Source: an uncultured Flavobacteriales bacterium
Lineage (GTDB): Bacteria; Bacteroidota; Bacteroidia; Flavobacteriales_E; Vicingaceae
DNA length: 55,842 bases
Assembly: GCA_905479915.1 (NCBI GenBank)
Contig: CAJQOH010000040.1
Coordinates: 1-55,842, forward strand
Reading direction: 5' to 3'
In this document: piece by piece, positions 1-55,842 of the stretch
Position numbering within the stretch: position 1 is the first letter of the stretch
Layout of the letters: every line of letters starts with the position of its first letter
The notes under the pieces: generated by a model
What the model was told of the DNA's origin: nothing
Database searches by the model: none
The model's input: only the letters and a program-made list of their open reading frames with translations
Translations under genes and position numbers: made by a program

Positions 1-93
1 TGACTACTGACTACTGACTACTGACTACTGACTACTGACTACTGACTACTGACTACTGACTACTGACTACTGACTACTGACTACTGACTACTG
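1..93. repeat. Heptanucleotide tandem repeat (TGACTAC)n
   Basis: Thirteen perfect copies of TGACTAC plus two bases of a fourteenth. The array begins at the first base of the window, so its true length is unknown. It runs into the 3' end of the M3 peptidase gene: the last glutamine codon and the TAG stop of that gene lie in the final repeat units. Because 7 is not a multiple of 3, each reading frame passes through all seven codons of the repeat, so a stop (TGA on plus, TAG on minus) occurs every 21 bases in all six frames. No mismatch is seen between units, which suggests recent slippage or expansion. Confidence 0.97.
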
Positions 94-2118
94 TAAAAGC
101 CCTGCTCGTTTCAATAAAGCATCATTATCTGGTTCTTGACCTCTAAACTTTTTATAGAGCTCCATTGGGTGTTCTGACCCTCCTTTAGAAAGAATAAATT
201 CTTTAAACTTTCTGGCAATTTCTTTATTGAATATGCCATTGTTAGAGAAGTATTCAAAGGCGTCAGCATCCAAAACTTCAGCCCATTTGTAAGAATAATA
301 CCCTGACGAATATCCTCCATCAAATATGTGAGAAAATCCAGTACTAAAACAAGTACCTTCTATATGAGGATAGATCTTAGTTTCGGCCATTGCTTTTTGT
401 TCAAAATCAATAACATTATTAATGTCGTTAGGATTGGTTGAATGCCAAGCCATATCTGTCATACCAAAGCTAATTTGACGCAACATTCTTGTTGCTTCCA
501 TAAAGTTGGCAGAATCTTTTATTTTCTGAATTAGTTCTAAAGGAATTACTTCTCCTGTTTCATAATGAAAAGCAAAAAGCTCTAAAGCTTCTTTTTCATA
601 ACACCAGTTCTCTAACATTTGAGATGGTAGTTCTACAAAATCTCTAAAAACACTTGTACCAGATAAACCCGGGTAAGTTGTATTGGCTAATATCCCGTGT
701 AAAGCATGACCGAATTCATGAAATAGTGTAGTTACCTCTCCAAAAGTTAATAAAGAAGGTTTTGTTTCTGTAGGTTTCGTAAAATTACAAACGTTCACGA
801 TGTGCGGACGGTTATTAACTCCGTCTTTAATGTATTGATTGTTAAATGATGTCATCCAAGCTCCATTTTGTTTTCCTGGTCTTGGGTGAAAATCTGCATA
901 AAATAAAGCGACATAGTTACCTTGATCATCAGTAACCTTATAGGTAATTACATCTTCGTGGTATTTATCAATATCGAAAATTTCTTCAAAATTTAGATCA
1001 TATAATTTATTGGCAACGGTAAAAGCTCCTTGTATTACATTTTCTAATTTAAAATAGGGCTTTAGTTTTTCATCATCTAAATCAAATAACTCTTGTTTAA
1101 GTTTCTCAGTATAATATCCAGCATCATAGCTTTGTAAGCTGTTTAAACCATCCAATTTATTTGCGAAATTGGTTAATTCTTCATGTTCTTTTAGGGCTGC
1201 TGGTTTCGATTTTTCTAGAAGATTGGTTAAGAACCCTGTTACTTTTTGGGATGAAGTGGCCATTTGTTCTTCTAAAACAAAAGCAGCGTGGTTATCATAA
1301 CCTAATAGGTTTGCTCTTTGGTGTCTTAATTCAACAATTCGTAAAACATTTTTCTGATTGTCAAAATCATCTCCCTTATTGGTTTTTGATCCTGAAGCAA
1401 AACTTATTTCTTTTCTTAACTCACTACTTTTTGCATAAGTCATAAAAGGAATGTAGCTAGGGTAGTCTAAATTGAAAATCCAACCATCTTTACTTTTCTC
1501 TTTTGCAGTCATGGCAGCAGCTTCAATTACTCCATCAGGTAAACCTTCTAAATCATCAGCATTTGTTAGGTGCAATTCGTATTGATTGGTTGCAGCCAAT
1601 AAGTTCTCACCAAAGCTTAAAGATGTTTGAGCAAGCTCTTTATCAATTGCCCTTAATGTTTCTTTATCTGTATCGTTTAAGTTGGCTCCGTTTCTTACGA
1701 AACTTTTATAGTTTTTCTCTAATAATGTATTCTGTTCTGGAGATAAGTCCAATTCGGATTTAATTTCATGCACCGACTTTATTCGTTGAAACAACTCTTG
1801 GTTTAAGCCAATATCATTGCCAAATTCAGATAGGAGAGGAGATACTTCTTTTGCAATTTTTTGAATTTCTTCAGAAGTTTCAGCATGATTTAAATTGAAA
1901 AATATGCTCGACACTCTCCCCAATAATTCTCCACTAAAATCTAAAGCTTCTAAGGTATTTTTAAAAGTAGCTTCTTCAGTATTGTTAACTACAGCATCAA
2001 TTTCATTTTTAGCAATTTCAATTGCTTTTATGAAAGCAGGCTTATAATGTTCATTTTTAATTTTAGAAAATGGTGATGAATTATAAGGTGTATTAAAATC
2101 TTCTAATAATGGATTCAT
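88..2118 (-). CDS. dcp: M3 family oligopeptidase (Dcp/OpdA-like zinc metallopeptidase)
   Basis: 676 residues, the usual length for the dipeptidyl carboxypeptidase / oligopeptidase A group, which degrades short peptides with one active-site zinc. The zinc motif HEFGH lies at about residues 467-471 within FHEFGHALHG, and the C-terminal lobe has the family's Gly/Tyr-rich segment (GGYSSGYYSYKWAEV). There is no signal peptide, so it is probably cytoplasmic. The protein ends KRAGLLQ; the last codon and the TAG stop are supplied by the TGACTAC array, so the native C-terminus may have been trimmed or replaced by a residue or so. A TAAATTTG promoter box lies 22 bases upstream. Family is secure; dipeptidyl carboxypeptidase versus oligopeptidase A specificity is not resolved. 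Confidence 0.92.
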   Translation of the reverse strand: MNPLLEDFNTPYNSSPFSKIKNEHYKPAFIKAIEIAKNEIDAVVNNTEEATFKNTLEALDFSGELLGRVSSIFFNLNHAETSEEIQKIAKEVSPLLSEFGNDIGLNQELFQRIKSVHEIKSELDLSPEQNTLLEKNYKSFVRNGANLNDTDKETLRAIDKELAQTSLSFGENLLAATNQYELHLTNADDLEGLPDGVIEAAAMTAKEKSKDGWIFNLDYPSYIPFMTYAKSSELRKEISFASGSKTNKGDDFDNQKNVLRIVELRHQRANLLGYDNHAAFVLEEQMATSSQKVTGFLTNLLEKSKPAALKEHEELTNFANKLDGLNSLQSYDAGYYTEKLKQELFDLDDEKLKPYFKLENVIQGAFTVANKLYDLNFEEIFDIDKYHEDVITYKVTDDQGNYVALFYADFHPRPGKQNGAWMTSFNNQYIKDGVNNRPHIVNVCNFTKPTETKPSLLTFGEVTTLFHEFGHALHGILANTTYPGLSGTSVFRDFVELPSQMLENWCYEKEALELFAFHYETGEVIPLELIQKIKDSANFMEATRMLRQISFGMTDMAWHSTNPNDINNVIDFEQKAMAETKIYPHIEGTCFSTGFSHIFDGGYSSGYYSYKWAEVLDADAFEYFSNNGIFNKEIARKFKEFILSKGGSEHPMELYKKFRGQEPDNDALLKRAGLLQ

Positions 2119-2140
2119 AGTTTGAATTTTTTGAGAATAA

Positions 2141-2148
2141 CAAATTTA
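2141..2148 (-). promoter_or_regulatory. -7 promoter box for the M3 peptidase
   Basis: TAAATTTG on the minus strand matches the Bacteroidota -7 consensus TAnnTTTG, 22 bases before the peptidase ATG and just beyond the end of the phosphoesterase gene. No clear TTTG -33 element is seen at the usual spacing. Confidence 0.5.
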
Positions 2149-2162
2149 GAATTTAATTGGTT

Positions 2163-2657
2163 TTATTTTGGGCCCAATTCAATTACTTCTAAATCTTTAA
2201 TGTTTTTTTTATCAATGGTAAATCTTACCAAGGTTTTTACTTTATGAAAACCGCTTTTCCCAGCAGCACCAGGATTAATGTGCAATAGGTTTAATTTTTT
2301 ATCATACATTACTTTTAAAATGTGAGAATGACCACTTATAAATAAGTCTGGAGCATTAAATTCGATGCGTTTTTTTATGTTTTTAGCATACCTATTTGGA
2401 TATCCGCCAATATGCACTAACCAAACTTTTACATCTTCGCATTTAAATTTTAATTCTTCAGGAAATAGTTTTCTGATATCTTGTCCATCAATATTACCAT
2501 AGACTCCTCTAACAGGTTTTATTTTGGTAAGTTGTTTGATAACATCAATATTCCCTACATCTCCTAAATGCCATATTTCATCACATTCTTTAAAATACTT
2601 CTCTACTTTAGGATCAAGATATCCATGGGTATCCGATATCAAACCGATTCTCATCAT
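2163..2657 (-). CDS. YfcE-like metallophosphoesterase
   Basis: 164-residue single-domain calcineurin-like phosphoesterase of the YfcE/MJ0936 type. The metal-binding motifs appear in order: SDTHGY near residue 8, GDVGN near 32, GNIDG near 56, and GHSH near 109, followed by the NPGAAG segment. This family hydrolyses phosphodiesters with two divalent metals; the natural substrate is usually unknown. It is cytoplasmic with no extra domain. Two ATG codons stand in tandem at the start, and the second could be used. It lies 44 bases upstream of the M3 peptidase on the same strand, but that gene has its own promoter-like box, so co-transcription is uncertain. Confidence 0.9.
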   Translation of the reverse strand: MMRIGLISDTHGYLDPKVEKYFKECDEIWHLGDVGNIDVIKQLTKIKPVRGVYGNIDGQDIRKLFPEELKFKCEDVKVWLVHIGGYPNRYAKNIKKRIEFNAPDLFISGHSHILKVMYDKKLNLLHINPGAAGKSGFHKVKTLVRFTIDKKNIKDLEVIELGPK

Positions 2658-2776
2658 TCGGGTAAATTTAATTATTGAATTGATTTATTTAGTAGTTAGT
2701 TCTAGAAATAATTAATTTCACGGTTTAGGATAATAAAACTGAGATAATAAAGTTTTTATCTCCAAACCAAATAATT

Positions 2777-3529
2777 ATGAGAAAATTAGTCATCGCATTT
2801 ACATTCATTTTAGCATCAACATTTATCGTTAATGCACAATCAGATACTTTAAAATCTAGAGATGGAGATTGGGGGTTTGCATTAAATTTAACAGGGTTAA
2901 TTAACAATATTTCTATTGGAAATGTAACTGATGCGAATAATAATAACGCTATTTTGGCAAAACATCATTTAACGAATGATAAAGTTTTAAGAATTGGTCT
3001 TGGTATTAAATCGGTAGGGAATAGTTGGTTATTAGAAGACAGTATTTCTTTAGCTTCAGGAAATAGAGCGCTAAAAACAATTGATTCAACAGAGAGTAGA
3101 TTTGATTTTTCTCTATCTGTTGGGTATGAAAAACATTTAGGAAATACAAGAAGATTAGATCCATATATAGGTGGAGAATTAATGATAGGAAGAATAGGAG
3201 GAACTAAAATTGATGCATCTACTGATATTACAGATGTAACTGGTACAGAAAAAATTCAAGACATTACTCAAATAGATGGAGGATTTAATTTTGGACTAAA
3301 TTTTATTGCAGGATTTAATTATTTCTTTGCAGAAAGAATAAGTATTGGTGCAGAAATCAACTTAGGATATTTGTATACGAGTACTGGAGGAGATTATAGC
3401 CATACTAGAAACATTACCCCCGTTAATGGCCCTGAAGTTAATGATTTTACAAGTTCTAAAAACAAGTCATCATCTAAAGGATTTGCCGTTAATTCTACTG
3501 GAGGATTAATGCTTTCTTTTTTCTTTTAG
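2777..3529 (+). CDS. Predicted outer-membrane beta-barrel protein
   Basis: 250 residues with a clear signal peptide (hydrophobic segment ending at VNAQS). The mature part alternates polar and apolar residues with many glycines and aromatics (for example SLSVGYEKHLG, FIAGFNYFFAERISIGAEI) and ends in LMLSFFF, the aromatic C-terminus typical of outer-membrane barrels. No enzymatic motif is visible. It resembles the many small OmpA/OprF-like barrels of Bacteroidota that lack the peptidoglycan-binding domain. It stands alone and converges on the large T9SS gene, with only 4 bases between the stop codons. Confidence 0.75.
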   Translation: MRKLVIAFTFILASTFIVNAQSDTLKSRDGDWGFALNLTGLINNISIGNVTDANNNNAILAKHHLTNDKVLRIGLGIKSVGNSWLLEDSISLASGNRALKTIDSTESRFDFSLSVGYEKHLGNTRRLDPYIGGELMIGRIGGTKIDASTDITDVTGTEKIQDITQIDGGFNFGLNFIAGFNYFFAERISIGAEINLGYLYTSTGGDYSHTRNITPVNGPEVNDFTSSKNKSSSKGFAVNSTGGLMLSFFF

Positions 3530-3533
3530 ACCA

Positions 3534-6500
3534 TCACCTAAGTAGTGTGACACTACCTTTGTAAGTATTCTTTTCAACGGTTAAACCTTCTATAGTAATA
3601 AAGTAGAAGTACGTTCCTTCTAAACATTCGGTTCCGGCAGAAGTTCTACCGCCCCAACCTTTATTAGTGATGCCTGCTGAATTAAATAATAAGTTCCCCC
3701 ACCTGTTATATATATTGATTGTAACAGATGTTATTCCAGATCCTGTAACTTGAAATAAGTCATTTTGACCATCACCATTAGGAGAGAATACATTTGGTAT
3801 TGTAACAACCGTAGGTGTAACATTACAAGAATCTACAGTGATATAGTTGGATAAGAAAATCGAATCGTTTCCATAAGCATTAGCAACAAAAAGTGCAACA
3901 TCAAACGTTCCTATAGAATCATAACAGATATTTGTTGGGTTTTGATTGTTTGAAGTTGTTGGATTGGCTCCAAAGAAATGCCAAGACCAACTAGTCGGTG
4001 TTCCTCCCGTTCCAATATCGTTAAAATTAATACAGTCATCAATACAAATAGATGTGCTTGAAGTGTTAAACAAAGCAACTGGTGCTGTACAAGATATTAC
4101 AGTAACAGCAGTTGTATCCGTATTTACACATCCATTTGCATCTGTTCCTGTAACAAGGTAAGTGGTGTTAGCAGTTGGGGATGGGGTTTGGAACTGCCCA
4201 TTACCCAGAGCATTATCCCATACGTATGATATTGCTCCACTAGCATTTAAGTTGACCTGATCGCCAGAACATATTGTAGTATCGATACCAGCTATAACTG
4301 TAGGGAGTGGGTTAACCTGAATCGTAATTGTGGTATCATCTGTACCATTAGCATCAGTAATGAATAAATTAATGTTTTGAGGTCCAGGAGTAGTAAACAC
4401 AATTGTATGAGGACCTTGAGTGTTTGAAGTATTCGGGGTTCCATTAGGGAAAGTCCAAGTCCAAACAGAAATGTTAGTACCTGTACTGTTATCCGTAAAA
4501 GTAATAGAATCTCCAACACAAATTGAATCGGTTGAAGTTGTAAACGAAGCAGTAGGAAGTGTACAATTGTTTACCGTTAAAGTAATAGAATTGGTATCAG
4601 TACAACCATTACTATCAGTCCCTGTAACAGTGTATGTTAGTGTTGATGTTGGATTGAAAACAGTACCGTTTGTTACGCTATTATCCCAGGTGTAAGAACT
4701 GGCGCCACTACCATAAAGAGAAACAGTATCTCCAGAACATATTGGATTAACAGTTGCATTGGCAATAACAGTTGGTAAAGGGTTAACAATTATGAAATTT
4801 GGAAGATGCAATGAATCTGTAGTTACTCCATCAGAAACAACAAGTGCAACATCAAAAGAACCAGCAGTATTGTAACATATATTGGTTGGGTTTTGTTGGT
4901 TTGAAGTAGCGCTATCTGAATTTGGGAAATACCATGTCCATGATGTAGCTGTAGATCCAGTAGATAGATCTGTAAAATCGATGCAATCACCAAGACATAT
5001 AGTACTATCCGATGCGCTAAAGTTAGCAGTTATTGCAGAACAAGGGCTTACTGTTACAGTAACAGGAACTCTGTATGGAGCTGGACAAACTCTTACATAA
5101 TAGGTTGCATTAGTCGATAGGTTAGGAGTAGTATAAGCAGCTCCTGTAAATAATAATGTTCCTCCTGTAGCAGCATCATACCATTCAATAGAAGCTCCAA
5201 TTGGTGCAGTACCATTAATTGTTGCAGTTAAAACTGTTGAATCATTTGTACAAATTGAAATAGTTCCACTAATCGAATAATCAAAAGCATTAATAGATTC
5301 ATTAGGTAATCCAGTACCACCACCTGTTGCTCCATTTGGAGGGAAGTTAGAAATTAGAGGGCTATCAGATGTTCCGTTAACTCCTCCGCTTGTATTTCTT
5401 GTTGGAGTACCAGTTGTAATGGCTATGTAGCCACCTCCACCTCCACCACCTGGGCCTTCAGCCTCACTAAGACTAGCTCCAAAACCTGCTCTTAAGTATT
5501 GATTTCCTCCGTTACCTCCATTTGCGTCTATCGTAACATTAGAAACGGTTCCGGTAGTTTTAATGATCACAGTTCCACCTCCACCAGCACCACCAGCAGC
5601 ATCTTTTCCTGTAACAGTAAAGATAGGTGCAGCGGCTGTTGTACCACAATCAAATCCATCTTGTCCATTGGCAGTTATATTTCCTGTTCCAGTAACATTT
5701 CCGTAACTTGATATAAACACGATTCCACCACCGTTTCCACCAGCACCAGCAATTAGAGTACTAGAGTTTCCTTCTCCGGAACCTCCACCGCCTCCCATAA
5801 ATATTTTTCCAGTAGAGTAATCTAAAGGTCTACCACCTAGGCCTCCTTTTTCTTCTCTACCATCTCCTCCCCATGCTGGATCCCCAGGACCATCATTAAG
5901 TTCATTACCACCACCACTTGTATGGGAGTATCCTCCTCGTCCACCACCCGAAGTATTTTTAGAATCAATTGAAGGAGTTTCTAAATCCCAGGGAGCATTA
6001 ACACCATTATAAGTTGGATCAGGAATACCAATACCATTTTCCCAATTTAAAATATCACCAGCGTTAGAACCACCGCCACCACCAGCATTCTCTCCATTTC
6101 CACCACCACCAGCATTTGCTGCTGCTCCACGAGTATATCTACCACTTAAACTATCATCATAAAAGACAACATCACCAGCAATTCCTTCCCCTTTTTCAGC
6201 ACCTTCTAAAGGGTTGTTACTTGAATATCTATTCCCTGAGATAGAAGGTAGATCTGGTTGTCCGCCTCTAAATCCTAAATCAGAAACATCAATACTACCA
6301 TTAACTGTTGTTGTTCCATTTACTTCTATCGCAAGGATCCCTCCAGTAGTTCCATCCCAAGGATCAACTGTTAAGTTTGTTCCTGCTGGAACAGATAGAG
6401 AAGCATATCTAGGAACTCTTAATACTACTACATTTCCAGATGATGTATAATCAAAGCTCAATGAACAATCTAAGTTAATTGTAGTTGCATTTGGAACACT

Positions 6501-6860
6501 TTCTACTTGAACAAATTCATAATTTCCACAATCTCTATAGCTTATTATTCTTCCCCATGTAGGATTTCTATTAGAATCATCAGCAGTAATAACAGAAGTT
6601 GTATCTTCTACAAATACTCCTTGCATTTGAATAATCATAATTAAATCTCCTGCAGAAAGGTTTCCTGTGAAGTGGCTTGATAAGTTTGAGTTGTTTACAG
6701 TAATAGATGCATCACCAACGCTAGCATTTGCTGTTAGAGATGTGTATGCGTTTACAATTTCAGTTCCAACAACTGTTTTTGAACCGTCTTTACCTCTCTG
6801 CGCATTTGCAATTGAAATACTAAAGAAAACCAATAAAGAGAATAGGATAATATTTTTCAT
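3534..6860 (-). CDS. Large T9SS-exported glycine-rich PKD protein with gliding-type C-terminal domain
   Basis: 1108 residues. A signal peptide (ending ANAQR) is followed by a beta-rich segment, then a strongly glycine-rich region (roughly residues 200-520, with runs such as GGGGNGENAGGGGG). Next come an Ig-like segment and about three PKD-like domains with the ICxGDxIxF...W.FPN pattern (roughly 600-1010). The last ~90 residues are a type B T9SS sorting domain (NVFSPNGDGQNDLF, INIYNRWGNLLF, GTYFYFITIEG, KGSVTLLR). The family is cell-surface or secreted, and an adhesin-like role is likely but unproven. The glycine and PKD coding is repetitive and throws off many antisense open frames, which I treat as artefacts. 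Confidence 0.88.
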   Translation of the reverse strand: MKNIILFSLLVFFSISIANAQRGKDGSKTVVGTEIVNAYTSLTANASVGDASITVNNSNLSSHFTGNLSAGDLIMIIQMQGVFVEDTTSVITADDSNRNPTWGRIISYRDCGNYEFVQVESVPNATTINLDCSLSFDYTSSGNVVVLRVPRYASLSVPAGTNLTVDPWDGTTGGILAIEVNGTTTVNGSIDVSDLGFRGGQPDLPSISGNRYSSNNPLEGAEKGEGIAGDVVFYDDSLSGRYTRGAAANAGGGGNGENAGGGGGSNAGDILNWENGIGIPDPTYNGVNAPWDLETPSIDSKNTSGGGRGGYSHTSGGGNELNDGPGDPAWGGDGREEKGGLGGRPLDYSTGKIFMGGGGGSGEGNSSTLIAGAGGNGGGIVFISSYGNVTGTGNITANGQDGFDCGTTAAAPIFTVTGKDAAGGAGGGGTVIIKTTGTVSNVTIDANGGNGGNQYLRAGFGASLSEAEGPGGGGGGGYIAITTGTPTRNTSGGVNGTSDSPLISNFPPNGATGGGTGLPNESINAFDYSISGTISICTNDSTVLTATINGTAPIGASIEWYDAATGGTLLFTGAAYTTPNLSTNATYYVRVCPAPYRVPVTVTVSPCSAITANFSASDSTICLGDCIDFTDLSTGSTATSWTWYFPNSDSATSNQQNPTNICYNTAGSFDVALVVSDGVTTDSLHLPNFIIVNPLPTVIANATVNPICSGDTVSLYGSGASSYTWDNSVTNGTVFNPTSTLTYTVTGTDSNGCTDTNSITLTVNNCTLPTASFTTSTDSICVGDSITFTDNSTGTNISVWTWTFPNGTPNTSNTQGPHTIVFTTPGPQNINLFITDANGTDDTTITIQVNPLPTVIAGIDTTICSGDQVNLNASGAISYVWDNALGNGQFQTPSPTANTTYLVTGTDANGCVNTDTTAVTVISCTAPVALFNTSSTSICIDDCINFNDIGTGGTPTSWSWHFFGANPTTSNNQNPTNICYDSIGTFDVALFVANAYGNDSIFLSNYITVDSCNVTPTVVTIPNVFSPNGDGQNDLFQVTGSGITSVTINIYNRWGNLLFNSAGITNKGWGGRTSAGTECLEGTYFYFITIEGLTVEKNTYKGSVTLLR

Positions 6861-6991
6861 AATAACATTTAGCTTAAGCTACCTTGTTTAAGACACTTTT
6901 TTACTGTAAAAAGTTGCATTTATAAATAAGGAACTAAATGTAGTTATTTTTTATCTGTTTAAATAAATAAAAAGACTTAGAAAAAAGGGAG

Positions 6992-8083
6992 TTATACTAG
7001 GTCTTGTTTTCCTAATTGTCTTAGGTGTTTAATGTGACTAGAAATGGCACCAAACAAGCTGTTTTGATAGTATGGTAAATCAAACTCTTGAGCTGTAGAT
7101 TTTACAATGTTTGAGATTGCACGATAATGAACATGACATATGTTCGGAAAAAGATGGTGTTCAATTTGAAAATTTAAACCTCCAACAAACCAAGACAATG
7201 GTAAGTTCTTTTTTCCAAAATTAGCAGTTGTATAAAGTTGATGTGCAGCCCAATTATTTTCCATAGATCCATCTATGTTTGGTTTTGGGAAATTAGTTTC
7301 TGAAACAACATGCGCCAATTGAAAAATTGTTGAAATAAACAGTCCAGAAGTAAAGTGCATAATGAAATAAAACAATAGCGTAAGCCACCATGCTTGTGAA
7401 GATAAAATTAAAGGCAATACTAAAATGAAAGAGATGTAAAATAATTTGGCAAAAACCAACCTTAGATATGCTTTTTTAAAGGTAATGTTCTGTGTTTTAA
7501 TTAAATCTTTGGTTTTATATCTTCTCAACTGAAGAAAATCTTTCTTAACGGTCCATGAAATGGTAATAAGAGAATATAGAAACCAAGCATATACTTGTTG
7601 GAACCTATGCATTTTTATTCTTTTTTGATGTTTTGAAAAACGCATTAATGTTCCATTTAAATCTTCATCATGTTCGTTGATATTGGTATAGGTATGATGA
7701 AGCACGTTGTGCTGGATTTTCCAATTAACAGAACTACCTCCAATTAAGTTGATTAAATATCCTAAGTATTTATTTGTTGTTTGATTTTTTGAGTAGGCAC
7801 CATGATTTGCATCATGCATTACAGAGAATCCAATTCCTGCCATTCCTAATCCCATTAAAACCCAAAACATTAAGTTCATTAGTGGATTGGAAGTAATGTT
7901 AAATATCATCAAAAAATAAGGCACAAAATAGAGGCTTAACATGAATATAGTTTTAATAACCATGTTTGTATTCGCATTTTTTGATCTGTTATTTTCTTTA
8001 AAGTAGGCGTTAACTCTACTTCTAAGTTCTTTAACAAATTCAGGGCGATCTGCGTTATTAAATTTAATTTTAACTGATTCCAT
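6992..8083 (-). CDS. Membrane fatty acid desaturase (acyl-lipid/acyl-CoA type)
   Basis: 363 residues with the three histidine boxes of the di-iron integral-membrane desaturases: HDANH at 90-94, HNVLHH at 125-130, and QIEHH at 306-310. A QxxHH third box is typical of front-end or linoleoyl-CoA-type desaturases. Hydrophobic segments at about 43-90 and 200-255 fit four membrane passes. It would introduce double bases-pair-independent unsaturation into membrane acyl chains, that is, cis double bonds using O2 and an electron donor, and so adjust fluidity. No cytochrome b5 domain is fused. A TAAGTTTG box lies 26 bases upstream. Substrate and position of the double bond cannot be told from sequence. 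Confidence 0.9.
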   Translation of the reverse strand: MESVKIKFNNADRPEFVKELRSRVNAYFKENNRSKNANTNMVIKTIFMLSLYFVPYFLMIFNITSNPLMNLMFWVLMGLGMAGIGFSVMHDANHGAYSKNQTTNKYLGYLINLIGGSSVNWKIQHNVLHHTYTNINEHDEDLNGTLMRFSKHQKRIKMHRFQQVYAWFLYSLITISWTVKKDFLQLRRYKTKDLIKTQNITFKKAYLRLVFAKLFYISFILVLPLILSSQAWWLTLLFYFIMHFTSGLFISTIFQLAHVVSETNFPKPNIDGSMENNWAAHQLYTTANFGKKNLPLSWFVGGLNFQIEHHLFPNICHVHYRAISNIVKSTAQEFDLPYYQNSLFGAISSHIKHLRQLGKQDLV

Positions 8084-8109
8084 TTAGGCTTTATTCATTA
8101 TAAGCGGTG

Positions 8110-8117
8110 CAAACTTA
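8110..8117 (-). promoter_or_regulatory. -7 promoter box for the desaturase
   Basis: TAAGTTTG on the minus strand matches TAnnTTTG and sits 26 bases before the desaturase ATG, in the 180-base region shared with the divergent sensor gene. No convincing -33 TTTG is present. Confidence 0.5.
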
Positions 8118-8265
8118 ATGATTTTTAAGCTCTAACCTTGTTTTATTGGTTGATGTTATCAATTTTTTAGCATATCGATAATCGACAAGATAATTTTAGT
8201 TTTATATGGCCTACCCAAGCTGATTAAATCATAATTTTAAACTTGTTTCTAATTTTAAACGGTTG

Positions 8266-10830
8266 ATGAATTTAAAACTACTTTTTATATCCTGTTTGTT
8301 GGCACTTGCTAGTGTTAGTAATTTGTATGCAGAAGAGTGGAGTGTTGTTGAAGCAAACAAAAAAGGAACAATCACTGTTTTTTATTACAATTCAGATCAT
8401 TTTATAAATGATGCTTCAGGGAAATTAGAAGGAATAGAGTATGATATACTTATAGCTTTTAAAAATTACTTAAAAAATCAAGGTATAGATCTTACGATAA
8501 ATTTTAAAAGGGCTTCAGATTTTTCAAGTTTATATGAGCGTATTAAAAATGGTGAGGATGGGGATTTTGGTGCTTGTTCATTTTCTATCACTGAAAAAAG
8601 GAAAAAGGAAGTTTCTTTTTCACCCAAGTATATGACAGATATACAGGTGTTAATTAGTAGTAGTAATGTTCCTCTTGCAAAAAATGAAGAAGATTTTATT
8701 CAAATATTTACTGGCTTAACTGCTTATGCTGTTCTTAATACAACATTTGAAGAAGACTTAATTAAGCTTAGAGAAACTGTTCCTGGTTTTGATATTAAAT
8801 ATGAAGAATCATCAAAAAGTGTACGAGAGAAAGTATTGGAAAATAACGATATGTTTGCTTACATAGAATTACCCACCTATTTAAAACTATTCAACAATGG
8901 CTTAAGGTTTAAACGTCAAAATTTATTTAAGGTAGAACGAGATGGTTATGCGCTTACATTACCGAAAGGGAGTACCTGGGAAAAACCTATAACTGATTTT
9001 TTTAATAGTACTGGCTTTAAAGCTGAAGTAAATGAAATTATTAAAAAGCATTTAGGAAGTGATGTTAAAGACTTGTTATGGAATATAGAAGAAGAGAATG
9101 TTAGTGAAGATTCTGAAGAAATATCTTTATTAACGATGGAAAGGGAAACTCAAGAGATGGAGATTAAACAACAGGATTTAAAGCTTAAAATATTGATAGG
9201 AGGTGTTTTTGTTGTATTGATTGTAGTATTTCTATTGTTCTACAGTTATAGAATGAAAAGAGCGGTAAATAAATCTTTAACTGAAAGAAATAGATTGATT
9301 GAAGATCAAAAAAGTGAACTGGAGCGGATGTCTTTAGTAGCAAATAAAACCAACAATGGAGTTTTAATTCTTGATGCCGAAAATAAAATTGAATGGTTAA
9401 ATGAAGCTTATACCAATATGACTGGTTATTCAATGGAGGATTTGAAAGGAGAAGCTCCTGGAGATATTTTGATCGGAGATAAAACAGACAGAGCTACCTT
9501 AAAGGTTATTAGAGAAAAAATAGCCAATACAAAACCTTGGAGAGAACAAATATTGGTCTGTAAAAAAAGTGGGGAAGAGATGTGGATGAGAATTAACAGT
9601 ACTCCTGTTTTTAATGATGACAATGAATTTACTAGGTATATTGAAATTATAGAAGATGTAACAGATAAGGTGGAGAGTGAGGCTGAATTATCAAGACTTT
9701 CTATAGTGGCAGAAAAAATGAATGAAGCTGTAGTTATTACAGATGCTTCAGGTAAAATTGAATATTACAATGAAGGTTTGATAAGAAATTCTGGTTACAG
9801 TGCTGATGAGTTTAAAGTACAGTTTAAAGATTCGATGTACTTACAAAAGATAGCCAGCAGAGATGATATTCAAGATATTATAGATGGTTTTAAAACGAAT
9901 CCAACTCCATTTCTTTATGACAGTCAGCATGTAAAAAAAGATGGATCTAGTATGTGGACTGCAGCATCGCTATCACCTGTTTATGATGCCAAAAATAACT
10001 TGTCTAAGATTATTATTGTTTACACAGATATTGATGAGAGCAAGGAATTTTCCAATCAATTAAAACAAAAGAACGAAGAGATAGTGGATTCTATCTATTA
10101 TGCAAAATTGATTCAAGATGCTATGCTGCCTCCAGAAAGTATTTTAGAAAATGTTTTTGAAGATCACTTTATTTTATTTAAACCTAAAGATATTGTTAGT
10201 GGCGATTTTTATTGGTTTGATGAGGTTGGGAAATATTGTGTATTGGCTTTAGCTGATTGTACAGGTCATGGTGTTCCTGGAGCCTTTATGAGTATGATGG
10301 GGAGTAATTTTTTAACCAACATTCTTACAGATAATGCCATTAGATCTACAAAAGAGGCGTTAACATTACTAGATGCGAAAGTGAAAAAGGCATTGAGAAG
10401 TGAAAATCACCAATCTAGAGATGGGATGGATATTGTAGTAATGGCCTATGATAAGGACGAAAAGGTGTTGGATTTTTCTGGAGGAAATAATTCACTATTC
10501 ATTTTGAGAGATGGAGAGTTGATTCAACATAAAGGAGATCGTTTTTCTATAGGATCAGATGGGATTAAAAATAAGGTGTTTACAGAAAAAAATATTCAGT
10601 TAGAAAAAGGGGATACGGTTTATACTTTTACTGATGGATACAAGGATCAGTTTGGTGGACCTAAAGGGAAGAAGTTTATGCAAAAACAATTACTCTCTAT
10701 CATACTAGAGAATGCGAACGCTCCATTAAAAAAACAGAAAGATGTTTTAACGGGTAGAATAGAAGAATGGATGGAAGGCTATGAACAGGTCGATGATATT
10801 ACTGTGATGGCCTTTAAAGTTGAGTCTTAA
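8266..10830 (+). CDS. Periplasmic-binding-domain/PAS/PAS/SpoIIE (PP2C) sensor phosphatase
   Basis: 854 residues from the ATG at 8266 (an in-frame TTG lies just upstream). In order: a signal peptide ending NLYAEEW; a bacterial solute-binding domain of family 3 type (about 30-285, with the GIEYDILIAF and YMTDIQVLISS elements); one membrane helix (about 306-328); two PAS domains (about 357-470 and 478-590, the WLNEAYTNMTGYS and YYNEGLIRNSGYS motifs); a short coiled region; and a SpoIIE/PP2C phosphatase domain (about 610-854). That domain has the metal motifs GDFYW, ADCTGHGVPGA, DGMD and FTDGYKDQFGG. The layout predicts sensing of a small ligand, perhaps an amino acid, in the periplasm, controlling dephosphorylation of a cytoplasmic serine/threonine phosphoprotein. 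No anti-sigma or anti-anti-sigma partner is in the window. The 3' end overlaps the convergent MOSC gene by 17 bases. Confidence 0.88.
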   Translation: MNLKLLFISCLLALASVSNLYAEEWSVVEANKKGTITVFYYNSDHFINDASGKLEGIEYDILIAFKNYLKNQGIDLTINFKRASDFSSLYERIKNGEDGDFGACSFSITEKRKKEVSFSPKYMTDIQVLISSSNVPLAKNEEDFIQIFTGLTAYAVLNTTFEEDLIKLRETVPGFDIKYEESSKSVREKVLENNDMFAYIELPTYLKLFNNGLRFKRQNLFKVERDGYALTLPKGSTWEKPITDFFNSTGFKAEVNEIIKKHLGSDVKDLLWNIEEENVSEDSEEISLLTMERETQEMEIKQQDLKLKILIGGVFVVLIVVFLLFYSYRMKRAVNKSLTERNRLIEDQKSELERMSLVANKTNNGVLILDAENKIEWLNEAYTNMTGYSMEDLKGEAPGDILIGDKTDRATLKVIREKIANTKPWREQILVCKKSGEEMWMRINSTPVFNDDNEFTRYIEIIEDVTDKVESEAELSRLSIVAEKMNEAVVITDASGKIEYYNEGLIRNSGYSADEFKVQFKDSMYLQKIASRDDIQDIIDGFKTNPTPFLYDSQHVKKDGSSMWTAASLSPVYDAKNNLSKIIIVYTDIDESKEFSNQLKQKNEEIVDSIYYAKLIQDAMLPPESILENVFEDHFILFKPKDIVSGDFYWFDEVGKYCVLALADCTGHGVPGAFMSMMGSNFLTNILTDNAIRSTKEALTLLDAKVKKALRSENHQSRDGMDIVVMAYDKDEKVLDFSGGNNSLFILRDGELIQHKGDRFSIGSDGIKNKVFTEKNIQLEKGDTVYTFTDGYKDQFGGPKGKKFMQKQLLSIILENANAPLKKQKDVLTGRIEEWMEGYEQVDDITVMAFKVES

Positions 10831-11455
10831 AACGGCTTTTGATAGCATTTTTACAATCTTCTGATAATGTAGTTATTTTTAAAACACTTTGTGCCAGCTC
10901 AATGTTTCCTGAATTATAGGAAAATAGACTGTATACTTTTGTTACACTTGTTGTTTCATTTCTTGTTTTTAGCATAAATTCATCACCAGCTTTAACACTA
11001 CCTTCTTTTAATACTCTAACATAGATTCCAGGAAAATCTGTATTGTGAAATTGTTTTACCATTTTTTGCGTAGCAAAACGAATCCCTAAAATAGAACAAG
11101 GTCTGCGCGGTTCAGATACTTGAACAATGGCTGTTCCGATTTCAAAAACATCACCTATCATAATTTTTGATTCATCTAAACCTTCAACACTAAGGTTTTC
11201 TCCAAACATTCCCCAACTCCATTCTAATTCCGGAAATTTTTCTTTCCAAAAAGGGTAGTGGTCGGTAGAGTAAAGGTAGCAGGCTTTGTCTATTCCCCCA
11301 TGATTTTTTCTATCTATAACAGCATCACCAACAACATCAGTTAAACCCAAAGAAATCGGTTGTTTAACCGATTTCTTATAGATTCCTGTTTGTACTTCTT
11401 TACCATTTCTAATTATGGTGGTAGGTTTTGCAATATTGGTAGAAATAACCTTCAT
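10814..11455 (-). CDS. MOSC domain protein (YiiM-like)
   Basis: 213 residues. The MOSC core is recognisable: the N-terminal KEVQTGIYKK strand, GDAVIDRKNHGG, FGENLSVEG, GDVFEIGTAIVQVSEPR, and the cysteine in RPCSILGIRF. YiiM-type proteins use the molybdenum cofactor to reduce N-hydroxylated compounds; MOSC domains otherwise act in sulfur transfer. Last gene of a five-gene minus-strand operon: its start overlaps the thiol peroxidase stop by one base. Its 3' end overlaps the convergent sensor gene by 17 bases. A molybdenum-cofactor protein is consistent with the YdeP-like molybdoenzyme further along. Confidence 0.87.
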   Translation of the reverse strand: MKVISTNIAKPTTIIRNGKEVQTGIYKKSVKQPISLGLTDVVGDAVIDRKNHGGIDKACYLYSTDHYPFWKEKFPELEWSWGMFGENLSVEGLDESKIMIGDVFEIGTAIVQVSEPRRPCSILGIRFATQKMVKQFHNTDFPGIYVRVLKEGSVKAGDEFMLKTRNETTSVTKVYSLFSYNSGNIELAQSVLKITTLSEDCKNAIKSRFKTQL

Positions 11456-11955
11456 TATACTAAACTAGCTAAAGCTTTTTCATAATTAGGTTCTTCAACA
11501 GTTTCAGCAACTTGTTCAGTGTAAATTACTTTTCCTTCACTATTGATAACAACAATACATCTTGAGTTTAATCCTGCCAAAGGACCATCAGTAAATTGTA
11601 ATCCGTAGTCTATTCCAAATTGGCCAGTTTGAAAATCAGAAAGCATAATTACATTTTCAATTCCTTCTGCGCCACAAAAACGACCTTGTGCAAAAGGTAA
11701 ATCTCTTGAAATACATAATACTTTCGTGTTTTCTAAACTTGCAGCTTCTTTATTAAAATTCCTAACAGATGCTGCACAAGTACCAGTATCTACACTCGGA
11801 AAAATGTTTAGTATTAATTGTTGACCTTCAAAATCTGCTAATGTTGCTCTAGATAAATCAGTTTTTACTAACGTGAAATTAGCTGCTGCATTTCCAACTT
11901 CAGGAAGGTTTCCTGTAGTGTTAATTTCGTTTCCTTTTAATGTAATTTTTGCCAT
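11455..11955 (-). CDS. tpx: Thiol peroxidase (Tpx, atypical 2-Cys peroxiredoxin)
   Basis: 166 residues, the standard Tpx length. The peroxidatic cysteine is in the motif VDTGTCAASVR, and the resolving cysteine is in GRFCGAEG, about 34 residues later, as in Tpx. N-terminal LKGNEINTTGNLPEVG is also typical. It reduces hydroperoxides in the cytoplasm or periplasm with electrons from thioredoxin; there is no signal peptide here, so cytoplasm is expected. It is the fourth gene of the operon, 12 bases after the DoxX gene and overlapping the MOSC gene by one base. Confidence 0.95.
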   Translation of the reverse strand: MAKITLKGNEINTTGNLPEVGNAAANFTLVKTDLSRATLADFEGQQLILNIFPSVDTGTCAASVRNFNKEAASLENTKVLCISRDLPFAQGRFCGAEGIENVIMLSDFQTGQFGIDYGLQFTDGPLAGLNSRCIVVINSEGKVIYTEQVAETVEEPNYEKALASLV

Positions 11956-11967
11956 TTATTTTAGATT

Positions 11968-12387
11968 TTATTTATTGTTTTTTAATTGATAATCAATAGA
12001 AATTTTATCCCATTCTTTTGGAAGAAGGAGTAAAACGACCAATAGAATTGTACGATACATTACATGAGATAAATCCCAAATAGGATCTGATATTCCATGC
12101 CCGAAACTTACAATTACTAAAACGGACGCCATAGCATATAAAGCATAATCTCTTTTAAAGCCTATAATAATTAATATTCCTGCTATGAGCTCTACATAAG
12201 AAGTGTAATAGGCTGTTATTAGAATTATAATGTCAGGAAAATATGCTGTGTAAGTTTCATGGAAAAAAGGCATGTTGTAAAGATTGTCTACTCCCCAAGT
12301 AAATACTTTACCAAAACCTTGCATTAGTAGAATAAGGCCTAGTATTAGCCTAATGGTAAGAAGTGCAATAACTCTATTTAGGTTCAT
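11968..12387 (-). CDS. DoxX family membrane protein
   Basis: 139 residues with four predicted membrane helices and the DoxX-family signature near the first helix (LILGLILLMQGFGKVF) followed by a second helix containing SYVELIAGILIIIGF. DoxX-like proteins are small inner-membrane proteins often linked to quinone or redox reactions and oxidative stress, but most have no defined activity. Its start overlaps the stop of the TfoX-like gene by 4 bases (ATGA type), and tpx follows after 12 bases, so it is certainly in the same operon. Confidence 0.83.
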   Translation of the reverse strand: MNLNRVIALLTIRLILGLILLMQGFGKVFTWGVDNLYNMPFFHETYTAYFPDIIILITAYYTSYVELIAGILIIIGFKRDYALYAMASVLVIVSFGHGISDPIWDLSHVMYRTILLVVLLLLPKEWDKISIDYQLKNNK

Positions 12388-12755
12388 TGTTTTTTCTTTT
12401 TTCTTGCACTAGATTTTGCAAGAGGGTTAAAATTAATGCAAAGTTGAATCCAATAAGCCAAGTCATCTTCTAAATCAAAACCATCAGGTGTAATAAAAAT
12501 GTAACCTCTCATTGGTCTTCCGGTAAAGTCCATGGGTAAACAACATTCTTTATCAATTTCGTTGTTGTACTCTTCTTCACCGATTCTAGCCATTAATAAG
12601 CTATCGCCAGATTTTTTATCAATATGAATGCCACAGCACATTTTGTTATCCACCATAAAACAAAGGCCACCCATCATTTTTCTTGCTTCAAATGAAATTC
12701 TCTTTTCATGAAAAACATTCTTTATCCTGTCAGCTAAATATTCGTCAAAAGCCAT
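12384..12755 (-). CDS. TfoX/Sxy N-terminal domain protein
   Basis: 123 residues covering a TfoX N-terminal domain only: RKMMGGLCFMVDNKMCCG, then LLMARIG and PMRGYIFI, ending in a lysine-rich tail (SARKKKKQ). In Proteobacteria TfoX/Sxy controls competence, but stand-alone N-terminal domains in Bacteroidota have no known role, and I do not assign competence. Third from last in the minus-strand operon: 6 bases after the membrane protein gene and overlapping the DoxX gene by 4 bases. Confidence 0.8.
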   Translation of the reverse strand: MAFDEYLADRIKNVFHEKRISFEARKMMGGLCFMVDNKMCCGIHIDKKSGDSLLMARIGEEEYNNEIDKECCLPMDFTGRPMRGYIFITPDGFDLEDDLAYWIQLCINFNPLAKSSARKKKKQ

Positions 12756-12761
12756 AGGTGT

Positions 12762-13169
12762 TTACTTTGAGCCTACTAATTTCCAACCTAACCACGCCAT
12801 AGGAATGTAGGCTAGAATTAAGTCAACTGCATTAAACCACATTGGAGATGGAACAATAAATACCATAGTGATCCCCGCAATAAGAAACAAAACTCCTATT
12901 ACTAAGGAAAATAATCTTTTTTTTGTAACGGCAATTTTAGCAGCAATAAAAGCTCCAACAAGTGTTCCTAAGCCATGGGCTAAAAATACAGTTAAAAAGT
13001 TTGCCGGTTTAAGTAGATGGAAAGTCTCAACAAGCTTTTCCGTTGTTGAATTATCAAATCCTTCAGGGGTGGCAATAAGGTGATTTCCTAATTCAAGTAA
13101 GCCCGAATTGACTATACTACCTATAATTATACCAGCTAATATTGCTAAAATGTTCTTTAGAATTTTCAT
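12762..13169 (-). CDS. Small membrane protein, unknown function
   Basis: 135 residues with four predicted membrane helices (about 5-25, 55-80, 85-108, 112-132) and no recognised motif beyond glycine-rich helix packing (LAHGLGTLVGAFIAAKIA). First gene of the five-gene operon leading through TfoX-N, DoxX, Tpx and MOSC, with 6 bases to the next start. The upstream sequence carries TACATTTA, one base off the -7 consensus. I cannot name a function; the operon suggests a link to redox or membrane stress. Confidence 0.75.
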   Translation of the reverse strand: MKILKNILAILAGIIIGSIVNSGLLELGNHLIATPEGFDNSTTEKLVETFHLLKPANFLTVFLAHGLGTLVGAFIAAKIAVTKKRLFSLVIGVLFLIAGITMVFIVPSPMWFNAVDLILAYIPMAWLGWKLVGSK

Positions 13170-13210
13170 GACTATAAATTTCTTTGGTAATAAATGTACT
13201 TAAAATTCAG

Positions 13211-13289
13211 TTCATATCTTCACTCCAAATCTACTTCGGCTTCGCTCAGTACAAGCTGCTCCATTTTCATTCATACCTTCACTCCAATT
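13211..13289. repeat. Direct repeat of a gene 3' end flanking a REP-like element
   Basis: Bases 13270-13289, which encode the last residues GVKV and stop of the Reg_prop sensor, recur at 13211-13230 with 18 of 20 bases identical and there read GVKI plus stop on the same strand. Between the two copies lies a REP-like hairpin at 13232-13251. The arrangement resembles a short duplication accompanying insertion of the element just past the gene. Confidence 0.75.
13232..13251 (+). repeat. REP-like element, copy C
   Basis: Loop TCGGCTTCGCTC flanked by 4-base arms TACT and AGTA. It shares its 12-base core, with two or three substitutions, with the copies at 46173-46194 and 46215-46236, while the arms differ and remain complementary. 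It lies between the two copies of the duplicated gene tail. Confidence 0.75.
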
Positions 13290-16200
13290 ACGCAAACATC
13301 ATCAATTTGTTCTAAATCCCCTTTCCAAGTTTCAAAAGTTTTATCAATAATTACATTTTGTTCTGTCATTGATTTTTCTTGAATAGAAAGTAATAGTTCT
13401 CTAAAAGCTCTTGCTTTAAACTTTTTGCCCTTAGGTCCTCCAAATTGGTCAACATAACCATCAGAAAAAATATAAATGGCATCTCCTTTTTCTACTTGGA
13501 AGGAATGGGTTGAGTAGGGAATAGGATTGTCAAACTGACCAATTGGTTGTTTGTTTGCTTTTGTTTCTATTATTTCATTGTTACGTATAATCCAAAGTGG
13601 ATTATTTGCTCCAGCATACTTTAATGTATTCCTTTCTAACGAACACAAGGCGATATCCATTCCATCTTTTACATCTTCATCAGACTTCCCAAATTCTTGG
13701 ATTACAATCTCCCTTGTTTTAGTAAGAATTTTTCCAGGATCTGTTAATCCAAATTCTCTGATACTTCGGTTAAGACCATTGTTACAGACTACACTAACCA
13801 TAGCTCCCGGAACCCCGTGTCCTGTACAATCTGCAGCAGCAAATAGTATGGTTTTCTCTTTTTTGTTTAACCAATAAAAATCTCCAGCAACAATGTCTTT
13901 CGGTTTATAAAGAATAAAAGATTCTTGAAGATACTCTTCAACTAGTTTAGAGGGAGGAAGAATTGCATTTTGAATTCGTTTTGCATAAGTCATGGAGTCC
14001 AAGATCTCTTGATTTTTTTCACTAATTACATCACGTTGTTTTTCAGCTTCTTCTTTTTGCGATTCAATCTCTTTTGTTCTTGATAAAACGGTGTCTTCAA
14101 GTTTCTTATTCAGCTTTGCTACTCTTTTAACACTCAATTTCATTAAAGCGTATATCAATAGTATAAATAGAATAACATAGCTGATTATGGCGACTATTGT
14201 CCTGTACCAAGGAGGGCTTACTATTATGGAGTGTGAAGAAATTGTTGACTCAACTCCTAAAATGTTTTTAGCTTTTACATGAAAAGTATATGCTCCTTCA
14301 TCAAGATTGTATTCTTTTAAAGTTCTGGAAGTCCAATCACTCCAAGTATCATCATAACCTTCTAGGTAAAAACTGAAAACTGTTTTTCTTTCATCAATAA
14401 AGGTAGGGGCTGCATATTCAAAAGTGATAGGGGTGTTTCCAGAATAATTTACTTGAATAATCTTTTCATTCTCATGGTTGAATGATCCTCCAAACAATAA
14501 ACTATCTTTTAAGGATACTTTTCTGAGGAGACAATTAAAATTCTGTACGTCTTTCTTTAAATAATTTGAATTAAACTTTATTAATCCATTAGGTCCACCA
14601 AGCCAGGTATTTCCATTTTTTGAATGATAAAACCCATGAACAATTTCATCAGAGTGCTTAATGAAATCGTTATGAAACCATTTGTAGCTATTTTCAATTA
14701 GTTTAGAGTAACCGATTTCATAGTTGTTTTTTTCATCAAATAAAACAGCCCAGATATTTCCACTTTTATCTTTGCTAATTCTATGTATCCCTTTCATGTT
14801 CTTATTGGATCCAAAAGATAAATCATTTGAGTGTTTAAACGCATTGTTCTCAAATTTATATAGGCCTAAGTCTGTTCCTGTGTATATCGTTTTTTCATGT
14901 TCAAATAGAAAGCATTGACCTTCTGGTAATCCATTATTGCTATCGTAATGAATGTATGAAGATGAATCTGTAAAAGTGTTTACAGTTGTTTTGTAAATCC
15001 CATCATTTAATGTACCTATCCATATAGTACCATCACTTTGAATAATGAAGTTATATGGTTCTCCTTCACTAAAATTGGTGATGTAATTTTGTTCAATTAA
15101 TGCTCCGTTTTCATACTTGAAATTAGAGAGCCCGTTGTAGTGGATCGTAAAAATTTCACGATTGTTTAAAGGCGATTTTTTAAACATGTACGGACCTCCA
15201 TCAGATATCTTTTTGGCCTGAAAATTATTATTTATTTGATAGACATGGTTCACTTCAGCTACCAATAAAACTGAATCATTTCCAACTTTAATAGTAGATA
15301 AGCCATAACAATCAGAACTTATTCCTTTAATTTTAATTGCATTCCCTTTTTCATTAATGTAATACACTCCGTTTTGAGTAGAACAAAAGATAGTATTGTT
15401 AAACTTTTCAACATCTTCTATAGATCCATTTAAAGCATTTTTTTTATTGAATATTTCAATAGGAGTATCAATTTCAACTTTACTAATTCCATTTTGACTT
15501 CCTATCCATAAGTTGTTTTGTTTGTCTAAAAAAACATCTTTTATGGTTGCATCTGAAAGCCCTTCTTGAATACCAATTTTTTTGTAAATATTTAAATTAG
15601 TATCAAGTATTAATATTCTATTTGATGTACCTAATATTAAATAAATATCTCTATTATTTTCAGAAGATGTAATTACATTACCTTTTAATAACGTTTGTAT
15701 TTTTATTTCCTTATTGGTTGACATTTTAAAAATGCCATTTTCTTGAGTTATAATGTAAGTGTTATTCTTAAACTTAATAATATCAACTATTGAATAATTT
15801 TTAAAGAGGTTTCCTTGGGGTATTTTTATTATTATCCCATTATCTAATTGATGAAGCCCTTTATCATTAATTTGGATATATACTATGTTGTCTATTTTTT
15901 TGATGAAATTTACTTTGTCGAAGTCTGTTGAAGATCTAATTATCTTGTTTTTATGAAGAGTAAATAATCCTTTAGAAGTTCTAATGTATATTTTGTCTTT
16001 ATCAAAAAGAATATTTTTGAAAGTAAGAAAGGAGTTATTTGTAGTTTTAAATAATCCTAATTTCGATTGAAAAATTAATTCTCCTTTATCATTTGGGGTT
16101 AGTATACCAAAATCACCTTCGCACAAAACATAAATTTGGTCGTTCTTATTTTTAGCTAATTTTAAAACTTGCTTCCCTTCAGTTCTTATTAGGTTCCATG

Positions 16201-16411
16201 TTTCTCCATCATATTCTACAACTCCAAGTTGATTGGCGAAATACATTACACCTCTTTTATCCTGAAGGATAGAAAATATTTGGGGATTCGCTTTGTATGT
16301 TTTGGGAGAGTAGTTTTTAATTAAGGACGTGTTACTATGTATACTTTTTAAATTTTGTCCTTGCGCAGAAAAACAAAGCAGAAATAAAAAAAACAGACAC
16401 GGAAATCTCAT
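13271..16411 (-). CDS. Reg_prop propeller / Y_Y_Y / SpoIIE (PP2C) sensor phosphatase
   Basis: 1046 residues. A signal peptide (ending SAQGQ) is followed by a long periplasmic two-component-regulator propeller (about 30-690, repeats such as NLWIGSQNGISKV, TIWIGTLNDGIYK, NTWLGGPNGLIKF). A Y_Y_Y domain (about 695-770, FYLEGYDDTWSDW) comes next, then a membrane helix (about 775-797), a coiled coil, and a SpoIIE/PP2C phosphatase (about 850-1046). The phosphatase motifs are GDFYWLN, ADCTGHGVPGA, DGMD and FSDGYVDQFGGPKGKKF. The classic version of this sensor ends in a histidine kinase; here the output is a phosphatase. The phosphatase half closely matches that of the 8266 sensor, so both may act on the same kind of target. 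A TATATTTG box ends 4 bases before the ATG. Confidence 0.9.
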   Translation of the reverse strand: MRFPCLFFLFLLCFSAQGQNLKSIHSNTSLIKNYSPKTYKANPQIFSILQDKRGVMYFANQLGVVEYDGETWNLIRTEGKQVLKLAKNKNDQIYVLCEGDFGILTPNDKGELIFQSKLGLFKTTNNSFLTFKNILFDKDKIYIRTSKGLFTLHKNKIIRSSTDFDKVNFIKKIDNIVYIQINDKGLHQLDNGIIIKIPQGNLFKNYSIVDIIKFKNNTYIITQENGIFKMSTNKEIKIQTLLKGNVITSSENNRDIYLILGTSNRILILDTNLNIYKKIGIQEGLSDATIKDVFLDKQNNLWIGSQNGISKVEIDTPIEIFNKKNALNGSIEDVEKFNNTIFCSTQNGVYYINEKGNAIKIKGISSDCYGLSTIKVGNDSVLLVAEVNHVYQINNNFQAKKISDGGPYMFKKSPLNNREIFTIHYNGLSNFKYENGALIEQNYITNFSEGEPYNFIIQSDGTIWIGTLNDGIYKTTVNTFTDSSSYIHYDSNNGLPEGQCFLFEHEKTIYTGTDLGLYKFENNAFKHSNDLSFGSNKNMKGIHRISKDKSGNIWAVLFDEKNNYEIGYSKLIENSYKWFHNDFIKHSDEIVHGFYHSKNGNTWLGGPNGLIKFNSNYLKKDVQNFNCLLRKVSLKDSLLFGGSFNHENEKIIQVNYSGNTPITFEYAAPTFIDERKTVFSFYLEGYDDTWSDWTSRTLKEYNLDEGAYTFHVKAKNILGVESTISSHSIIVSPPWYRTIVAIISYVILFILLIYALMKLSVKRVAKLNKKLEDTVLSRTKEIESQKEEAEKQRDVISEKNQEILDSMTYAKRIQNAILPPSKLVEEYLQESFILYKPKDIVAGDFYWLNKKEKTILFAAADCTGHGVPGAMVSVVCNNGLNRSIREFGLTDPGKILTKTREIVIQEFGKSDEDVKDGMDIALCSLERNTLKYAGANNPLWIIRNNEIIETKANKQPIGQFDNPIPYSTHSFQVEKGDAIYIFSDGYVDQFGGPKGKKFKARAFRELLLSIQEKSMTEQNVIIDKTFETWKGDLEQIDDVCVIGVKV

Positions 16412-16415
16412 TTAA

Positions 16416-16423
16416 CAAATATA
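16416..16423 (-). promoter_or_regulatory. -7 box of the Reg_prop sensor gene, nearly leaderless
   Basis: TATATTTG on the minus strand, a perfect TAnnTTTG, ends 4 bases before the ATG at 16411, so transcription should begin at or almost at the start codon. The box directly follows the U-tract of the preceding terminator (TTTTTTTATATTTG), leaving no room for a separate leader. No TTTG -33 element is found because that position lies in the hairpin. Confidence 0.55.
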
Positions 16424-16448
16424 AAAAAAGCCTCTTAAATAAGAGGCT
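16424..16448 (-). terminator. Intrinsic terminator of the SprB-repeat T9SS gene
   Basis: Perfect 8-base stem AGCCTCTT / AAGAGGCT (16429-16436 with 16441-16448) and loop of 4, followed on the minus strand by a run of Ts (16424-16429). It lies 23 bases past the stop codon at 16472. Confidence 0.88.
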
Positions 16449-16471
16449 CTTTAGTGTATATATTAGTTTGC

Positions 16472-19400
16472 TTATTGCTTAACTATTTTCTTGTTAATTG
16501 TTTGCTTGCCCAATTGAATTTTAGCAATATAAATTCCATCTGACCAATCCTTAACATTGATGTTGTCATTTTCAGCAACTATACTGTTTTGTTCGTAAAT
16601 AAGTTCTCCAACTACATTAAAAACTTGATAGCTCCATTCTTTAGCACCTCGTAATTCAATGTTTACAACATCTTTTGTTGGGTTAGGGTAGATGTTTGAA
16701 TTTTCAAGGATGATATTGTTGATGTTTGCTGCTACCGATGAACTTTGTACTTTTCCTTTATTACTTCTAGTACTGTTATGATTCGCTTTTTGAGTAGAAG
16801 TACATGTACTATCTAAAACAACTTCAATAATATATTCAGCAGAATCTTGTGGTGGAGTAAGGTGAGTGTAGGTAAAACTACCTGCAGAAACCGAGGCTAC
16901 AAGATTATAATTTCCTGTTCCTGTAGAATCTAACATAATGTTGTAACTGTTAAAAGAAGCTCCTTCGTAATCGTCCCAAATAAGGTTTACTTCACCTCCA
17001 ACTCCTAAGTTAGCTGTTAAATGAATTGTTTCATGGTAAAAACTCAATCCACTTTCAAATCCACAAGTATCTACTACAGATACTTTATATCTGTAAGATG
17101 TTATATTTGGATCAACACCAAAAGTAACGTCAGTATACTCACTTAAAGAGTCATAAGGGTGGAAAGCAATCTGTGCGTAAGAACCTGCGATATTTCTGTA
17201 GATGTTGTATCCAGAAATGTTCGATGCTATAGGTTTTTCCCATACAATTTTATTCTGATTACTTGCACTTACTGAAACAAGACACTCTTCATTACCAAGA
17301 GTTGTTGTTGAAACATCAATAGAATCTCTGAGTAAACAGCCATTTTCGTCAACAACATTAACACCAGCTTGGCCAAAATCAAGACCTGTAATAGTATCGT
17401 TGGTTATAGCAGTTCCCCACCATAGGATACTGTATGGTAAAGTTCCTCCACTTGGAGTAACTCCTGAAGCACCATTACTTAATCCACATTCAGTAGGAGA
17501 TTCCCACATAGAAGAAGTTAACGCAATAGGTTCTGTTACTAATCCATTTACAAAAGTTTGACATCCATTTGAGTCCGTAATTGTAGCAAAATATTGACCA
17601 TCACATAATCCAACAGCAGTATCAGTAGTTTGAGTCATAGGGTCATTCCATAAATATGTGTAAGGAGCGTATCCTCCAGAAGCAAATACAACTAACTCAC
17701 CATCACATACATCATTACAGCTAGCGTGAGTAGTATTGGTAATAACAGATACTAATTGTTGCGGTTCACCAACAGAAACTCCAACAGTTTTTTGACAGTT
17801 GTTTGTGTCAGTAATTGTTACTTGATAGAACCCTCCAGATAAATTGGATAAATCTTCTGTTGTAGCTAAATTAGTCCATGAATATGAATATCCAGGAGTA
17901 CCTCCAAATGCAGTTAAATCAATTGAACCGTTAGCAAAACCAAAACAATTTACATTAGTAGAAGAATAAGTGGCATTAAGAACATCTGGTTGAGTTAAAT
18001 TAAAAGAATCGATGTGTACACAACCATAATCATCTATAATGGTTACACCATAAAGTCCGGTAAAATCGTTTAAGTCTTCTGCAGCTGTTCCGTTAGACCA
18101 AGTAAATGTATGGGGTGAATTGGAACTTGTCATGGATAAGTCAACACTTCCTTGCAGTCCATTACATAAAGGCTCAATAATAGTATCGTTGTATGTAATT
18201 GATAAATCTTCAGAAACAAGATCAAAAGAAGTGTTCGTTAATATGATGTTTTCTGTTAATGTATCTGGAGTAACTAAATAAGTTGCAGTTATTGTATGAT
18301 CTATATCAATAGAGTCAGCGACAAGCGATAAATCAGAAACATCTTCTATACAACTAGGAATCATTCCAATAGAGTCAGATTTAATGGCAACACCAGAAAA
18401 GTAATTAAAGCTAGAATAAAACCTTGTTGAACCTATTGAGAAGATATTGTTATTGGCATCTTGATCCATAGTTAGTAATCCGGTTGAAGTGGCACCATAT
18501 ACTCTTGCCCATTGCATGTTAAAATTGTTGTCTAGTTCGGCAACAGCAGTTCTTGAAGATCCGTTTGTAGATAGGCTAGAACTAGCAATACCCATTCCCC
18601 AATTTCCATTGTTTAAATAGATTAAACTCTTAATATCTCCTCTAGTATTAAAGTAAATACCCTTATCAATGAAGTTTAAATTTGGATCTAATTCTAACAT
18701 AAAAGCATTGTCTTGTAGAGAAGAATTATTAACAGTAGCACTTCCTGTAAGGAAAACGTTGTTGTTGTTTGCAATTGTTATTGAAGAAAAATGTACTTTA
18801 TCTCGATTGCTAGTAGCTGCTATTTTATAACTATTTACAAGATTTCCATTTGCAGATAGTTTTGTAATAAAATAGGGTACTTCTGTTGAAATTATTCCTC
18901 CACTAGATACCATTGCTCGATGTAAAAAGATGATCTCCCCTGTATTGTTAATCTTAATATCTTGAGTAAGAGCTGAAACAGTCCTGTCTGAACCAATTTC
19001 AGGTGTTAGTTCTAATTTACTCGTCCAAACAGTATCTAAATTTTGATCTAGTTTTAAAACATTCATGAATCCGTATTGTACTATGGAAGGAAATGAAAAA
19101 CCTACTTGTTTTCCAGAAGCATACAGTAAGAATGTGTTAACCCCATCCGTTGCTAATTTAGTTTCTGATAATCCAAAGTGTTGATTCGTAAAATTTATAG
19201 GGATAATTTTTGTTGATAGGATAGTTCCTGTAGAAGTTAATTCAACAACTATAGGTTCAGAATTGGTTCCACCATCGTGATAAAACCCACCAACAATAAG
19301 GTTGTTGTTGCTTAATTCAATTATATTATGAAACTGAGTACTTCTAGTTCCTACATTGGGAAATGTTTGAGTCCAAATTGTATCTCCATTATTGTCTAAT

Positions 19401-19591
19401 TTAATAATTGCTGGGGATACCTTGTTGGATACATCAGCTATTCCACCAACTATAATATTATTATTATCAGAAGTTGTAATACCATCGTATGGGTAAAAAG
19501 GAGTTGAATTTTTTAAGTTTTTGATGTAGGTATTTTGAGCGTTAAAACTTAAAAATTGTAGCAGTAATACTGCAGTAATGATGATTCTCAT
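16472..19591 (-). CDS. T9SS-exported protein with SprB-like repeats and type A sorting domain
   Basis: 1039 residues. Signal peptide (ending SFNAQN), then a long N-terminal beta-propeller-like region (about 20-440) with repeated LDNNGDTIW and IIVGG motifs. About four SprB-like repeats follow (about 465-760, pattern GSIDLTAFGGTPGYSYSW...YQVTITDTNNC), then two fibronectin-III-like segments (about 770-950), and a type A T9SS sorting domain (NIYPNPTKDVVNI ... GIYIAKIQLG ... KKIVKQ). SprB repeats are known from the mobile gliding adhesin of Flavobacterium, but this is far shorter than SprB; a surface or secreted role is inferred only. It has a consensus promoter with an inverted repeat across the -33 region and a terminator downstream, so it is transcribed alone. 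Confidence 0.87.
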   Translation of the reverse strand: MRIIITAVLLLQFLSFNAQNTYIKNLKNSTPFYPYDGITTSDNNNIIVGGIADVSNKVSPAIIKLDNNGDTIWTQTFPNVGTRSTQFHNIIELSNNNLIVGGFYHDGGTNSEPIVVELTSTGTILSTKIIPINFTNQHFGLSETKLATDGVNTFLLYASGKQVGFSFPSIVQYGFMNVLKLDQNLDTVWTSKLELTPEIGSDRTVSALTQDIKINNTGEIIFLHRAMVSSGGIISTEVPYFITKLSANGNLVNSYKIAATSNRDKVHFSSITIANNNNVFLTGSATVNNSSLQDNAFMLELDPNLNFIDKGIYFNTRGDIKSLIYLNNGNWGMGIASSSLSTNGSSRTAVAELDNNFNMQWARVYGATSTGLLTMDQDANNNIFSIGSTRFYSSFNYFSGVAIKSDSIGMIPSCIEDVSDLSLVADSIDIDHTITATYLVTPDTLTENIILTNTSFDLVSEDLSITYNDTIIEPLCNGLQGSVDLSMTSSNSPHTFTWSNGTAAEDLNDFTGLYGVTIIDDYGCVHIDSFNLTQPDVLNATYSSTNVNCFGFANGSIDLTAFGGTPGYSYSWTNLATTEDLSNLSGGFYQVTITDTNNCQKTVGVSVGEPQQLVSVITNTTHASCNDVCDGELVVFASGGYAPYTYLWNDPMTQTTDTAVGLCDGQYFATITDSNGCQTFVNGLVTEPIALTSSMWESPTECGLSNGASGVTPSGGTLPYSILWWGTAITNDTITGLDFGQAGVNVVDENGCLLRDSIDVSTTTLGNEECLVSVSASNQNKIVWEKPIASNISGYNIYRNIAGSYAQIAFHPYDSLSEYTDVTFGVDPNITSYRYKVSVVDTCGFESGLSFYHETIHLTANLGVGGEVNLIWDDYEGASFNSYNIMLDSTGTGNYNLVASVSAGSFTYTHLTPPQDSAEYIIEVVLDSTCTSTQKANHNSTRSNKGKVQSSSVAANINNIILENSNIYPNPTKDVVNIELRGAKEWSYQVFNVVGELIYEQNSIVAENDNINVKDWSDGIYIAKIQLGKQTINKKIVKQ

Positions 19592-19624
19592 GGTCAGTTT
19601 TTTATTAACAGGTCATTAATTTAG

Positions 19625-19653
19625 CAAAAGTACAAATTCCTTTGTTTAACAAA
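19625..19653 (-). promoter_or_regulatory. Promoter of the SprB-repeat T9SS gene
   Basis: On the minus strand, -33 element TTTG (19650-19653), 17-base spacer, and -7 element TACTTTTG (19625-19632), 33 bases before the ATG. Both elements match the Bacteroidota consensus, with a spacer slightly shorter than usual. Confidence 0.6.
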
Positions 19654-19657
19654 GGAA
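19637..19657. promoter_or_regulatory. 10-base inverted repeat overlapping the -33 element
   Basis: Perfect arms TTCCTTTGTT (19637-19646) and AACAAAGGAA (19648-19657) around a single base. It covers the -33 element and spacer of the T9SS gene promoter, so it could be a repressor operator. It also lies 43 bases past the molybdoenzyme gene and could instead act as a hairpin terminator, although the trailing T-run is weak. Confidence 0.5.
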
Positions 19658-19699
19658 ATTCTTTACAATTAGATTCTTTTTTTGAATACGTAGAGTAAC

Positions 19700-21994
19700 T
19701 TAATTTGTTACACTTTCAATAGAAACTTCTACGAATTTAGAAACAGGTGTATTGCTTTTTTTTGCGCTACTATTTATAGGTACTAAAACGTTCGTTTCAG
19801 GAAAATAAGAAGCTATACAACCTCTAGGAATATTGTAACTAATAATTTTGAAATTATTTGCCTTTCTTTCTTCGCCATTAAAATGGCTCATTAAATTAAT
19901 GATTTGCTTTTGTTGGAACCCATTTTCTTTCATGTCATCAGGATTCATTAGGATAACCCTTCTTTCGTTTAAAATCCCTCTGTATCTATCATCCATACCA
20001 TAAATGGTAGTGTTGTATTGATCGTGAGTTCTTATTGTCATCATAACAAAATTGCCATCTTTTACTTTTTCTTTAGGTAATTCATTTACCGTAAATTGAG
20101 CTTTGCTGTTAGGTGTTGTAAAAGCTCTTGTTCTTGAACCATTTGGTAAAGAAAAGCCTCCAGGAACTCTAACTTTAGTATTGTAATTATCAAAGCCTGC
20201 AATGGTTGCTTCTATATGATCTCTAACCACATCATAATTATTAATCATGTCATCCCAATTGGTAGAGCTAGAATTTAAAGTTGCTTTTGCAATTCCTGCA
20301 ATAATAGCGTGTTCACTTTTAAGATTGGCAGAGGCAGGATCAATATTTCCAGCACTTTTGTGTACAACTCCCATTGAATTTTCTACAGTAATAAATTGTT
20401 TGCCGTTTTTCTGAATATCTATTTCTGATCTTGAAATACAAGGTAGAATAATGGCTTCTTGACCAGTTACTAAATGCCCACGATTTAATTTTGTAGAAAC
20501 CTGCACAGATAATTCACATTTTTGCATTGCTTCTCCTGTAAATTGACTGTCAGGAGTGGCAGAGATGAAATTTCCACCTAAACCAATAAATACTTTTATT
20601 TTCTCTTCATCCATTGCTTTAATGGCTTCAACAACATCATAGCCATGTTCTCTAGGGGCAGTAAATTTAAAGCGTTCATCTAATTTTTTTAAGAATGGTT
20701 CCTTTGGCTTTTCCCAAATTCCCATAGTTCTGTCTCCTTGAACATTACTATGGCCTCTTACCGGGCATGTTCCTGCACCTGGTTTTCCGATACTTCCTTT
20801 AAGTAATAATACGTTTACAATTTCCTGTACATTTTCTACTCCGTTTTTATGCTGGGTAATTCCCATTGCCCAACAAATAATGGTTTTCTTTTTGGTGATC
20901 AATAATTGAGAAAATGCTCTAACTTCTTGGTCAGATACTCCTGAGTCTTTTACAGCTTCGTTATAGTCTGATGCTTTTAAGTGGGCTATTAATTCATCAT
21001 AATTATCACAGTGTTGTTGAATAAAGTCGTGATCAAAAACACTATTTGGGTTCTTTTCTTCGGCCTCTAACATTAAAATCATTGCAGCTTTAAGCAAAGC
21101 AACATCTCCATTTATTTTAACTTGTAAAAAAAGATCTTCTAGTTTTGTTCCACCAGTTAACATTGCTAACGGACTTTGAGGATCTACAAAAGTGTTTGTT
21201 CCTGCTTCATTTAGTGGATTCACGGTAACAATTGTTCCTCCATTTTTTTTACACTTTTCTAATGCAGCAAGCATTCGAGGGTGATTTGTTCCTGGGTTTT
21301 GTCCCATAACAATAATTAATTCAGACTCATGTAAATCTTCTAAAGTAACAGAACCTTTTCCTATTCCTACTGTAGCACTTAATCCTGCACCACTAGATTC
21401 GTGACACATGTTTGAACAATCTGGTAAATTATTTGTTCCAAATTGCCTAGCGAATAATTGATACATATACGCAGCTTCATTACTAGTTCTGCCTGAAGTG
21501 TAAAATGCAGCTTCGTTAGGTGAGTTAAGAGATTTTAGTTTGTCACCAATTTTAGTAAAGGCATCATCCCAAGATATGGATTGGTAATGAGAGCTATTTT
21601 TAGCTAAGTACATAGGTTCGGTTAATCTCCCAAGTTTCCCGATATAATAATCTGTTTGTTCACTAAGTTCTTCTACAGAATGTTTACTTAAAAGGTCAGC
21701 AGTTATTCTTTTATCTGTAGCTTCTTCGGCAATTGCTTTAGCACCATTTTCGCAATATTCACCCAGGGCAGATGGCTTTTTAGGATCTGGCCAAGCACAA
21801 CCTGGACAATCAAAACCATCTTTTTGATTCATTTTGTTCAATAATTTTAGACCTTTTGCCATTCCCATTTCATCAGCAATATGTTTTATTGAAGAGGTAA
21901 TTGCAGGCATTCCTACTGCTTTACTTTTAGGAGCGCTTGTTGTTAAGTCGCTAAATTTTTCAGGAGGAATTATTGATACTTTTCTAGTACTCAT
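19700..21994 (-). CDS. YdeP/FdhF-family molybdopterin oxidoreductase
   Basis: 764 residues, the length of the YdeP branch of the formate-dehydrogenase-like Mo-bisPGD enzymes. Visible features are the N-terminal CPGCAWPDP segment with CENGAKA, the molybdopterin domain (SGRTSNEAAYMYQLFARQFG, MGQNPGTNHPRML, GSIGKPGAGTCPVRGHSNVQGDRTMG), and the C-terminal cofactor-binding domain (MMTIRTHDQYNTTIYG). A cysteine in SNMCHESSG is at the place used as Mo ligand (Cys or Sec) in FdhF. The full CxxCxxxC cluster-binding motif of true formate dehydrogenases is not evident. There is no Tat signal, so it is cytoplasmic. YdeP homologues are linked to acid resistance; the substrate is unknown and formate is not assured. 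It lies 18 bases after the histidine kinase gene, likely co-transcribed. Confidence 0.86.
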   Translation of the reverse strand: MSTRKVSIIPPEKFSDLTTSAPKSKAVGMPAITSSIKHIADEMGMAKGLKLLNKMNQKDGFDCPGCAWPDPKKPSALGEYCENGAKAIAEEATDKRITADLLSKHSVEELSEQTDYYIGKLGRLTEPMYLAKNSSHYQSISWDDAFTKIGDKLKSLNSPNEAAFYTSGRTSNEAAYMYQLFARQFGTNNLPDCSNMCHESSGAGLSATVGIGKGSVTLEDLHESELIIVMGQNPGTNHPRMLAALEKCKKNGGTIVTVNPLNEAGTNTFVDPQSPLAMLTGGTKLEDLFLQVKINGDVALLKAAMILMLEAEEKNPNSVFDHDFIQQHCDNYDELIAHLKASDYNEAVKDSGVSDQEVRAFSQLLITKKKTIICWAMGITQHKNGVENVQEIVNVLLLKGSIGKPGAGTCPVRGHSNVQGDRTMGIWEKPKEPFLKKLDERFKFTAPREHGYDVVEAIKAMDEEKIKVFIGLGGNFISATPDSQFTGEAMQKCELSVQVSTKLNRGHLVTGQEAIILPCISRSEIDIQKNGKQFITVENSMGVVHKSAGNIDPASANLKSEHAIIAGIAKATLNSSSTNWDDMINNYDVVRDHIEATIAGFDNYNTKVRVPGGFSLPNGSRTRAFTTPNSKAQFTVNELPKEKVKDGNFVMMTIRTHDQYNTTIYGMDDRYRGILNERRVILMNPDDMKENGFQQKQIINLMSHFNGEERKANNFKIISYNIPRGCIASYFPETNVLVPINSSAKKSNTPVSKFVEVSIESVTN

Positions 21995-22012
21995 TGAAAT
22001 GTTTTTTGAAAA

Positions 22013-23197
22013 TTAGTGGTCTAAATTTTTAAGCTCAAAAGTATACTCAGATTGTTGTCTAGTATAACTACCGTCTAGTTGTTCCGTTAAAGTTTGAATT
22101 AGTCCTAATCCAAAGCTTGTATTTTCATCTAAAGGTTTAATCCATTTACCATCATCTGCATATACCAATATGAATTCATTCTCATTTCTACCTTTTAAAA
22201 TACTAATTGAGATATACCCATCTTTTTTAAAGGCATGTTTGATCGAATTGGATAATAATTCATTGATCAATAAACCCAAAGGAACGATTGTTTTTAAACC
22301 AATCTTTTCAATTTCTGAATTAGCTTCTGATGTTATAGGATATCCCATATTTGAAATATGTATAACATCTGTAGCAAGATCGTCAATATAAGGTTGTATT
22401 TCAATGTTTGCCATATCTACTTTTTGATACAGCTTTTTATGAATTAATGACATTACCATTATTCTGTTGATTGCTTCATTAAAGTGTCTTTTAGCTTCAT
22501 CAGATTTTAATTCTCCTTTCTGAAGTCTTAATAGGCTAATCACGATTTGTAAATTGTTTTTTACTCGATGATGAATTTCTTTTACCAACAAAACATTTTC
22601 ATTATTCCTTTTAGATAATAGTTCGTTTGAAAGCCTAAGTTCAGTACTGTAATAGTTATTAAACTTAACATATTCATTGATTAAGTAGGTTATAGATAGT
22701 AAACAAATTACGATTTCACTTATCGCAGCTATAATTTTTAGTTGAGATAGGGGTTCAATGGTAGTAATATGGTTGTTAAGACTAAATAAATAAAACATTA
22801 TTATTCCAACAAGGTTTAAAAATGAAAATACAAAACCTACTTTTTTTCCAAGGCTAATAAATGCTAATAGAATAACCACCATCATCCATAAGAAGTCTAC
22901 AAAATGTGTATAGTTAGGTATTGCATTAATGGAGTAGTGAACAACAAAAGTCCCTATGAGAACATACGTCCAAAATAGTGGGGTATATTTTTTAGTGATT
23001 CTTAAAATAAAGAGTAATACAAAGGATAGAATAGATAAGGTTGAAAATATACCTGCCACCAAAATATTAGAAATACTTAGTGGAGCCAAAATTAGGCACG
23101 AGATACCAAAAAAGATGGTGATTCGCCAAGCCATTGTGTATTTCGCTTTTGCAAAATAGCTACTTAAAGCAGTCGTATTTGGAGTAAACAAACTCAT
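22013..23197 (-). CDS. Membrane histidine kinase of the HisKA_2 type
   Basis: 394 residues. The N-terminal half carries six or so membrane helices (about 28-190) with no obvious periplasmic sensor domain. The phosphoacceptor helix has the HisKA_2 pattern EIHHRVKNNLQIVISLLRLQ (about 210-229), followed by an HATPase domain with the N box (LLINELLSNSIKHAF) and G boxes (YADDGKW, SFGLGLIQTL). These kinases form a group separate from the classic HisKA type. No response regulator is adjacent. It precedes the molybdoenzyme gene by 18 bases on the same strand, which suggests a regulatory or physiological link, and diverges from murQ. Confidence 0.88.
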   Translation of the reverse strand: MSLFTPNTTALSSYFAKAKYTMAWRITIFFGISCLILAPLSISNILVAGIFSTLSILSFVLLFILRITKKYTPLFWTYVLIGTFVVHYSINAIPNYTHFVDFLWMMVVILLAFISLGKKVGFVFSFLNLVGIIMFYLFSLNNHITTIEPLSQLKIIAAISEIVICLLSITYLINEYVKFNNYYSTELRLSNELLSKRNNENVLLVKEIHHRVKNNLQIVISLLRLQKGELKSDEAKRHFNEAINRIMVMSLIHKKLYQKVDMANIEIQPYIDDLATDVIHISNMGYPITSEANSEIEKIGLKTIVPLGLLINELLSNSIKHAFKKDGYISISILKGRNENEFILVYADDGKWIKPLDENTSFGLGLIQTLTEQLDGSYTRQQSEYTFELKNLDH

Positions 23198-23325
23198 TAT
23201 TTATTCTTGAAAAGTGTTATTATTTAATTCGTTTGTTTTTAGAGTCTAAAAATTGAACAGCTATAAATTTAATAATATTTACTTAAAGAGATTTAGTATT
23301 TTCGTCTAAATGTAATAATTTATCT

Positions 23326-24132
23326 ATGACCAATAAAACAACCGAATCAGACTCAAAATATAATCATTTAGAACAAATGGAGATAGGAGAACTTATTTCT
23401 AATATTAATGCTGAAGATAAAACTGTTCCTTTAGCAATTGAGGAACAGATTGAGTGTATAGAACGTTTAATCTCTGTTATTGTACTTAAAATGGAGCAGG
23501 GTGGAAGGTTGTTCTATATGGGAGCAGGAACAAGTGGGAGATTAGGGGTTGTAGATGCTTCTGAGTGTCCTCCAACTTTTGGGGTTGAACATGGACTGGT
23601 AGTTGGTTTAATTGCGGGTGGAGATTCTGCAATGTGGAAAGCAGTGGAATTTGCAGAGGATGATACAGAACAAGGATGGAAGGATTTAGAAAAACATCAG
23701 ATTAATGATAAAGATGTTGTGATTGGTATTGCTGCATCAGGAACAACACCTTATGTTATTGGTGCATTAGAAAAATGTAACGAAAATGGAATAGAAACGG
23801 GTTGCATTGTTTGCAATAGTGATAGTACAGTAGCAAAGGTTGCAAAATATCCAATTGAAGTTATCGTTGGCTCCGAGTTTGTTACAGGAAGTACAAGAAT
23901 GAAATCAGGAACAGCTCAAAAACTAGTGCTGAATATGATCTCTACAGCGGTTATGATAAAGCTAGGTAGGGTAAAGGGGAATAAAATGGTAGATATGCAA
24001 TTGAGTAATAACAAATTGGTAGACAGGGGGACCAAAATGGTTATGAATCAATTAAATATAGAATATGAAGAAGCTAAGGATTTACTGCTGACACATGGAA
24101 GTGTTAGAAAAGCAGTAGAATCTAGGTCTTAA
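23326..24132 (+). CDS. murQ: N-acetylmuramic acid 6-phosphate etherase
   Basis: 268 residues. MurQ cleaves the lactyl ether of MurNAc-6-phosphate to give GlcNAc-6-phosphate in peptidoglycan recycling. Sequence signatures are the sugar-isomerase fold motifs MGAGTSGRLGVVDASECPPTFG, IAGGDSAMWKAVE(F)AEDD, GIAASGTTPYVIGAL and FVTGSTRMKSGTAQKLVLNMIS. Slightly shorter than the ~300-residue Escherichia coli enzyme, lacking part of the C-terminal helical tail, as in many Bacteroidota. It stands alone on the plus strand; its stop codon abuts the stop codon of the converging operon with no spacer. No kinase (AmgK/AnmK) or transporter is adjacent. Confidence 0.95.
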   Translation: MTNKTTESDSKYNHLEQMEIGELISNINAEDKTVPLAIEEQIECIERLISVIVLKMEQGGRLFYMGAGTSGRLGVVDASECPPTFGVEHGLVVGLIAGGDSAMWKAVEFAEDDTEQGWKDLEKHQINDKDVVIGIAASGTTPYVIGALEKCNENGIETGCIVCNSDSTVAKVAKYPIEVIVGSEFVTGSTRMKSGTAQKLVLNMISTAVMIKLGRVKGNKMVDMQLSNNKLVDRGTKMVMNQLNIEYEEAKDLLLTHGSVRKAVESRS

Positions 24133-24618
24133 TTATTTATCCTTTTTTATACCGCCAATTCTATAGCCTAGAATAAAAACAAGAGAACCTTTAAGTTCTT
24201 GCTTGTCAGTTTTAGGAATGGTATAGCTTATGTACATCTTACGAGATTTCTCTGGTTCGTAAGCATAAATGTGTTGACCTTCTTTTTTTTCTAATTGATA
24301 AAGAAGTGTTCTTTTTTTGTGCCCTATAGGTTTACTATAAACTTCAACTTTAACATCTACTGGTAAACATGAAGTATTGAATAGAAACTTATATTTTTCT
24401 CCCATAAATAGAGGTACTTCAGTTTCTTTTTGCTGTGTCTTTCCTTTGTAGGTAAATCGAGTTATCTTAGAAGAATCGTATTTAAAGTCTGGCTTCAGTT
24501 CGTTTTTAAGCTCTTTCTTAAGTGCAGTGAAATCACATGCTTCAGACACCTCTATTGCAGCTATAGAAAGTAATGAAATTAAACAGAATGATGCTATGTA
24601 AGAAAGTTTGCGTTTCAT
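24133..24618 (-). CDS. Exported protein of unknown family, paralogue 3 of 3
   Basis: 161 residues with a signal peptide (hydrophobic stretch ending SIAAIEVSEA). Shared with its two upstream paralogues are an N-terminal ALKKEL..ELKPDFKYDS block, a central PLF..EKYKFLFNT block, and a C-terminal YEPEKSRKMYISYTIP..T plus LVFILGYRI block. The order, spacing and length are the same in all three, so they arose by tandem duplication. No known catalytic motif is visible. The C-terminal tail is extended by charged residues (GGIKKDK). Last gene of the operon; its start overlaps the previous stop by one base, and its stop abuts that of murQ. Confidence 0.8.
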   Translation of the reverse strand: MKRKLSYIASFCLISLLSIAAIEVSEACDFTALKKELKNELKPDFKYDSSKITRFTYKGKTQQKETEVPLFMGEKYKFLFNTSCLPVDVKVEVYSKPIGHKKRTLLYQLEKKEGQHIYAYEPEKSRKMYISYTIPKTDKQELKGSLVFILGYRIGGIKKDK

Positions 24619-25091
24619 TATTTTGAATTTATGTTATAGCCAATTAAACAAACCATACACCCCATAAGATTCTCTTTTGTTGTTCTTGGAATTATATAAT
24701 TTAGATAAATCTTTTTAGATTCTTTTGGTTCAAAAATGTAAACGTTTTTACCATCTTCTGGTGTGTCCTTAACAGCGAATAATTCTTTTCTATTTTTAGC
24801 GCCTTGTTTTTTATCAAAAAATTTAATTTCAATATCTTTTGGTACTCCAGCAGTGTTCAATAAAAAGCGGAATTGTTCTTCTTTAAATAAAGGAGCTACA
24901 ATTTCTATTACCTGTATTTCATTTTTATAGGTAAATCGGGTTGCTTTATATGAATCGTATTTGAAGTCTGGCTTTAACCCTTGTAACAATTCATTTTTTA
25001 ATGCTCTTACGTCACAATCATTCTGAGCTTGAAGACATGAGAATGATAGGGTGATTGCTGAGATGATGATGTATAGTATATATTTTTTCAT
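24618..25091 (-). CDS. Exported protein of unknown family, paralogue 2 of 3
   Basis: 157 residues, signal peptide ending CLQAQN. It carries the family blocks ALKNELLQGLKPDFKYDS, PLFKEEQFRFLLNT, KKQGAKNRKELF, YIFEPKESKKIYLNYIIP and MVCLIGY. A cysteine after the signal peptide (NDCD) matches one in paralogue 3 (EACD) but is replaced by tyrosine in paralogue 1. It lies 12 bases after paralogue 1 and overlaps paralogue 3 by one base. No function can be assigned. Confidence 0.8.
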   Translation of the reverse strand: MKKYILYIIISAITLSFSCLQAQNDCDVRALKNELLQGLKPDFKYDSYKATRFTYKNEIQVIEIVAPLFKEEQFRFLLNTAGVPKDIEIKFFDKKQGAKNRKELFAVKDTPEDGKNVYIFEPKESKKIYLNYIIPRTTKENLMGCMVCLIGYNINSK

Positions 25092-25103
25092 TGTAATATT
25101 AGT

Positions 25104-25568
25104 TTATCCAATTTTATACCCCATTAAAAATACAATACATCCTTTTACACCTTTTTCTTCTGTACTAGGTATCGTATATTCAATATACATGGTTTTAGCA
25201 TTTTCAGGTTCAAAAATAAAAACATGTTGATCAGTTTCACTTCCTTTTACAGCGTACAAGATTTTTCTATTTTTTGAACCTTGTTTTTTATTGTAAATTT
25301 TGATTTCAAAATCTGAAGAAAATTCGGCCGTATTAAATAGTAATCTGTACTTTTCATTAGAAAATATAGGTACTTGAATTTCTGCACCTTGCGTTTCTGA
25401 TTTTAACTCAAAATGATTAATGTTTGACGAGTCGTACTTGTAGTCAGGCTTTAATTCTTGGATTAATTCTTTTTTTAATGCCTTGGTATCATAGTTAGTA
25501 TCTTCAATTGTAGAAGTGAGTACTACAAATAGTGAAAATAATGCTACGTATAATGCAGTTTTTTTCAT
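25104..25568 (-). CDS. Exported protein of unknown family, paralogue 1 of 3
   Basis: 154 residues, signal peptide ending near VLTSTIED. The family blocks are ALKKELIQELKPDYKYDS, PIFSNEKYRLLFNT, YNKKQGSKNRKILY, FIFEPENAKTMYIEYTIP and IVFLMGYKIG. It follows the lipoprotein gene by 31 bases and precedes paralogue 2 by 12 bases. The predicted mature protein is small (~130 residues) and rich in beta-type sequence, with no enzyme motif. Function unknown. Confidence 0.8.
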   Translation of the reverse strand: MKKTALYVALFSLFVVLTSTIEDTNYDTKALKKELIQELKPDYKYDSSNINHFELKSETQGAEIQVPIFSNEKYRLLFNTAEFSSDFEIKIYNKKQGSKNRKILYAVKGSETDQHVFIFEPENAKTMYIEYTIPSTEEKGVKGCIVFLMGYKIG

Positions 25569-25599
25569 TAGGTATAAAGCTAAGTAAGGGGAAAGTGAA

Positions 25600-26436
25600 T
25601 TACTCTCCTACTATTTTAGTTCTTATTGTCGTAAGATCAGCACTTAAACTAGCTACAGCTTCATCTGACAATATGAATTCTTCATCACTATCACCATCAA
25701 ATCCAGTAAAGTGACTATTAATTGTCTCTAAGTCAGTTAATAATTCTGAAAACTCATTATCGTCATCATTCTGTTTGATAGACTTAATCAAAATATCTAA
25801 TATGATAGCTTGTTCAGATATTCTAGAAATTAACTTAGGGTTTACTTTAGCTTCATTTACTTTAGCACCTAAATACATTGTTTCTATCCATGCTCCTGCA
25901 AAGATAATAGAACCAGTGTAACCCATTCCATTTTCTTCTAAGTAGTCGTCCATTTGCATTTGTAAATCAGCCATAATGTAAACTAGAGAATCTTCATTTC
26001 CAATATTGGCTTCTAGTCTTTTAGATAAGCCCATAGATCCCATAACATCTGTCATCCATAATTTTTCAGATAGTTTTTTTAATGCAGCTAAATAATTGAT
26101 CGATTCTTGAGTTTGGTTGTTCATGATGCAATATGCCATATTAGAAGCATAAACACCATAATTTAATTTTTGATCATATTTAGAGTTGTAATTATCAACT
26201 TTGTCAACAGAGTTTGTTAAATCACCAATGTAATCTAGTCCAGAACTTTTAAATAACTCAGCTATTTGTAAAGGAGATGGAAGAACATAAGTGATTTCTT
26301 CTGTATCATCTTCAACTGCTGCTTCTTCAATGATTACTTCTTCTTCAGTAACTACTTCTTCTTGATTTCCTCCACAAGCTGCTAAAAAACTTGTTGCGAT
26401 TACTACTGCTGCTATTTTGATCGTTATTTTGTGCAT
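25600..26436 (-). CDS. Lipoprotein of unknown function heading the paralogue operon
   Basis: 278 residues with a lipoprotein signal peptide (SFLAACGG, cysteine at about 21). A strongly acidic linker of glutamates follows (EEVVTEEEVIIEEAA), then a helical domain of about 220 residues ending in a second acidic patch (DGDSDEEF). The acidic residues right after the lipid-anchored cysteine resemble the lipoprotein export signal that sends Bacteroidota lipoproteins to the cell surface, so surface exposure is plausible. First gene of the four-gene operon with the three exported paralogues, 31 bases before the next start. No homologous function recognised. Confidence 0.8.
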   Translation of the reverse strand: MHKITIKIAAVVIATSFLAACGGNQEEVVTEEEVIIEEAAVEDDTEEITYVLPSPLQIAELFKSSGLDYIGDLTNSVDKVDNYNSKYDQKLNYGVYASNMAYCIMNNQTQESINYLAALKKLSEKLWMTDVMGSMGLSKRLEANIGNEDSLVYIMADLQMQMDDYLEENGMGYTGSIIFAGAWIETMYLGAKVNEAKVNPKLISRISEQAIILDILIKSIKQNDDDNEFSELLTDLETINSHFTGFDGDSDEEFILSDEAVASLSADLTTIRTKIVGE

Positions 26437-26494
26437 AATATTATATGTTTTATTTGGACTGTAAATAAATAGAAATTTTATCAGTTAAACAACA

Positions 26495-28000
26495 TTAATC
26501 ATTAAGTATTAGCACAAAACCTTTTTTTTCAAAGGTATTGATGTCTTTAGTATCTGAATAATGTAAAATGTAGTAATATGTACCTCCAGGAATTTTAGTG
26601 CCGTTACGTGTTCCATCCCATTTAACCTCATTTTCATTCGTATAAATAGTATTTCCCCATCTATTAAATATGGTAAAGTCTAATATTTTTACCCACCTAA
26701 TGTCTGTTCCTAGGATTAGTTCAAAAAAATCATTTTGATTATCTCCATTAGGAGTAAATACATTCGGTACATCAACAATTGGGTCACAATAAAGGGTTAC
26801 CAATATCGAATCTTCAGATTGACAGCCTAGAATTGGTTCGGTAATTTCAACATGATAATATCCAGTATAACCATTATCTGTAATTGTTTGTGAATTTGGA
26901 AACGAAGGATTCCAGTTATAAGACATTCCTGGGTTTAAGGCATCTAAAGTGATACTTTCATTTTCAGGACAATATTCTAAGGAATCAGGATCAAATGGTA
27001 ACACAGGGAGATCTACTACCGTTACAAACATGGTGTCTGAGAAAGTATTGTTGTTGAAATCAATATTTAAGATAAGCGTATCGCTTTCTGTTACAGCAAA
27101 AATTGTATCATTTAAGTTAAACGGAGTGGGGTAATCAATGGTATTCCAATCTTTAATAGTATCTTCAGATAAGTTGTACCAAGTATAGCTAGTTATATTA
27201 TCAGTGTAATAACTTACATAACCTGTATCTTTATCACAAAAGGTAATGTCGTTAATTTCTATTTCGGTTTGAGGAAAGCAAATTTGTTGCAGATTTGTAG
27301 CTCCTCCGGTAGACGCTGTAAATCCCCAATATACCAGGTTGGCTCCATTGAATACATTGTTTACCAGGTCTATTTGAGCTGAAATTCTTAGGTTACCGTC
27401 AAAATACATGGTTAGGCTATCTGTATTTACATTCCATACAATTCGCGTAGTATGGTAATTTCCATCTTCTATATTTGCTCCTCCTGGATCTAAAGGAACA
27501 GATGAGGCGATGGGAGTAACCCAGTTACTATTTACATACATTCCAGTATGATCATCAGCTAGGTCATCTTTTACAGCACCATTGTTCCAAGTATCAAATT
27601 CAATAGCGATTGACGGAGTAATTCCTTCATAACCGAGACCTCCACCTACTAAACCTAAACTATCAGAATTAAGTCCTCTCATTACAAAAGCAAAGCCATC
27701 AGCTCCACCAGCATCATTACTTCCTAATGTTAGGCAGAAAATCGCATCAAAACTTTTGGATAAATCTATAGGTGTTAAATCCCATACGGCTCCAGCTTGA
27801 CTATTTAAGTCAGGAGTTAGCGTGAAACAAGTATCAATATCAGATGTGCATGAGGGGATAGCATTTACACCAAAGGCATCTCCAACCAGCAAGAAATTTT
27901 GCCCGAAAGCAGCATGTTGATTGAAAAGAAAAGAAAACCCAACGAATAAGAGTAAACTAAATTTTCTAAAGATTTGAGGTGTTGAAATTAATGATCTCAT
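26495..28000 (-). CDS. L-type lectin-like T9SS protein with gliding-type C-terminal domain
   Basis: 501 residues. A signal peptide (ending AAFGQN) is followed by a legume-lectin-like beta-sandwich (about 35-255) with the typical GADGFAFVMRG, IAIEFDTWNNG and HTTRIVWN strands. Two Ig/PKD-like segments (about 260-400) come next, then a type B T9SS sorting domain (NVFTPNGDNQNDFF, FTIFNRWGNTIY, GGTYYYILHYSD, KGFVLILND). Such domains bind carbohydrates, so a secreted or surface glycan-binding role is likely. A TATATTTG box lies 22 bases upstream; it is probably transcribed alone. Confidence 0.87.
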   Translation of the reverse strand: MRSLISTPQIFRKFSLLLFVGFSFLFNQHAAFGQNFLLVGDAFGVNAIPSCTSDIDTCFTLTPDLNSQAGAVWDLTPIDLSKSFDAIFCLTLGSNDAGGADGFAFVMRGLNSDSLGLVGGGLGYEGITPSIAIEFDTWNNGAVKDDLADDHTGMYVNSNWVTPIASSVPLDPGGANIEDGNYHTTRIVWNVNTDSLTMYFDGNLRISAQIDLVNNVFNGANLVYWGFTASTGGATNLQQICFPQTEIEINDITFCDKDTGYVSYYTDNITSYTWYNLSEDTIKDWNTIDYPTPFNLNDTIFAVTESDTLILNIDFNNNTFSDTMFVTVVDLPVLPFDPDSLEYCPENESITLDALNPGMSYNWNPSFPNSQTITDNGYTGYYHVEITEPILGCQSEDSILVTLYCDPIVDVPNVFTPNGDNQNDFFELILGTDIRWVKILDFTIFNRWGNTIYTNENEVKWDGTRNGTKIPGGTYYYILHYSDTKDINTFEKKGFVLILND

Positions 28001-28022
28001 ATAACTATAATTGTATGCATTA

Positions 28023-28030
28023 CAAATATA
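28023..28030 (-). promoter_or_regulatory. -7 promoter box of the lectin-like gene
   Basis: TATATTTG on the minus strand, perfect TAnnTTTG, 22 bases before the ATG at 28000. No exact -33 TTTG is seen. Confidence 0.5.
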
Positions 28031-28109
28031 GAATAAGATTTCCCCTATTTATCGTTACAACTGGGCTGTATCCCTTTTGTATCCCCTTGTTAAAAATGTT
28101 TTTTTTGTT

Positions 28110-29759
28110 TTATGTCTGAATTACTCCAACATTATATGGCTTTTCGATTGGTGCATTATTGGCAGCTTCAATTCCCATTGAAACCCATTTTCGCGTATCA
28201 ATTGGATTGATAACAGCATCAGTCCATAAACGAGAAGCAGCATAGTATGGAGAAATTTGTTCATCATACTTGTTTTTAATGTTGTTGTAGAGTTCTTCTT
28301 CTCTTTCTTTTGTTATTTCCTCTCCTTTACTTTTAAGAGATGCAATTTCAATTTGCAATAAAACTTTTGCAGCAGCGGCTCCACTCATAACTGCTAATTG
28401 AGCAGATGGCCATGCAGCAATTAATCTTGGATCATAAGCTTTACCACACATTGCATAATTACCTGCACCATAAGAGTTGCCTACAATTATTGTGAATTTT
28501 GGTACAACAGAATTTGCCATGGCACTAACCATTTTTGCTCCATCCTTAATAATTCCACCGTGTTCAGATCTTGATCCAACCATAAAACCACTAACATCTT
28601 GTAAGAAGACTAAAGGAATTTTCTTTTGATTGCAATTCATTATAAAACGTGCTGCTTTATCAGCAGAATCAGAATAGATTACTCCACCAAATTGCATTTC
28701 ACCTTTTTTCGATTTCACAACTTTTCGTTGGTTTGCTACGATACCAACAGACCAACCATCAATTCTAGCATAACCACAAACAATAGTTTGTCCATAAGCT
28801 TCTTTGTATTCATCAAATTCAGAATCATCTACTAAACTGTTGATGATATTTTTAATGTCATATGGTTTATCTCTAGTGTCAGGAAGAATTCCAAAAACAT
28901 CTTCAACTTTTTGTTTTGGTGCTTTTGATTTAGAACGATTGAAGCCAGCTTTTTCAGAATCACCAATTTTATCCATCATCCTTTTGATTCTGTCTAAACA
29001 ATCATGATCATCTTTACATTTATAATCAGTAACTCCAGAAATTTCACAATGAGTTGTGGCGCCACCAAGCGTTTCATTATCTATTGATTCTCCAATTGCA
29101 GCTTTAACCAAGTAAGAACCAGCTAAAAATATAGAGCCAGTTTTATCAACGATTAAAGACTCATCACTCATAATTGGTAAATATGCTCCTCCTGCTACAC
29201 AGCTTCCCATAATGGCAGCTATTTGAGTAATTCCCATAGAAGACATGATGGCATTGTTTCTGAAAATACGTCCAAAATGCTCCTTGTCTGGGAAAATTTC
29301 ATCTTGCATAGGTAGGTAAACTCCAGCACTATCTACTAAATAGATAATCGGCAATTTGTTTTCCATTGCAATTTCCTGAATTCTTAAATTCTTTTTACCT
29401 GTAATGGGAAACCAAGCCCCTGCTTTAACAGTTGCATCATTAGCTACAACAATACATTGTTTTCCGCTAACATATCCCATAATACCAACAACACCACCAG
29501 AAGGACAACCACCATGTTCTGCGTACATTCCTTCACCTGCAAAAGCACCAATTTCTATGCTTTCAGTTTTATTATCTAATAAATAAGCTATTCTTTCTCT
29601 AGCAGTTAATTTGCCTTTACTGTGATGTTTTTCAATTTTCTTTTCTCCGCCACCCAAGTAAACTTTTTCTAATCTTTTATTTAAATCAGTAACAAGTAAT
29701 TTGTTTACATCTTCATTTTTATTGAAATTCAATTCTTCTTTTTTTGTCATAGCTTTCAT
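28110..29759 (-). CDS. Acyl-CoA carboxylase beta (carboxyltransferase) subunit
   Basis: 549 residues, the length of methylcrotonyl-/propionyl-CoA carboxylase beta subunits, which move the carboxyl group from biotin to the acyl-CoA. Motifs: KLTARERIAYLLD near the start; the N-terminal oxyanion/CoA segment GGAYLPIMSDES; the C-terminal domain FLQDVSGFMVGSRSEHGGIIKDGAKM; GNSYGAGNYAMCGKAYDP; and WPSAQLAVMSGAAAAKVL. The C-terminal domain is that of the methylcrotonyl type in many Bacteroidota (leucine breakdown), but a branched or propionyl substrate cannot be excluded. No biotin-carboxylase subunit is adjacent. TATCTTTG box 11 bases before the ATG. Confidence 0.9.
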   Translation of the reverse strand: MKAMTKKEELNFNKNEDVNKLLVTDLNKRLEKVYLGGGEKKIEKHHSKGKLTARERIAYLLDNKTESIEIGAFAGEGMYAEHGGCPSGGVVGIMGYVSGKQCIVVANDATVKAGAWFPITGKKNLRIQEIAMENKLPIIYLVDSAGVYLPMQDEIFPDKEHFGRIFRNNAIMSSMGITQIAAIMGSCVAGGAYLPIMSDESLIVDKTGSIFLAGSYLVKAAIGESIDNETLGGATTHCEISGVTDYKCKDDHDCLDRIKRMMDKIGDSEKAGFNRSKSKAPKQKVEDVFGILPDTRDKPYDIKNIINSLVDDSEFDEYKEAYGQTIVCGYARIDGWSVGIVANQRKVVKSKKGEMQFGGVIYSDSADKAARFIMNCNQKKIPLVFLQDVSGFMVGSRSEHGGIIKDGAKMVSAMANSVVPKFTIIVGNSYGAGNYAMCGKAYDPRLIAAWPSAQLAVMSGAAAAKVLLQIEIASLKSKGEEITKEREEELYNNIKNKYDEQISPYYAASRLWTDAVINPIDTRKWVSMGIEAANNAPIEKPYNVGVIQT

Positions 29760-29770
29760 TTTCGAGAACC

Positions 29771-29778
29771 CAAAGATA
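29771..29778 (-). promoter_or_regulatory. -7 promoter box of the carboxylase gene
   Basis: TATCTTTG on the minus strand, perfect TAnnTTTG, 11 bases before the ATG, predicting a leader of only a few bases. Confidence 0.5.
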
Positions 29779-29832
29779 AATAAAACATCTATATTTATGG
29801 AATAGAATTATTCTTGCATCTATACTAAGAAT

Positions 29833-29840
29833 TAGATTTG
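29833..29840 (+). promoter_or_regulatory. -7 box of the CarboxypepD_reg protein gene, nearly leaderless
   Basis: TAGATTTG, perfect TAnnTTTG, ends 6 bases before the ATG at 29847. An upstream in-frame TTG at 29838 lies inside the box and so cannot be the start. TTCTTG at 29811-29816 is a poor -33 candidate. Confidence 0.5.
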
Positions 29841-29846
29841 CATCTT

Positions 29847-31154
29847 ATGATAAAACAACTAACACTATTTTTATTTTTTGCACTAGCTTTTACAGCAGTA
29901 AGAGGGCAAAATCGCACTGTTATTGTTGGTATTATTAAAGATGTAGATACTAAGAAAGTGATTGAAAATGTTCACGTAAAAGTGAATCAAAGAAATATTC
30001 TAGTTAAAACAGATCAACAAGGAAACTATGAACTAGTTCTTCAGAAAAAGAAAAGAATTACGTTGGTTTTTTCGCATATTTCTTACGAGATTAATTATGA
30101 GCCTGTTGTGTCTAATAAAGATACCGTTGTTTTAAATGTTGAACTGAAAAAGAAAATACAAACTCTTCCTATTTATGACTTTGCAGAAGATGGAAAACCA
30201 GAAATTGTTTTTAAAAGTGCAAAAATTAATATTGCTGATTATGAATTTTATGAAGATAAATTTCTGTTTTTAGTTTATGGAAAACGATTGAATAAGGATA
30301 GTCAAATATGCTTGGTTGATGAAAAAGAGAATATCATTTCTAAACATTTTGTACCTGGAGAACCTGTAGAGCTTTACACTGATTATTTGGGGAATATTAA
30401 TTTGATATGCAAGCGAGCAATTTATAGGGTAGGAGTTCAAAATAATAAAGTGTCTATATATGAATTGCCTATGGAAGATTTTAATCAATTGATAAAGCCG
30501 ATTGTAGATACTTTGGAGAGTAGTATTTTATTTTCGGACTTTATAAAACAGTTTCCAAGATTTAAATATTATGCTTTTAACCCCGAAGATACATCGGTTT
30601 CTGTAGTTAAGGAAGTTATTCATAAGGATATGGATTGGAAGTATAATTTTGAATATGAATATTTAAGTAATGCAGATAAACAGTTTGCCAAACGCATGGC
30701 AAAAAGATTAAAAGGTCTTGATAAGTACGATGTGGCAGCATCAATGAGGGGTTTTTCTAATGGCTTTTTGTATGAAACGGTTTATGCTCCTTTGTTTGTG
30801 ATTAATGATACCATTAACATTTTTGATCATTCAGAAAGTAAAATATGGAAGTTCGTAGAAGATACTGTTGATGCAGGAGAGGTTGAGTTTACATATCATA
30901 AACCTAAAAAGAAAAATTCTTGGAAGCGGCAATTAATCATGGATGAGGTAAATGGAAAGATTTATGGAATATTCTTAAAAAATGGGTATTACTATTTAAA
31001 AGAAATAAACTCAAGTTCGGGTAAAATCGTAGATGAAAAGAAATTGACCTATCAGTTTGTATCTAAGCTGAAAATTAAAGATGGATTTGTTTACTATACC
31101 TATAAGCCAAAGCAAACACTGCAAAAGAAATTTTTATACAAGGAAAGAATTTAA
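29847..31154 (+). CDS. Exported protein with CarboxypepD_reg-like domain
   Basis: 435 residues from the ATG at 29847. A signal peptide (ending AVRGQN) is followed by a carboxypeptidase-regulatory-like beta domain (about 25-95: GIIKDVDTKKVIENVHVKVNQ, TDQQGNYELVL, ITLVFSHISYE), the same domain that starts many TonB receptors. The remaining ~330 residues have no TonB plug or barrel and no motif I recognise. They read as beta-rich with repeated YGK/YYLKE segments, perhaps a propeller. Function unknown; periplasmic or outer-membrane associated by inference. Its stop codon overlaps by 4 bases with that of the converging SixA-like gene. Confidence 0.75.
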   Translation: MIKQLTLFLFFALAFTAVRGQNRTVIVGIIKDVDTKKVIENVHVKVNQRNILVKTDQQGNYELVLQKKKRITLVFSHISYEINYEPVVSNKDTVVLNVELKKKIQTLPIYDFAEDGKPEIVFKSAKINIADYEFYEDKFLFLVYGKRLNKDSQICLVDEKENIISKHFVPGEPVELYTDYLGNINLICKRAIYRVGVQNNKVSIYELPMEDFNQLIKPIVDTLESSILFSDFIKQFPRFKYYAFNPEDTSVSVVKEVIHKDMDWKYNFEYEYLSNADKQFAKRMAKRLKGLDKYDVAASMRGFSNGFLYETVYAPLFVINDTINIFDHSESKIWKFVEDTVDAGEVEFTYHKPKKKNSWKRQLIMDEVNGKIYGIFLKNGYYYLKEINSSSGKIVDEKKLTYQFVSKLKIKDGFVYYTYKPKQTLQKKFLYKERI

Positions 31155-31630
31155 GAAAGTGTTTCTGGAGAAATGGAATAAATCTCTGTTCCAATTCCTT
31201 GAATAGTCTCGCTCCAGTTATCAACCTCTAAGTTGATTTTTACAACATGGCATGGACTCATACTATAGTTGTTTTCTCCTGTTAAATAATTAGCAAATAA
31301 TGATATGCTGGGGTTATGACCAACCAAGGCTATTTCTTGATGTTTTTCAGGGAAACAATTTATTAGAGCTACTAAATAATCTAAGGACGCCTCGTAAACT
31401 GAAGAATCAAATAAGTAAGAAGTACAAGTTGGAATCAACTTTGCTGTTGTTACAGTTCTTTCAGAAGTGCTACAAATAATTAATTGGGGATTGAAATTTA
31501 AATTAGCCAATTCATTAGCAACAAGAGCTACATCTTTAAGCCCTTTATCGCTTAATGGTCGGTCAAAATCAGAATAACTAGGGTTATTTTGGTTTGAATC
31601 TGCGTGTCTTATAAGATAAATTGATCTCAT
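31151..31630 (-). CDS. Histidine phosphatase, SixA-like
   Basis: 159 residues of the phosphoglycerate-mutase-like histidine phosphatase superfamily. The catalytic histidine is in LIRHADSNQNNPS, the second histidine in LVGHNPSISLFANYLTG, with DRPLSDKG between them as in SixA (a phosphohistidine phosphatase acting on histidine-containing phosphotransfer domains). In most Bacteroidota the substrate is unproven. Cytoplasmic, single gene; the convergent neighbour overlaps its 3' end by 4 bases. Confidence 0.88.
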   Translation of the reverse strand: MRSIYLIRHADSNQNNPSYSDFDRPLSDKGLKDVALVANELANLNFNPQLIICSTSERTVTTAKLIPTCTSYLFDSSVYEASLDYLVALINCFPEKHQEIALVGHNPSISLFANYLTGENNYSMSPCHVVKINLEVDNWSETIQGIGTEIYSISPETLS

Positions 31631-31686
31631 TTATCGATAAAACTACAAAAAACTTCGATTAAATTTTACGTTTTCGATAAAATGTG

Positions 31687-31694
31687 TATATTTG
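31687..31694 (+). promoter_or_regulatory. -7 promoter box for the 46-residue membrane peptide gene
   Basis: TATATTTG, perfect TAnnTTTG, 26 bases before the ATG at 31721. A TTTTCG at 31671-31676 is a partial -33 candidate. Confidence 0.5.
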
Positions 31695-31720
31695 TAGACG
31701 AAATTGATTATTTAATAGAT

Positions 31721-31861
31721 ATGATAGTTTTTATTTTAATTCTAGCCTTGATAGTCCTAGCTATTTTTCTTCTAAAAGGAGAAGGTAGTAGATATGGAAA
31801 TAATGTTAGAGAAAATGCGAAGAATAATATTGGAGTTTCTGATAAAAATTTCTTCTTATAA
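31721..31861 (+). CDS. Small single-pass membrane protein (46 residues)
   Basis: A 46-codon open frame starting ATG with its own promoter box upstream and an intrinsic terminator 47 bases downstream, so it forms a complete transcription unit. Residues 2-18 are a strongly hydrophobic helix (MIVFILILALIVLAIFLL), followed by a short polar tail (KGEGSRYGNNVRENAKNNIGVSDKNFFL begins with KGEG and ends FFL). There is no cleavage site, so it is probably a small inner-membrane protein. Function unknown; I do not recognise a named family. Confidence 0.7.
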   Translation: MIVFILILALIVLAIFLLKGEGSRYGNNVRENAKNNIGVSDKNFFL

Positions 31862-31907
31862 GTTAAAGAGTATTCGTGAAAATACTATATAGATTAGTTT
31901 TAAAAAG

Positions 31908-31940
31908 AATCCGCTGAACAATCCCGTCAGCGGATTTTTT
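31908..31940 (+). terminator. Intrinsic terminator of the small membrane protein gene
   Basis: Perfect 10-base stem AATCCGCTGA (31908-31917) with TCAGCGGATT (31927-31936), loop of 9, then further Ts (TTTT at 31937-31940). G+C rich for this genome. Confidence 0.9.
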
Positions 31941-32423
31941 ATGTCTCAGCAACTTTTTTTCGGTTAAACTCAGAATAATGAGTTGTTTTTTTGAACTTAT
32001 TTATATCTATTAATTTAGTTTTATCAAATTGATATAGTGCTATTCCAGATTGATTTGTTGCGTTGAATCAATTGGTTCTGTTTAGCCCTCTCATATATAT
32101 TCAACTTATAATTGAAGTTTTTTGATTTCTATTGTCCATATGGATAGTATAAATTGCATCTGATACTTTTTTGTTGGTCAAATAAGTGTATATATTTTGA
32201 AGATTATAGTATTCCTATTGGAGTAAGTTGATGGGTTAAGGTTAAGATTTTCAGATTGTTATAGTTTTTGTTTAAAATGTGTAGAGGCGTTGTAGGGGTA
32301 TTTTAAATAAAGTGGAGGCAACCCGAATTTAATATACCCGTATTTTGTTTCGAGAGGTGAGATTTTAACATGGACTATTGTTGGAGAGGATTAAATAAAT
32401 AATTAATAAATAGACAAAATAAG
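31941..32423. other. 483-base gene-free stretch before the M43 protease
   Basis: AT-rich and with no open frame I would call real on either strand. It holds the short palindrome CCATATGG near 32136 and the box GTATTTTG near 32340 (one base off a -7 element with a shortened spacer). A long 5' leader or upstream regulatory region for the protease gene is possible. I see no clear riboswitch fold. Confidence 0.6.
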
Positions 32424-35400
32424 ATGAAGAGATTAGTATTTCAAATTTTATTATTGATTTGCTTAGGTAGTTGGGCAAATGCTCAAAACTCTGTTGAACA
32501 GTGTGATTTTGATGCCATCCATCAAAATTTGATGTTAACAGACCCTGTATACAAACAAAAAACAGATGCATTTAATTTACTGTTAACTCAAGGGAATTCT
32601 TCATCTTCTAAAGCTGGACCACCGTATATGGTTCCTGTAGTAGTACATGTAATGCATAAGGGAGAAGCTGTAGGAGTAGGAAGTAATATTTCTGATGCTG
32701 ATATAAATCAAGGAATAAGATCCTTAAATGAGAAGTTTAGAAAAATTCCAGGAAGTATAGGAGATGGGAATGGTGTTGATATGGAGATGGAGTTTGCTTT
32801 AGCAGTAAGAGATCCAAATGGAAATTGTACCGATGGAATAGTTCGTTATGATATGAGTGCTCATAATGACTATATGAACTTTGGAGTTAAAAGGAATAGC
32901 AATACAGGAATGGCTGATGCAACTCTAAAAGCACTTAGTAGATGGACTCCAACCGAATATTACAATATATACTTAGTGTATGAAATAGATGATAATAATT
33001 GTGGTTCGGGAATTCAGGGCTATGCTTATTTTGCATCATCTCATGGTAATACGGTTGATGGGATGTTACAACTTTCTTGTAAGTTCGGAGAACCTACAAA
33101 TTCAACTTTAGTGCATGAGATAGGACATGCAATGAACCTTTACCATACATTTGAAGGAGATGGAGGGGGAGGTAATTGTCCTACAAATACAAGTTGTATG
33201 ACTACTGGAGATAGATGTTGTGATACTCCTCCACATATAAGATATTCTAGTCATCCAAATTATTGGGGAGCAGGATCAAGTTGTGCTTATGCAGATCCAA
33301 ATGGTTGTGGAGCAGGTACAACCCAAGATCACATGCACAATTATATGGATTACTCTCATGATGTGTGTCAAAATGAGTTTACAGCAGATCAAAAAACTAG
33401 ATCTACTTTAGCGATAACAACAACAAGGTCTTCTTTTCTTGAGCAAAATGGAAATATGAGTTTGATACCTCCATCAGCTGCAGGTGTAGATTTTTCTGCA
33501 AGTTCATCAGCTGTATGTTTGGGTACTCCAATTTCGTTTTATGATGAGTCTACTTGTATACCTAATACCTATTTAAATGGAGGGTGGACCGGAATTACGT
33601 TTAGTTGGACATTTGATAATGGGGTTAATCCTCCAATTGTTTCTACCGATCAAAATCCAACTATAAACTTTGTTAATGGAGGAGTATATAATGTTACCCT
33701 TACTGTTACGGATGCCTTTGGGTCTCATACTTTGACTAAAACAGCATTTGTTTTTATTGCTCCTGGAGCTCCTGTTGGAGCTTGTAATGGAGGTGTACAA
33801 AACCAAGGTAATTTTGGTTATCCTATTTCTAGAGTTCAATTTAATACCATTGATAATTCAACAAGTTCTGCTAATAATGGTTACAACGATTATTCTTGTA
33901 CAGATATAACCACTGTTGATGTTGGTCAAACGCATACTTTATCTATTGATATACAATCAGGAAGTCAAACGGGTTATTATGCAGCTTATATTGATTATGA
34001 TAATGATGGAACGTTTGCAGTACCAGCTGAAAGAGTAATGAATGGTAATTTGGGGGGCGGATCGGCTAATACAACCAGAACAGAAAATGTAACGATACCT
34101 GGAACAACTGTTTTGGGTACATTGTTAAGAATGCGTGTTATATACGATCAATTTAATTTATCAGGACCTTGTGATAACTTGTTTACTGGAGAGGCTGAAG
34201 ATTATGGAGTTTATATAAATGATGTGGGAATTCCTGTCGCGGATTTTACAGCAAATAACACAACAATTTGTGAAGGAGATGTAATTGATTTTACAGACAT
34301 AAGTACAAAAGCTCCTACTCAATGGGCATGGACATTTACTGGAGGACTACCAGCAACATCAACAATACAGAATCCTACAAACATAAGTTATGCAACAGCA
34401 GGAACTTACCCAGTAGAGTTAATAGCAACTAATGCGAATGGCAGTGATACAACGGTTAAGACAACTTATATTACAGTAAATACCTGTACAAATCCACCGG
34501 TAGCAGATTTTACAGCAAACAATACTACAATTTGTGAAGGAGATGTAATTGATTTTACAGACATAAGTACAGATGTTCCAACAGGATGGACTTGGGCATT
34601 TACTGGAGGGCTACCCGCAACATCAACAGTTCAAAACCCTACAAACATAAGTTATGCAACAGCAGGAACTTACCCAGTAGAATTAATAGCAACCAATGTG
34701 AATGGTAGTGATACAATAGTTAAGACAACTTATATTACTGTAAACACCTGTACAACTCCACCTGTAGCAGATTTCACAGCAAATAACACAACAATTTGTG
34801 AGGGTGATGTAATAGATTTTACAGACATAAGTACAAATGTTCCAACAGGATGGGCTTGGGCATTTACTGGAGGATTACCAGCTGCATCAACAGTTCAAAA
34901 CCCTACAAACATAAGTTATGCAACAGCAGGAACTTATCAAGTAGAATTAATAGCAACTAATGCGCATGGTAGTGATACAATTGTTAAGACAACTTATATT
35001 ACCGTTAATGTGTGTAATACAGTTCCCGTAGCAGATTTCACTGCAAACAATACTACAATATGTGAAGGAGATGTAATTGATTTTACTGACATAAGTACAA
35101 ATGCACCAACAGGTTGGGCATGGGCATTTACTGGAGGAGTACCAGCTGCATCAACGGTTCAAAACCCTACAAACATAAGTTATGCAACAGCAGGAACTTA
35201 CCCAGTAGAATTGATAGCAACCAATGCAAATGGTAGCGATACAGTAGTTAAGACAATCTATATTACGGTTAATGTATGTGGTACAGTACCGGTAGCAGAT
35301 TTTACAGCAAACAACACTACAATATGTGAAGGAGATGTAATTGATTTTACGGATATAAGTACAAATACACCTACAAGCTGGAGTTGGGTGTTTACAGGAG

Positions 35401-36620
35401 GTGTGCCAGCTACATCAACAGTTCAAAATCCTACAAACATAAGTTATGCAACTGCAGGAACTTACCAGGTTGAGTTAACAGCTGTTAATGCAGCAGGTAA
35501 TGATATAGAAACAAAGGTGGCTTACATAACAGTAAATGACTGTTCACCAACTGCTGACTTTTCTGCATCTCAAACAACTTTGTGTGAAGCAGATTGTATC
35601 ACATTCAACGATTTAAGTACAGGAACTCCAACAACTTATGCGTGGTCATTCCCGGGAGGAACACCAGCAACAGCAACAGGAGCAAATCCTGGATCAATTT
35701 GTTATCCAGCTATTGGTACGTACAATGTAACGTTAACAGTTACGAATCAACACGGTACAAATAGTGTAACAAAATCTAGTTTAATTGCGGTAAATCCATG
35801 TGACCCACCAATAGCAGCAATAACCATAAATGATGCTGATGCCGAAATCTGTGTAGATAACTGTATCGATTTTACGTTCAATAATGATAGCTTAGGAGGA
35901 GTTCCAGATACCTTATTTTGGACTTTCCCTGGAGGAACACCAAGTTCTTATGGAACTACTAGTCTTACAGATGTAATAACAGTTTGTTGGAATGATACAA
36001 GTGGTAATTTTGCAGCTAGTGTTGCTGCAACTAATGCTTATGGTACTTCAATTGCTACGCAATCCATAGGAGTACATTTAAACCCTATAATCAATGCTGG
36101 TAATGATATTTCTATAGACATAGGAAAAGATGGAGAAATTAGTTCTATTATTACAGATGCTGGAGGAAATATTATACCAACTACTAATGGGAGATTAAGA
36201 TGGACTCCTTTTACATATTTAGTGTCACCAATTAGTCAAAGTACACCTGTTATACAGCCAGAAGATACAACAGTATATACTGTTACTTATACAGATGAGT
36301 ATGGTTGTGTGGTGTCTGATGATGTAGTTGTTAATGTGAATTTGGTAATGAATGTTGGTGTGCCAAGCGCATTTGCACCAGGTAGTTCATTTAATAACAT
36401 ACTTTTTGTAAAAGGAAAAATTGTAATTGAATCAATGAACTTTGTTATCTATAATAGATACGGACAACAAGTATTTGAGACAACAGATGTTGAAGAAGGG
36501 TGGGATGGAACCCATAAAGGTAAAGAGTTGAACCCTGGTGTTTTTGTATACTATTTGAAAGTTACATTTATTGATGGAACACAAAGAGAATTAAAAGGAA
36601 ACGTAACACTAGTAAAATAA
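32424..36620 (+). CDS. M43 (cytophagalysin/pappalysin-like) metalloprotease with PKD repeats and T9SS domain
   Basis: 1398 residues. Signal peptide ending WANAQN; a propeptide-like segment; a zinc protease domain (about 65-345) with HEIGHAMNLYHTF (HExxHxxxxxH) and a Met-turn in MHNYMDYSHD, cysteine-rich as in M43. Next are one PKD domain (about 350-445), a GEVED domain (about 455-600, AAYIDYDNDG and EAEDYGVYI), five nearly identical PKD repeats of 88 residues (about 605-1040), one diverged PKD repeat and one Ig-like domain (about 1040-1260), and a type B T9SS sorting domain (AFAPGSSFNNILF, FVIYNRYGQQVF, GVFVYYLKVTF, GNVTLVK). It is predicted to be a secreted or surface protease. The repeats are similar at DNA level too. 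Confidence 0.93.
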   Translation: MKRLVFQILLLICLGSWANAQNSVEQCDFDAIHQNLMLTDPVYKQKTDAFNLLLTQGNSSSSKAGPPYMVPVVVHVMHKGEAVGVGSNISDADINQGIRSLNEKFRKIPGSIGDGNGVDMEMEFALAVRDPNGNCTDGIVRYDMSAHNDYMNFGVKRNSNTGMADATLKALSRWTPTEYYNIYLVYEIDDNNCGSGIQGYAYFASSHGNTVDGMLQLSCKFGEPTNSTLVHEIGHAMNLYHTFEGDGGGGNCPTNTSCMTTGDRCCDTPPHIRYSSHPNYWGAGSSCAYADPNGCGAGTTQDHMHNYMDYSHDVCQNEFTADQKTRSTLAITTTRSSFLEQNGNMSLIPPSAAGVDFSASSSAVCLGTPISFYDESTCIPNTYLNGGWTGITFSWTFDNGVNPPIVSTDQNPTINFVNGGVYNVTLTVTDAFGSHTLTKTAFVFIAPGAPVGACNGGVQNQGNFGYPISRVQFNTIDNSTSSANNGYNDYSCTDITTVDVGQTHTLSIDIQSGSQTGYYAAYIDYDNDGTFAVPAERVMNGNLGGGSANTTRTENVTIPGTTVLGTLLRMRVIYDQFNLSGPCDNLFTGEAEDYGVYINDVGIPVADFTANNTTICEGDVIDFTDISTKAPTQWAWTFTGGLPATSTIQNPTNISYATAGTYPVELIATNANGSDTTVKTTYITVNTCTNPPVADFTANNTTICEGDVIDFTDISTDVPTGWTWAFTGGLPATSTVQNPTNISYATAGTYPVELIATNVNGSDTIVKTTYITVNTCTTPPVADFTANNTTICEGDVIDFTDISTNVPTGWAWAFTGGLPAASTVQNPTNISYATAGTYQVELIATNAHGSDTIVKTTYITVNVCNTVPVADFTANNTTICEGDVIDFTDISTNAPTGWAWAFTGGVPAASTVQNPTNISYATAGTYPVELIATNANGSDTVVKTIYITVNVCGTVPVADFTANNTTICEGDVIDFTDISTNTPTSWSWVFTGGVPATSTVQNPTNISYATAGTYQVELTAVNAAGNDIETKVAYITVNDCSPTADFSASQTTLCEADCITFNDLSTGTPTTYAWSFPGGTPATATGANPGSICYPAIGTYNVTLTVTNQHGTNSVTKSSLIAVNPCDPPIAAITINDADAEICVDNCIDFTFNNDSLGGVPDTLFWTFPGGTPSSYGTTSLTDVITVCWNDTSGNFAASVAATNAYGTSIATQSIGVHLNPIINAGNDISIDIGKDGEISSIITDAGGNIIPTTNGRLRWTPFTYLVSPISQSTPVIQPEDTTVYTVTYTDEYGCVVSDDVVVNVNLVMNVGVPSAFAPGSSFNNILFVKGKIVIESMNFVIYNRYGQQVFETTDVEEGWDGTHKGKELNPGVFVYYLKVTFIDGTQRELKGNVTLVK
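34236..35555 (+). repeat. Five tandem 264-bp PKD-encoding repeats
   Basis: Units start at 34236, 34500, 34764, 35028 and 35292, each exactly 264 bases (88 codons), beginning with codons for VADFTANNTTICEGDV. Protein identity is very high and the changes cluster at a few positions (for example DIST..PT.W, VNxC). The following unit from about 35556 is clearly diverged (TADFSASQTTLCEADC). Such in-frame units can change copy number by recombination. Confidence 0.92.
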
Positions 36621-36651
36621 TGTAATCAAGAGATTAGTTCTCTTGATTACA
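36621..36651. terminator. 13-base hairpin between convergent genes
   Basis: Perfect arms TGTAATCAAGAGA (36621-36633) and TCTCTTGATTACA (36639-36651), loop of 5. It starts right after the M43 protease stop and lies 8 bases from the stop of the small minus-strand gene, so it can serve as a bidirectional terminator or 3' stabilising hairpin, although no long T-run follows. Confidence 0.7.
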
Positions 36652-36658
36652 ATAGGTT

Positions 36659-36799
36659 CTAAGATCGTACTTTAACTAGTATCAGATTCATTTGTTCAAT
36701 TTCTGTTAATGTTTTTAAATAAGCGTTCATTTTACCTGCTAACATTAATTGAGTTGCTTTTTGTTTTAATTCTAAATATCTTTTTCTAAGTTCTAACAT
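36659..36799 (-). CDS. Small conserved-looking protein (46 residues)
   Basis: A 46-codon frame starting ATG: MLELRKRYLELKQKA, TQLMLAGKMNAYLKT, LTEIEQMNLILVKVRS. It is a two-helix, leucine-rich, charged sequence with coiled-coil-like heptads, not hydrophobic enough to be membrane. I recall short flavobacterial proteins of this pattern (MLELRKRY... NAYLKTL), of unknown function, but cannot confirm by search. It faces the M43 protease gene with a shared hairpin and fills the only non-coding gap there, upstream of which there is a promoter-free run of Ts and As. Confidence 0.72.
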   Translation of the reverse strand: MLELRKRYLELKQKATQLMLAGKMNAYLKTLTEIEQMNLILVKVRS

Positions 36800-36941
36800 T
36801 GTTTTTAGTTTTATTTAACTTGATTCTAGTTTGTCAATTTGCGTGCCAATTTTATTAAAATGGTATACTGTTTGTTAAAAAACGTTAAATGCTAGTTGCT
36901 TAAAACAAAGTGATTTAGATTTAGTATTTTTACATAAGCTT

Positions 36942-37583
36942 ATGATTAAAAAAGGGTTCAATATTATTTTATTTTCATTGCTATCATTAAGTGTTTTGGC
37001 TCAGTCTGACACTACTGATACTGATGATTATGTTATTGAAGATCCTGATTACGTAGTTCCTTTTGATTCCTTATCCACTAAGGATAGAATGCATTATAGT
37101 TTTGGTATGGGAGTAGGTTTTGGTAAAGGAGCCTATGGTGATTTTTTTAGTACGTATTATAAGCCAATGATTAGTTATGATGTTTCACCTAGATTGTCAG
37201 TAAATGGAGGTTTAACTTATATTAATACTTCGGTAACCGATGTTCCTGTTTTGGCCGATTATAATTATCAATTGTTCTCTGGTAACATTTCTCAATACAA
37301 TGCGTTTGTTGGTGCAGAGTATAAACTTTCTGAAAGATTGGCAGTTGGAGGTTCTATTTTTTATGACTTTACTGCATACGATGCATTAGCCGGAACATCT
37401 TTAGATACCGGTAATGGATTAGAAAATTTAGGGTTTTCTGGATATGTAAAGTATAAAGTAAATAAGAATTTATCTATTCAAGCCGAAGTAAGAATTAACG
37501 ACAATAACCCTTACATGAATAGACAGAACAGCCCTTTTTCTACAAGCTTTATGGGGATGGGAACTGATTTCTTAGGAAGGTAG
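36942..37583 (+). CDS. Predicted outer-membrane protein
   Basis: 213 residues. Signal peptide ending SVLAQS, then an acidic linker (DTTDTDDYVIEDPDYV) and a beta-barrel-like domain of about 160 residues with alternating strands (SYDVSPRLSVNGGLTYI, FVGAEYKLSERLAVGGSIFYDF, GYVKYKVNKNLSIQAEVRI). No closing aromatic C-terminus of the classic type; it ends MGMGTDFLGR. Function unknown. Its stop abuts the msrB stop with no spacer. Confidence 0.72.
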   Translation: MIKKGFNIILFSLLSLSVLAQSDTTDTDDYVIEDPDYVVPFDSLSTKDRMHYSFGMGVGFGKGAYGDFFSTYYKPMISYDVSPRLSVNGGLTYINTSVTDVPVLADYNYQLFSGNISQYNAFVGAEYKLSERLAVGGSIFYDFTAYDALAGTSLDTGNGLENLGFSGYVKYKVNKNLSIQAEVRINDNNPYMNRQNSPFSTSFMGMGTDFLGR

Positions 37584-37967
37584 TTATTTATCTTCAAAAT
37601 CTAAACTAATAGAATTAACACAATATCTTAACCCCGTATTGGTAGGCCCGTCATTAAAAACATGACCCAAGTGCGAGTCACAATTCGCACAAACAATCTC
37701 AGTTCGAATCATACCATGAGTTTTGTCTAAAATTTCTTTGATTTTTCCCTTTTCAATTTCTTCATCAAAACTAGGCCATCCACACCCAGAATCGAATTTG
37801 GATGAAGAGGAGAACAGCTCTTCATTACAACCTTTACATTTAAAGATACCGTTGTCATTATGTATATAATAGGTTCCTGAAAAAGGTCTTTCAGTTCCTT
37901 TTTCTCGCATTACGCTATATTCTTCTGGAGTTAAAATACTCGACCAATCTTTGTTAGAATTACTCAT
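37584..37967 (-). CDS. msrB: Peptide methionine-(R)-sulfoxide reductase
   Basis: 127 residues, a single MsrB domain. It repairs methionine-R-sulfoxide with a catalytic cysteine in RYCVNSISLDF and binds zinc through two CxxC pairs, CKGC and CANC. Also present are SGCGWPSFDE and HLGHVFNDGP. No signal peptide, so it is cytoplasmic. It diverges from the peroxide-stress gene yaaA with a short shared promoter region, forming an oxidative-damage pair. Start ATG at 37967 is supported by the normal MsrB length. Confidence 0.95.
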   Translation of the reverse strand: MSNSNKDWSSILTPEEYSVMREKGTERPFSGTYYIHNDNGIFKCKGCNEELFSSSSKFDSGCGWPSFDEEIEKGKIKEILDKTHGMIRTEIVCANCDSHLGHVFNDGPTNTGLRYCVNSISLDFEDK

Positions 37968-37977
37968 AAATTCGGGC

Positions 37978-37985
37978 TATTTTTG
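37978..37985 (+). promoter_or_regulatory. -7 promoter box for yaaA
   Basis: TATTTTTG matches TAnnTTTG, 19 bases before the ATG at 38005, between msrB and yaaA. A TTTG 24 bases further upstream is too far away to be a good -33 element. Confidence 0.4.
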
Positions 37986-38004
37986 CAAGATAAAATTACG
38001 GATT

Positions 38005-38766
38005 ATGTTAGTCTTACTATCTCCAGCGAAAAAATTAAATGAAGAAAAGCAATTGACCGACAATTGTACAAATCCAATTTTTGTAGAAGAATCGGAAAAA
38101 TTGATTAAATCTTTAAGAAAATATAGCCCTAAAAAGTTAGGGGCTCTAATGAAATTAAGTCTAACATTGTCAGAACTAAACGTAAATAGATATAGTGTTT
38201 GGGATTTGGATCATTCTAAAGATGTTAGTCCTGCAGCATTAATGTTTAATGGAGAAGTATATGCTGGATTGGATGCGAAATCATTTTCAGCAACAGAAAA
38301 GAAACAAGCTCAGAATCATCTTAGAATTTTGTCGGGATTATACGGTCTTTTAAAACCTTATGATTTAGTTCATCCTTACCGTCTGGAAATGGGTACTAAG
38401 TTAAAAACAGGAAGAAAGAATAATCTTTATGAGTTTTGGGGAGATAAAATAGTTGATGAAGTTAACGCAATTACTGCTTCTTATAAAGAAGAGGTTTTAG
38501 TGAACTTGGCTTCGAATGAATATTTTAAATCGATTAATAAAAAGAAGTTAAACGCTTCGGTTGTAACTCCAGTATTTAAAGATTTTAATAATGGGAAGTA
38601 CAAAACAGTAATGGTATATGCTAAAAAAGCTAGAGGCTTTATGGCTTCTTATATTATTAAAAACAAAATAGAAAAGACCGATGATTTAATTGGGTTTGAT
38701 ACAGAAGGATATTGCTACAATAAGGAAGCATCCAACGAAAATGAAATGGTATTTTATAGAGGTTAA
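38005..38766 (+). CDS. yaaA: Peroxide stress protein YaaA (DUF328)
   Basis: 253 residues from the ATG at 38005, where the family's N-terminal MLVLLSPAKKLN begins; an upstream in-frame start would add 18 residues not typical of the family and would run back into msrB. Other conserved blocks are LMKLSLTLSELNVNRY, LRILSGLYGLLKPYDLVHPYRLEMGTKL, NLASNEYFKSI and ARGFMASYIIKNKI. YaaA lowers free intracellular iron and limits Fenton damage to DNA during peroxide stress and binds double-stranded DNA. Promoter box TATTTTTG at 37978-37985. Confidence 0.93.
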   Translation: MLVLLSPAKKLNEEKQLTDNCTNPIFVEESEKLIKSLRKYSPKKLGALMKLSLTLSELNVNRYSVWDLDHSKDVSPAALMFNGEVYAGLDAKSFSATEKKQAQNHLRILSGLYGLLKPYDLVHPYRLEMGTKLKTGRKNNLYEFWGDKIVDEVNAITASYKEEVLVNLASNEYFKSINKKKLNASVVTPVFKDFNNGKYKTVMVYAKKARGFMASYIIKNKIEKTDDLIGFDTEGYCYNKEASNENEMVFYRG

Positions 38767-38813
38767 TTGGCTTGTATTAAAATTAAATACGGAGTATTGA
38801 TTATTAGGGAATT

Positions 38814-39647
38814 ATGAAAGAAATAGGACAAATATTAGAGTTAGAAGCGTTTAAAGATACCCCTCAAGGAGTATATTTAATTACCGATGATGGTAGAGAA
38901 ATATTGTTGCCAAATAAGTACGTGCCAACTGATATTAAGATGGGAGATATGGTTGAAGTATTTATTTATACTGATTCTGAGGATAGACCAATTGCAACAA
39001 CTCTTGAACCTAAGGTTATGTTGGATAAATGTGCTTTCTTAAAATGTGTTGATGTTAACGAATATGGGGCGTTCTTTGATTGGGGAATGGAAAAAGATTT
39101 ACTAGTACCTTTTTCTGAGCAATTCTTAAGGGTTTCTTCGGGTAAACGTTACTTAATTTATTTGTATAAAGATGAAAAGACTAACCGTATGGTTGGTACT
39201 ACAAAAATGGGACGTTTTATTCGCGAGAATAAATTAGAAATTAAAACTGGAGAACAGGTTAATCTGTTGGTAAGTGGAGAAACAGAAATTGGATATAAGG
39301 TTATCGTGAATCAGAAGCATTATGGAATGGTGTTTAAAAATGAAGTTTTTAAGCCAATAGAGATAGGTGATAAGTTAAAAGGTTATTTACAACGTGTTCG
39401 TAAAGATGATAAATTGGATATTACTTTAAACAGTTCTAATTTATCTGATGTTGAGGTTTTGGCCAATAAAATATTTGAGCGATTACTTAAAGAAAATGGC
39501 AAACTGAATTTTTCTGATAAGAGTTCTCCTGAAGTTATTTATAAGGAGTTTCAGGTCAGTAAAAAAGCTTTTAGACGTGCAGCAGGCATGCTTTATAAAG
39601 AGCGTAAAATTGTTATTACCCCAGAAGATATTACTTTAGTGAAGTAG
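38814..39647 (+). CDS. CvfB-like S1-domain RNA-binding protein
   Basis: 277 residues matching the CvfB/YitL group: three S1-like OB folds (about 1-60, 65-140 and 145-210, with KCVDVNEYGAFFDWGMEKDLLVP as the clearest) and a C-terminal winged helix (KKAFRRAAGMLYKERKIVITPEDI). CvfB binds RNA and influences regulator expression in Staphylococcus; the role here is unknown. Follows yaaA on the same strand after 47 bases and may be transcribed with it. Confidence 0.88.
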   Translation: MKEIGQILELEAFKDTPQGVYLITDDGREILLPNKYVPTDIKMGDMVEVFIYTDSEDRPIATTLEPKVMLDKCAFLKCVDVNEYGAFFDWGMEKDLLVPFSEQFLRVSSGKRYLIYLYKDEKTNRMVGTTKMGRFIRENKLEIKTGEQVNLLVSGETEIGYKVIVNQKHYGMVFKNEVFKPIEIGDKLKGYLQRVRKDDKLDITLNSSNLSDVEVLANKIFERLLKENGKLNFSDKSSPEVIYKEFQVSKKAFRRAAGMLYKERKIVITPEDITLVK

Positions 39648-39654
39648 AAGAGGA

Positions 39655-40212
39655 TTAAGAGTTTTTCTCTTCAAATCCAGCTACAATATCATCTAAAGAT
39701 TTTCCTTGAAGTTCAATGGATGCTTTAGCACTTTCTACGAATGGATGATCAGGATAAGTATCAATAAATTCTTGGTAGGTTTTTTTTGCCAATTCATTTT
39801 CATGAAGCATATCTCCAATAATCATAGCTTTATAAAACAAAGCTAAACCTGCTTTTTCGTGGTCAGGTTTTCTATCTCTTAAATCATTAAAATGTTTTAT
39901 TGCAATATGTGGTTTGTTTAATGCTTTAGCTAATTCTCCAGCTTTAAATTGATAATCTAAAGAGACAGCTTCAAAACTATGGTGTCGAATATATTCCTCA
40001 TAAGCAGCTAATAAATCATTAGCAGACTTAGCATTAAAGTTTAAACTGTCAGAAAATAATATTTCACTGTGTTTGTCAATTTCTGCAACACGTTCACCTT
40101 CTGTGTCTATAGGATTCTCTACTGTTTCTCCACTTTCAATTTTAATTTCAGCATCACCAGAGCAACTTGCTAAAAGAATACTTGGGATAATGATGTAAAG
40201 TAATTTTCTCAT
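39655..40212 (-). CDS. TPR-like lipoprotein
   Basis: 185 residues with a lipoprotein signal (IPSILLASCSGD). The mature part is helical with TPR-like pairs: FKAGELAKALNKPHIAIKHFNDL and ALFYKAMIIGDMLHENELAKKTYQEFIDTYPDHPFVESAKASIE, the last resembling BamD/YbgF-type repeats. It would sit on the periplasmic side of a membrane as a scaffold. Starts 2 bases after the peptide deformylase stop, so the two genes are co-transcribed. Specific function unknown. Confidence 0.78.
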   Translation of the reverse strand: MRKLLYIIIPSILLASCSGDAEIKIESGETVENPIDTEGERVAEIDKHSEILFSDSLNFNAKSANDLLAAYEEYIRHHSFEAVSLDYQFKAGELAKALNKPHIAIKHFNDLRDRKPDHEKAGLALFYKAMIIGDMLHENELAKKTYQEFIDTYPDHPFVESAKASIELQGKSLDDIVAGFEEKNS

Positions 40213-40214
40213 AA

Positions 40215-40790
40215 CTAATGTTTTGCTTTAACTAAAGGAAATTTCATTCGGTAATTTACCTTAATGTTTCCTTTAGCAATATCGTTTAATTTTCCTTTAA
40301 TTAATCTTTTTCTAAGCGGGTTTATTTTATCGGTAAATAAAGTGGCCTCAATGTGATCATATTCATGTTGAATGACACGAGCAGCTATTCCATCTAATGT
40401 CTCTTCAATTAGCTCAAATTTTTCATTGTAATACTCTATCACAACATTTGGCTGGCGACTAACATCTTCTCGAATACCAGGAATGCTTAAGCAACCTTCT
40501 TCGAATTTCCACTCTTTACCAGACTCTTCTACAATGATTGGATTGATATAAATACGCTTAAAATCGGCCAACTCAGGGTGATCTCCATCTTCATTAAATC
40601 CAGATGCATCAACAATAAATAGGCGGATAGCCCTTCCAATTTGCGGTGCAGCCAACCCAACGCCTTTAGAAGCATACATCGTTTCAAACATATCTTCAAT
40701 CAATAGGTTTAAATCTGGATAATCTTTGTCGATTTCTTCAGTTTCTTTTCTTAAAACAGGGTCTCCGTATGCTACTATTGGTAAAATCAT
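40215..40790 (-). CDS. def: Peptide deformylase
   Basis: 191 residues. Removes the N-formyl group from new proteins. The three motifs are GVGLAAPQIG (motif 1), EEGCLSIPG (motif 2) and QHEYDH (motif 3, HExxH metal site). The metal ligands are the Cys of motif 2 and the two His of motif 3. The TPR-like lipoprotein gene follows after 2 bases. The promoter box TAATTTTG ends 4 bases before the ATG, so the mRNA should be nearly leaderless. Confidence 0.96.
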   Translation of the reverse strand: MILPIVAYGDPVLRKETEEIDKDYPDLNLLIEDMFETMYASKGVGLAAPQIGRAIRLFIVDASGFNEDGDHPELADFKRIYINPIIVEESGKEWKFEEGCLSIPGIREDVSRQPNVVIEYYNEKFELIEETLDGIAARVIQHEYDHIEATLFTDKINPLRKRLIKGKLNDIAKGNIKVNYRMKFPLVKAKH

Positions 40791-40794
40791 AACG

Positions 40795-40802
40795 CAAAAT
40801 TA
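40795..40802 (-). promoter_or_regulatory. -7 box of def, nearly leaderless
   Basis: TAATTTTG on the minus strand, a perfect TAnnTTTG, separated from the ATG at 40790 by four bases. The opposite strand of the same 59-base region carries the apbE promoter box. Confidence 0.5.
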
Positions 40803-40834
40803 ACAATAATTGGTTAAATGTAAGATTGCTTAAC

Positions 40835-40842
40835 TACTTTTG
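40835..40842 (+). promoter_or_regulatory. -7 box of apbE, nearly leaderless
   Basis: TACTTTTG, a perfect TAnnTTTG, 7 bases before the ATG at 40850. The in-frame TTG at 40826 lies upstream of the box and so cannot be the start of an mRNA from this promoter. TTGG at 40810-40813 is a weak -33 candidate. Confidence 0.5.
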
Positions 40843-40849
40843 CTTCACT

Positions 40850-41863
40850 ATGAAAAATCTAATTTATTCAGCATTTATATTGCTACTATTCGGATGTGGT
40901 GAATCTACTCCAACAAAACAGAAAATAGTTGTAGATGGTTTTGCTCAAGGAACTACCTATAGTGTAATCTATATAAGCGAAAATGGTGTCAATTACCAGC
41001 GAGCAATAGATTCTACGTTGATAGAGGTTGATAATTCTTTATCAACTTATCAAAAGAAATCGTTGATTTCTAAATTTAATCAATCAGATTCTATAGGAGA
41101 TATTGATCAGTTATTTAGTGATGTTTTTAAAATATCTGAAGACGTTTATCATTCAACAAACGGAGATTTTGATCCAACTGTAGCTCCAATAGTAAATGCT
41201 TGGGGGTTTGGTTTTGAGAACTTAAACTCTACAGATAGTTCTGTAATAGACAGTTTAATTCAGTTTGTAGATTTCACTCAAATTCAGGTAACAGATAAAA
41301 GTGTTTTAAAAAATAGGAAAGGAATCATGTTAGATTTTAATGCAGTAGCTCAAGGATATACTGTAGATGTTATTGGTGCCTTGTTAGAAGATAGAGGCAT
41401 ACAAAATTATTTGGTTGAGGTAGGAGGAGAGTTAAAAGCAAAAGGTGTTAATCAAAATGATACCTTATGGCGAATAGGAATTGACAGACCATTGCCTAAT
41501 CTAGAAGAAAGAGAAATTGAAGCTATTGTTAATCTTGATAATAAATCATTGGCAACATCTGGTAATTACCGTAAGTTTTATGAAAAGGACGGAATGAAAT
41601 TTTCTCATACGATAAACCCAAAGACGGGCTATCCAGTTGAGCATAATCTATTAAGTGTTACTGTTGTTACAGATCAATGTGGTTATGCAGACGCTTATGC
41701 AACGGCCTTTATGGTTATGGGATTACAAGGGGCTAAAGATTTTTTATCTAAGCATAAAGAACTTGAAGCATTATTGATTTATAGTGACGAAAAGGGTGAT
41801 TTACAGAGCTTTATAACGGAAGGCTTAAACAAATATATAGAGCTAAACCCCGAAAAAAAGTAG
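40850..41863 (+). CDS. apbE: FAD:protein FMN transferase (ApbE)
   Basis: 337 residues from the ATG at 40850, with a lipoprotein signal peptide (LLFGCGES). ApbE attaches FMN from FAD to threonine residues of redox proteins such as NqrB/NqrC and RnfG. Motifs: QGTTYSVIY; GDFDPTVAPIVNAWGFG; LDFNAVAQGYTVDVIG; LVEVGGELKAKG; WRIGIDRP; and the metal-binding DAYATAFMVMG. Located in the periplasm, membrane-anchored by lipid. No nqr genes are in the window. The extended frame start (TTG) is rejected. Confidence 0.93.
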   Translation: MKNLIYSAFILLLFGCGESTPTKQKIVVDGFAQGTTYSVIYISENGVNYQRAIDSTLIEVDNSLSTYQKKSLISKFNQSDSIGDIDQLFSDVFKISEDVYHSTNGDFDPTVAPIVNAWGFGFENLNSTDSSVIDSLIQFVDFTQIQVTDKSVLKNRKGIMLDFNAVAQGYTVDVIGALLEDRGIQNYLVEVGGELKAKGVNQNDTLWRIGIDRPLPNLEEREIEAIVNLDNKSLATSGNYRKFYEKDGMKFSHTINPKTGYPVEHNLLSVTVVTDQCGYADAYATAFMVMGLQGAKDFLSKHKELEALLIYSDEKGDLQSFITEGLNKYIELNPEKK

Positions 41864-41959
41864 ATGTAACTATTAAAAGTGTCGTTGAACTTGTTTATTA
41901 AAGAATTAATCGGAAGATTTGTATCACACTAATTTAATTAAACTTAAAAGAACGCGAAG

Positions 41960-42322
41960 ATGGAAGGAACAGAAAACAATAATCAGGATGATAACAGAAG
42001 AGATGAAGTTTATTCTAATGCTGTAAGAGCTGGAAAAAGAACTTACTTTTTTGATGTGAAGGCTACTCGTGCTGAAGATTATTATTTAACGATTACAGAA
42101 AGTAAAAGAAGGTTTAATAACGATAACCAAAAGTTTTATTTTGAAAAGCATAAATTGTTTTTATACAAAGAAGACTTTGAGAAATTTTCAAATGGACTAG
42201 AAGATGCTATAGCTAAAATAAAAGCTTTAAAGGCTGAGCAAGGAGAAGAGATTGTAGAGAAAGTTGCTACAGAATTTTCTGACGTTAGTTTTGACGATTT
42301 AGGAAGCACTTCAGCAGAATAA
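41960..42322 (+). CDS. PUR-family nucleic-acid-binding protein (DUF3276)
   Basis: 120 residues. The core (about 22-85: GKRTYFFDVKATRAEDYYLTI, ESKRRFN, KFYFEKHKLFLYKEDFEKF) matches the small Bacteroidota proteins with a PUR domain (purine-rich element binding, a whirly-like fold) known as DUF3276. PUR proteins bind single-stranded nucleic acids; the bacterial role is unknown. Acidic C-terminal tail. A perfect terminator follows 19 bases past the stop, and no gene is co-directional close enough to share it. Confidence 0.85.
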   Translation: MEGTENNNQDDNRRDEVYSNAVRAGKRTYFFDVKATRAEDYYLTITESKRRFNNDNQKFYFEKHKLFLYKEDFEKFSNGLEDAIAKIKALKAEQGEEIVEKVATEFSDVSFDDLGSTSAE

Positions 42323-42341
42323 ACAAACTTAAATATGTTAC

Positions 42342-42372
42342 AAAAAAACCACTAATCTTTAGTGGTTTTTTT
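42342..42372 (+). terminator. Intrinsic terminator of the PUR gene
   Basis: Left arm AAAAAAACCACTA (42342-42354), loop of 5, right arm TAGTGGTTTTTTT (42360-42372): perfect 13-base stem whose last seven bases are the T-run. Confidence 0.93.
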
Positions 42373-42414
42373 GTTTGTACTCTTTTTTAGCGAAAAATAG
42401 TTTAGCTTTAAACT

Positions 42415-42422
42415 TAAATTTG
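42415..42422 (+). promoter_or_regulatory. -7 box of the T9SS esterase, nearly leaderless
   Basis: TAAATTTG, a perfect TAnnTTTG, 7 bases before the ATG at 42430. It follows the PUR terminator by 42 bases, so the esterase gene has its own promoter. Confidence 0.5.
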
Positions 42423-42429
42423 ATTTACT

Positions 42430-43590
42430 ATGAGACTATTTTTACTCTTGAACCTATTTTTACTGACTCTATTTTCTTTTGGACAACAAACAATTAATGG
42501 AACTTTGATGCATGGAGGTGTTTCAAGGTCTTATATTTTGTATGTGCCAGCATCTTATACAGCTGGAATATCAGCTCCAGTAGTTTTTAATTTTCATGGA
42601 TTTACAAGTAATGCAACACAACAAATCTTTTATGGAGACTTTAGGCCAATTGCAGATACTGCAGGATTTTTATTAGTAGTGCCTCAAGGAACGTTGAATG
42701 CACAAGGAAATACTTATTGGAATGCAGGTTGGGGAGGAACAATTGATGATGTGGGGTTTACCGAAGCATTATTGGATGATCTTTCTAATACTTACAGTAT
42801 AAATCAGGATAGGGTGTATAGTACCGGTATGTCTAATGGAGGATTTATGAGTTATCATTTAGCGTGTAATTTAAGCAATAGGATTGCTGCAATTGCTTCG
42901 GTAACTGGAGCAATGACAAAAGGTTCAATTCCAACATGTACTCCACAACATTCAACGCCTGTTTTACAAATTCATGGAGATGCCGATGGTACTGTTGCGT
43001 ATTTAGGGGGAGCTATTAGTGAATCTATCCAAGATGGTTTAGATTATTGGATTAATTACAATAACAACGATACTACGGCTGTATTTACAGCAATACCTGA
43101 TATTAATACTTCAGATAATTCTACTGTAGAACATTATTTATACGAGGATGGAAATAATTGTGTTGAGGTTGAACTTTATAAAATACTAAACGGAGGACAT
43201 ACGTGGCCTGGTGCTGCTGTTAATACAGGTAATGGTGAAACGAATCACGATATTAATGCTTCTAAATTGATTTGGGAATTTTTCTCGAAATATGATCTAA
43301 ATGGAAAAATAGGTTGTGCAACAATTGGGGTAGAAGATTTAGATCAAAATTTATTTGATGTAAAAATTTATCCTAACCCAACTAAACATTCTTTAAATGT
43401 AGTTTGGAAAAATGAAAAGGTATCTACAGTTCGTTTAATAAATGTTTTAGGAACAGAAGTGCGAACGATTGACGCTATAGGTTTTAGTCAAATAGTATTT
43501 CCAACTGATAAGTTAATTAAGGGAGTATACTTTTTAGAAATACGAAATGAAACTGAAGTTTTATCTACTTCTAAAGTTCTTATCGATTAA
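42430..43590 (+). CDS. Secreted esterase (LpqC/PHB depolymerase-like) with type A T9SS domain
   Basis: 386 residues. Signal peptide ending SFGQQ, then an alpha/beta-hydrolase domain of the PHB-depolymerase/feruloyl-esterase type (about 25-285). Catalytic triad: Ser in STGMSNGGFM, Asp in HGDADGTV, His in NGGHTWPG. The last ~75 residues are a type A sorting domain (DVKIYPNPTKHSLNV, ...GVYFLEIRNE, ...SKVLID). Probably a secreted esterase acting on plant-derived or polyester substrates; substrate unknown. Predicted promoter box immediately upstream and a terminator downstream make it a single-gene unit. Confidence 0.9.
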   Translation: MRLFLLLNLFLLTLFSFGQQTINGTLMHGGVSRSYILYVPASYTAGISAPVVFNFHGFTSNATQQIFYGDFRPIADTAGFLLVVPQGTLNAQGNTYWNAGWGGTIDDVGFTEALLDDLSNTYSINQDRVYSTGMSNGGFMSYHLACNLSNRIAAIASVTGAMTKGSIPTCTPQHSTPVLQIHGDADGTVAYLGGAISESIQDGLDYWINYNNNDTTAVFTAIPDINTSDNSTVEHYLYEDGNNCVEVELYKILNGGHTWPGAAVNTGNGETNHDINASKLIWEFFSKYDLNGKIGCATIGVEDLDQNLFDVKIYPNPTKHSLNVVWKNEKVSTVRLINVLGTEVRTIDAIGFSQIVFPTDKLIKGVYFLEIRNETEVLSTSKVLID

Positions 43591-43614
43591 GTAAGCTCTT
43601 TATTTAAAATGAAA

Positions 43615-43646
43615 TAAAAAAGCCTCAACATTGTTGAGGCTTTTTT
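43615..43646. terminator. Bidirectional terminator between the esterase and a small membrane protein
   Basis: Perfect 8-base stem GCCTCAAC (43622-43629) with GTTGAGGC (43633-43640), loop of 3, with As on the left and six Ts on the right. It can stop both the plus-strand esterase and the minus-strand neighbour. Confidence 0.9.
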
Positions 43647-43657
43647 ATAAATACATT

Positions 43658-44020
43658 CTATTGAGCGAAAAAGAGCTTTATTTTTTTGTTGAAGGACAGT
43701 ATCATAGAGATGATCGCTATAAGAATACCTATATAGGCTCCTGCCGGTAAGGCAATCAATACATTAATTCCAAAAACTATTCTTAACAGTACTATCTTTT
43801 TAGATAAGATAGCATAAACAAGTATCGCAAAGCTTAAAATGTAACCTATTCCAGTGTATACCATATACATGGGATCTAATCCCTCTATGCTAATGTTTTG
43901 AGTTGTAAAAACATAATAAAAGATAAAAGGTAAAAACATCATTAACGCATTTAGGATAAAAACTACCCTTAATACTGGTGGCTTTTTTAGTGTATCTTTT
44001 TTATTGATTTTAGTTTCCAT
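43658..44020 (-). CDS. Small membrane protein, unknown function
   Basis: 120 residues with four hydrophobic helices (about 19-40, 48-68, 70-90, 95-113) and charged ends. No motif recognised. It lies 25 bases past the SRPBCC gene on the same strand and is probably the second gene of the operon controlled by the TetR operator upstream. Ends at a bidirectional terminator shared with the esterase. Confidence 0.75.
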   Translation of the reverse strand: METKINKKDTLKKPPVLRVVFILNALMMFLPFIFYYVFTTQNISIEGLDPMYMVYTGIGYILSFAILVYAILSKKIVLLRIVFGINVLIALPAGAYIGILIAIISMILSFNKKIKLFFAQ

Positions 44021-44045
44021 TGTTTTAATTTAGATTAGTTATTGA

Positions 44046-44621
44046 TTAGTATTTCTTTTTTATTTCTTCGAAGTTTTCTTGGTTCACAATTTCTCCTGTA
44101 AGTACATGATGAGCTACTGCTATAGTATAATCAGTAAGGCCTTCTTTAAATTTTCCTTTGGCTATTCCTCCTAGAAAAGCTGGTTTGGTTCGGTAGGTAA
44201 AATCCATAATAAACTTAGAAGTTTTATTGTCAATTTTTTCTACTTTATAGTTTCCATAACTTAAGTCAGCATCTAATGGAAAACTACCTGAGTGTATTAT
44301 TTGAACTTTAAAAGAATGATTTTCTGGACTATAAGAGATTTGTTTTTCTTTTAAATACTTTGTTCCTTTTTCGTTAAAGTTGCATTGCCTTTCAGCACCT
44401 TCTCCAGAGTTTAAGCTTCCATTTATGTAGTTTGAGCTGATTATTTTTGGATGTGAATTGGCAATGGCTCCAAAGTCTTCACCAACTACTTTCCATACTT
44501 GGTCTGCAGGCGCACTAATTATGCGTTCTACTGAAATCGTATGTGTTTTCTTTTGTGCTTTGGTTCCTAAAGTTGGACTAATTAATGCTAGCGCTAGTAC
44601 TGTTTTGATAATTGTTTTCAT
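44046..44621 (-). CDS. Exported SRPBCC (polyketide cyclase/START-like) protein
   Basis: 191 residues with a signal peptide ending GTKAQK (predicted cleavage) and a START/Bet-v-1-type domain (about 25-165: ISVERIISAPADQVWKVVGEDFG, EGAERQCNF, KFIMDFTYRTKPAFLG). SRPBCC domains bind hydrophobic ligands in a deep cavity. The ligand is unknown. The promoter region contains TGACCGTTCGTCAT, the same motif found at the tetR promoter, so repression by the adjacent TetR is likely. Downstream gene starts 25 bases later. Confidence 0.82.
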   Translation of the reverse strand: MKTIIKTVLALALISPTLGTKAQKKTHTISVERIISAPADQVWKVVGEDFGAIANSHPKIISSNYINGSLNSGEGAERQCNFNEKGTKYLKEKQISYSPENHSFKVQIIHSGSFPLDADLSYGNYKVEKIDNKTSKFIMDFTYRTKPAFLGGIAKGKFKEGLTDYTIAVAHHVLTGEIVNQENFEEIKKKY

Positions 44622-44657
44622 GATTTAAGTTTTAGTTTATATAATTATTTTTTATGC

Positions 44658-44671
44658 TGACCGTTCGTCAT
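44658..44671. promoter_or_regulatory. Predicted TetR operator upstream of the SRPBCC gene
   Basis: TGACCGTTCGTCAT, 13 of 14 bases identical to the site in the tetR promoter at 45291-45304. It lies 37 bases before the SRPBCC start codon, in the 71-base gap after tetR. No clean -7 box is seen here. Confidence 0.65.
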
Positions 44672-44692
44672 ATTGTTTGGGTAAATAAAAAA

Positions 44693-45277
44693 CTATTTCA
44701 GAATTTGATTAAAAATAAAGTTTTCAAAATCCTCTAATGGTTTAATGTTACCTGTTGATTTCATTCTTACTAATGCTCCATGCCAACTGTTTAAAATAAA
44801 CGATGCCAAATTAGAAGCATTTATACTGTCATTAATTTCACCTTGTGTTTGTCCTTCAGCGATGCAAGCAGCAATAATACTTTCAATAGCTGAAAACTTT
44901 TCATCCAGCAATTGGCGGAAATTTTCATTAACATCTGCAAGTTCTGTAGAAGAGTTACTCATAAAACATCCTAGTTTAAATTCATTCACTTTTTTGGAAT
45001 GATTAATCATCTCAGAATAATGTTTTTTTAATCGTTTAAGAGGGGTAGACGTATTATTCAAAAGCATTTTTTCATGGAAACTTATTCCGTTGTTACAATA
45101 CTCTTCTAACACTTCTAATCCAAATTCTTCTTTGCTGGTGAAATGGTTGTAAAAAGATCCTTTAGGAATTTCTATGCTGTCGGTAATTTCTTTTATACTA
45201 GTGGCATTGTATCCATTTAAAAACATTAATTCCATTCCTGTTTTTACAATATCTTCTCTATGTATTTTTCTTTTCAC
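44693..45277 (-). CDS. TetR/AcrR family repressor
   Basis: 194 residues from the GTG at 45277; the longer frame from an ATG at 45304 would start inside the operator and the promoter box. Helix-turn-helix at about residues 26-46 (TSIKEITDSIEIPKGSFYNHFTSKEEF), then a helical ligand-binding domain of the TetR-C type (with HSKKVNEFKLGCFMSN). The gene lies between two copies of the motif TGACCGWTCGTCAT, so autorepression and control of the downstream SRPBCC gene are likely. The mRNA is predicted to be leaderless (-7 box TATATTTG, four bases before GTG). Confidence 0.88.
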   Translation of the reverse strand: MKRKIHREDIVKTGMELMFLNGYNATSIKEITDSIEIPKGSFYNHFTSKEEFGLEVLEEYCNNGISFHEKMLLNNTSTPLKRLKKHYSEMINHSKKVNEFKLGCFMSNSSTELADVNENFRQLLDEKFSAIESIIAACIAEGQTQGEINDSINASNLASFILNSWHGALVRMKSTGNIKPLEDFENFIFNQILK

Positions 45278-45281
45278 GCTA

Positions 45282-45312
45282 CAAATATAATGACCGATCG
45301 TCATGTTTTAAA
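45282..45312 (-). promoter_or_regulatory. tetR promoter (leaderless)
   Basis: On the minus strand, -33 TTTA (45309-45312, one base off TTTG), 19-base spacer, and -7 TATATTTG (45282-45289). The TSS should fall within 45275-45278, at or next to the GTG start at 45277. Confidence 0.65.
45290..45304. promoter_or_regulatory. Predicted TetR operator at the tetR promoter
   Basis: ATGACCGATCGTCAT, an imperfect palindrome (ATGAC...GTCAT) that fills most of the spacer between the -33 and -7 elements of the tetR promoter. A repressor bound here would block polymerase. It shares 13 of 14 core bases with 44658-44671. Confidence 0.75.
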
Positions 45313-45321
45313 GTTTTGGCT

Positions 45322-45359
45322 AAAAAAAATCTGATAATTATAGTTAACCATCAGATTTT
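45322..45359 (-). terminator. Terminator of the crotonase gene
   Basis: 10-base stem AAAATCTGAT (45326-45335) with ATCAGATTTT (45350-45359), loop of 14, followed on the minus strand by Ts (run at 45322-45329). It separates the paaZ group from tetR. Confidence 0.82.
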
Positions 45360-45375
45360 CAGAGCGTTTAATTTT

Positions 45376-46149
45376 TTATTTTTTCTTAAAAGCGTTTATA
45401 GCATTTTTTGTAAAGTCAGATAAAACTAATTTACCACTCATTGCAGCTCTTTCTGCTAGTAACGTATCCCAATTGTCTGTTCCTGTCCAAAAAACAGTTT
45501 TAAGCATACTCATTGCTTCTGGATTTGAGCTGGCTAATTTGTTTGCTAAAGCTTCAATTGCTTCATCCATCTGTACGGCATCATCAAAAGTTTCAGCATA
45601 TAAGCCTTTTTCTCTTGCCCATTCTGCAGAATACCATTCGGTAGCATTGATAGCCATCATACTCATTGCAGAAGTTCCTACTTTACGTTCTACAGCTGGC
45701 CCAACAACAAACGGTCCAATACCAACAGCCAATTCACTTAGTTTAACAGAAGCGAATTTTGTTGCGTAACAGAAGTCAACTGCACTTGCCATTCCAACGC
45801 CTCCACCAACAGCTTTACCTTGTACACGTCCAATAATCAATTTAGGACATTTACGAGCTGCATTAATTACATTAGCAAATCCAGAAAAGAATATTCTTCC
45901 AGTTTCTAAATCATTAATAGAAATTAATTCATCAAAACTAGCTCCAGCACAAAATGCTCTTTCTCCGGAAGATTTTAAGATAATTACTTTAATGTTTTCA
46001 TTCTTACCAGCTTCTGTAATTGTATTTGCCAATTTGTTTAATACTTTACCTGGTAACGAGTTACTTAATGGATGAAAGAATTCTATGGTTGCAATTCCTT
46101 TATCGTTAATTACTCTTTCTACTGTTCCTTGTTCTACTGCTGTTTGCAT
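45376..46149 (-). CDS. Enoyl-CoA hydratase/isomerase family protein
   Basis: 257 residues, crotonase fold. Oxyanion-hole motifs ERAFCAGASFDELISI and GRVQGKAVGGGVGMASAVDFCYAT are clear. One catalytic glutamate matches (SELAVGIG), but the second glutamate of rat mitochondrial hydratase is replaced (VGTSAMSMMA), so it may be an isomerase or have another activity rather than a classic hydratase. The gene is in the minus-strand series after paaZ and the VOC gene. In phenylacetate pathways PaaG/PaaF are crotonases, so such a role is possible but not shown. Terminator at 45322-45359. Confidence 0.85.
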   Translation of the reverse strand: MQTAVEQGTVERVINDKGIATIEFFHPLSNSLPGKVLNKLANTITEAGKNENIKVIILKSSGERAFCAGASFDELISINDLETGRIFFSGFANVINAARKCPKLIIGRVQGKAVGGGVGMASAVDFCYATKFASVKLSELAVGIGPFVVGPAVERKVGTSAMSMMAINATEWYSAEWAREKGLYAETFDDAVQMDEAIEALANKLASSNPEAMSMLKTVFWTGTDNWDTLLAERAAMSGKLVLSDFTKNAINAFKKK

Positions 46150-46172
46150 ATGTTGAGTGTTGAGTTTTTGTC

Positions 46173-46194
46173 AGCCTGAGCGGAGTCGAAGGCT
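46173..46194 (-). repeat. REP-like element, copy A
   Basis: On the minus strand, loop TCGACTCCGCTC between 5-base arms AGCCT and AGGCT. Lies in the gap between the VOC and crotonase genes, facing copy B. Confidence 0.8.
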
Positions 46195-46199
46195 AAACA

Positions 46200-46253
46200 A
46201 AAACTAATTTATTTATAGTTCGAATCCGCTCACTATGACAATAAATTAGTTTT
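46200..46253 (-). terminator. Large hairpin overlapping the VOC stop codon
   Basis: 14-base perfect arms AAAACTAATTTATT (46200-46213) and AATAAATTAGTTTT (46240-46253). The right arm contains the VOC stop codon and the left arm is followed on the minus strand by Ts, so it can end VOC transcription. Its loop holds REP-like copy B, so the element seems to have landed in, or built, a terminator. Confidence 0.7.
46215..46236 (+). repeat. REP-like element, copy B
   Basis: Loop TCGAATCCGCTC between 5-base arms ATAGT and ACTAT. Same core as copy A with one change (ACT to AAT) and entirely different but again complementary arms. Opposite orientation to copy A. Confidence 0.8.
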
Positions 46254-46638
46254 CTTGTTCTTCTGAAAATGTTAATACGTAGCCATTTACATCAACTATA
46301 GAAAACTCTATAGTATTGTAAAATGTGCTTTCTAAATCTGAAATTATCTCTACTTCGTTGTTGTACAACTCTTCGTGTATTTCAGTAATTCTGTCTACTT
46401 TAATGTAGAATGTAATCCCTCCACCAGGCTTTTCCCCAGCCATTCTTGGTAGCTCAGATGATAAACTTTTCTTAGTTTGAAACATTAGCACAACGTCATT
46501 GCGTTTTACCATTGCCCAATCTAAGTTCCCAGTTTCTGGCACTGTCATTAATAAAGTAAACCCTAAAATATCTGTATAGTATTCGACTGTTTCTTCAACA
46601 TCGTTTACCATTAAGTTTGGTGTAAGTGAGTTTAACAT
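46246..46638 (-). CDS. VOC family (glyoxalase/bleomycin-resistance-like) protein
   Basis: 130 residues, one vicinal-oxygen-chelate domain: LTPNLMVNDVEETVEYYTDILGFTL, VKRNDVVLMFQ, GGGITFYIKVD, IEFSIVDVNGYVLTFSE. Metal-ligand positions are only partly conserved, so it may be a non-enzymatic or different-chemistry member. Lies between paaZ (85 bases upstream) and the crotonase, same strand. The stop codon lies inside a 14-base hairpin with a REP-like loop. Confidence 0.83.
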   Translation of the reverse strand: MLNSLTPNLMVNDVEETVEYYTDILGFTLLMTVPETGNLDWAMVKRNDVVLMFQTKKSLSSELPRMAGEKPGGGITFYIKVDRITEIHEELYNNEVEIISDLESTFYNTIEFSIVDVNGYVLTFSEEQEN

Positions 46639-46670
46639 AGCTTATAAATTTTGAAAGTTTGTAAAGTTTA

Positions 46671-46707
46671 AAAGTTATAAAGTGAGAAGAACCCACTTTA
46701 TAACTTT
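46671..46707 (-). terminator. Hairpin after paaZ
   Basis: 14-base perfect arms AAAGTTATAAAGTG (46671-46684) and CACTTTATAACTTT (46694-46707), loop of 9, starting 16 bases past the paaZ stop. AT-rich with only a short T-run, so it is a weak terminator or a 3' stabilising hairpin. Confidence 0.6.
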
Positions 46708-46722
46708 CAACTTGTTACTTAT

Positions 46723-48795
46723 TTAATCTTGTTTCTTGAATTTTATCATTGTTAAGATGGTTGCCAGTGCAACTGTTTCTCCAGTTTCATCATAAACATC
46801 TACTAAGAACTTTACAATTCCTTTTTTAATGTCCATTCCTTTTGGGATTTCTTCTCCTTCAGCAAACTCTTTCTTTTCTTGAGAGATTTTTTCTTTAGCT
46901 GTAAAACGAACTCCTAAAGTCATCCCAGGATAAACAGGTTTTGTAAACCTACATTCATCTAAACCATAGTTTAATAAAACAGGGCCTTTTTTACCGTCAA
47001 CAAATAATCCTGCCGCTTTGGATAGAACCCAATAACCGTGAGCTACATTTTGCTCAAAAATAGTTTCATCTAAACTTGTAGCATCAACATGAGCATAGAA
47101 ATTATCTCCGCTAACATTGGCAAAGTTTACAATGTCAGCATCAGTGACAGTATGTTTTCTAGTAATTACGGTATCTCCAATTTCAATCTCTTCAAAATAT
47201 TTTTGAAATACATGTTTATCGTGTTCTGTTTGTTCCGCTCCGTATTGGTAAGTCTTTGTAATGTTGGTAATCGTAGTAGGACTTCCTTGAATAGATGTTC
47301 GGTGTAGGTAGTGTAAAATACCACGTTTACCACCCATTTCTTCACCACCACCAGCTCTACCTGGTCCACCGTGTGTTAATAATGGCATTGGAGAACCATG
47401 TCCTGTACTTTCTCCAGCACAATCTTTATTCAATACTAAAATACGTCCGTTAGAGGTTGCTGCTCCAAGTACAAACTCTGTAGCAATTTTATCATCACCT
47501 GTTACAATAGAAGTAACTAGAGAACCTTTACCCATTTTCACTAATTCAATAGCTTCGTCCATATTTTTGTAGGGCATAATGGTAGAAACTGGACCAAATG
47601 CTTCCACATTATGAACGTCAGTTTTGTTAAAAGGATCATCATTTCTAAATAGGATAGGAGAGAAGAAAGCACCTTTATCTTTGTTTCCTCCAACAATATC
47701 AAAGTTGTCCATATCTCCATACACAATGTCTTGTGATTTTGATAATAGCTCAACATTTTCTTTTACCCTTTCTACCTGTAGTTTGGTTGCTAAAGCTCCC
47801 ATTCTTACTCCTTCTTGAGAAGGATCTCCAATAACCGTTTTAGCTAAGCGTTGACCAACCGCAATCTGAACATCTTCTACTAAGTTTTCTGGAACCATTA
47901 TTCTACGAACAGCCGTACATTTCTGACCTGTTTTAACGGTAATTTCTCTTGTAACTTCTTTTACAAATAAGTCAAATTCTACAGTTCCAGGAACTGCATC
48001 AGCACCTAAAATAGAAGCATTTAAAGAATCTGCCTCTAAGTTAAAAGGAACAGAGTTTTCTACAAACTGTGGTAAGGATTTTAATTTTTGACCTGTTGCT
48101 GCAGAACCTGTAAAGGTTACAACATCTTGACTTGTTACATGGTCTAAAATTCCATGACCTAAACCGCAAACCAATTGTAATGAACCTTCAGGTAATATAT
48201 TAGAATCAACAATTTCTTTAACCATTAACTCTGTTAAATAACAGGTATGTTCTGATGGTTTAACAATTGCTGGAACACCTGCCATTAAATTACAAGCTAT
48301 CTTTTCTAGCATTCCCCAAATAGGGAAGTTAAATGCGTTTATATGAATGGCAACACCTTCTTTAGGTACCATAATATGGTGACCAATAAATGTTCCTTCT
48401 TTAGATAGTGGAACTGTATCTCCATCTACATAATAAGGTAAGTCAGGAAATTGTCTTCTTAAAGATGCATTGGCAAAAAGATTCCCAATACCTCCTTCAA
48501 TATCTATCCAGCTATCAATTCTAGTTGCTCCAGTAGCAGCACTTAAGGTGTAAAATTTCTTTTTGATACTCATTAAGTGTAAGGCTAACTTCTTCAGCAT
48601 TAAACCTCTTTCTTGGAAAGTCATTTTTCTTAATGCGTTACCCCCTTTTTGTTTGGCGTATTCCATCATTAGTGCATAGTCTAAACCTTCGCTAGATGTT
48701 GAGCCTAAGCTTTCTCCATTAATCGCATTAAATAAAGCAATTCCATCTCCAGAACCTTCTACCCATTCTCCTTTAACATAATTTTTAACCTTCAT
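46723..48795 (-). CDS. paaZ: PaaZ: oxepin-CoA hydrolase / 3-oxo-5,6-dehydrosuberyl-CoA semialdehyde dehydrogenase
   Basis: 690 residues, the full PaaZ fusion. The N-terminal aldehyde dehydrogenase domain (about 1-520) has FNFPIWGMLEKIACNLMAGVPAIVKPSEHT, VTFTGSAATGQKL and the catalytic Cys region TGQKCTAVRR. The C-terminal MaoC-like hotdog hydratase domain (about 540-690) has the GDNFYAHVD and VAHGYWVLS segments. PaaZ opens the oxepin ring and oxidises the resulting aldehyde in aerobic phenylacetate breakdown. The paaABCDE epoxidase genes, paaK and paaG/J are not adjacent. A VOC gene and a crotonase follow downstream. Confidence 0.95.
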   Translation of the reverse strand: MKVKNYVKGEWVEGSGDGIALFNAINGESLGSTSSEGLDYALMMEYAKQKGGNALRKMTFQERGLMLKKLALHLMSIKKKFYTLSAATGATRIDSWIDIEGGIGNLFANASLRRQFPDLPYYVDGDTVPLSKEGTFIGHHIMVPKEGVAIHINAFNFPIWGMLEKIACNLMAGVPAIVKPSEHTCYLTELMVKEIVDSNILPEGSLQLVCGLGHGILDHVTSQDVVTFTGSAATGQKLKSLPQFVENSVPFNLEADSLNASILGADAVPGTVEFDLFVKEVTREITVKTGQKCTAVRRIMVPENLVEDVQIAVGQRLAKTVIGDPSQEGVRMGALATKLQVERVKENVELLSKSQDIVYGDMDNFDIVGGNKDKGAFFSPILFRNDDPFNKTDVHNVEAFGPVSTIMPYKNMDEAIELVKMGKGSLVTSIVTGDDKIATEFVLGAATSNGRILVLNKDCAGESTGHGSPMPLLTHGGPGRAGGGEEMGGKRGILHYLHRTSIQGSPTTITNITKTYQYGAEQTEHDKHVFQKYFEEIEIGDTVITRKHTVTDADIVNFANVSGDNFYAHVDATSLDETIFEQNVAHGYWVLSKAAGLFVDGKKGPVLLNYGLDECRFTKPVYPGMTLGVRFTAKEKISQEKKEFAEGEEIPKGMDIKKGIVKFLVDVYDETGETVALATILTMIKFKKQD

Positions 48796-48873
48796 ATTCT
48801 TGATAGTTTTAGGGCAACTAAATTAAGTTTTTGAAAGGGAATAAACAATAGATAAAAATAAATCCTTTAGTAT

Positions 48874-49851
48874 TTAATCTAAGACAATATAGTCTCCAAA
48901 CAGCATGAGTTCTTTGTCTTTTATTGAAACCTCTTCTTTCTCTTTCCATCCAATTAAGTATTGAGTGATAGGGGTTATTTCTAAACTATCTAATTCTTCT
49001 AAATTGATGTTTTTCATAATAGAGTTAGGGTATTCTCTTAGGATGTAGGTTTTGTTATTAGAACTTGCTCCAACTGAAGCATATTTTCTGCCATATCTTT
49101 TCCTTAATTCTTTATCAATCTTAATGCTTTGATAATTTACATTGTAAAAATCTACTGCACCAAATAGGTGTAGAAATTCATGAGCAAACACCGTTGGTTT
49201 TTTTGATTGAGAAATAATAGTGTATTCACTAGAGTTCTTATTACTAAAGGTGTTCTGATTGTGAAAGGTTACGGAACTTTCTTCACGAATAGGATTATTT
49301 AATACAAACATAAGGGCAATATTATCTGTTTTATGTATTTTCCTTAGGTTGTAGATGAGGTCATCTCTTCCTTTAATTTCTTTTGGGATGTATTCGTGGG
49401 TTTTTCTTAAATCAGAATTGGCAAGTTTGGATATTTTGTGAGACCATTTATGGATTTTTTCAATTCCTTTTTCAGCATAAAAAAGATGATGGTTAACTGA
49501 TTTGTATGTGAGATTTGCGGCTATTGGTTTTATTGAGTCCTCGAGAGAATGATAAACGACTTTTAGATTTAAAGAAATATCATTTTCTTTAGCTTCTTTA
49601 TTGATCCATTTTTCGGCAGTTTTAATTGCATGTTTAGATTGTTCTAAATCAAAATCATTCCAGAATTTAGAGCTTTTATCGTTAACGTATATGATGTATA
49701 AAATAGTATTTCCTTTAAGTTCTTTACATATGTTTGCTGATTTTCCTTGAATAGAAATAGGGCGATTGTCATGTGATTTAGATTCGTAATGATAGTTAAC
49801 GTAGCATGAGTTTAGTAGTATAACAAGAAGAATCGAAAGAAGCTTTTTCAT
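48874..49851 (-). CDS. Metzincin-like lipoprotein (predicted zinc protease)
   Basis: 325 residues with a lipoprotein signal (VILLNSCYVN, Cys about 16). The extracellular domain contains AHEFLHLFGAVDFYN, which matches HExxHxxGxxD of metzincin-type zinc proteases, and a later Met in NSIMKNINLEELDSL may form the Met-turn. The N-terminal half is of unknown fold. Lipid-anchored with the active site outside the inner membrane or on the surface. No identified family or substrate. It stands alone on the minus strand, 85 bases after cdaA. Confidence 0.75.
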   Translation of the reverse strand: MKKLLSILLVILLNSCYVNYHYESKSHDNRPISIQGKSANICKELKGNTILYIIYVNDKSSKFWNDFDLEQSKHAIKTAEKWINKEAKENDISLNLKVVYHSLEDSIKPIAANLTYKSVNHHLFYAEKGIEKIHKWSHKISKLANSDLRKTHEYIPKEIKGRDDLIYNLRKIHKTDNIALMFVLNNPIREESSVTFHNQNTFSNKNSSEYTIISQSKKPTVFAHEFLHLFGAVDFYNVNYQSIKIDKELRKRYGRKYASVGASSNNKTYILREYPNSIMKNINLEELDSLEITPITQYLIGWKEKEEVSIKDKELMLFGDYIVLD

Positions 49852-49936
49852 TGCAAGAAGATTTAGTGGTTAATATATAACGTTAACCTAAGTGCAATTA
49901 GTCTGCCAATTTTTAAAAGAAAGTTTTAATTGTTGT

Positions 49937-50722
49937 TTATTCAGCTTTTAAAGATTCTTTCAATTCTTCAACAGAGATGTTGTAATTGATTCTACCTTCT
50001 TTGGCTAAAGATATTTTTCCTGTTTCTTCAGAAATAATAATTGCTATAGAGCGAGATGTTTCTGTGATTCCAGCAGCTGCTCTATGTCTCAATCCAAAAT
50101 GAGCAGGGAATTCTTGATTTTCAGATACAGGTAGTATACATCGTGCAGCAACAATAGTATTGTTTTCTATTATTGCACCCCCATCATGTAGCGGACTGTT
50201 TTTAAAGAATATCGATTCTAGAATAGCTGAAGATAATGCAGAATTAATTTTTTCTCCTGTGCTAGAGTAATATTTCAATTCAGATTTTAAATCGATAATA
50301 ATTAAAGCTCCCGTTTTTGTGTTCGATAAATTTTTAGCAGCAATTATAATTTGATTGACATTTAATTGTTCTTTGGTGCCTTCATTAGGATTGATCAGTT
50401 TTAATAATTTACTGCTTCTTTTTCCCGAAAACATGCTATTATTGCCAATAATTAGCAAAAAACGTCTAATTTCTTGTTGAAAAACGATAATTAGTGCTAA
50501 AACACCAACTCCTATAAATTGGCCTAAAATTTCACTTAACAGTTCCATTTGTAGTGCTTCAACAATTTTCCAGAAAAGGTAAATTGCTAAGATTCCTAAG
50601 AAAATTCGAATGGCAACTGTTCCTTTAACCAACTTGTAAAGTTGAAACATAATGATAGCAACCAGTAAGATATCAACCAAATCGAGCCATCTAAATGATA
50701 TAAAAAGGAGGTTGTTAAGCAT
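49937..50722 (-). CDS. cdaA: Diadenylate cyclase CdaA
   Basis: 261 residues. N-terminal three membrane helices (about 10-75) and a DAC domain (about 95-255) with NSPLHDGGAII (DGA motif), and RHRAAAGITE (RHR motif), which bind ATP and catalyse formation of c-di-AMP. This is the membrane-bound CdaA/YbbP type rather than DisA. c-di-AMP controls potassium and osmotic balance and wall stress in most species. No CdaR (YbbR) or phosphodiesterase gene is adjacent. The helical-repeat gene at 50744 precedes it by 21 bases on the same strand and is likely in the same transcript. Confidence 0.95.
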   Translation of the reverse strand: MLNNLLFISFRWLDLVDILLVAIIMFQLYKLVKGTVAIRIFLGILAIYLFWKIVEALQMELLSEILGQFIGVGVLALIIVFQQEIRRFLLIIGNNSMFSGKRSSKLLKLINPNEGTKEQLNVNQIIIAAKNLSNTKTGALIIIDLKSELKYYSSTGEKINSALSSAILESIFFKNSPLHDGGAIIENNTIVAARCILPVSENQEFPAHFGLRHRAAAGITETSRSIAIIISEETGKISLAKEGRINYNISVEELKESLKAE

Positions 50723-50743
50723 GGTTCAAAAGTAATACTTTAA

Positions 50744-52258
50744 TTATTGTTCGTACCGTGTATTTGCAATATCTAACAATACATCGTAATAGTTGAGATT
50801 CATCATTTTTGCTTTAAGCCAAGCATAAAAAGCCATTGCTTGTAAATCTTCTTGCTCAGAATCTTTTCGAACTAAGGTTTCTTTTACTTCCTCTATGAAC
50901 ACTTTACTTTGCATGATGTCAGGAGTGTCAATTGTTGTTTTTATTGTTTTGATAAAAAGGCTAACCCTTTTGTATAGAGGATGATTAAAAAGACTAGAGA
51001 AGTTTAGTTCAAATGAACGTATTCGGTTGAGAACAATATCGATATTCCCCAATTCGAATTGAAGGATAATTTCGATAAGGTTTTTCTTTAAAACCCATTC
51101 TATGCCCATTTTTTTTTCGAGCCACTTATCGGTATGACTGAGCATTTGAATGATGTTATTGGCTTTTTTATAGTGTTGTTGATTGAAATAGTAGACTACT
51201 AAATTGATTTTAATATTGAATTGTTCAACAGTGGTCATTTTTTTTAATTCGTTTTCTTCGATGCTCGTTAGTAGTTCTATTGATTTTTCATTTTGATTAA
51301 GGTAAGTGAAGTTAGCAGCTTGTAACGTAAGATATTTAGCGTAGAACTGCTGATAGTAACTTTTGTTGTATTCGCTCATTCCCTTTAGCATTTCTTTTAA
51401 ATACTTATTGGATTCTTCGAATCTTCTATTTCTATATAAAATGTGCGCAATCATATAGAGGATATTTATTTTGTAAAAATGATTTCTTTTTGAGGAACCA
51501 TGTTCACTCTCTAGTTTAGTGTATGCCTTGATTATATAAGGTTCAAAGTTGTAAAAATCTTTTTTAGAGAGCATCACTCTTCTCGTTAGATCAAGTATTT
51601 TGTATAGAATATGTGGCCGTTGAAAAACCAAATCTTTTAGGCCATATTTCTTCAGTAAATCGTTTATAACCATTTCAAGATCTTTATCCTCACCTTTCAT
51701 TTTAACAGTGTTCAACTCTTTTTTTATGAAGTTGTAAGCAATGTTGGCTTTTTCGTTTTCGTCAACCAATTGTTTGTTGGCCTGCCATTTTTTGTAGACT
51801 TCATTAATGTCTGGAGCAAATTCACTATCCGATTCATCTATTTGTATGTGATAGATATTGTTAAGCAGTTCATATTGTTCATTTTCAATTGCGATGTGTT
51901 CTGCTTTTTTTAGAATTCTCCATCCAAAATCATCGCTCTGATTTTTAAAAAGATAAGCGGCTAAAGAAATTAAACCAGTAATGGATGATGTGGCTGTGGT
52001 GTCACTATCAATTTGTTTTAAAACTATAAAGTCGGTAAGGTGTTTTAGTAAACGTTTTCTCAAAGTATGGTAAGCTACTTTGTTTGGAGATTTGTAAAGC
52101 TTTTGTTCTATCTCTTTTGTAGGAAGTTGATTACTAATCAGTTCAAATAGATCTAAATCTTTTCGTTGTTTTTTACTCTTCTGTCTGTTGATGAAAATTC
52201 TAAATTCTCTTCGATCATCTTTAGAAAATGTATTGACTAGTTCTTGTAGTTTGTCCAT
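50744..52258 (-). CDS. Helical-repeat (TPR-like) protein of unknown function
   Basis: 504 residues, no signal peptide. Built from many amphipathic helix pairs (HILYRNRRFEESNKYLKEML, VVYYFNQQHYKKANNIIQML) typical of tetratricopeptide-like scaffolds, preceded by a basic N-terminal region (REFRIFINRQKSKKQRKDL). No catalytic motif. Likely cytoplasmic scaffold. Conserved gene order with cdaA (21 bases) suggests a link to c-di-AMP signalling or simply co-transcription; I do not know which. Probably restricted to Bacteroidota, but this is not checked. Confidence 0.75.
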   Translation of the reverse strand: MDKLQELVNTFSKDDRREFRIFINRQKSKKQRKDLDLFELISNQLPTKEIEQKLYKSPNKVAYHTLRKRLLKHLTDFIVLKQIDSDTTATSSITGLISLAAYLFKNQSDDFGWRILKKAEHIAIENEQYELLNNIYHIQIDESDSEFAPDINEVYKKWQANKQLVDENEKANIAYNFIKKELNTVKMKGEDKDLEMVINDLLKKYGLKDLVFQRPHILYKILDLTRRVMLSKKDFYNFEPYIIKAYTKLESEHGSSKRNHFYKINILYMIAHILYRNRRFEESNKYLKEMLKGMSEYNKSYYQQFYAKYLTLQAANFTYLNQNEKSIELLTSIEENELKKMTTVEQFNIKINLVVYYFNQQHYKKANNIIQMLSHTDKWLEKKMGIEWVLKKNLIEIILQFELGNIDIVLNRIRSFELNFSSLFNHPLYKRVSLFIKTIKTTIDTPDIMQSKVFIEEVKETLVRKDSEQEDLQAMAFYAWLKAKMMNLNYYDVLLDIANTRYEQ

Positions 52259-52354
52259 AATAAAAGTCAGTATGATAAAATATAAAACTACTATAAATAA
52301 TATATTTAATGAAATATTTTAATTTTTAAAAAGTCAGTAAATGAATGTTTTGTG

Positions 52355-52386
52355 TTTGGTCTAACCCTCAAACCATTCTATGTTTG
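52355..52386 (+). promoter_or_regulatory. Strong Bacteroidota promoter of the barrel gene at 52422
   Basis: -33 TTTG (52355-52358), 20-base spacer, -7 TATGTTTG (52379-52386), 35 bases before the ATG. Both elements match the consensus exactly. Confidence 0.75.
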
Positions 52387-52421
52387 CCTAGAATTTTAAA
52401 ACTTAACTTAATAAAAAAAAG

Positions 52422-53075
52422 ATGAAGAAAGTAATTTTAATAGCTAGCTTATTTGCAATGATAAATGTTGCTAAGGGTCAGAAAAATACAATGATAAATA
52501 CAAAGGATATCTCACCTGTTTCTTTTGGGGCAATGCCAATAATGTTTGTGTCAGAAGACAAGGGACCTGGGCTTGGTTTAGAGTTGAATACTAGATACGC
52601 TGCAACTAAGAATCTTGGAGTAAATTTATTTGGAAGGGTAAAAACTACTTTGGCCGAAGATCCTTATTATGATGCTTATGGTACACCGAGTAGCAAGGGT
52701 GATTTGGTAGGTCGTAATATATTCGCTTTAGGTACAGCTCTAGATTATCACCTTGTTAGAGCAATAAATTTACAGTTAAGGGTAGGGTATGAGCTTGAAG
52801 CTGATCCACAGAAGAGAGAAATGAACCCAAGATTTATATATGGAGGAGGGGTATTGATTAAACTTAGTAATTCTCGAACGCATAAAATTGGTCATAGTTT
52901 AAGAGTGGGAATAGATTTTGAAAGTGATAAAACGATTAATACAGAATATCCAACTGTTGACTTTTCTGATTTTCCTTATTCACAGAGTGTAGGTACAAGT
53001 AATGCAACTATCAATTCGTTTTCTTTTCAGATAGGATGGAATTTCCAATTCCATGGTATTAAGCGTAAAAGATAA
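52422..53075 (+). CDS. Predicted outer-membrane beta-barrel protein
   Basis: 217 residues. Signal peptide ending VAKGQK. Mature region with alternating strands (GLGLELNTRYAATKNLGVNLFGRV, FALGTALDYHLVRAINLQLRVGYELE, FSFQIGWNFQF) typical of an 8-stranded barrel, and a basic tail (GIKRKR). Shares its plan with the barrel at 55328 (PGLGLEL...  against PGFGIEL..., then FIYGGGVLI against FIGGGAIL), so they are paralogues. It has a consensus promoter of its own and may read on into 53105. Confidence 0.75.
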   Translation: MKKVILIASLFAMINVAKGQKNTMINTKDISPVSFGAMPIMFVSEDKGPGLGLELNTRYAATKNLGVNLFGRVKTTLAEDPYYDAYGTPSSKGDLVGRNIFALGTALDYHLVRAINLQLRVGYELEADPQKREMNPRFIYGGGVLIKLSNSRTHKIGHSLRVGIDFESDKTINTEYPTVDFSDFPYSQSVGTSNATINSFSFQIGWNFQFHGIKRKR

Positions 53076-53104
53076 ATTTAGAATATTAGTTTTACATTAG
53101 AGAA

Positions 53105-53839
53105 ATGAAGAATTTGGTTCGGGGAATCACTGCGATTATTAAAAGATATACTCCAATGAGGACAAATAAATTATCTATAATTAAAAGTACTATACTGCTT
53201 ATTGTTGTGATACAATTAATGTCTTGTGCATCTTCCAGAGTAGTTCGCCCTTTGCAAAAAGGAGAAAAGCAGCTTAGTGCGAATTTAGGGGGTCCTTTAA
53301 TTGGTTTTGCAGGTACTACTATTCCAATGCCATTAAGTGCATTGTCTTATGCGCAGGGTGTTTCGGACAAAGTTACGGTATTTGGTGGATTGCATACAAC
53401 AGCGTTGATATATGGTATTGTGCAAACAGATATTGGAGCATGTATAAATGTTTATCATCCAGATAGTTCTCAGTTTGGAGTGAGTGTTAACCCTGTTGTT
53501 AATATGGCTTATGATAAATGGGAGGGTAATTTTAAGTTATGGCCAGAAGTAGACATTAATGCTTATTGGGAGTTTAATCCAAAGAAAAGTTTTGCTTATT
53601 TAGGAGTTTCCAATTGGTTTGAGTTGGCAAGTGAAAGAGCACATGGAGAAACCCAAGAGAATAGATGGTTAATAAATCCTCATTTAGGATATACCTATGC
53701 TAGGAAAAAATGGAATTACAATGTAGAAACAAAATGGTTGGTGCCCAACGTAGATACTAAGCCAAATGTGGTAGATTATAAAGGAATTAATGGGAAAGGT
53801 GGTATAGGAGTTTATTTCACTTTTACTAGAAAATTTTAG
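53105..53839 (+). CDS. Predicted lipoprotein
   Basis: 244 residues with an in-frame alternative start at 53156 that gives a cleaner lipoprotein signal (IVVIQLMSCASS). The mature part is beta-rich, with glycine and aromatics (GGPLIGFAGT, YLGVSNWFELA, HLGYTYARKKWNYNVETKW) and an FTFTRKF end, so it might be a lipid-anchored barrel. Function unknown. It is 29 bases after the barrel gene, and the alpha/beta hydrolase follows 3 bases after it, so it belongs to that operon. Confidence 0.75.
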   Translation: MKNLVRGITAIIKRYTPMRTNKLSIIKSTILLIVVIQLMSCASSRVVRPLQKGEKQLSANLGGPLIGFAGTTIPMPLSALSYAQGVSDKVTVFGGLHTTALIYGIVQTDIGACINVYHPDSSQFGVSVNPVVNMAYDKWEGNFKLWPEVDINAYWEFNPKKSFAYLGVSNWFELASERAHGETQENRWLINPHLGYTYARKKWNYNVETKWLVPNVDTKPNVVDYKGINGKGGIGVYFTFTRKF

Positions 53840-53842
53840 CTG

Positions 53843-54736
53843 ATGAAAAGGATATACATACTGATACTAATTATTATTACAGTTTCTAGTTGTTCTAAAT
53901 TAGACGATAACTTATACAATCCTGATGTTTTAGAAGAATATAAATTAGAAGGATTCGATGGTGAACAAGATTTTGTTCTTGATGCATCTTATGCTATTCC
54001 AGCTAACCTAATAAATGTATTTACTTTAAATTCTCAATCGGCTTCAGAATCAGCGGCAACTACAATTTATGCAATTTACATTGGTGATATTAGTAGGGTA
54101 GCTACGGATACTGTTATAATGTATTGCCATGGAAATAAGTCGCATATGGATTTTTACTGGCAACGTGCAAAACTGTTGGCCAATGTTGGGGGTAAGAATA
54201 ATTATGGAGTTCTTATGGTAGATTATAGAGGCTTTGGGATGAGTGGAGGATCTCCATCAGAAGAAGGAATGTATGCAGATGTAAACTCTGCTTTAAGTTG
54301 GTTGAATCAAAACGGACTAACGAACGATCGTTTGGTGATGTATGGTTTTAGTTTGGGTACAGCTCCGGCTTGTGAGTTAACAGCAAATACAAGAGCTATG
54401 GTTCCTTCCAAATTGGTGTTAGAGGCACCTTTTGCATCTGCTGCAGTTATGGTTCAAGATGCAAGTGTACTGGCTCTACCATCATCTTTTGTTACGAGTT
54501 TGAAAATTGACAATGCTGAAGAAATTAAGAAAGTAAATCAACCATTTTTATGGATACATGGAACGAATGATGAAAAAAATAGTTTTGAATCAAACGGACA
54601 GGTTGTTTATAACAATTATCAAGGAAGCTATGGGGAAGCATTAACTATAAATGGAGCAAAGCATAGTGATGTTCCTGTGATTTATGGATTTCAGAACTAT
54701 TGTAACGATATTGATTTATTTATAAAAAGACAATAA
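53843..54736 (+). CDS. Lipoprotein alpha/beta hydrolase (BEM46/ABHD-like)
   Basis: 297 residues. Lipoprotein signal (IITVSSCSK). Catalytic serine in YGFSLGTAPA (GxSxG), oxyanion motif YCHGNKSHM, D/RGFGMSGG turn, aspartate near WIHGTNDEKN, and histidine in GAKHSDVP. Closest to the BEM46/ABHD12-17 group of serine hydrolases, which often act on lipids or acyl groups. Its lipid anchor puts it on a membrane surface outside the cytoplasm. It lies 3 bases after the lipoprotein gene and overlaps the Mpo1-like gene by one base, so the three are co-transcribed. Confidence 0.87.
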   Translation: MKRIYILILIIITVSSCSKLDDNLYNPDVLEEYKLEGFDGEQDFVLDASYAIPANLINVFTLNSQSASESAATTIYAIYIGDISRVATDTVIMYCHGNKSHMDFYWQRAKLLANVGGKNNYGVLMVDYRGFGMSGGSPSEEGMYADVNSALSWLNQNGLTNDRLVMYGFSLGTAPACELTANTRAMVPSKLVLEAPFASAAVMVQDASVLALPSSFVTSLKIDNAEEIKKVNQPFLWIHGTNDEKNSFESNGQVVYNNYQGSYGEALTINGAKHSDVPVIYGFQNYCNDIDLFIKRQ

Positions 54737-55224
54737 TGAGAACATTGCAGAATTGGTTAGATGATTATGGTGTTAGTCATCAAAATAGAATTAATAAAGC
54801 GATTCATTGGTTATGTATTCCTGTTATATTTTTTAGTTCGGTTGGACTGTTGGCAAGTATTCCACATCACTTTTTATTAAATCCGTTTACCGAAAGTGTT
54901 AGACCATTTATTCATTTTGGTAGTCTGGCAATATTCTTAGCATTGATTTTTTATATTCGATTATCAGTGACTATGTCCATAGGTATGTTTATATGGTGTT
55001 TGTTTTGCTTGTGGGGTAATGTTCAAATTGAATTGTTGAATCCGTTTGGATTCGCATTATGGGAAGTATCCTTAATATTATTTGCTATTGCTTGGGTTGT
55101 TCAGTTTGTTGGTCATAAAATAGAAGGAGAAAAACCATCCTTTGTTGATGATGTTCAGTTTTTACTCATCGGACCAGCTTGGTTAATGGCTTTTATCTAT
55201 AAAAGTGTGGGTATCAAATATTGA
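54736..55224 (+). CDS. Mpo1-like membrane protein (DUF962)
   Basis: 162 residues, four hydrophobic segments, and the DUF962 signature: YGVSHQNRINKAIHWLCIP near the start (HxxNxxxHxxxxP) and VQFVGHKIEGEKPS in the second half. Yeast Mpo1 is an Fe(II)-dependent dioxygenase that alpha-oxidises 2-hydroxy fatty acids, with these histidines as metal ligands. The bacterial role is untested. Its ATG overlaps the hydrolase stop (TAATG), so the two are translationally coupled. Confidence 0.87.
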   Translation: MRTLQNWLDDYGVSHQNRINKAIHWLCIPVIFFSSVGLLASIPHHFLLNPFTESVRPFIHFGSLAIFLALIFYIRLSVTMSIGMFIWCLFCLWGNVQIELLNPFGFALWEVSLILFAIAWVVQFVGHKIEGEKPSFVDDVQFLLIGPAWLMAFIYKSVGIKY

Positions 55225-55327
55225 TTCTGATGAACATTTCCAAATTATAATTCAACTCTACCGTTTAATAATTAACTCATGTGGTATTGATGTGGTATAA
55301 TTACTTTTATAAGGATAAATAATCATT

Positions 55328-55732
55328 ATGAAAATCAAAACAATTCTACTGTATTTATGTTCTACTCTAATTGTTTCTCAATCTTTTGGGCAAAAAAGTG
55401 TTTCTTCCAATGAAACTAATGAGGAATATGTTTATTCCAAAGTATCAATGGGAGTTTCATTAATAAACCAAATCGACCCTACGAATCCTGTTAATGACGG
55501 GTGGAAACCAAACGGGGCTCCACAGCCAGGATTTGGGATAGAATTAGATATGAACTATGCTTTTAATAAAAAGTTTAATGTCTCAATGTTTGTTAGAGGT
55601 TCATTTATAAGAAATGATTTTCTTCTGTTATCAGGTTCATCTTCTAATGTGATGGAAAAAGCTAAAGATTATTTTATTGGTGGTGGGGCAATATTAGAAT
55701 ACAAAATATCCTTTAGACTTGCACACAGCTAA
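55328..55732 (+). CDS. Outer-membrane barrel protein, possibly truncated by a frameshift
   Basis: 134 residues. Signal peptide ending SFGQK. Barrel-like strands (PGFGIELDMNYAFNKKFNVSMFVRGSF, FIGGGAILEYKISFRL) resemble the protein at 52422 but it is much shorter and ends LAHS without the usual aromatic end. In the +1 register a 12-codon continuation from 55729 reads LINKKIGIRFTY and stops at 55767, which would give a proper barrel end. A one-base deletion near 55727-55731 could explain this. Alternatively the short form is genuine. Confidence 0.6.
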   Translation: MKIKTILLYLCSTLIVSQSFGQKSVSSNETNEEYVYSKVSMGVSLINQIDPTNPVNDGWKPNGAPQPGFGIELDMNYAFNKKFNVSMFVRGSFIRNDFLLLSGSSSNVMEKAKDYFIGGGAILEYKISFRLAHS

Positions 55733-55842
55733 TCAATAAAAAAATAGGAATTAGATTTACGTATTAAAATTAACCAAGATAACTGGGGTGAACTATCAAA
55801 ATAGCCAGGTTCTACAGACCTATGTGGCGGAATTAGTCCCCA
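55733..55842. other. End of window, no further gene seen
   Basis: 110 bases after the last stop codon. Apart from the shifted continuation to 55767 I see no open frame, hairpin or promoter box that I would defend. Confidence 0.6.

Follow-up and report, generated by a model that had tools for sequence, protein, structure and literature searches.

A putative lipoprotein and a small exported protein encoded as a recurrent pair in genomes of Bacteroidia

Sus-type systems of Bacteroidota are multi-copy gene pairs. The pair presented here has in common with them a lipoprotein member, several diverged copies per genome and joint inheritance. They differ in that the window lipoprotein does not carry the published surface signal, which is nearly absent from its family as well. 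Furthermore, the SusD-like model is absent for the lipoprotein studied here (Pfam, up to E 5) and from the matches listed (25 of 32 families) for 75 lipoproteins, and neither TonB-dependent transporters nor other Sus-type neighbours were recognised on reading 20 loci. An all-helical architecture is likewise displayed by the functionally uncharacterised Bacteroides proteins BF3319 (3iee) and the DUF3829-like BT_1908 (3rh3), whose structural likeness to our lipoprotein (Z 5.3 and 5.1) is below the tool's meaningful level for helical bundles and comes without a sequence match. Imelysin/EfeO-like proteins (3pf0, 5y4c; Z 3.6 each) also have a helical exported domain with a conserved Gly...Glu helix motif, but the imelysin motif is GxHxxE, while the lipoprotein has G-x-W-x-E.

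The small exported protein finds its counterparts among beta-sandwich folds. Its model resembles the GOLD domain of the p24/TMED cargo receptors (5azy, Z 8.9, 2.2 A over 91 residues; 5gu5, Z 8.3) at approximately 9% identity, with best Foldseek E values of about 4e-4 to 6e-4, which many unrelated jelly rolls reach as well; similarly, the Z of 8.9 is tied with CUB and Ena rows. None of the three copies in our window matches Pfam EMP24_GP25L up to E 5, and a single one of 82 family members does (5.9e-5). Judged from the model, the relation to the GOLD/CUB/PPC jelly-roll group appears to be one of fold resemblance and not of membership.

Profile searches, in which the window proteins were compared with Pfam, NCBIfam and PADLOC, 75 lipoproteins with NCBIfam and Pfam, 82 small proteins with Pfam, and in addition single relatives, gave no consistent match to either family in Pfam, NCBIfam or PDB sequences. 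Weak matches were scattered over many families, the best being TPPII (2.9e-5) and EMP24_GP25L in one small member each; up to 8 of the 75 lipoproteins gave matches of the lipobox or helix type at about 4e-4. The window proteins had no PADLOC match below E 0.04, the PDB sequence search (copy 2 alone and family profiles) returned nothing under E 0.2, and a plasmid search with one relative (L218) gave no match. Judged by titles and abstract openings, we found no literature on the pair.

Module D and its flanking genes

The locus lies in a window (the whole stretch of DNA analysed) of 55,842 nt, within which no RNA genes were found. An earlier sequence-only reading had described, at 24133-26436, a lipoprotein gene and three exported-protein genes with spacers of 31, 12 and -1 bases, and the open reading frames confirm this arrangement, head-to-tail on the reverse strand. 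The lipoprotein (278 aa; 25600..26436, -), with a signal peptide, a lipobox, an acidic tether and an all-helical domain, is followed by three copies of the small exported partner: copy 1 (154 aa; 25104..25568, -) without the N-terminal Cys of a conserved pair, copy 2 (157 aa; 24618..25091, -), which has both Cys and was chosen for the structure model, and copy 3 (161 aa; 24133..24618, -), which is without the C-terminal Cys and overlaps copy 2 by one base. Two flanking genes are regarded as outside the module. On one side, a convergent MurQ/GKRP-like SIS-domain gene (23326..24132, +; Pfam GKRP_SIS_N 3.3e-20; the name murQ was read from sequence) has its last base directly before copy 3, and a gene of its cluster occurs in 12 fetched loci. 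On the other side, a gene at 26495..28000 (-) encodes an L-type lectin domain protein with a T9SS type B sorting domain (Pfam Lectin_L-type_dom 1.3e-44 and CHU_C 1.6e-19; NCBIfam TIGR04131), which is absent from the equivalent position in L149-L152.

The three small proteins share 42-47% pairwise identity (BLASTP: copies 1 and 2, 45%, E 4e-47; copies 2 and 3, 42%, E 1e-42) and are, on these scores, homologues far above chance level. The blocks that had been listed as common to the paralogues are present, some of them in a looser form than described, since FxFEP reads FIFEP, YIFEP or YAYEP and MY is IY in copy 2. Together with the tree, these blocks bear out the proposed duplication and divergence of the partner: the copies fall into three supported clades, each common to other species of the genus (copy 1 with L150p1, L149p1 and L153p1; copy 2 with L148p1, L151p1 and L152p1; copy 3 with L153p2, L152p3, L148p2 and L151p2), and by this topology are separate lineages predating the sampled species of the genus. 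Comparison with the best matches in five genomes of the genus suggests that each of the four genes is under constraint, with dN/dS of 0.08-0.31 in 19 of 20 comparisons (one was not computable), although many dS values approach saturation and those best matches that have 45-49% identity are probably other paralogues and not orthologues. Scans for promoters and terminators gave no support for a single transcript of the four genes, as the Bacteroidota-type promoter pattern was no commoner than in shuffled sequence, and sigma-70-like and terminator-like sites likewise showed no excess over shuffles.

The pair across genomes

A four-gene system, as had been proposed for this locus, is not what other genomes display. 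A small gene adjoins the lipoprotein gene on the same strand in all 80 fetched loci (the best 80 of at least 544 matches, ranked by likeness to the window lipoprotein), and several tandem partners stand behind one lipoprotein in 21 of them. From gene order, the conserved unit is thus the pair, i.e. the lipoprotein with one small exported protein, and not the four-gene operon. Of 102 distinct lipoproteins with a length of 200 aa or more (from the window, L067-L086 and L148-L227), 101 could be given a partner. In L207 the gene caller overlooked the pair and in L212 the small genes, all of which are visible in stop-to-stop frames.

Every one of the 46 genomes searched from its taxonomic family carries the lipoprotein family, and the order-level search yielded the same 46. 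Among 395 genomes of the class, 185 have both proteins, 22 the lipoprotein only, none the small protein only and 188 neither, so that the lipoprotein occurs in 207, or about half, many with several copies (at most six lipoprotein candidates were scored per genome). Twelve of the 22 lipoprotein-only genomes have no small gene within a flank of about 1.5 kb. Further solo lipoproteins are the second genes of G059, G254 and G199 and the third of G254 (L250, L251, L252, L255), as well as L280 and module B of G009 (L085), while the distant non-lipidated homologues L258 and L259 also stand alone. A draw across the phylum yielded the family in 7 of 296 genomes, five strongly and all from its own class (the source genome among them) and two weakly from outside it, a percentage that is not comparable with that of the class because the phylum sample was composed very differently. 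In sum, the loci and the genome co-occurrence agree that lipoprotein and partner travel together; of the two outcomes that the sequence-only reading had named as fatal to its idea, assignment to a known family was sought in Pfam, NCBIfam, PADLOC and PDB and did not occur, nor did lipoprotein and paralogues prove to live mostly apart.

The source genome harbours four such modules (A-D) on four contigs, our window being module D. In each of them, lipoprotein and partner have largely the same nearest units elsewhere, and for both proteins modules A, B and C have one-to-one counterparts in A, B and C of genome G042. Across 101 pairs, the distance matrices of the two proteins are correlated with r = 0.73 (the highest of 1000 permutations reached 0.15); although this agreement also contains shared species history, it indicates that each pair was duplicated and passed on as a unit. 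In 77.5% of comparisons the lipoprotein is the better conserved of the two (mean identity 32% versus 28%). Neighbouring genes vary among the modules and suggest no common pathway.

Conservation, predicted structure and membrane side

The lipoprotein carries a signal peptide and a lipobox with a putative lipidated Cys21 (codon at 26374..26376, -), a Cys that all 129 distinct full-length rows of the family share; residue -1 is S, A or G in 83 of 102 rows, and this pattern makes us infer lipidation. An acidic, disordered tether follows (approximately residues 22-50; 26287..26373, -; pLDDT <50 at residues 26-44), which across the 102 rows has a median of 35 aa with 25% D/E and 5% K/R. The remainder, residues 53-278 (25603..26280, -), forms a domain of predicted helices with a conserved set of residues: P53, S54, G66, Y83, N92, G94, Y96, D99 (N in the window), Y102, Y115, R140, N144, D149, S150, D163, N169, G181, W183, E185, Y188, Q209 and R272. 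Each is at least 88% conserved (129 full-length of 135 distinct rows, unweighted), and Trp and Glu of G-x-W-x-E are found in 129 of 129 rows; in an alignment of 75 lipoproteins, 7 columns are invariant and 16 nearly so. This polar and aromatic set reads as a pocket or a buried polar core and could serve as a binding site. The AlphaFold2 model (pLDDT 85, pTM 0.80) consists of helices only. Its best Foldseek E was 0.57 and its best structural match had a Z of 6.7 (9cc4), so we can name no family for the predicted fold, which does not by itself make the fold novel.

The model of copy 2 (pLDDT 91, pTM 0.80) has eight strands, and the partner is accordingly predicted to form a beta-sandwich of the GOLD/PPC-like kind; most partners have a single cysteine pair. 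An alignment of 82 small partners contains no invariant and 7 nearly invariant columns (M1, C26, Y74, P135, G144, C145, G151). Among 168 rows, both Cys are present in 153, neither in 7 and one in 8, and this tendency to be kept or lost together points to a bond within one chain. A disulfide between copies 1 and 3, which lack opposite Cys, was considered and dropped because such losses are unpaired in other species: L008 has one copy without the C-terminal Cys only, and in L011 only the N-terminal Cys is missing.

The published surface-export signal (LES) is K-(D/E)2 at +3 to +5 after the lipidated Cys, or alternatively an S-D-D type cluster at +2 to +5 (PMC5080379). Scored for these motifs, C-X-K-(D/E)2 occurs in 0 of 102 lipoprotein family members and C-(S/N/T/Q)-(D/E)2 in 2 of 102, while (D/E)2 starting at +3 to +5 occurs in 21 of 102. 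The window lipoprotein reads CGGNQEEVV, so that its acidity starts at +6, outside the LES pattern, and acidity in the family is spread across about 30 residues. The earlier comparison of the acidic run to a surface-type signal is therefore not supported. That lipoprotein and partner probably face the periplasm is read from the lack of a motif whose description comes from other members of the phylum.

Candidate roles in the envelope

Our best reading, to which we give somewhat less than an even chance, is an envelope complex of two parts, which probably faces the periplasm and whose partners are exchangeable. The lipoprotein would be lipidated at Cys21 and tethered by its flexible acidic arm to the outer membrane, most likely to the periplasmic face, with the conserved polar and aromatic residues of the helical domain as its working part. 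The small protein would be exported by the Sec route, fold as a compact beta-sandwich, usually with one disulfide, and bind to its cognate lipoprotein at the helical domain, where it would act as an exchangeable part and determine specificity. The genome has four of these pairs (A-D), inherited as units, and in pair D the partner has multiplied, so that one lipoprotein may be served by three diverged partners. Against this mechanism stand the single missing Cys in each of copies 1 and 3 and the existence of solo lipoproteins and solo small proteins (lineages E and F).

A surface-exposed receptor pair, in which the lipoprotein is flipped outward and captures ligands together with the sandwich proteins as Sus-like lipoproteins do, would fit the acidic N-terminal region, the 21 members with (D/E)2 and the lectin-type T9SS cargo gene next to module D. 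We consider it unlikely, given the late and dispersed acidity, the near absence of the published motifs, the lack of the lectin gene at the equivalent place in L149-L152 and the lack of recognised Sus-type neighbours in 20 loci. Highly improbable in our view is that the pair neutralises an envelope-attacking enzyme or a toxic compound with the sandwich as inhibitor or scavenger and the lipoprotein as anchor. The sandwich does resemble the periplasmic lysozyme inhibitor PliG among many others (4dzg, Z 7.0, 3.1 A over 95), and the partners diverge faster than the lipoproteins; however, many unrelated jelly rolls score level with the PliG row, PADLOC produced no match at the level given above, and many modules adjoin housekeeping genes (names read from sequence). 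Ena-type pilins are joined by inter-subunit disulfides via an N-terminal connector, and the Ena2A fibre subunit ranks high in the fold comparison (9i0y, Z 8.6, 3.6 A over 102). Conserved N- and C-terminal Cys and tandem copies would likewise suit disulfide-linked surface or fibre subunits that form no complex and are merely co-expressed with the lipoprotein, yet the Cys pattern suggests an intrachain bond and the trees of lipoprotein and partner agree; we give this reading very little probability.

Solo small proteins, the E and F copies, raise a link to gliding. All 11 loci of lineage E have the order GldC - small gene - HemN, with intergenic distances of -1 to 2 bases; a GldB homologue lies upstream in nine and contigs end in the other two (GldB and GldC of L070 were assigned by Pfam and NCBIfam). 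In the tree, E and F group with partners from lipoprotein-small-HemN units (100/99), as if GldB/GldC had taken over the partner of a lost lipoprotein. It could follow that the small proteins partner lipoproteins of the gliding/type IX apparatus and that the modules serve its assembly or cargo. This we hold to be distinctly unlikely. Co-occurrence is uninformative here, since SprA is nearly universal (385 of 395 class genomes), and the lipoprotein (207 of 395) is not distributed in step with the secretion system. Among fetched loci with neighbours read, gldB is never the immediate neighbour of a lipoprotein module, although L198 has a gene of the GldB cluster on the opposite strand, several genes away. 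A kinship of the lipoprotein itself with GldB was dropped as well (hhalign probability 20 over 24 columns; for the window lipoprotein, no match to PF25594 up to E 5).

Returning to the two-part complex, we found no known kind under which to class the pair, and its newness, on sequence grounds, would lie at the level of families and pairing, while the working principle may be a variant of something known. As neither protein has a model in the searched family libraries, annotation by these libraries leaves both unnamed. The strict pairing offers a direct handle on the pair's role in the envelope, and the orphan copy within the gldB-gldC operon is a concrete link to gliding-related lipoproteins. 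It is conceivable, if doubtful, that Bacteroidia possess here an ancient, previously undescribed envelope machine, in which an outer-membrane lipoprotein of helical fold would have a single conserved binding site and take up swappable exported sandwich adaptors, in up to six scored copies per genome, with three adaptors in module D and with adaptors that may be transferable to other lipoproteins, as the E copy in the gldB-gldC operon would illustrate.

The lipoprotein and its small exported partner

On the reverse strand, from 26436 down to 24133, a gene for a 278-residue lipoprotein (25600-26436) is followed by three genes for small exported proteins of 154, 157 and 161 residues (copies 1, 2 and 3, at 25104-25568, 24618-25091 and 24133-24618), with spacers of 31, 12 and -1 bases. 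Open reading frames, spacing and a pairwise identity of 42-47% among the three small proteins agree with the layout of a lipoprotein and three exported paralogues proposed in the sequence-only reading. The absence of a known family, likewise proposed there, is borne out: no family was consistently matched by the window proteins in Pfam, NCBIfam and PADLOC, by 75 lipoprotein relatives in NCBIfam and Pfam, or by 82 small-protein relatives in Pfam (some single relatives were also scanned), the best scores of isolated members being 2.9e-5 (TPPII) and 5.9e-5 (EMP24_GP25L). Sequence searches of the PDB gave no match under E 0.2, and literature searches aimed at the pair found no paper on it. In 19 of 20 comparisons of the window genes with their best matches in five genomes of the genus, where dS is often near saturation and some best matches are probably paralogues, dN/dS was 0.08-0.31.

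The conserved unit is the pair of one lipoprotein and one small exported protein. When named genome contigs were scanned with the lipoprotein and the best 80 of at least 544 matches were taken as loci, a small gene adjoined the lipoprotein gene on the same strand in all 80; the claim that the genes travel together thus stands for these two, but not for the four-gene set as a unit. Among the same best 80, one lipoprotein gene with two or three small genes after it occurred in 21 loci, and tandem lipoprotein-small units in six (L181, L187, L191, L193, L195 and L201, with rows of two or three units and labelled Crocinitomicaceae or Flavobacteriales); in L183, L185 and L205 the small gene precedes the lipoprotein gene rather than following it. 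Within the taxonomic family of the source genome, the lipoprotein was found in 46/46 and the small protein in 43/46 genomes (E 0.001), and family relatives in the scan carry the labels Vicingus and Vicingaceae.

The source genome itself has four lipoprotein genes on four contigs, each followed by a small exported-protein gene on the same strand. Module A adjoins genes for a symporter and a TerB-ABC exporter, module B lies downstream of polA, module C is flanked by a symporter gene and a DHH-type gene, and module D is that of the window; these neighbours were named from their sequences, the ABC protein by a Pfam match as well. Directly 3' of the module A small gene, L067 (5567-8626) encodes a protein of ~1020 residues that combines an ABC ATPase with an ABC2 membrane domain and matches TerB weakly; the same protein follows module A-type small genes in L074, L076, L081, L084, L214, L217, L220, L226 and L277. 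The module neighbours are varied, and those that could be named from sequence, a part of the whole, are mostly housekeeping genes; thrS, so named, lies directly downstream in 17 of the best 80 of at least 544 loci. In the window, the gene for a protein with an L-type lectin domain and a T9SS type B sorting domain (26495-28000, reverse strand) has a carboxylase-like gene on one side and the lipoprotein gene on the other, and is absent from the corresponding place in L149-L152. Elsewhere in the window, a 1398-residue protein (32424-36620, forward strand) contains several nearly identical repeats (PVADFTANNTTICEGDVIDFTDIST), which we take to be PKD-like and whose near-identity suggests recent internal duplication.

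Solo genes and co-inheritance

In a draw of 395 genomes from the class (cut-offs E 1e-5 for the lipoprotein profile and 1e-4 for the small profile), the lipoprotein was detected in 207 and the small protein in 185, all of them within the 207, so that the profile search found the small protein without the lipoprotein in 0/395 genomes. The 22 lipoprotein-only genomes are of several kinds: in eight, closer inspection showed a diverged small gene adjoining a lipoprotein gene (L229, L230, L232, L233, L235, L236, L247, L248), in 12 no small gene lies within ~1.5 kb of flank, and two could not be judged, as L228 stops right after the gene and L249 is a fragment. Because these 12 genomes, additional copies in some lipoprotein-only genomes (L250, L251, L252, L255), and L280 and L085 from the source's own family all stand without a small gene, solo lipoproteins are real, yet they are a minority among those seen. 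A phylum draw of 296 genomes, unlike the class draw in composition, gave matches in seven, five of them within the same class and including the source genome. The other two, outside the class, carry distant exported solo relatives of the helical domain (L258, 1489-2259; L259, 1408-2181), with neither lipobox nor small partner, that share a G-x-W-x-E block with the lipoprotein family (hhalign probability 96), which suggests that this domain predates its pairing with the small protein.

Of 102 distinct lipoproteins, taken from the window, L067-L086 and L148-L227, all except L085 received a partner assignment. Distances between the 101 lipoproteins correlate with those between their partners (r = 0.73; maximum of 1000 permutations 0.15), a value that also includes shared species history, for which comparison within one genome serves as control. 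There, in all four modules, the units elsewhere that lie nearest to the lipoprotein are largely those nearest to its partner as well, and modules A, B and C correspond one to one with A, B and C of another genome for both proteins. Lipoprotein and partner were thus duplicated together.

Partner lineages and orphan small proteins

Phylogenetic analysis of 60 small proteins puts copies 1, 2 and 3 in three separate clades (supports 100/98, 100/98 and 99/96), to each of which other species of the genus also contribute; a fourth lineage (L150p2 with L152p2) is absent from the window. As each copy clusters with those of other species, the partner duplications predate the species sampled from the genus, and these species retained different subsets. 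A second group of loci shows the second and third partners united in one clade, separate from the first (100/100). In module C, the partner (L069, 5708-6406) contains an insertion rich in Cys that is similar to the zinc region of DnaJ, at a Pfam E value (0.0047) that does not reach the cut-off.

Two orphan small proteins, E and F, are also encoded in the source genome. The first lies on contig C23 (L070, 2347-5538) in the order GldB, GldC, small protein, HemN, both Gld proteins being identified there by Pfam and NCBIfam. The order GldC-small-HemN, with gaps of -1 to 2 bases, recurs in all 11 E-lineage loci fetched from the genus (L070, L079, L080, L262-L269), and GldB is present in nine, i.e. 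all whose contig extends far enough. Together with the small proteins of lipoprotein-small-HemN units from other genera, E and F form one clade (100/99), in which they are closer to each other (97/89); a constraint grouping E and the HemN-unit proteins alone was not rejected (p-AU 0.149). As a lead from these sequences, it looks as if E were the partner of a lost lipoprotein, now beside GldB and GldC. SprA, found in 385/395 class genomes, does not track lipoprotein presence.

Predicted structures and membrane side

AlphaFold2 confidently predicts an all-helical domain for the window lipoprotein (pLDDT 85, pTM 0.80), preceded by a disordered acidic arm, and structure comparison allowed no solved fold to be named for it. 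Cys21, P53, G94, W183 and E185 are present in 129/129 full-length rows, and conservation of R140, N144, D149, S150, D163, Q209 and R272 is about 90% or higher (rows unweighted for kinship). As this set persists across paralogues about 30% identical, it reads as a probable common site or polar core. Residue 99, Asp in 126/129 members, is Asn in the window (codon 26140-26142, reverse strand) and in the close relative L008.

The partner is confidently modelled as a beta-sandwich (pLDDT 91, pTM 0.80). The folds most like it are jelly rolls of the GOLD, CUB, Ena and PPC types, with many rows tied; the top match (Z 8.9, 2.2 A over 91 residues) stands among this crowd. Two Cys, one close to where the first mature helix begins, the other in the last strand, are both present in 153, both absent in seven and single in eight of 168 rows (180 distinct rows, 12 with gaps set aside), and this mostly joint presence or absence suggests an intrachain disulfide. 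Of the three copies in the window, copy 2 alone retains the pair.

The acidic run after the putatively lipidated Cys had been taken for a surface signal, an assignment that the family does not favour. The surface signals tested were the Capnocytophaga form, K-(D/E)2 at +3 to +5, and S-D-D-type clusters derived from Bacteroides and Flavobacterium (PMC5080379). The window lipoprotein reads CGGNQEE from its Cys; among 102 family members the former signal occurs in none and the latter in two, while an acidic pair beginning at +3 to +5 occurs in 21. With these forms nearly absent and acidity spread from about +4 to +30, the periplasmic face is favoured with modest confidence.

The gene pair is real, widespread and unnamed, and the four-gene locus of the window is one expanded example of it. 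The best-supported reading is that lipoprotein and small protein form a putative two-part envelope complex with exchangeable partners, of which the binding, the membrane side and a ligand are proposed.
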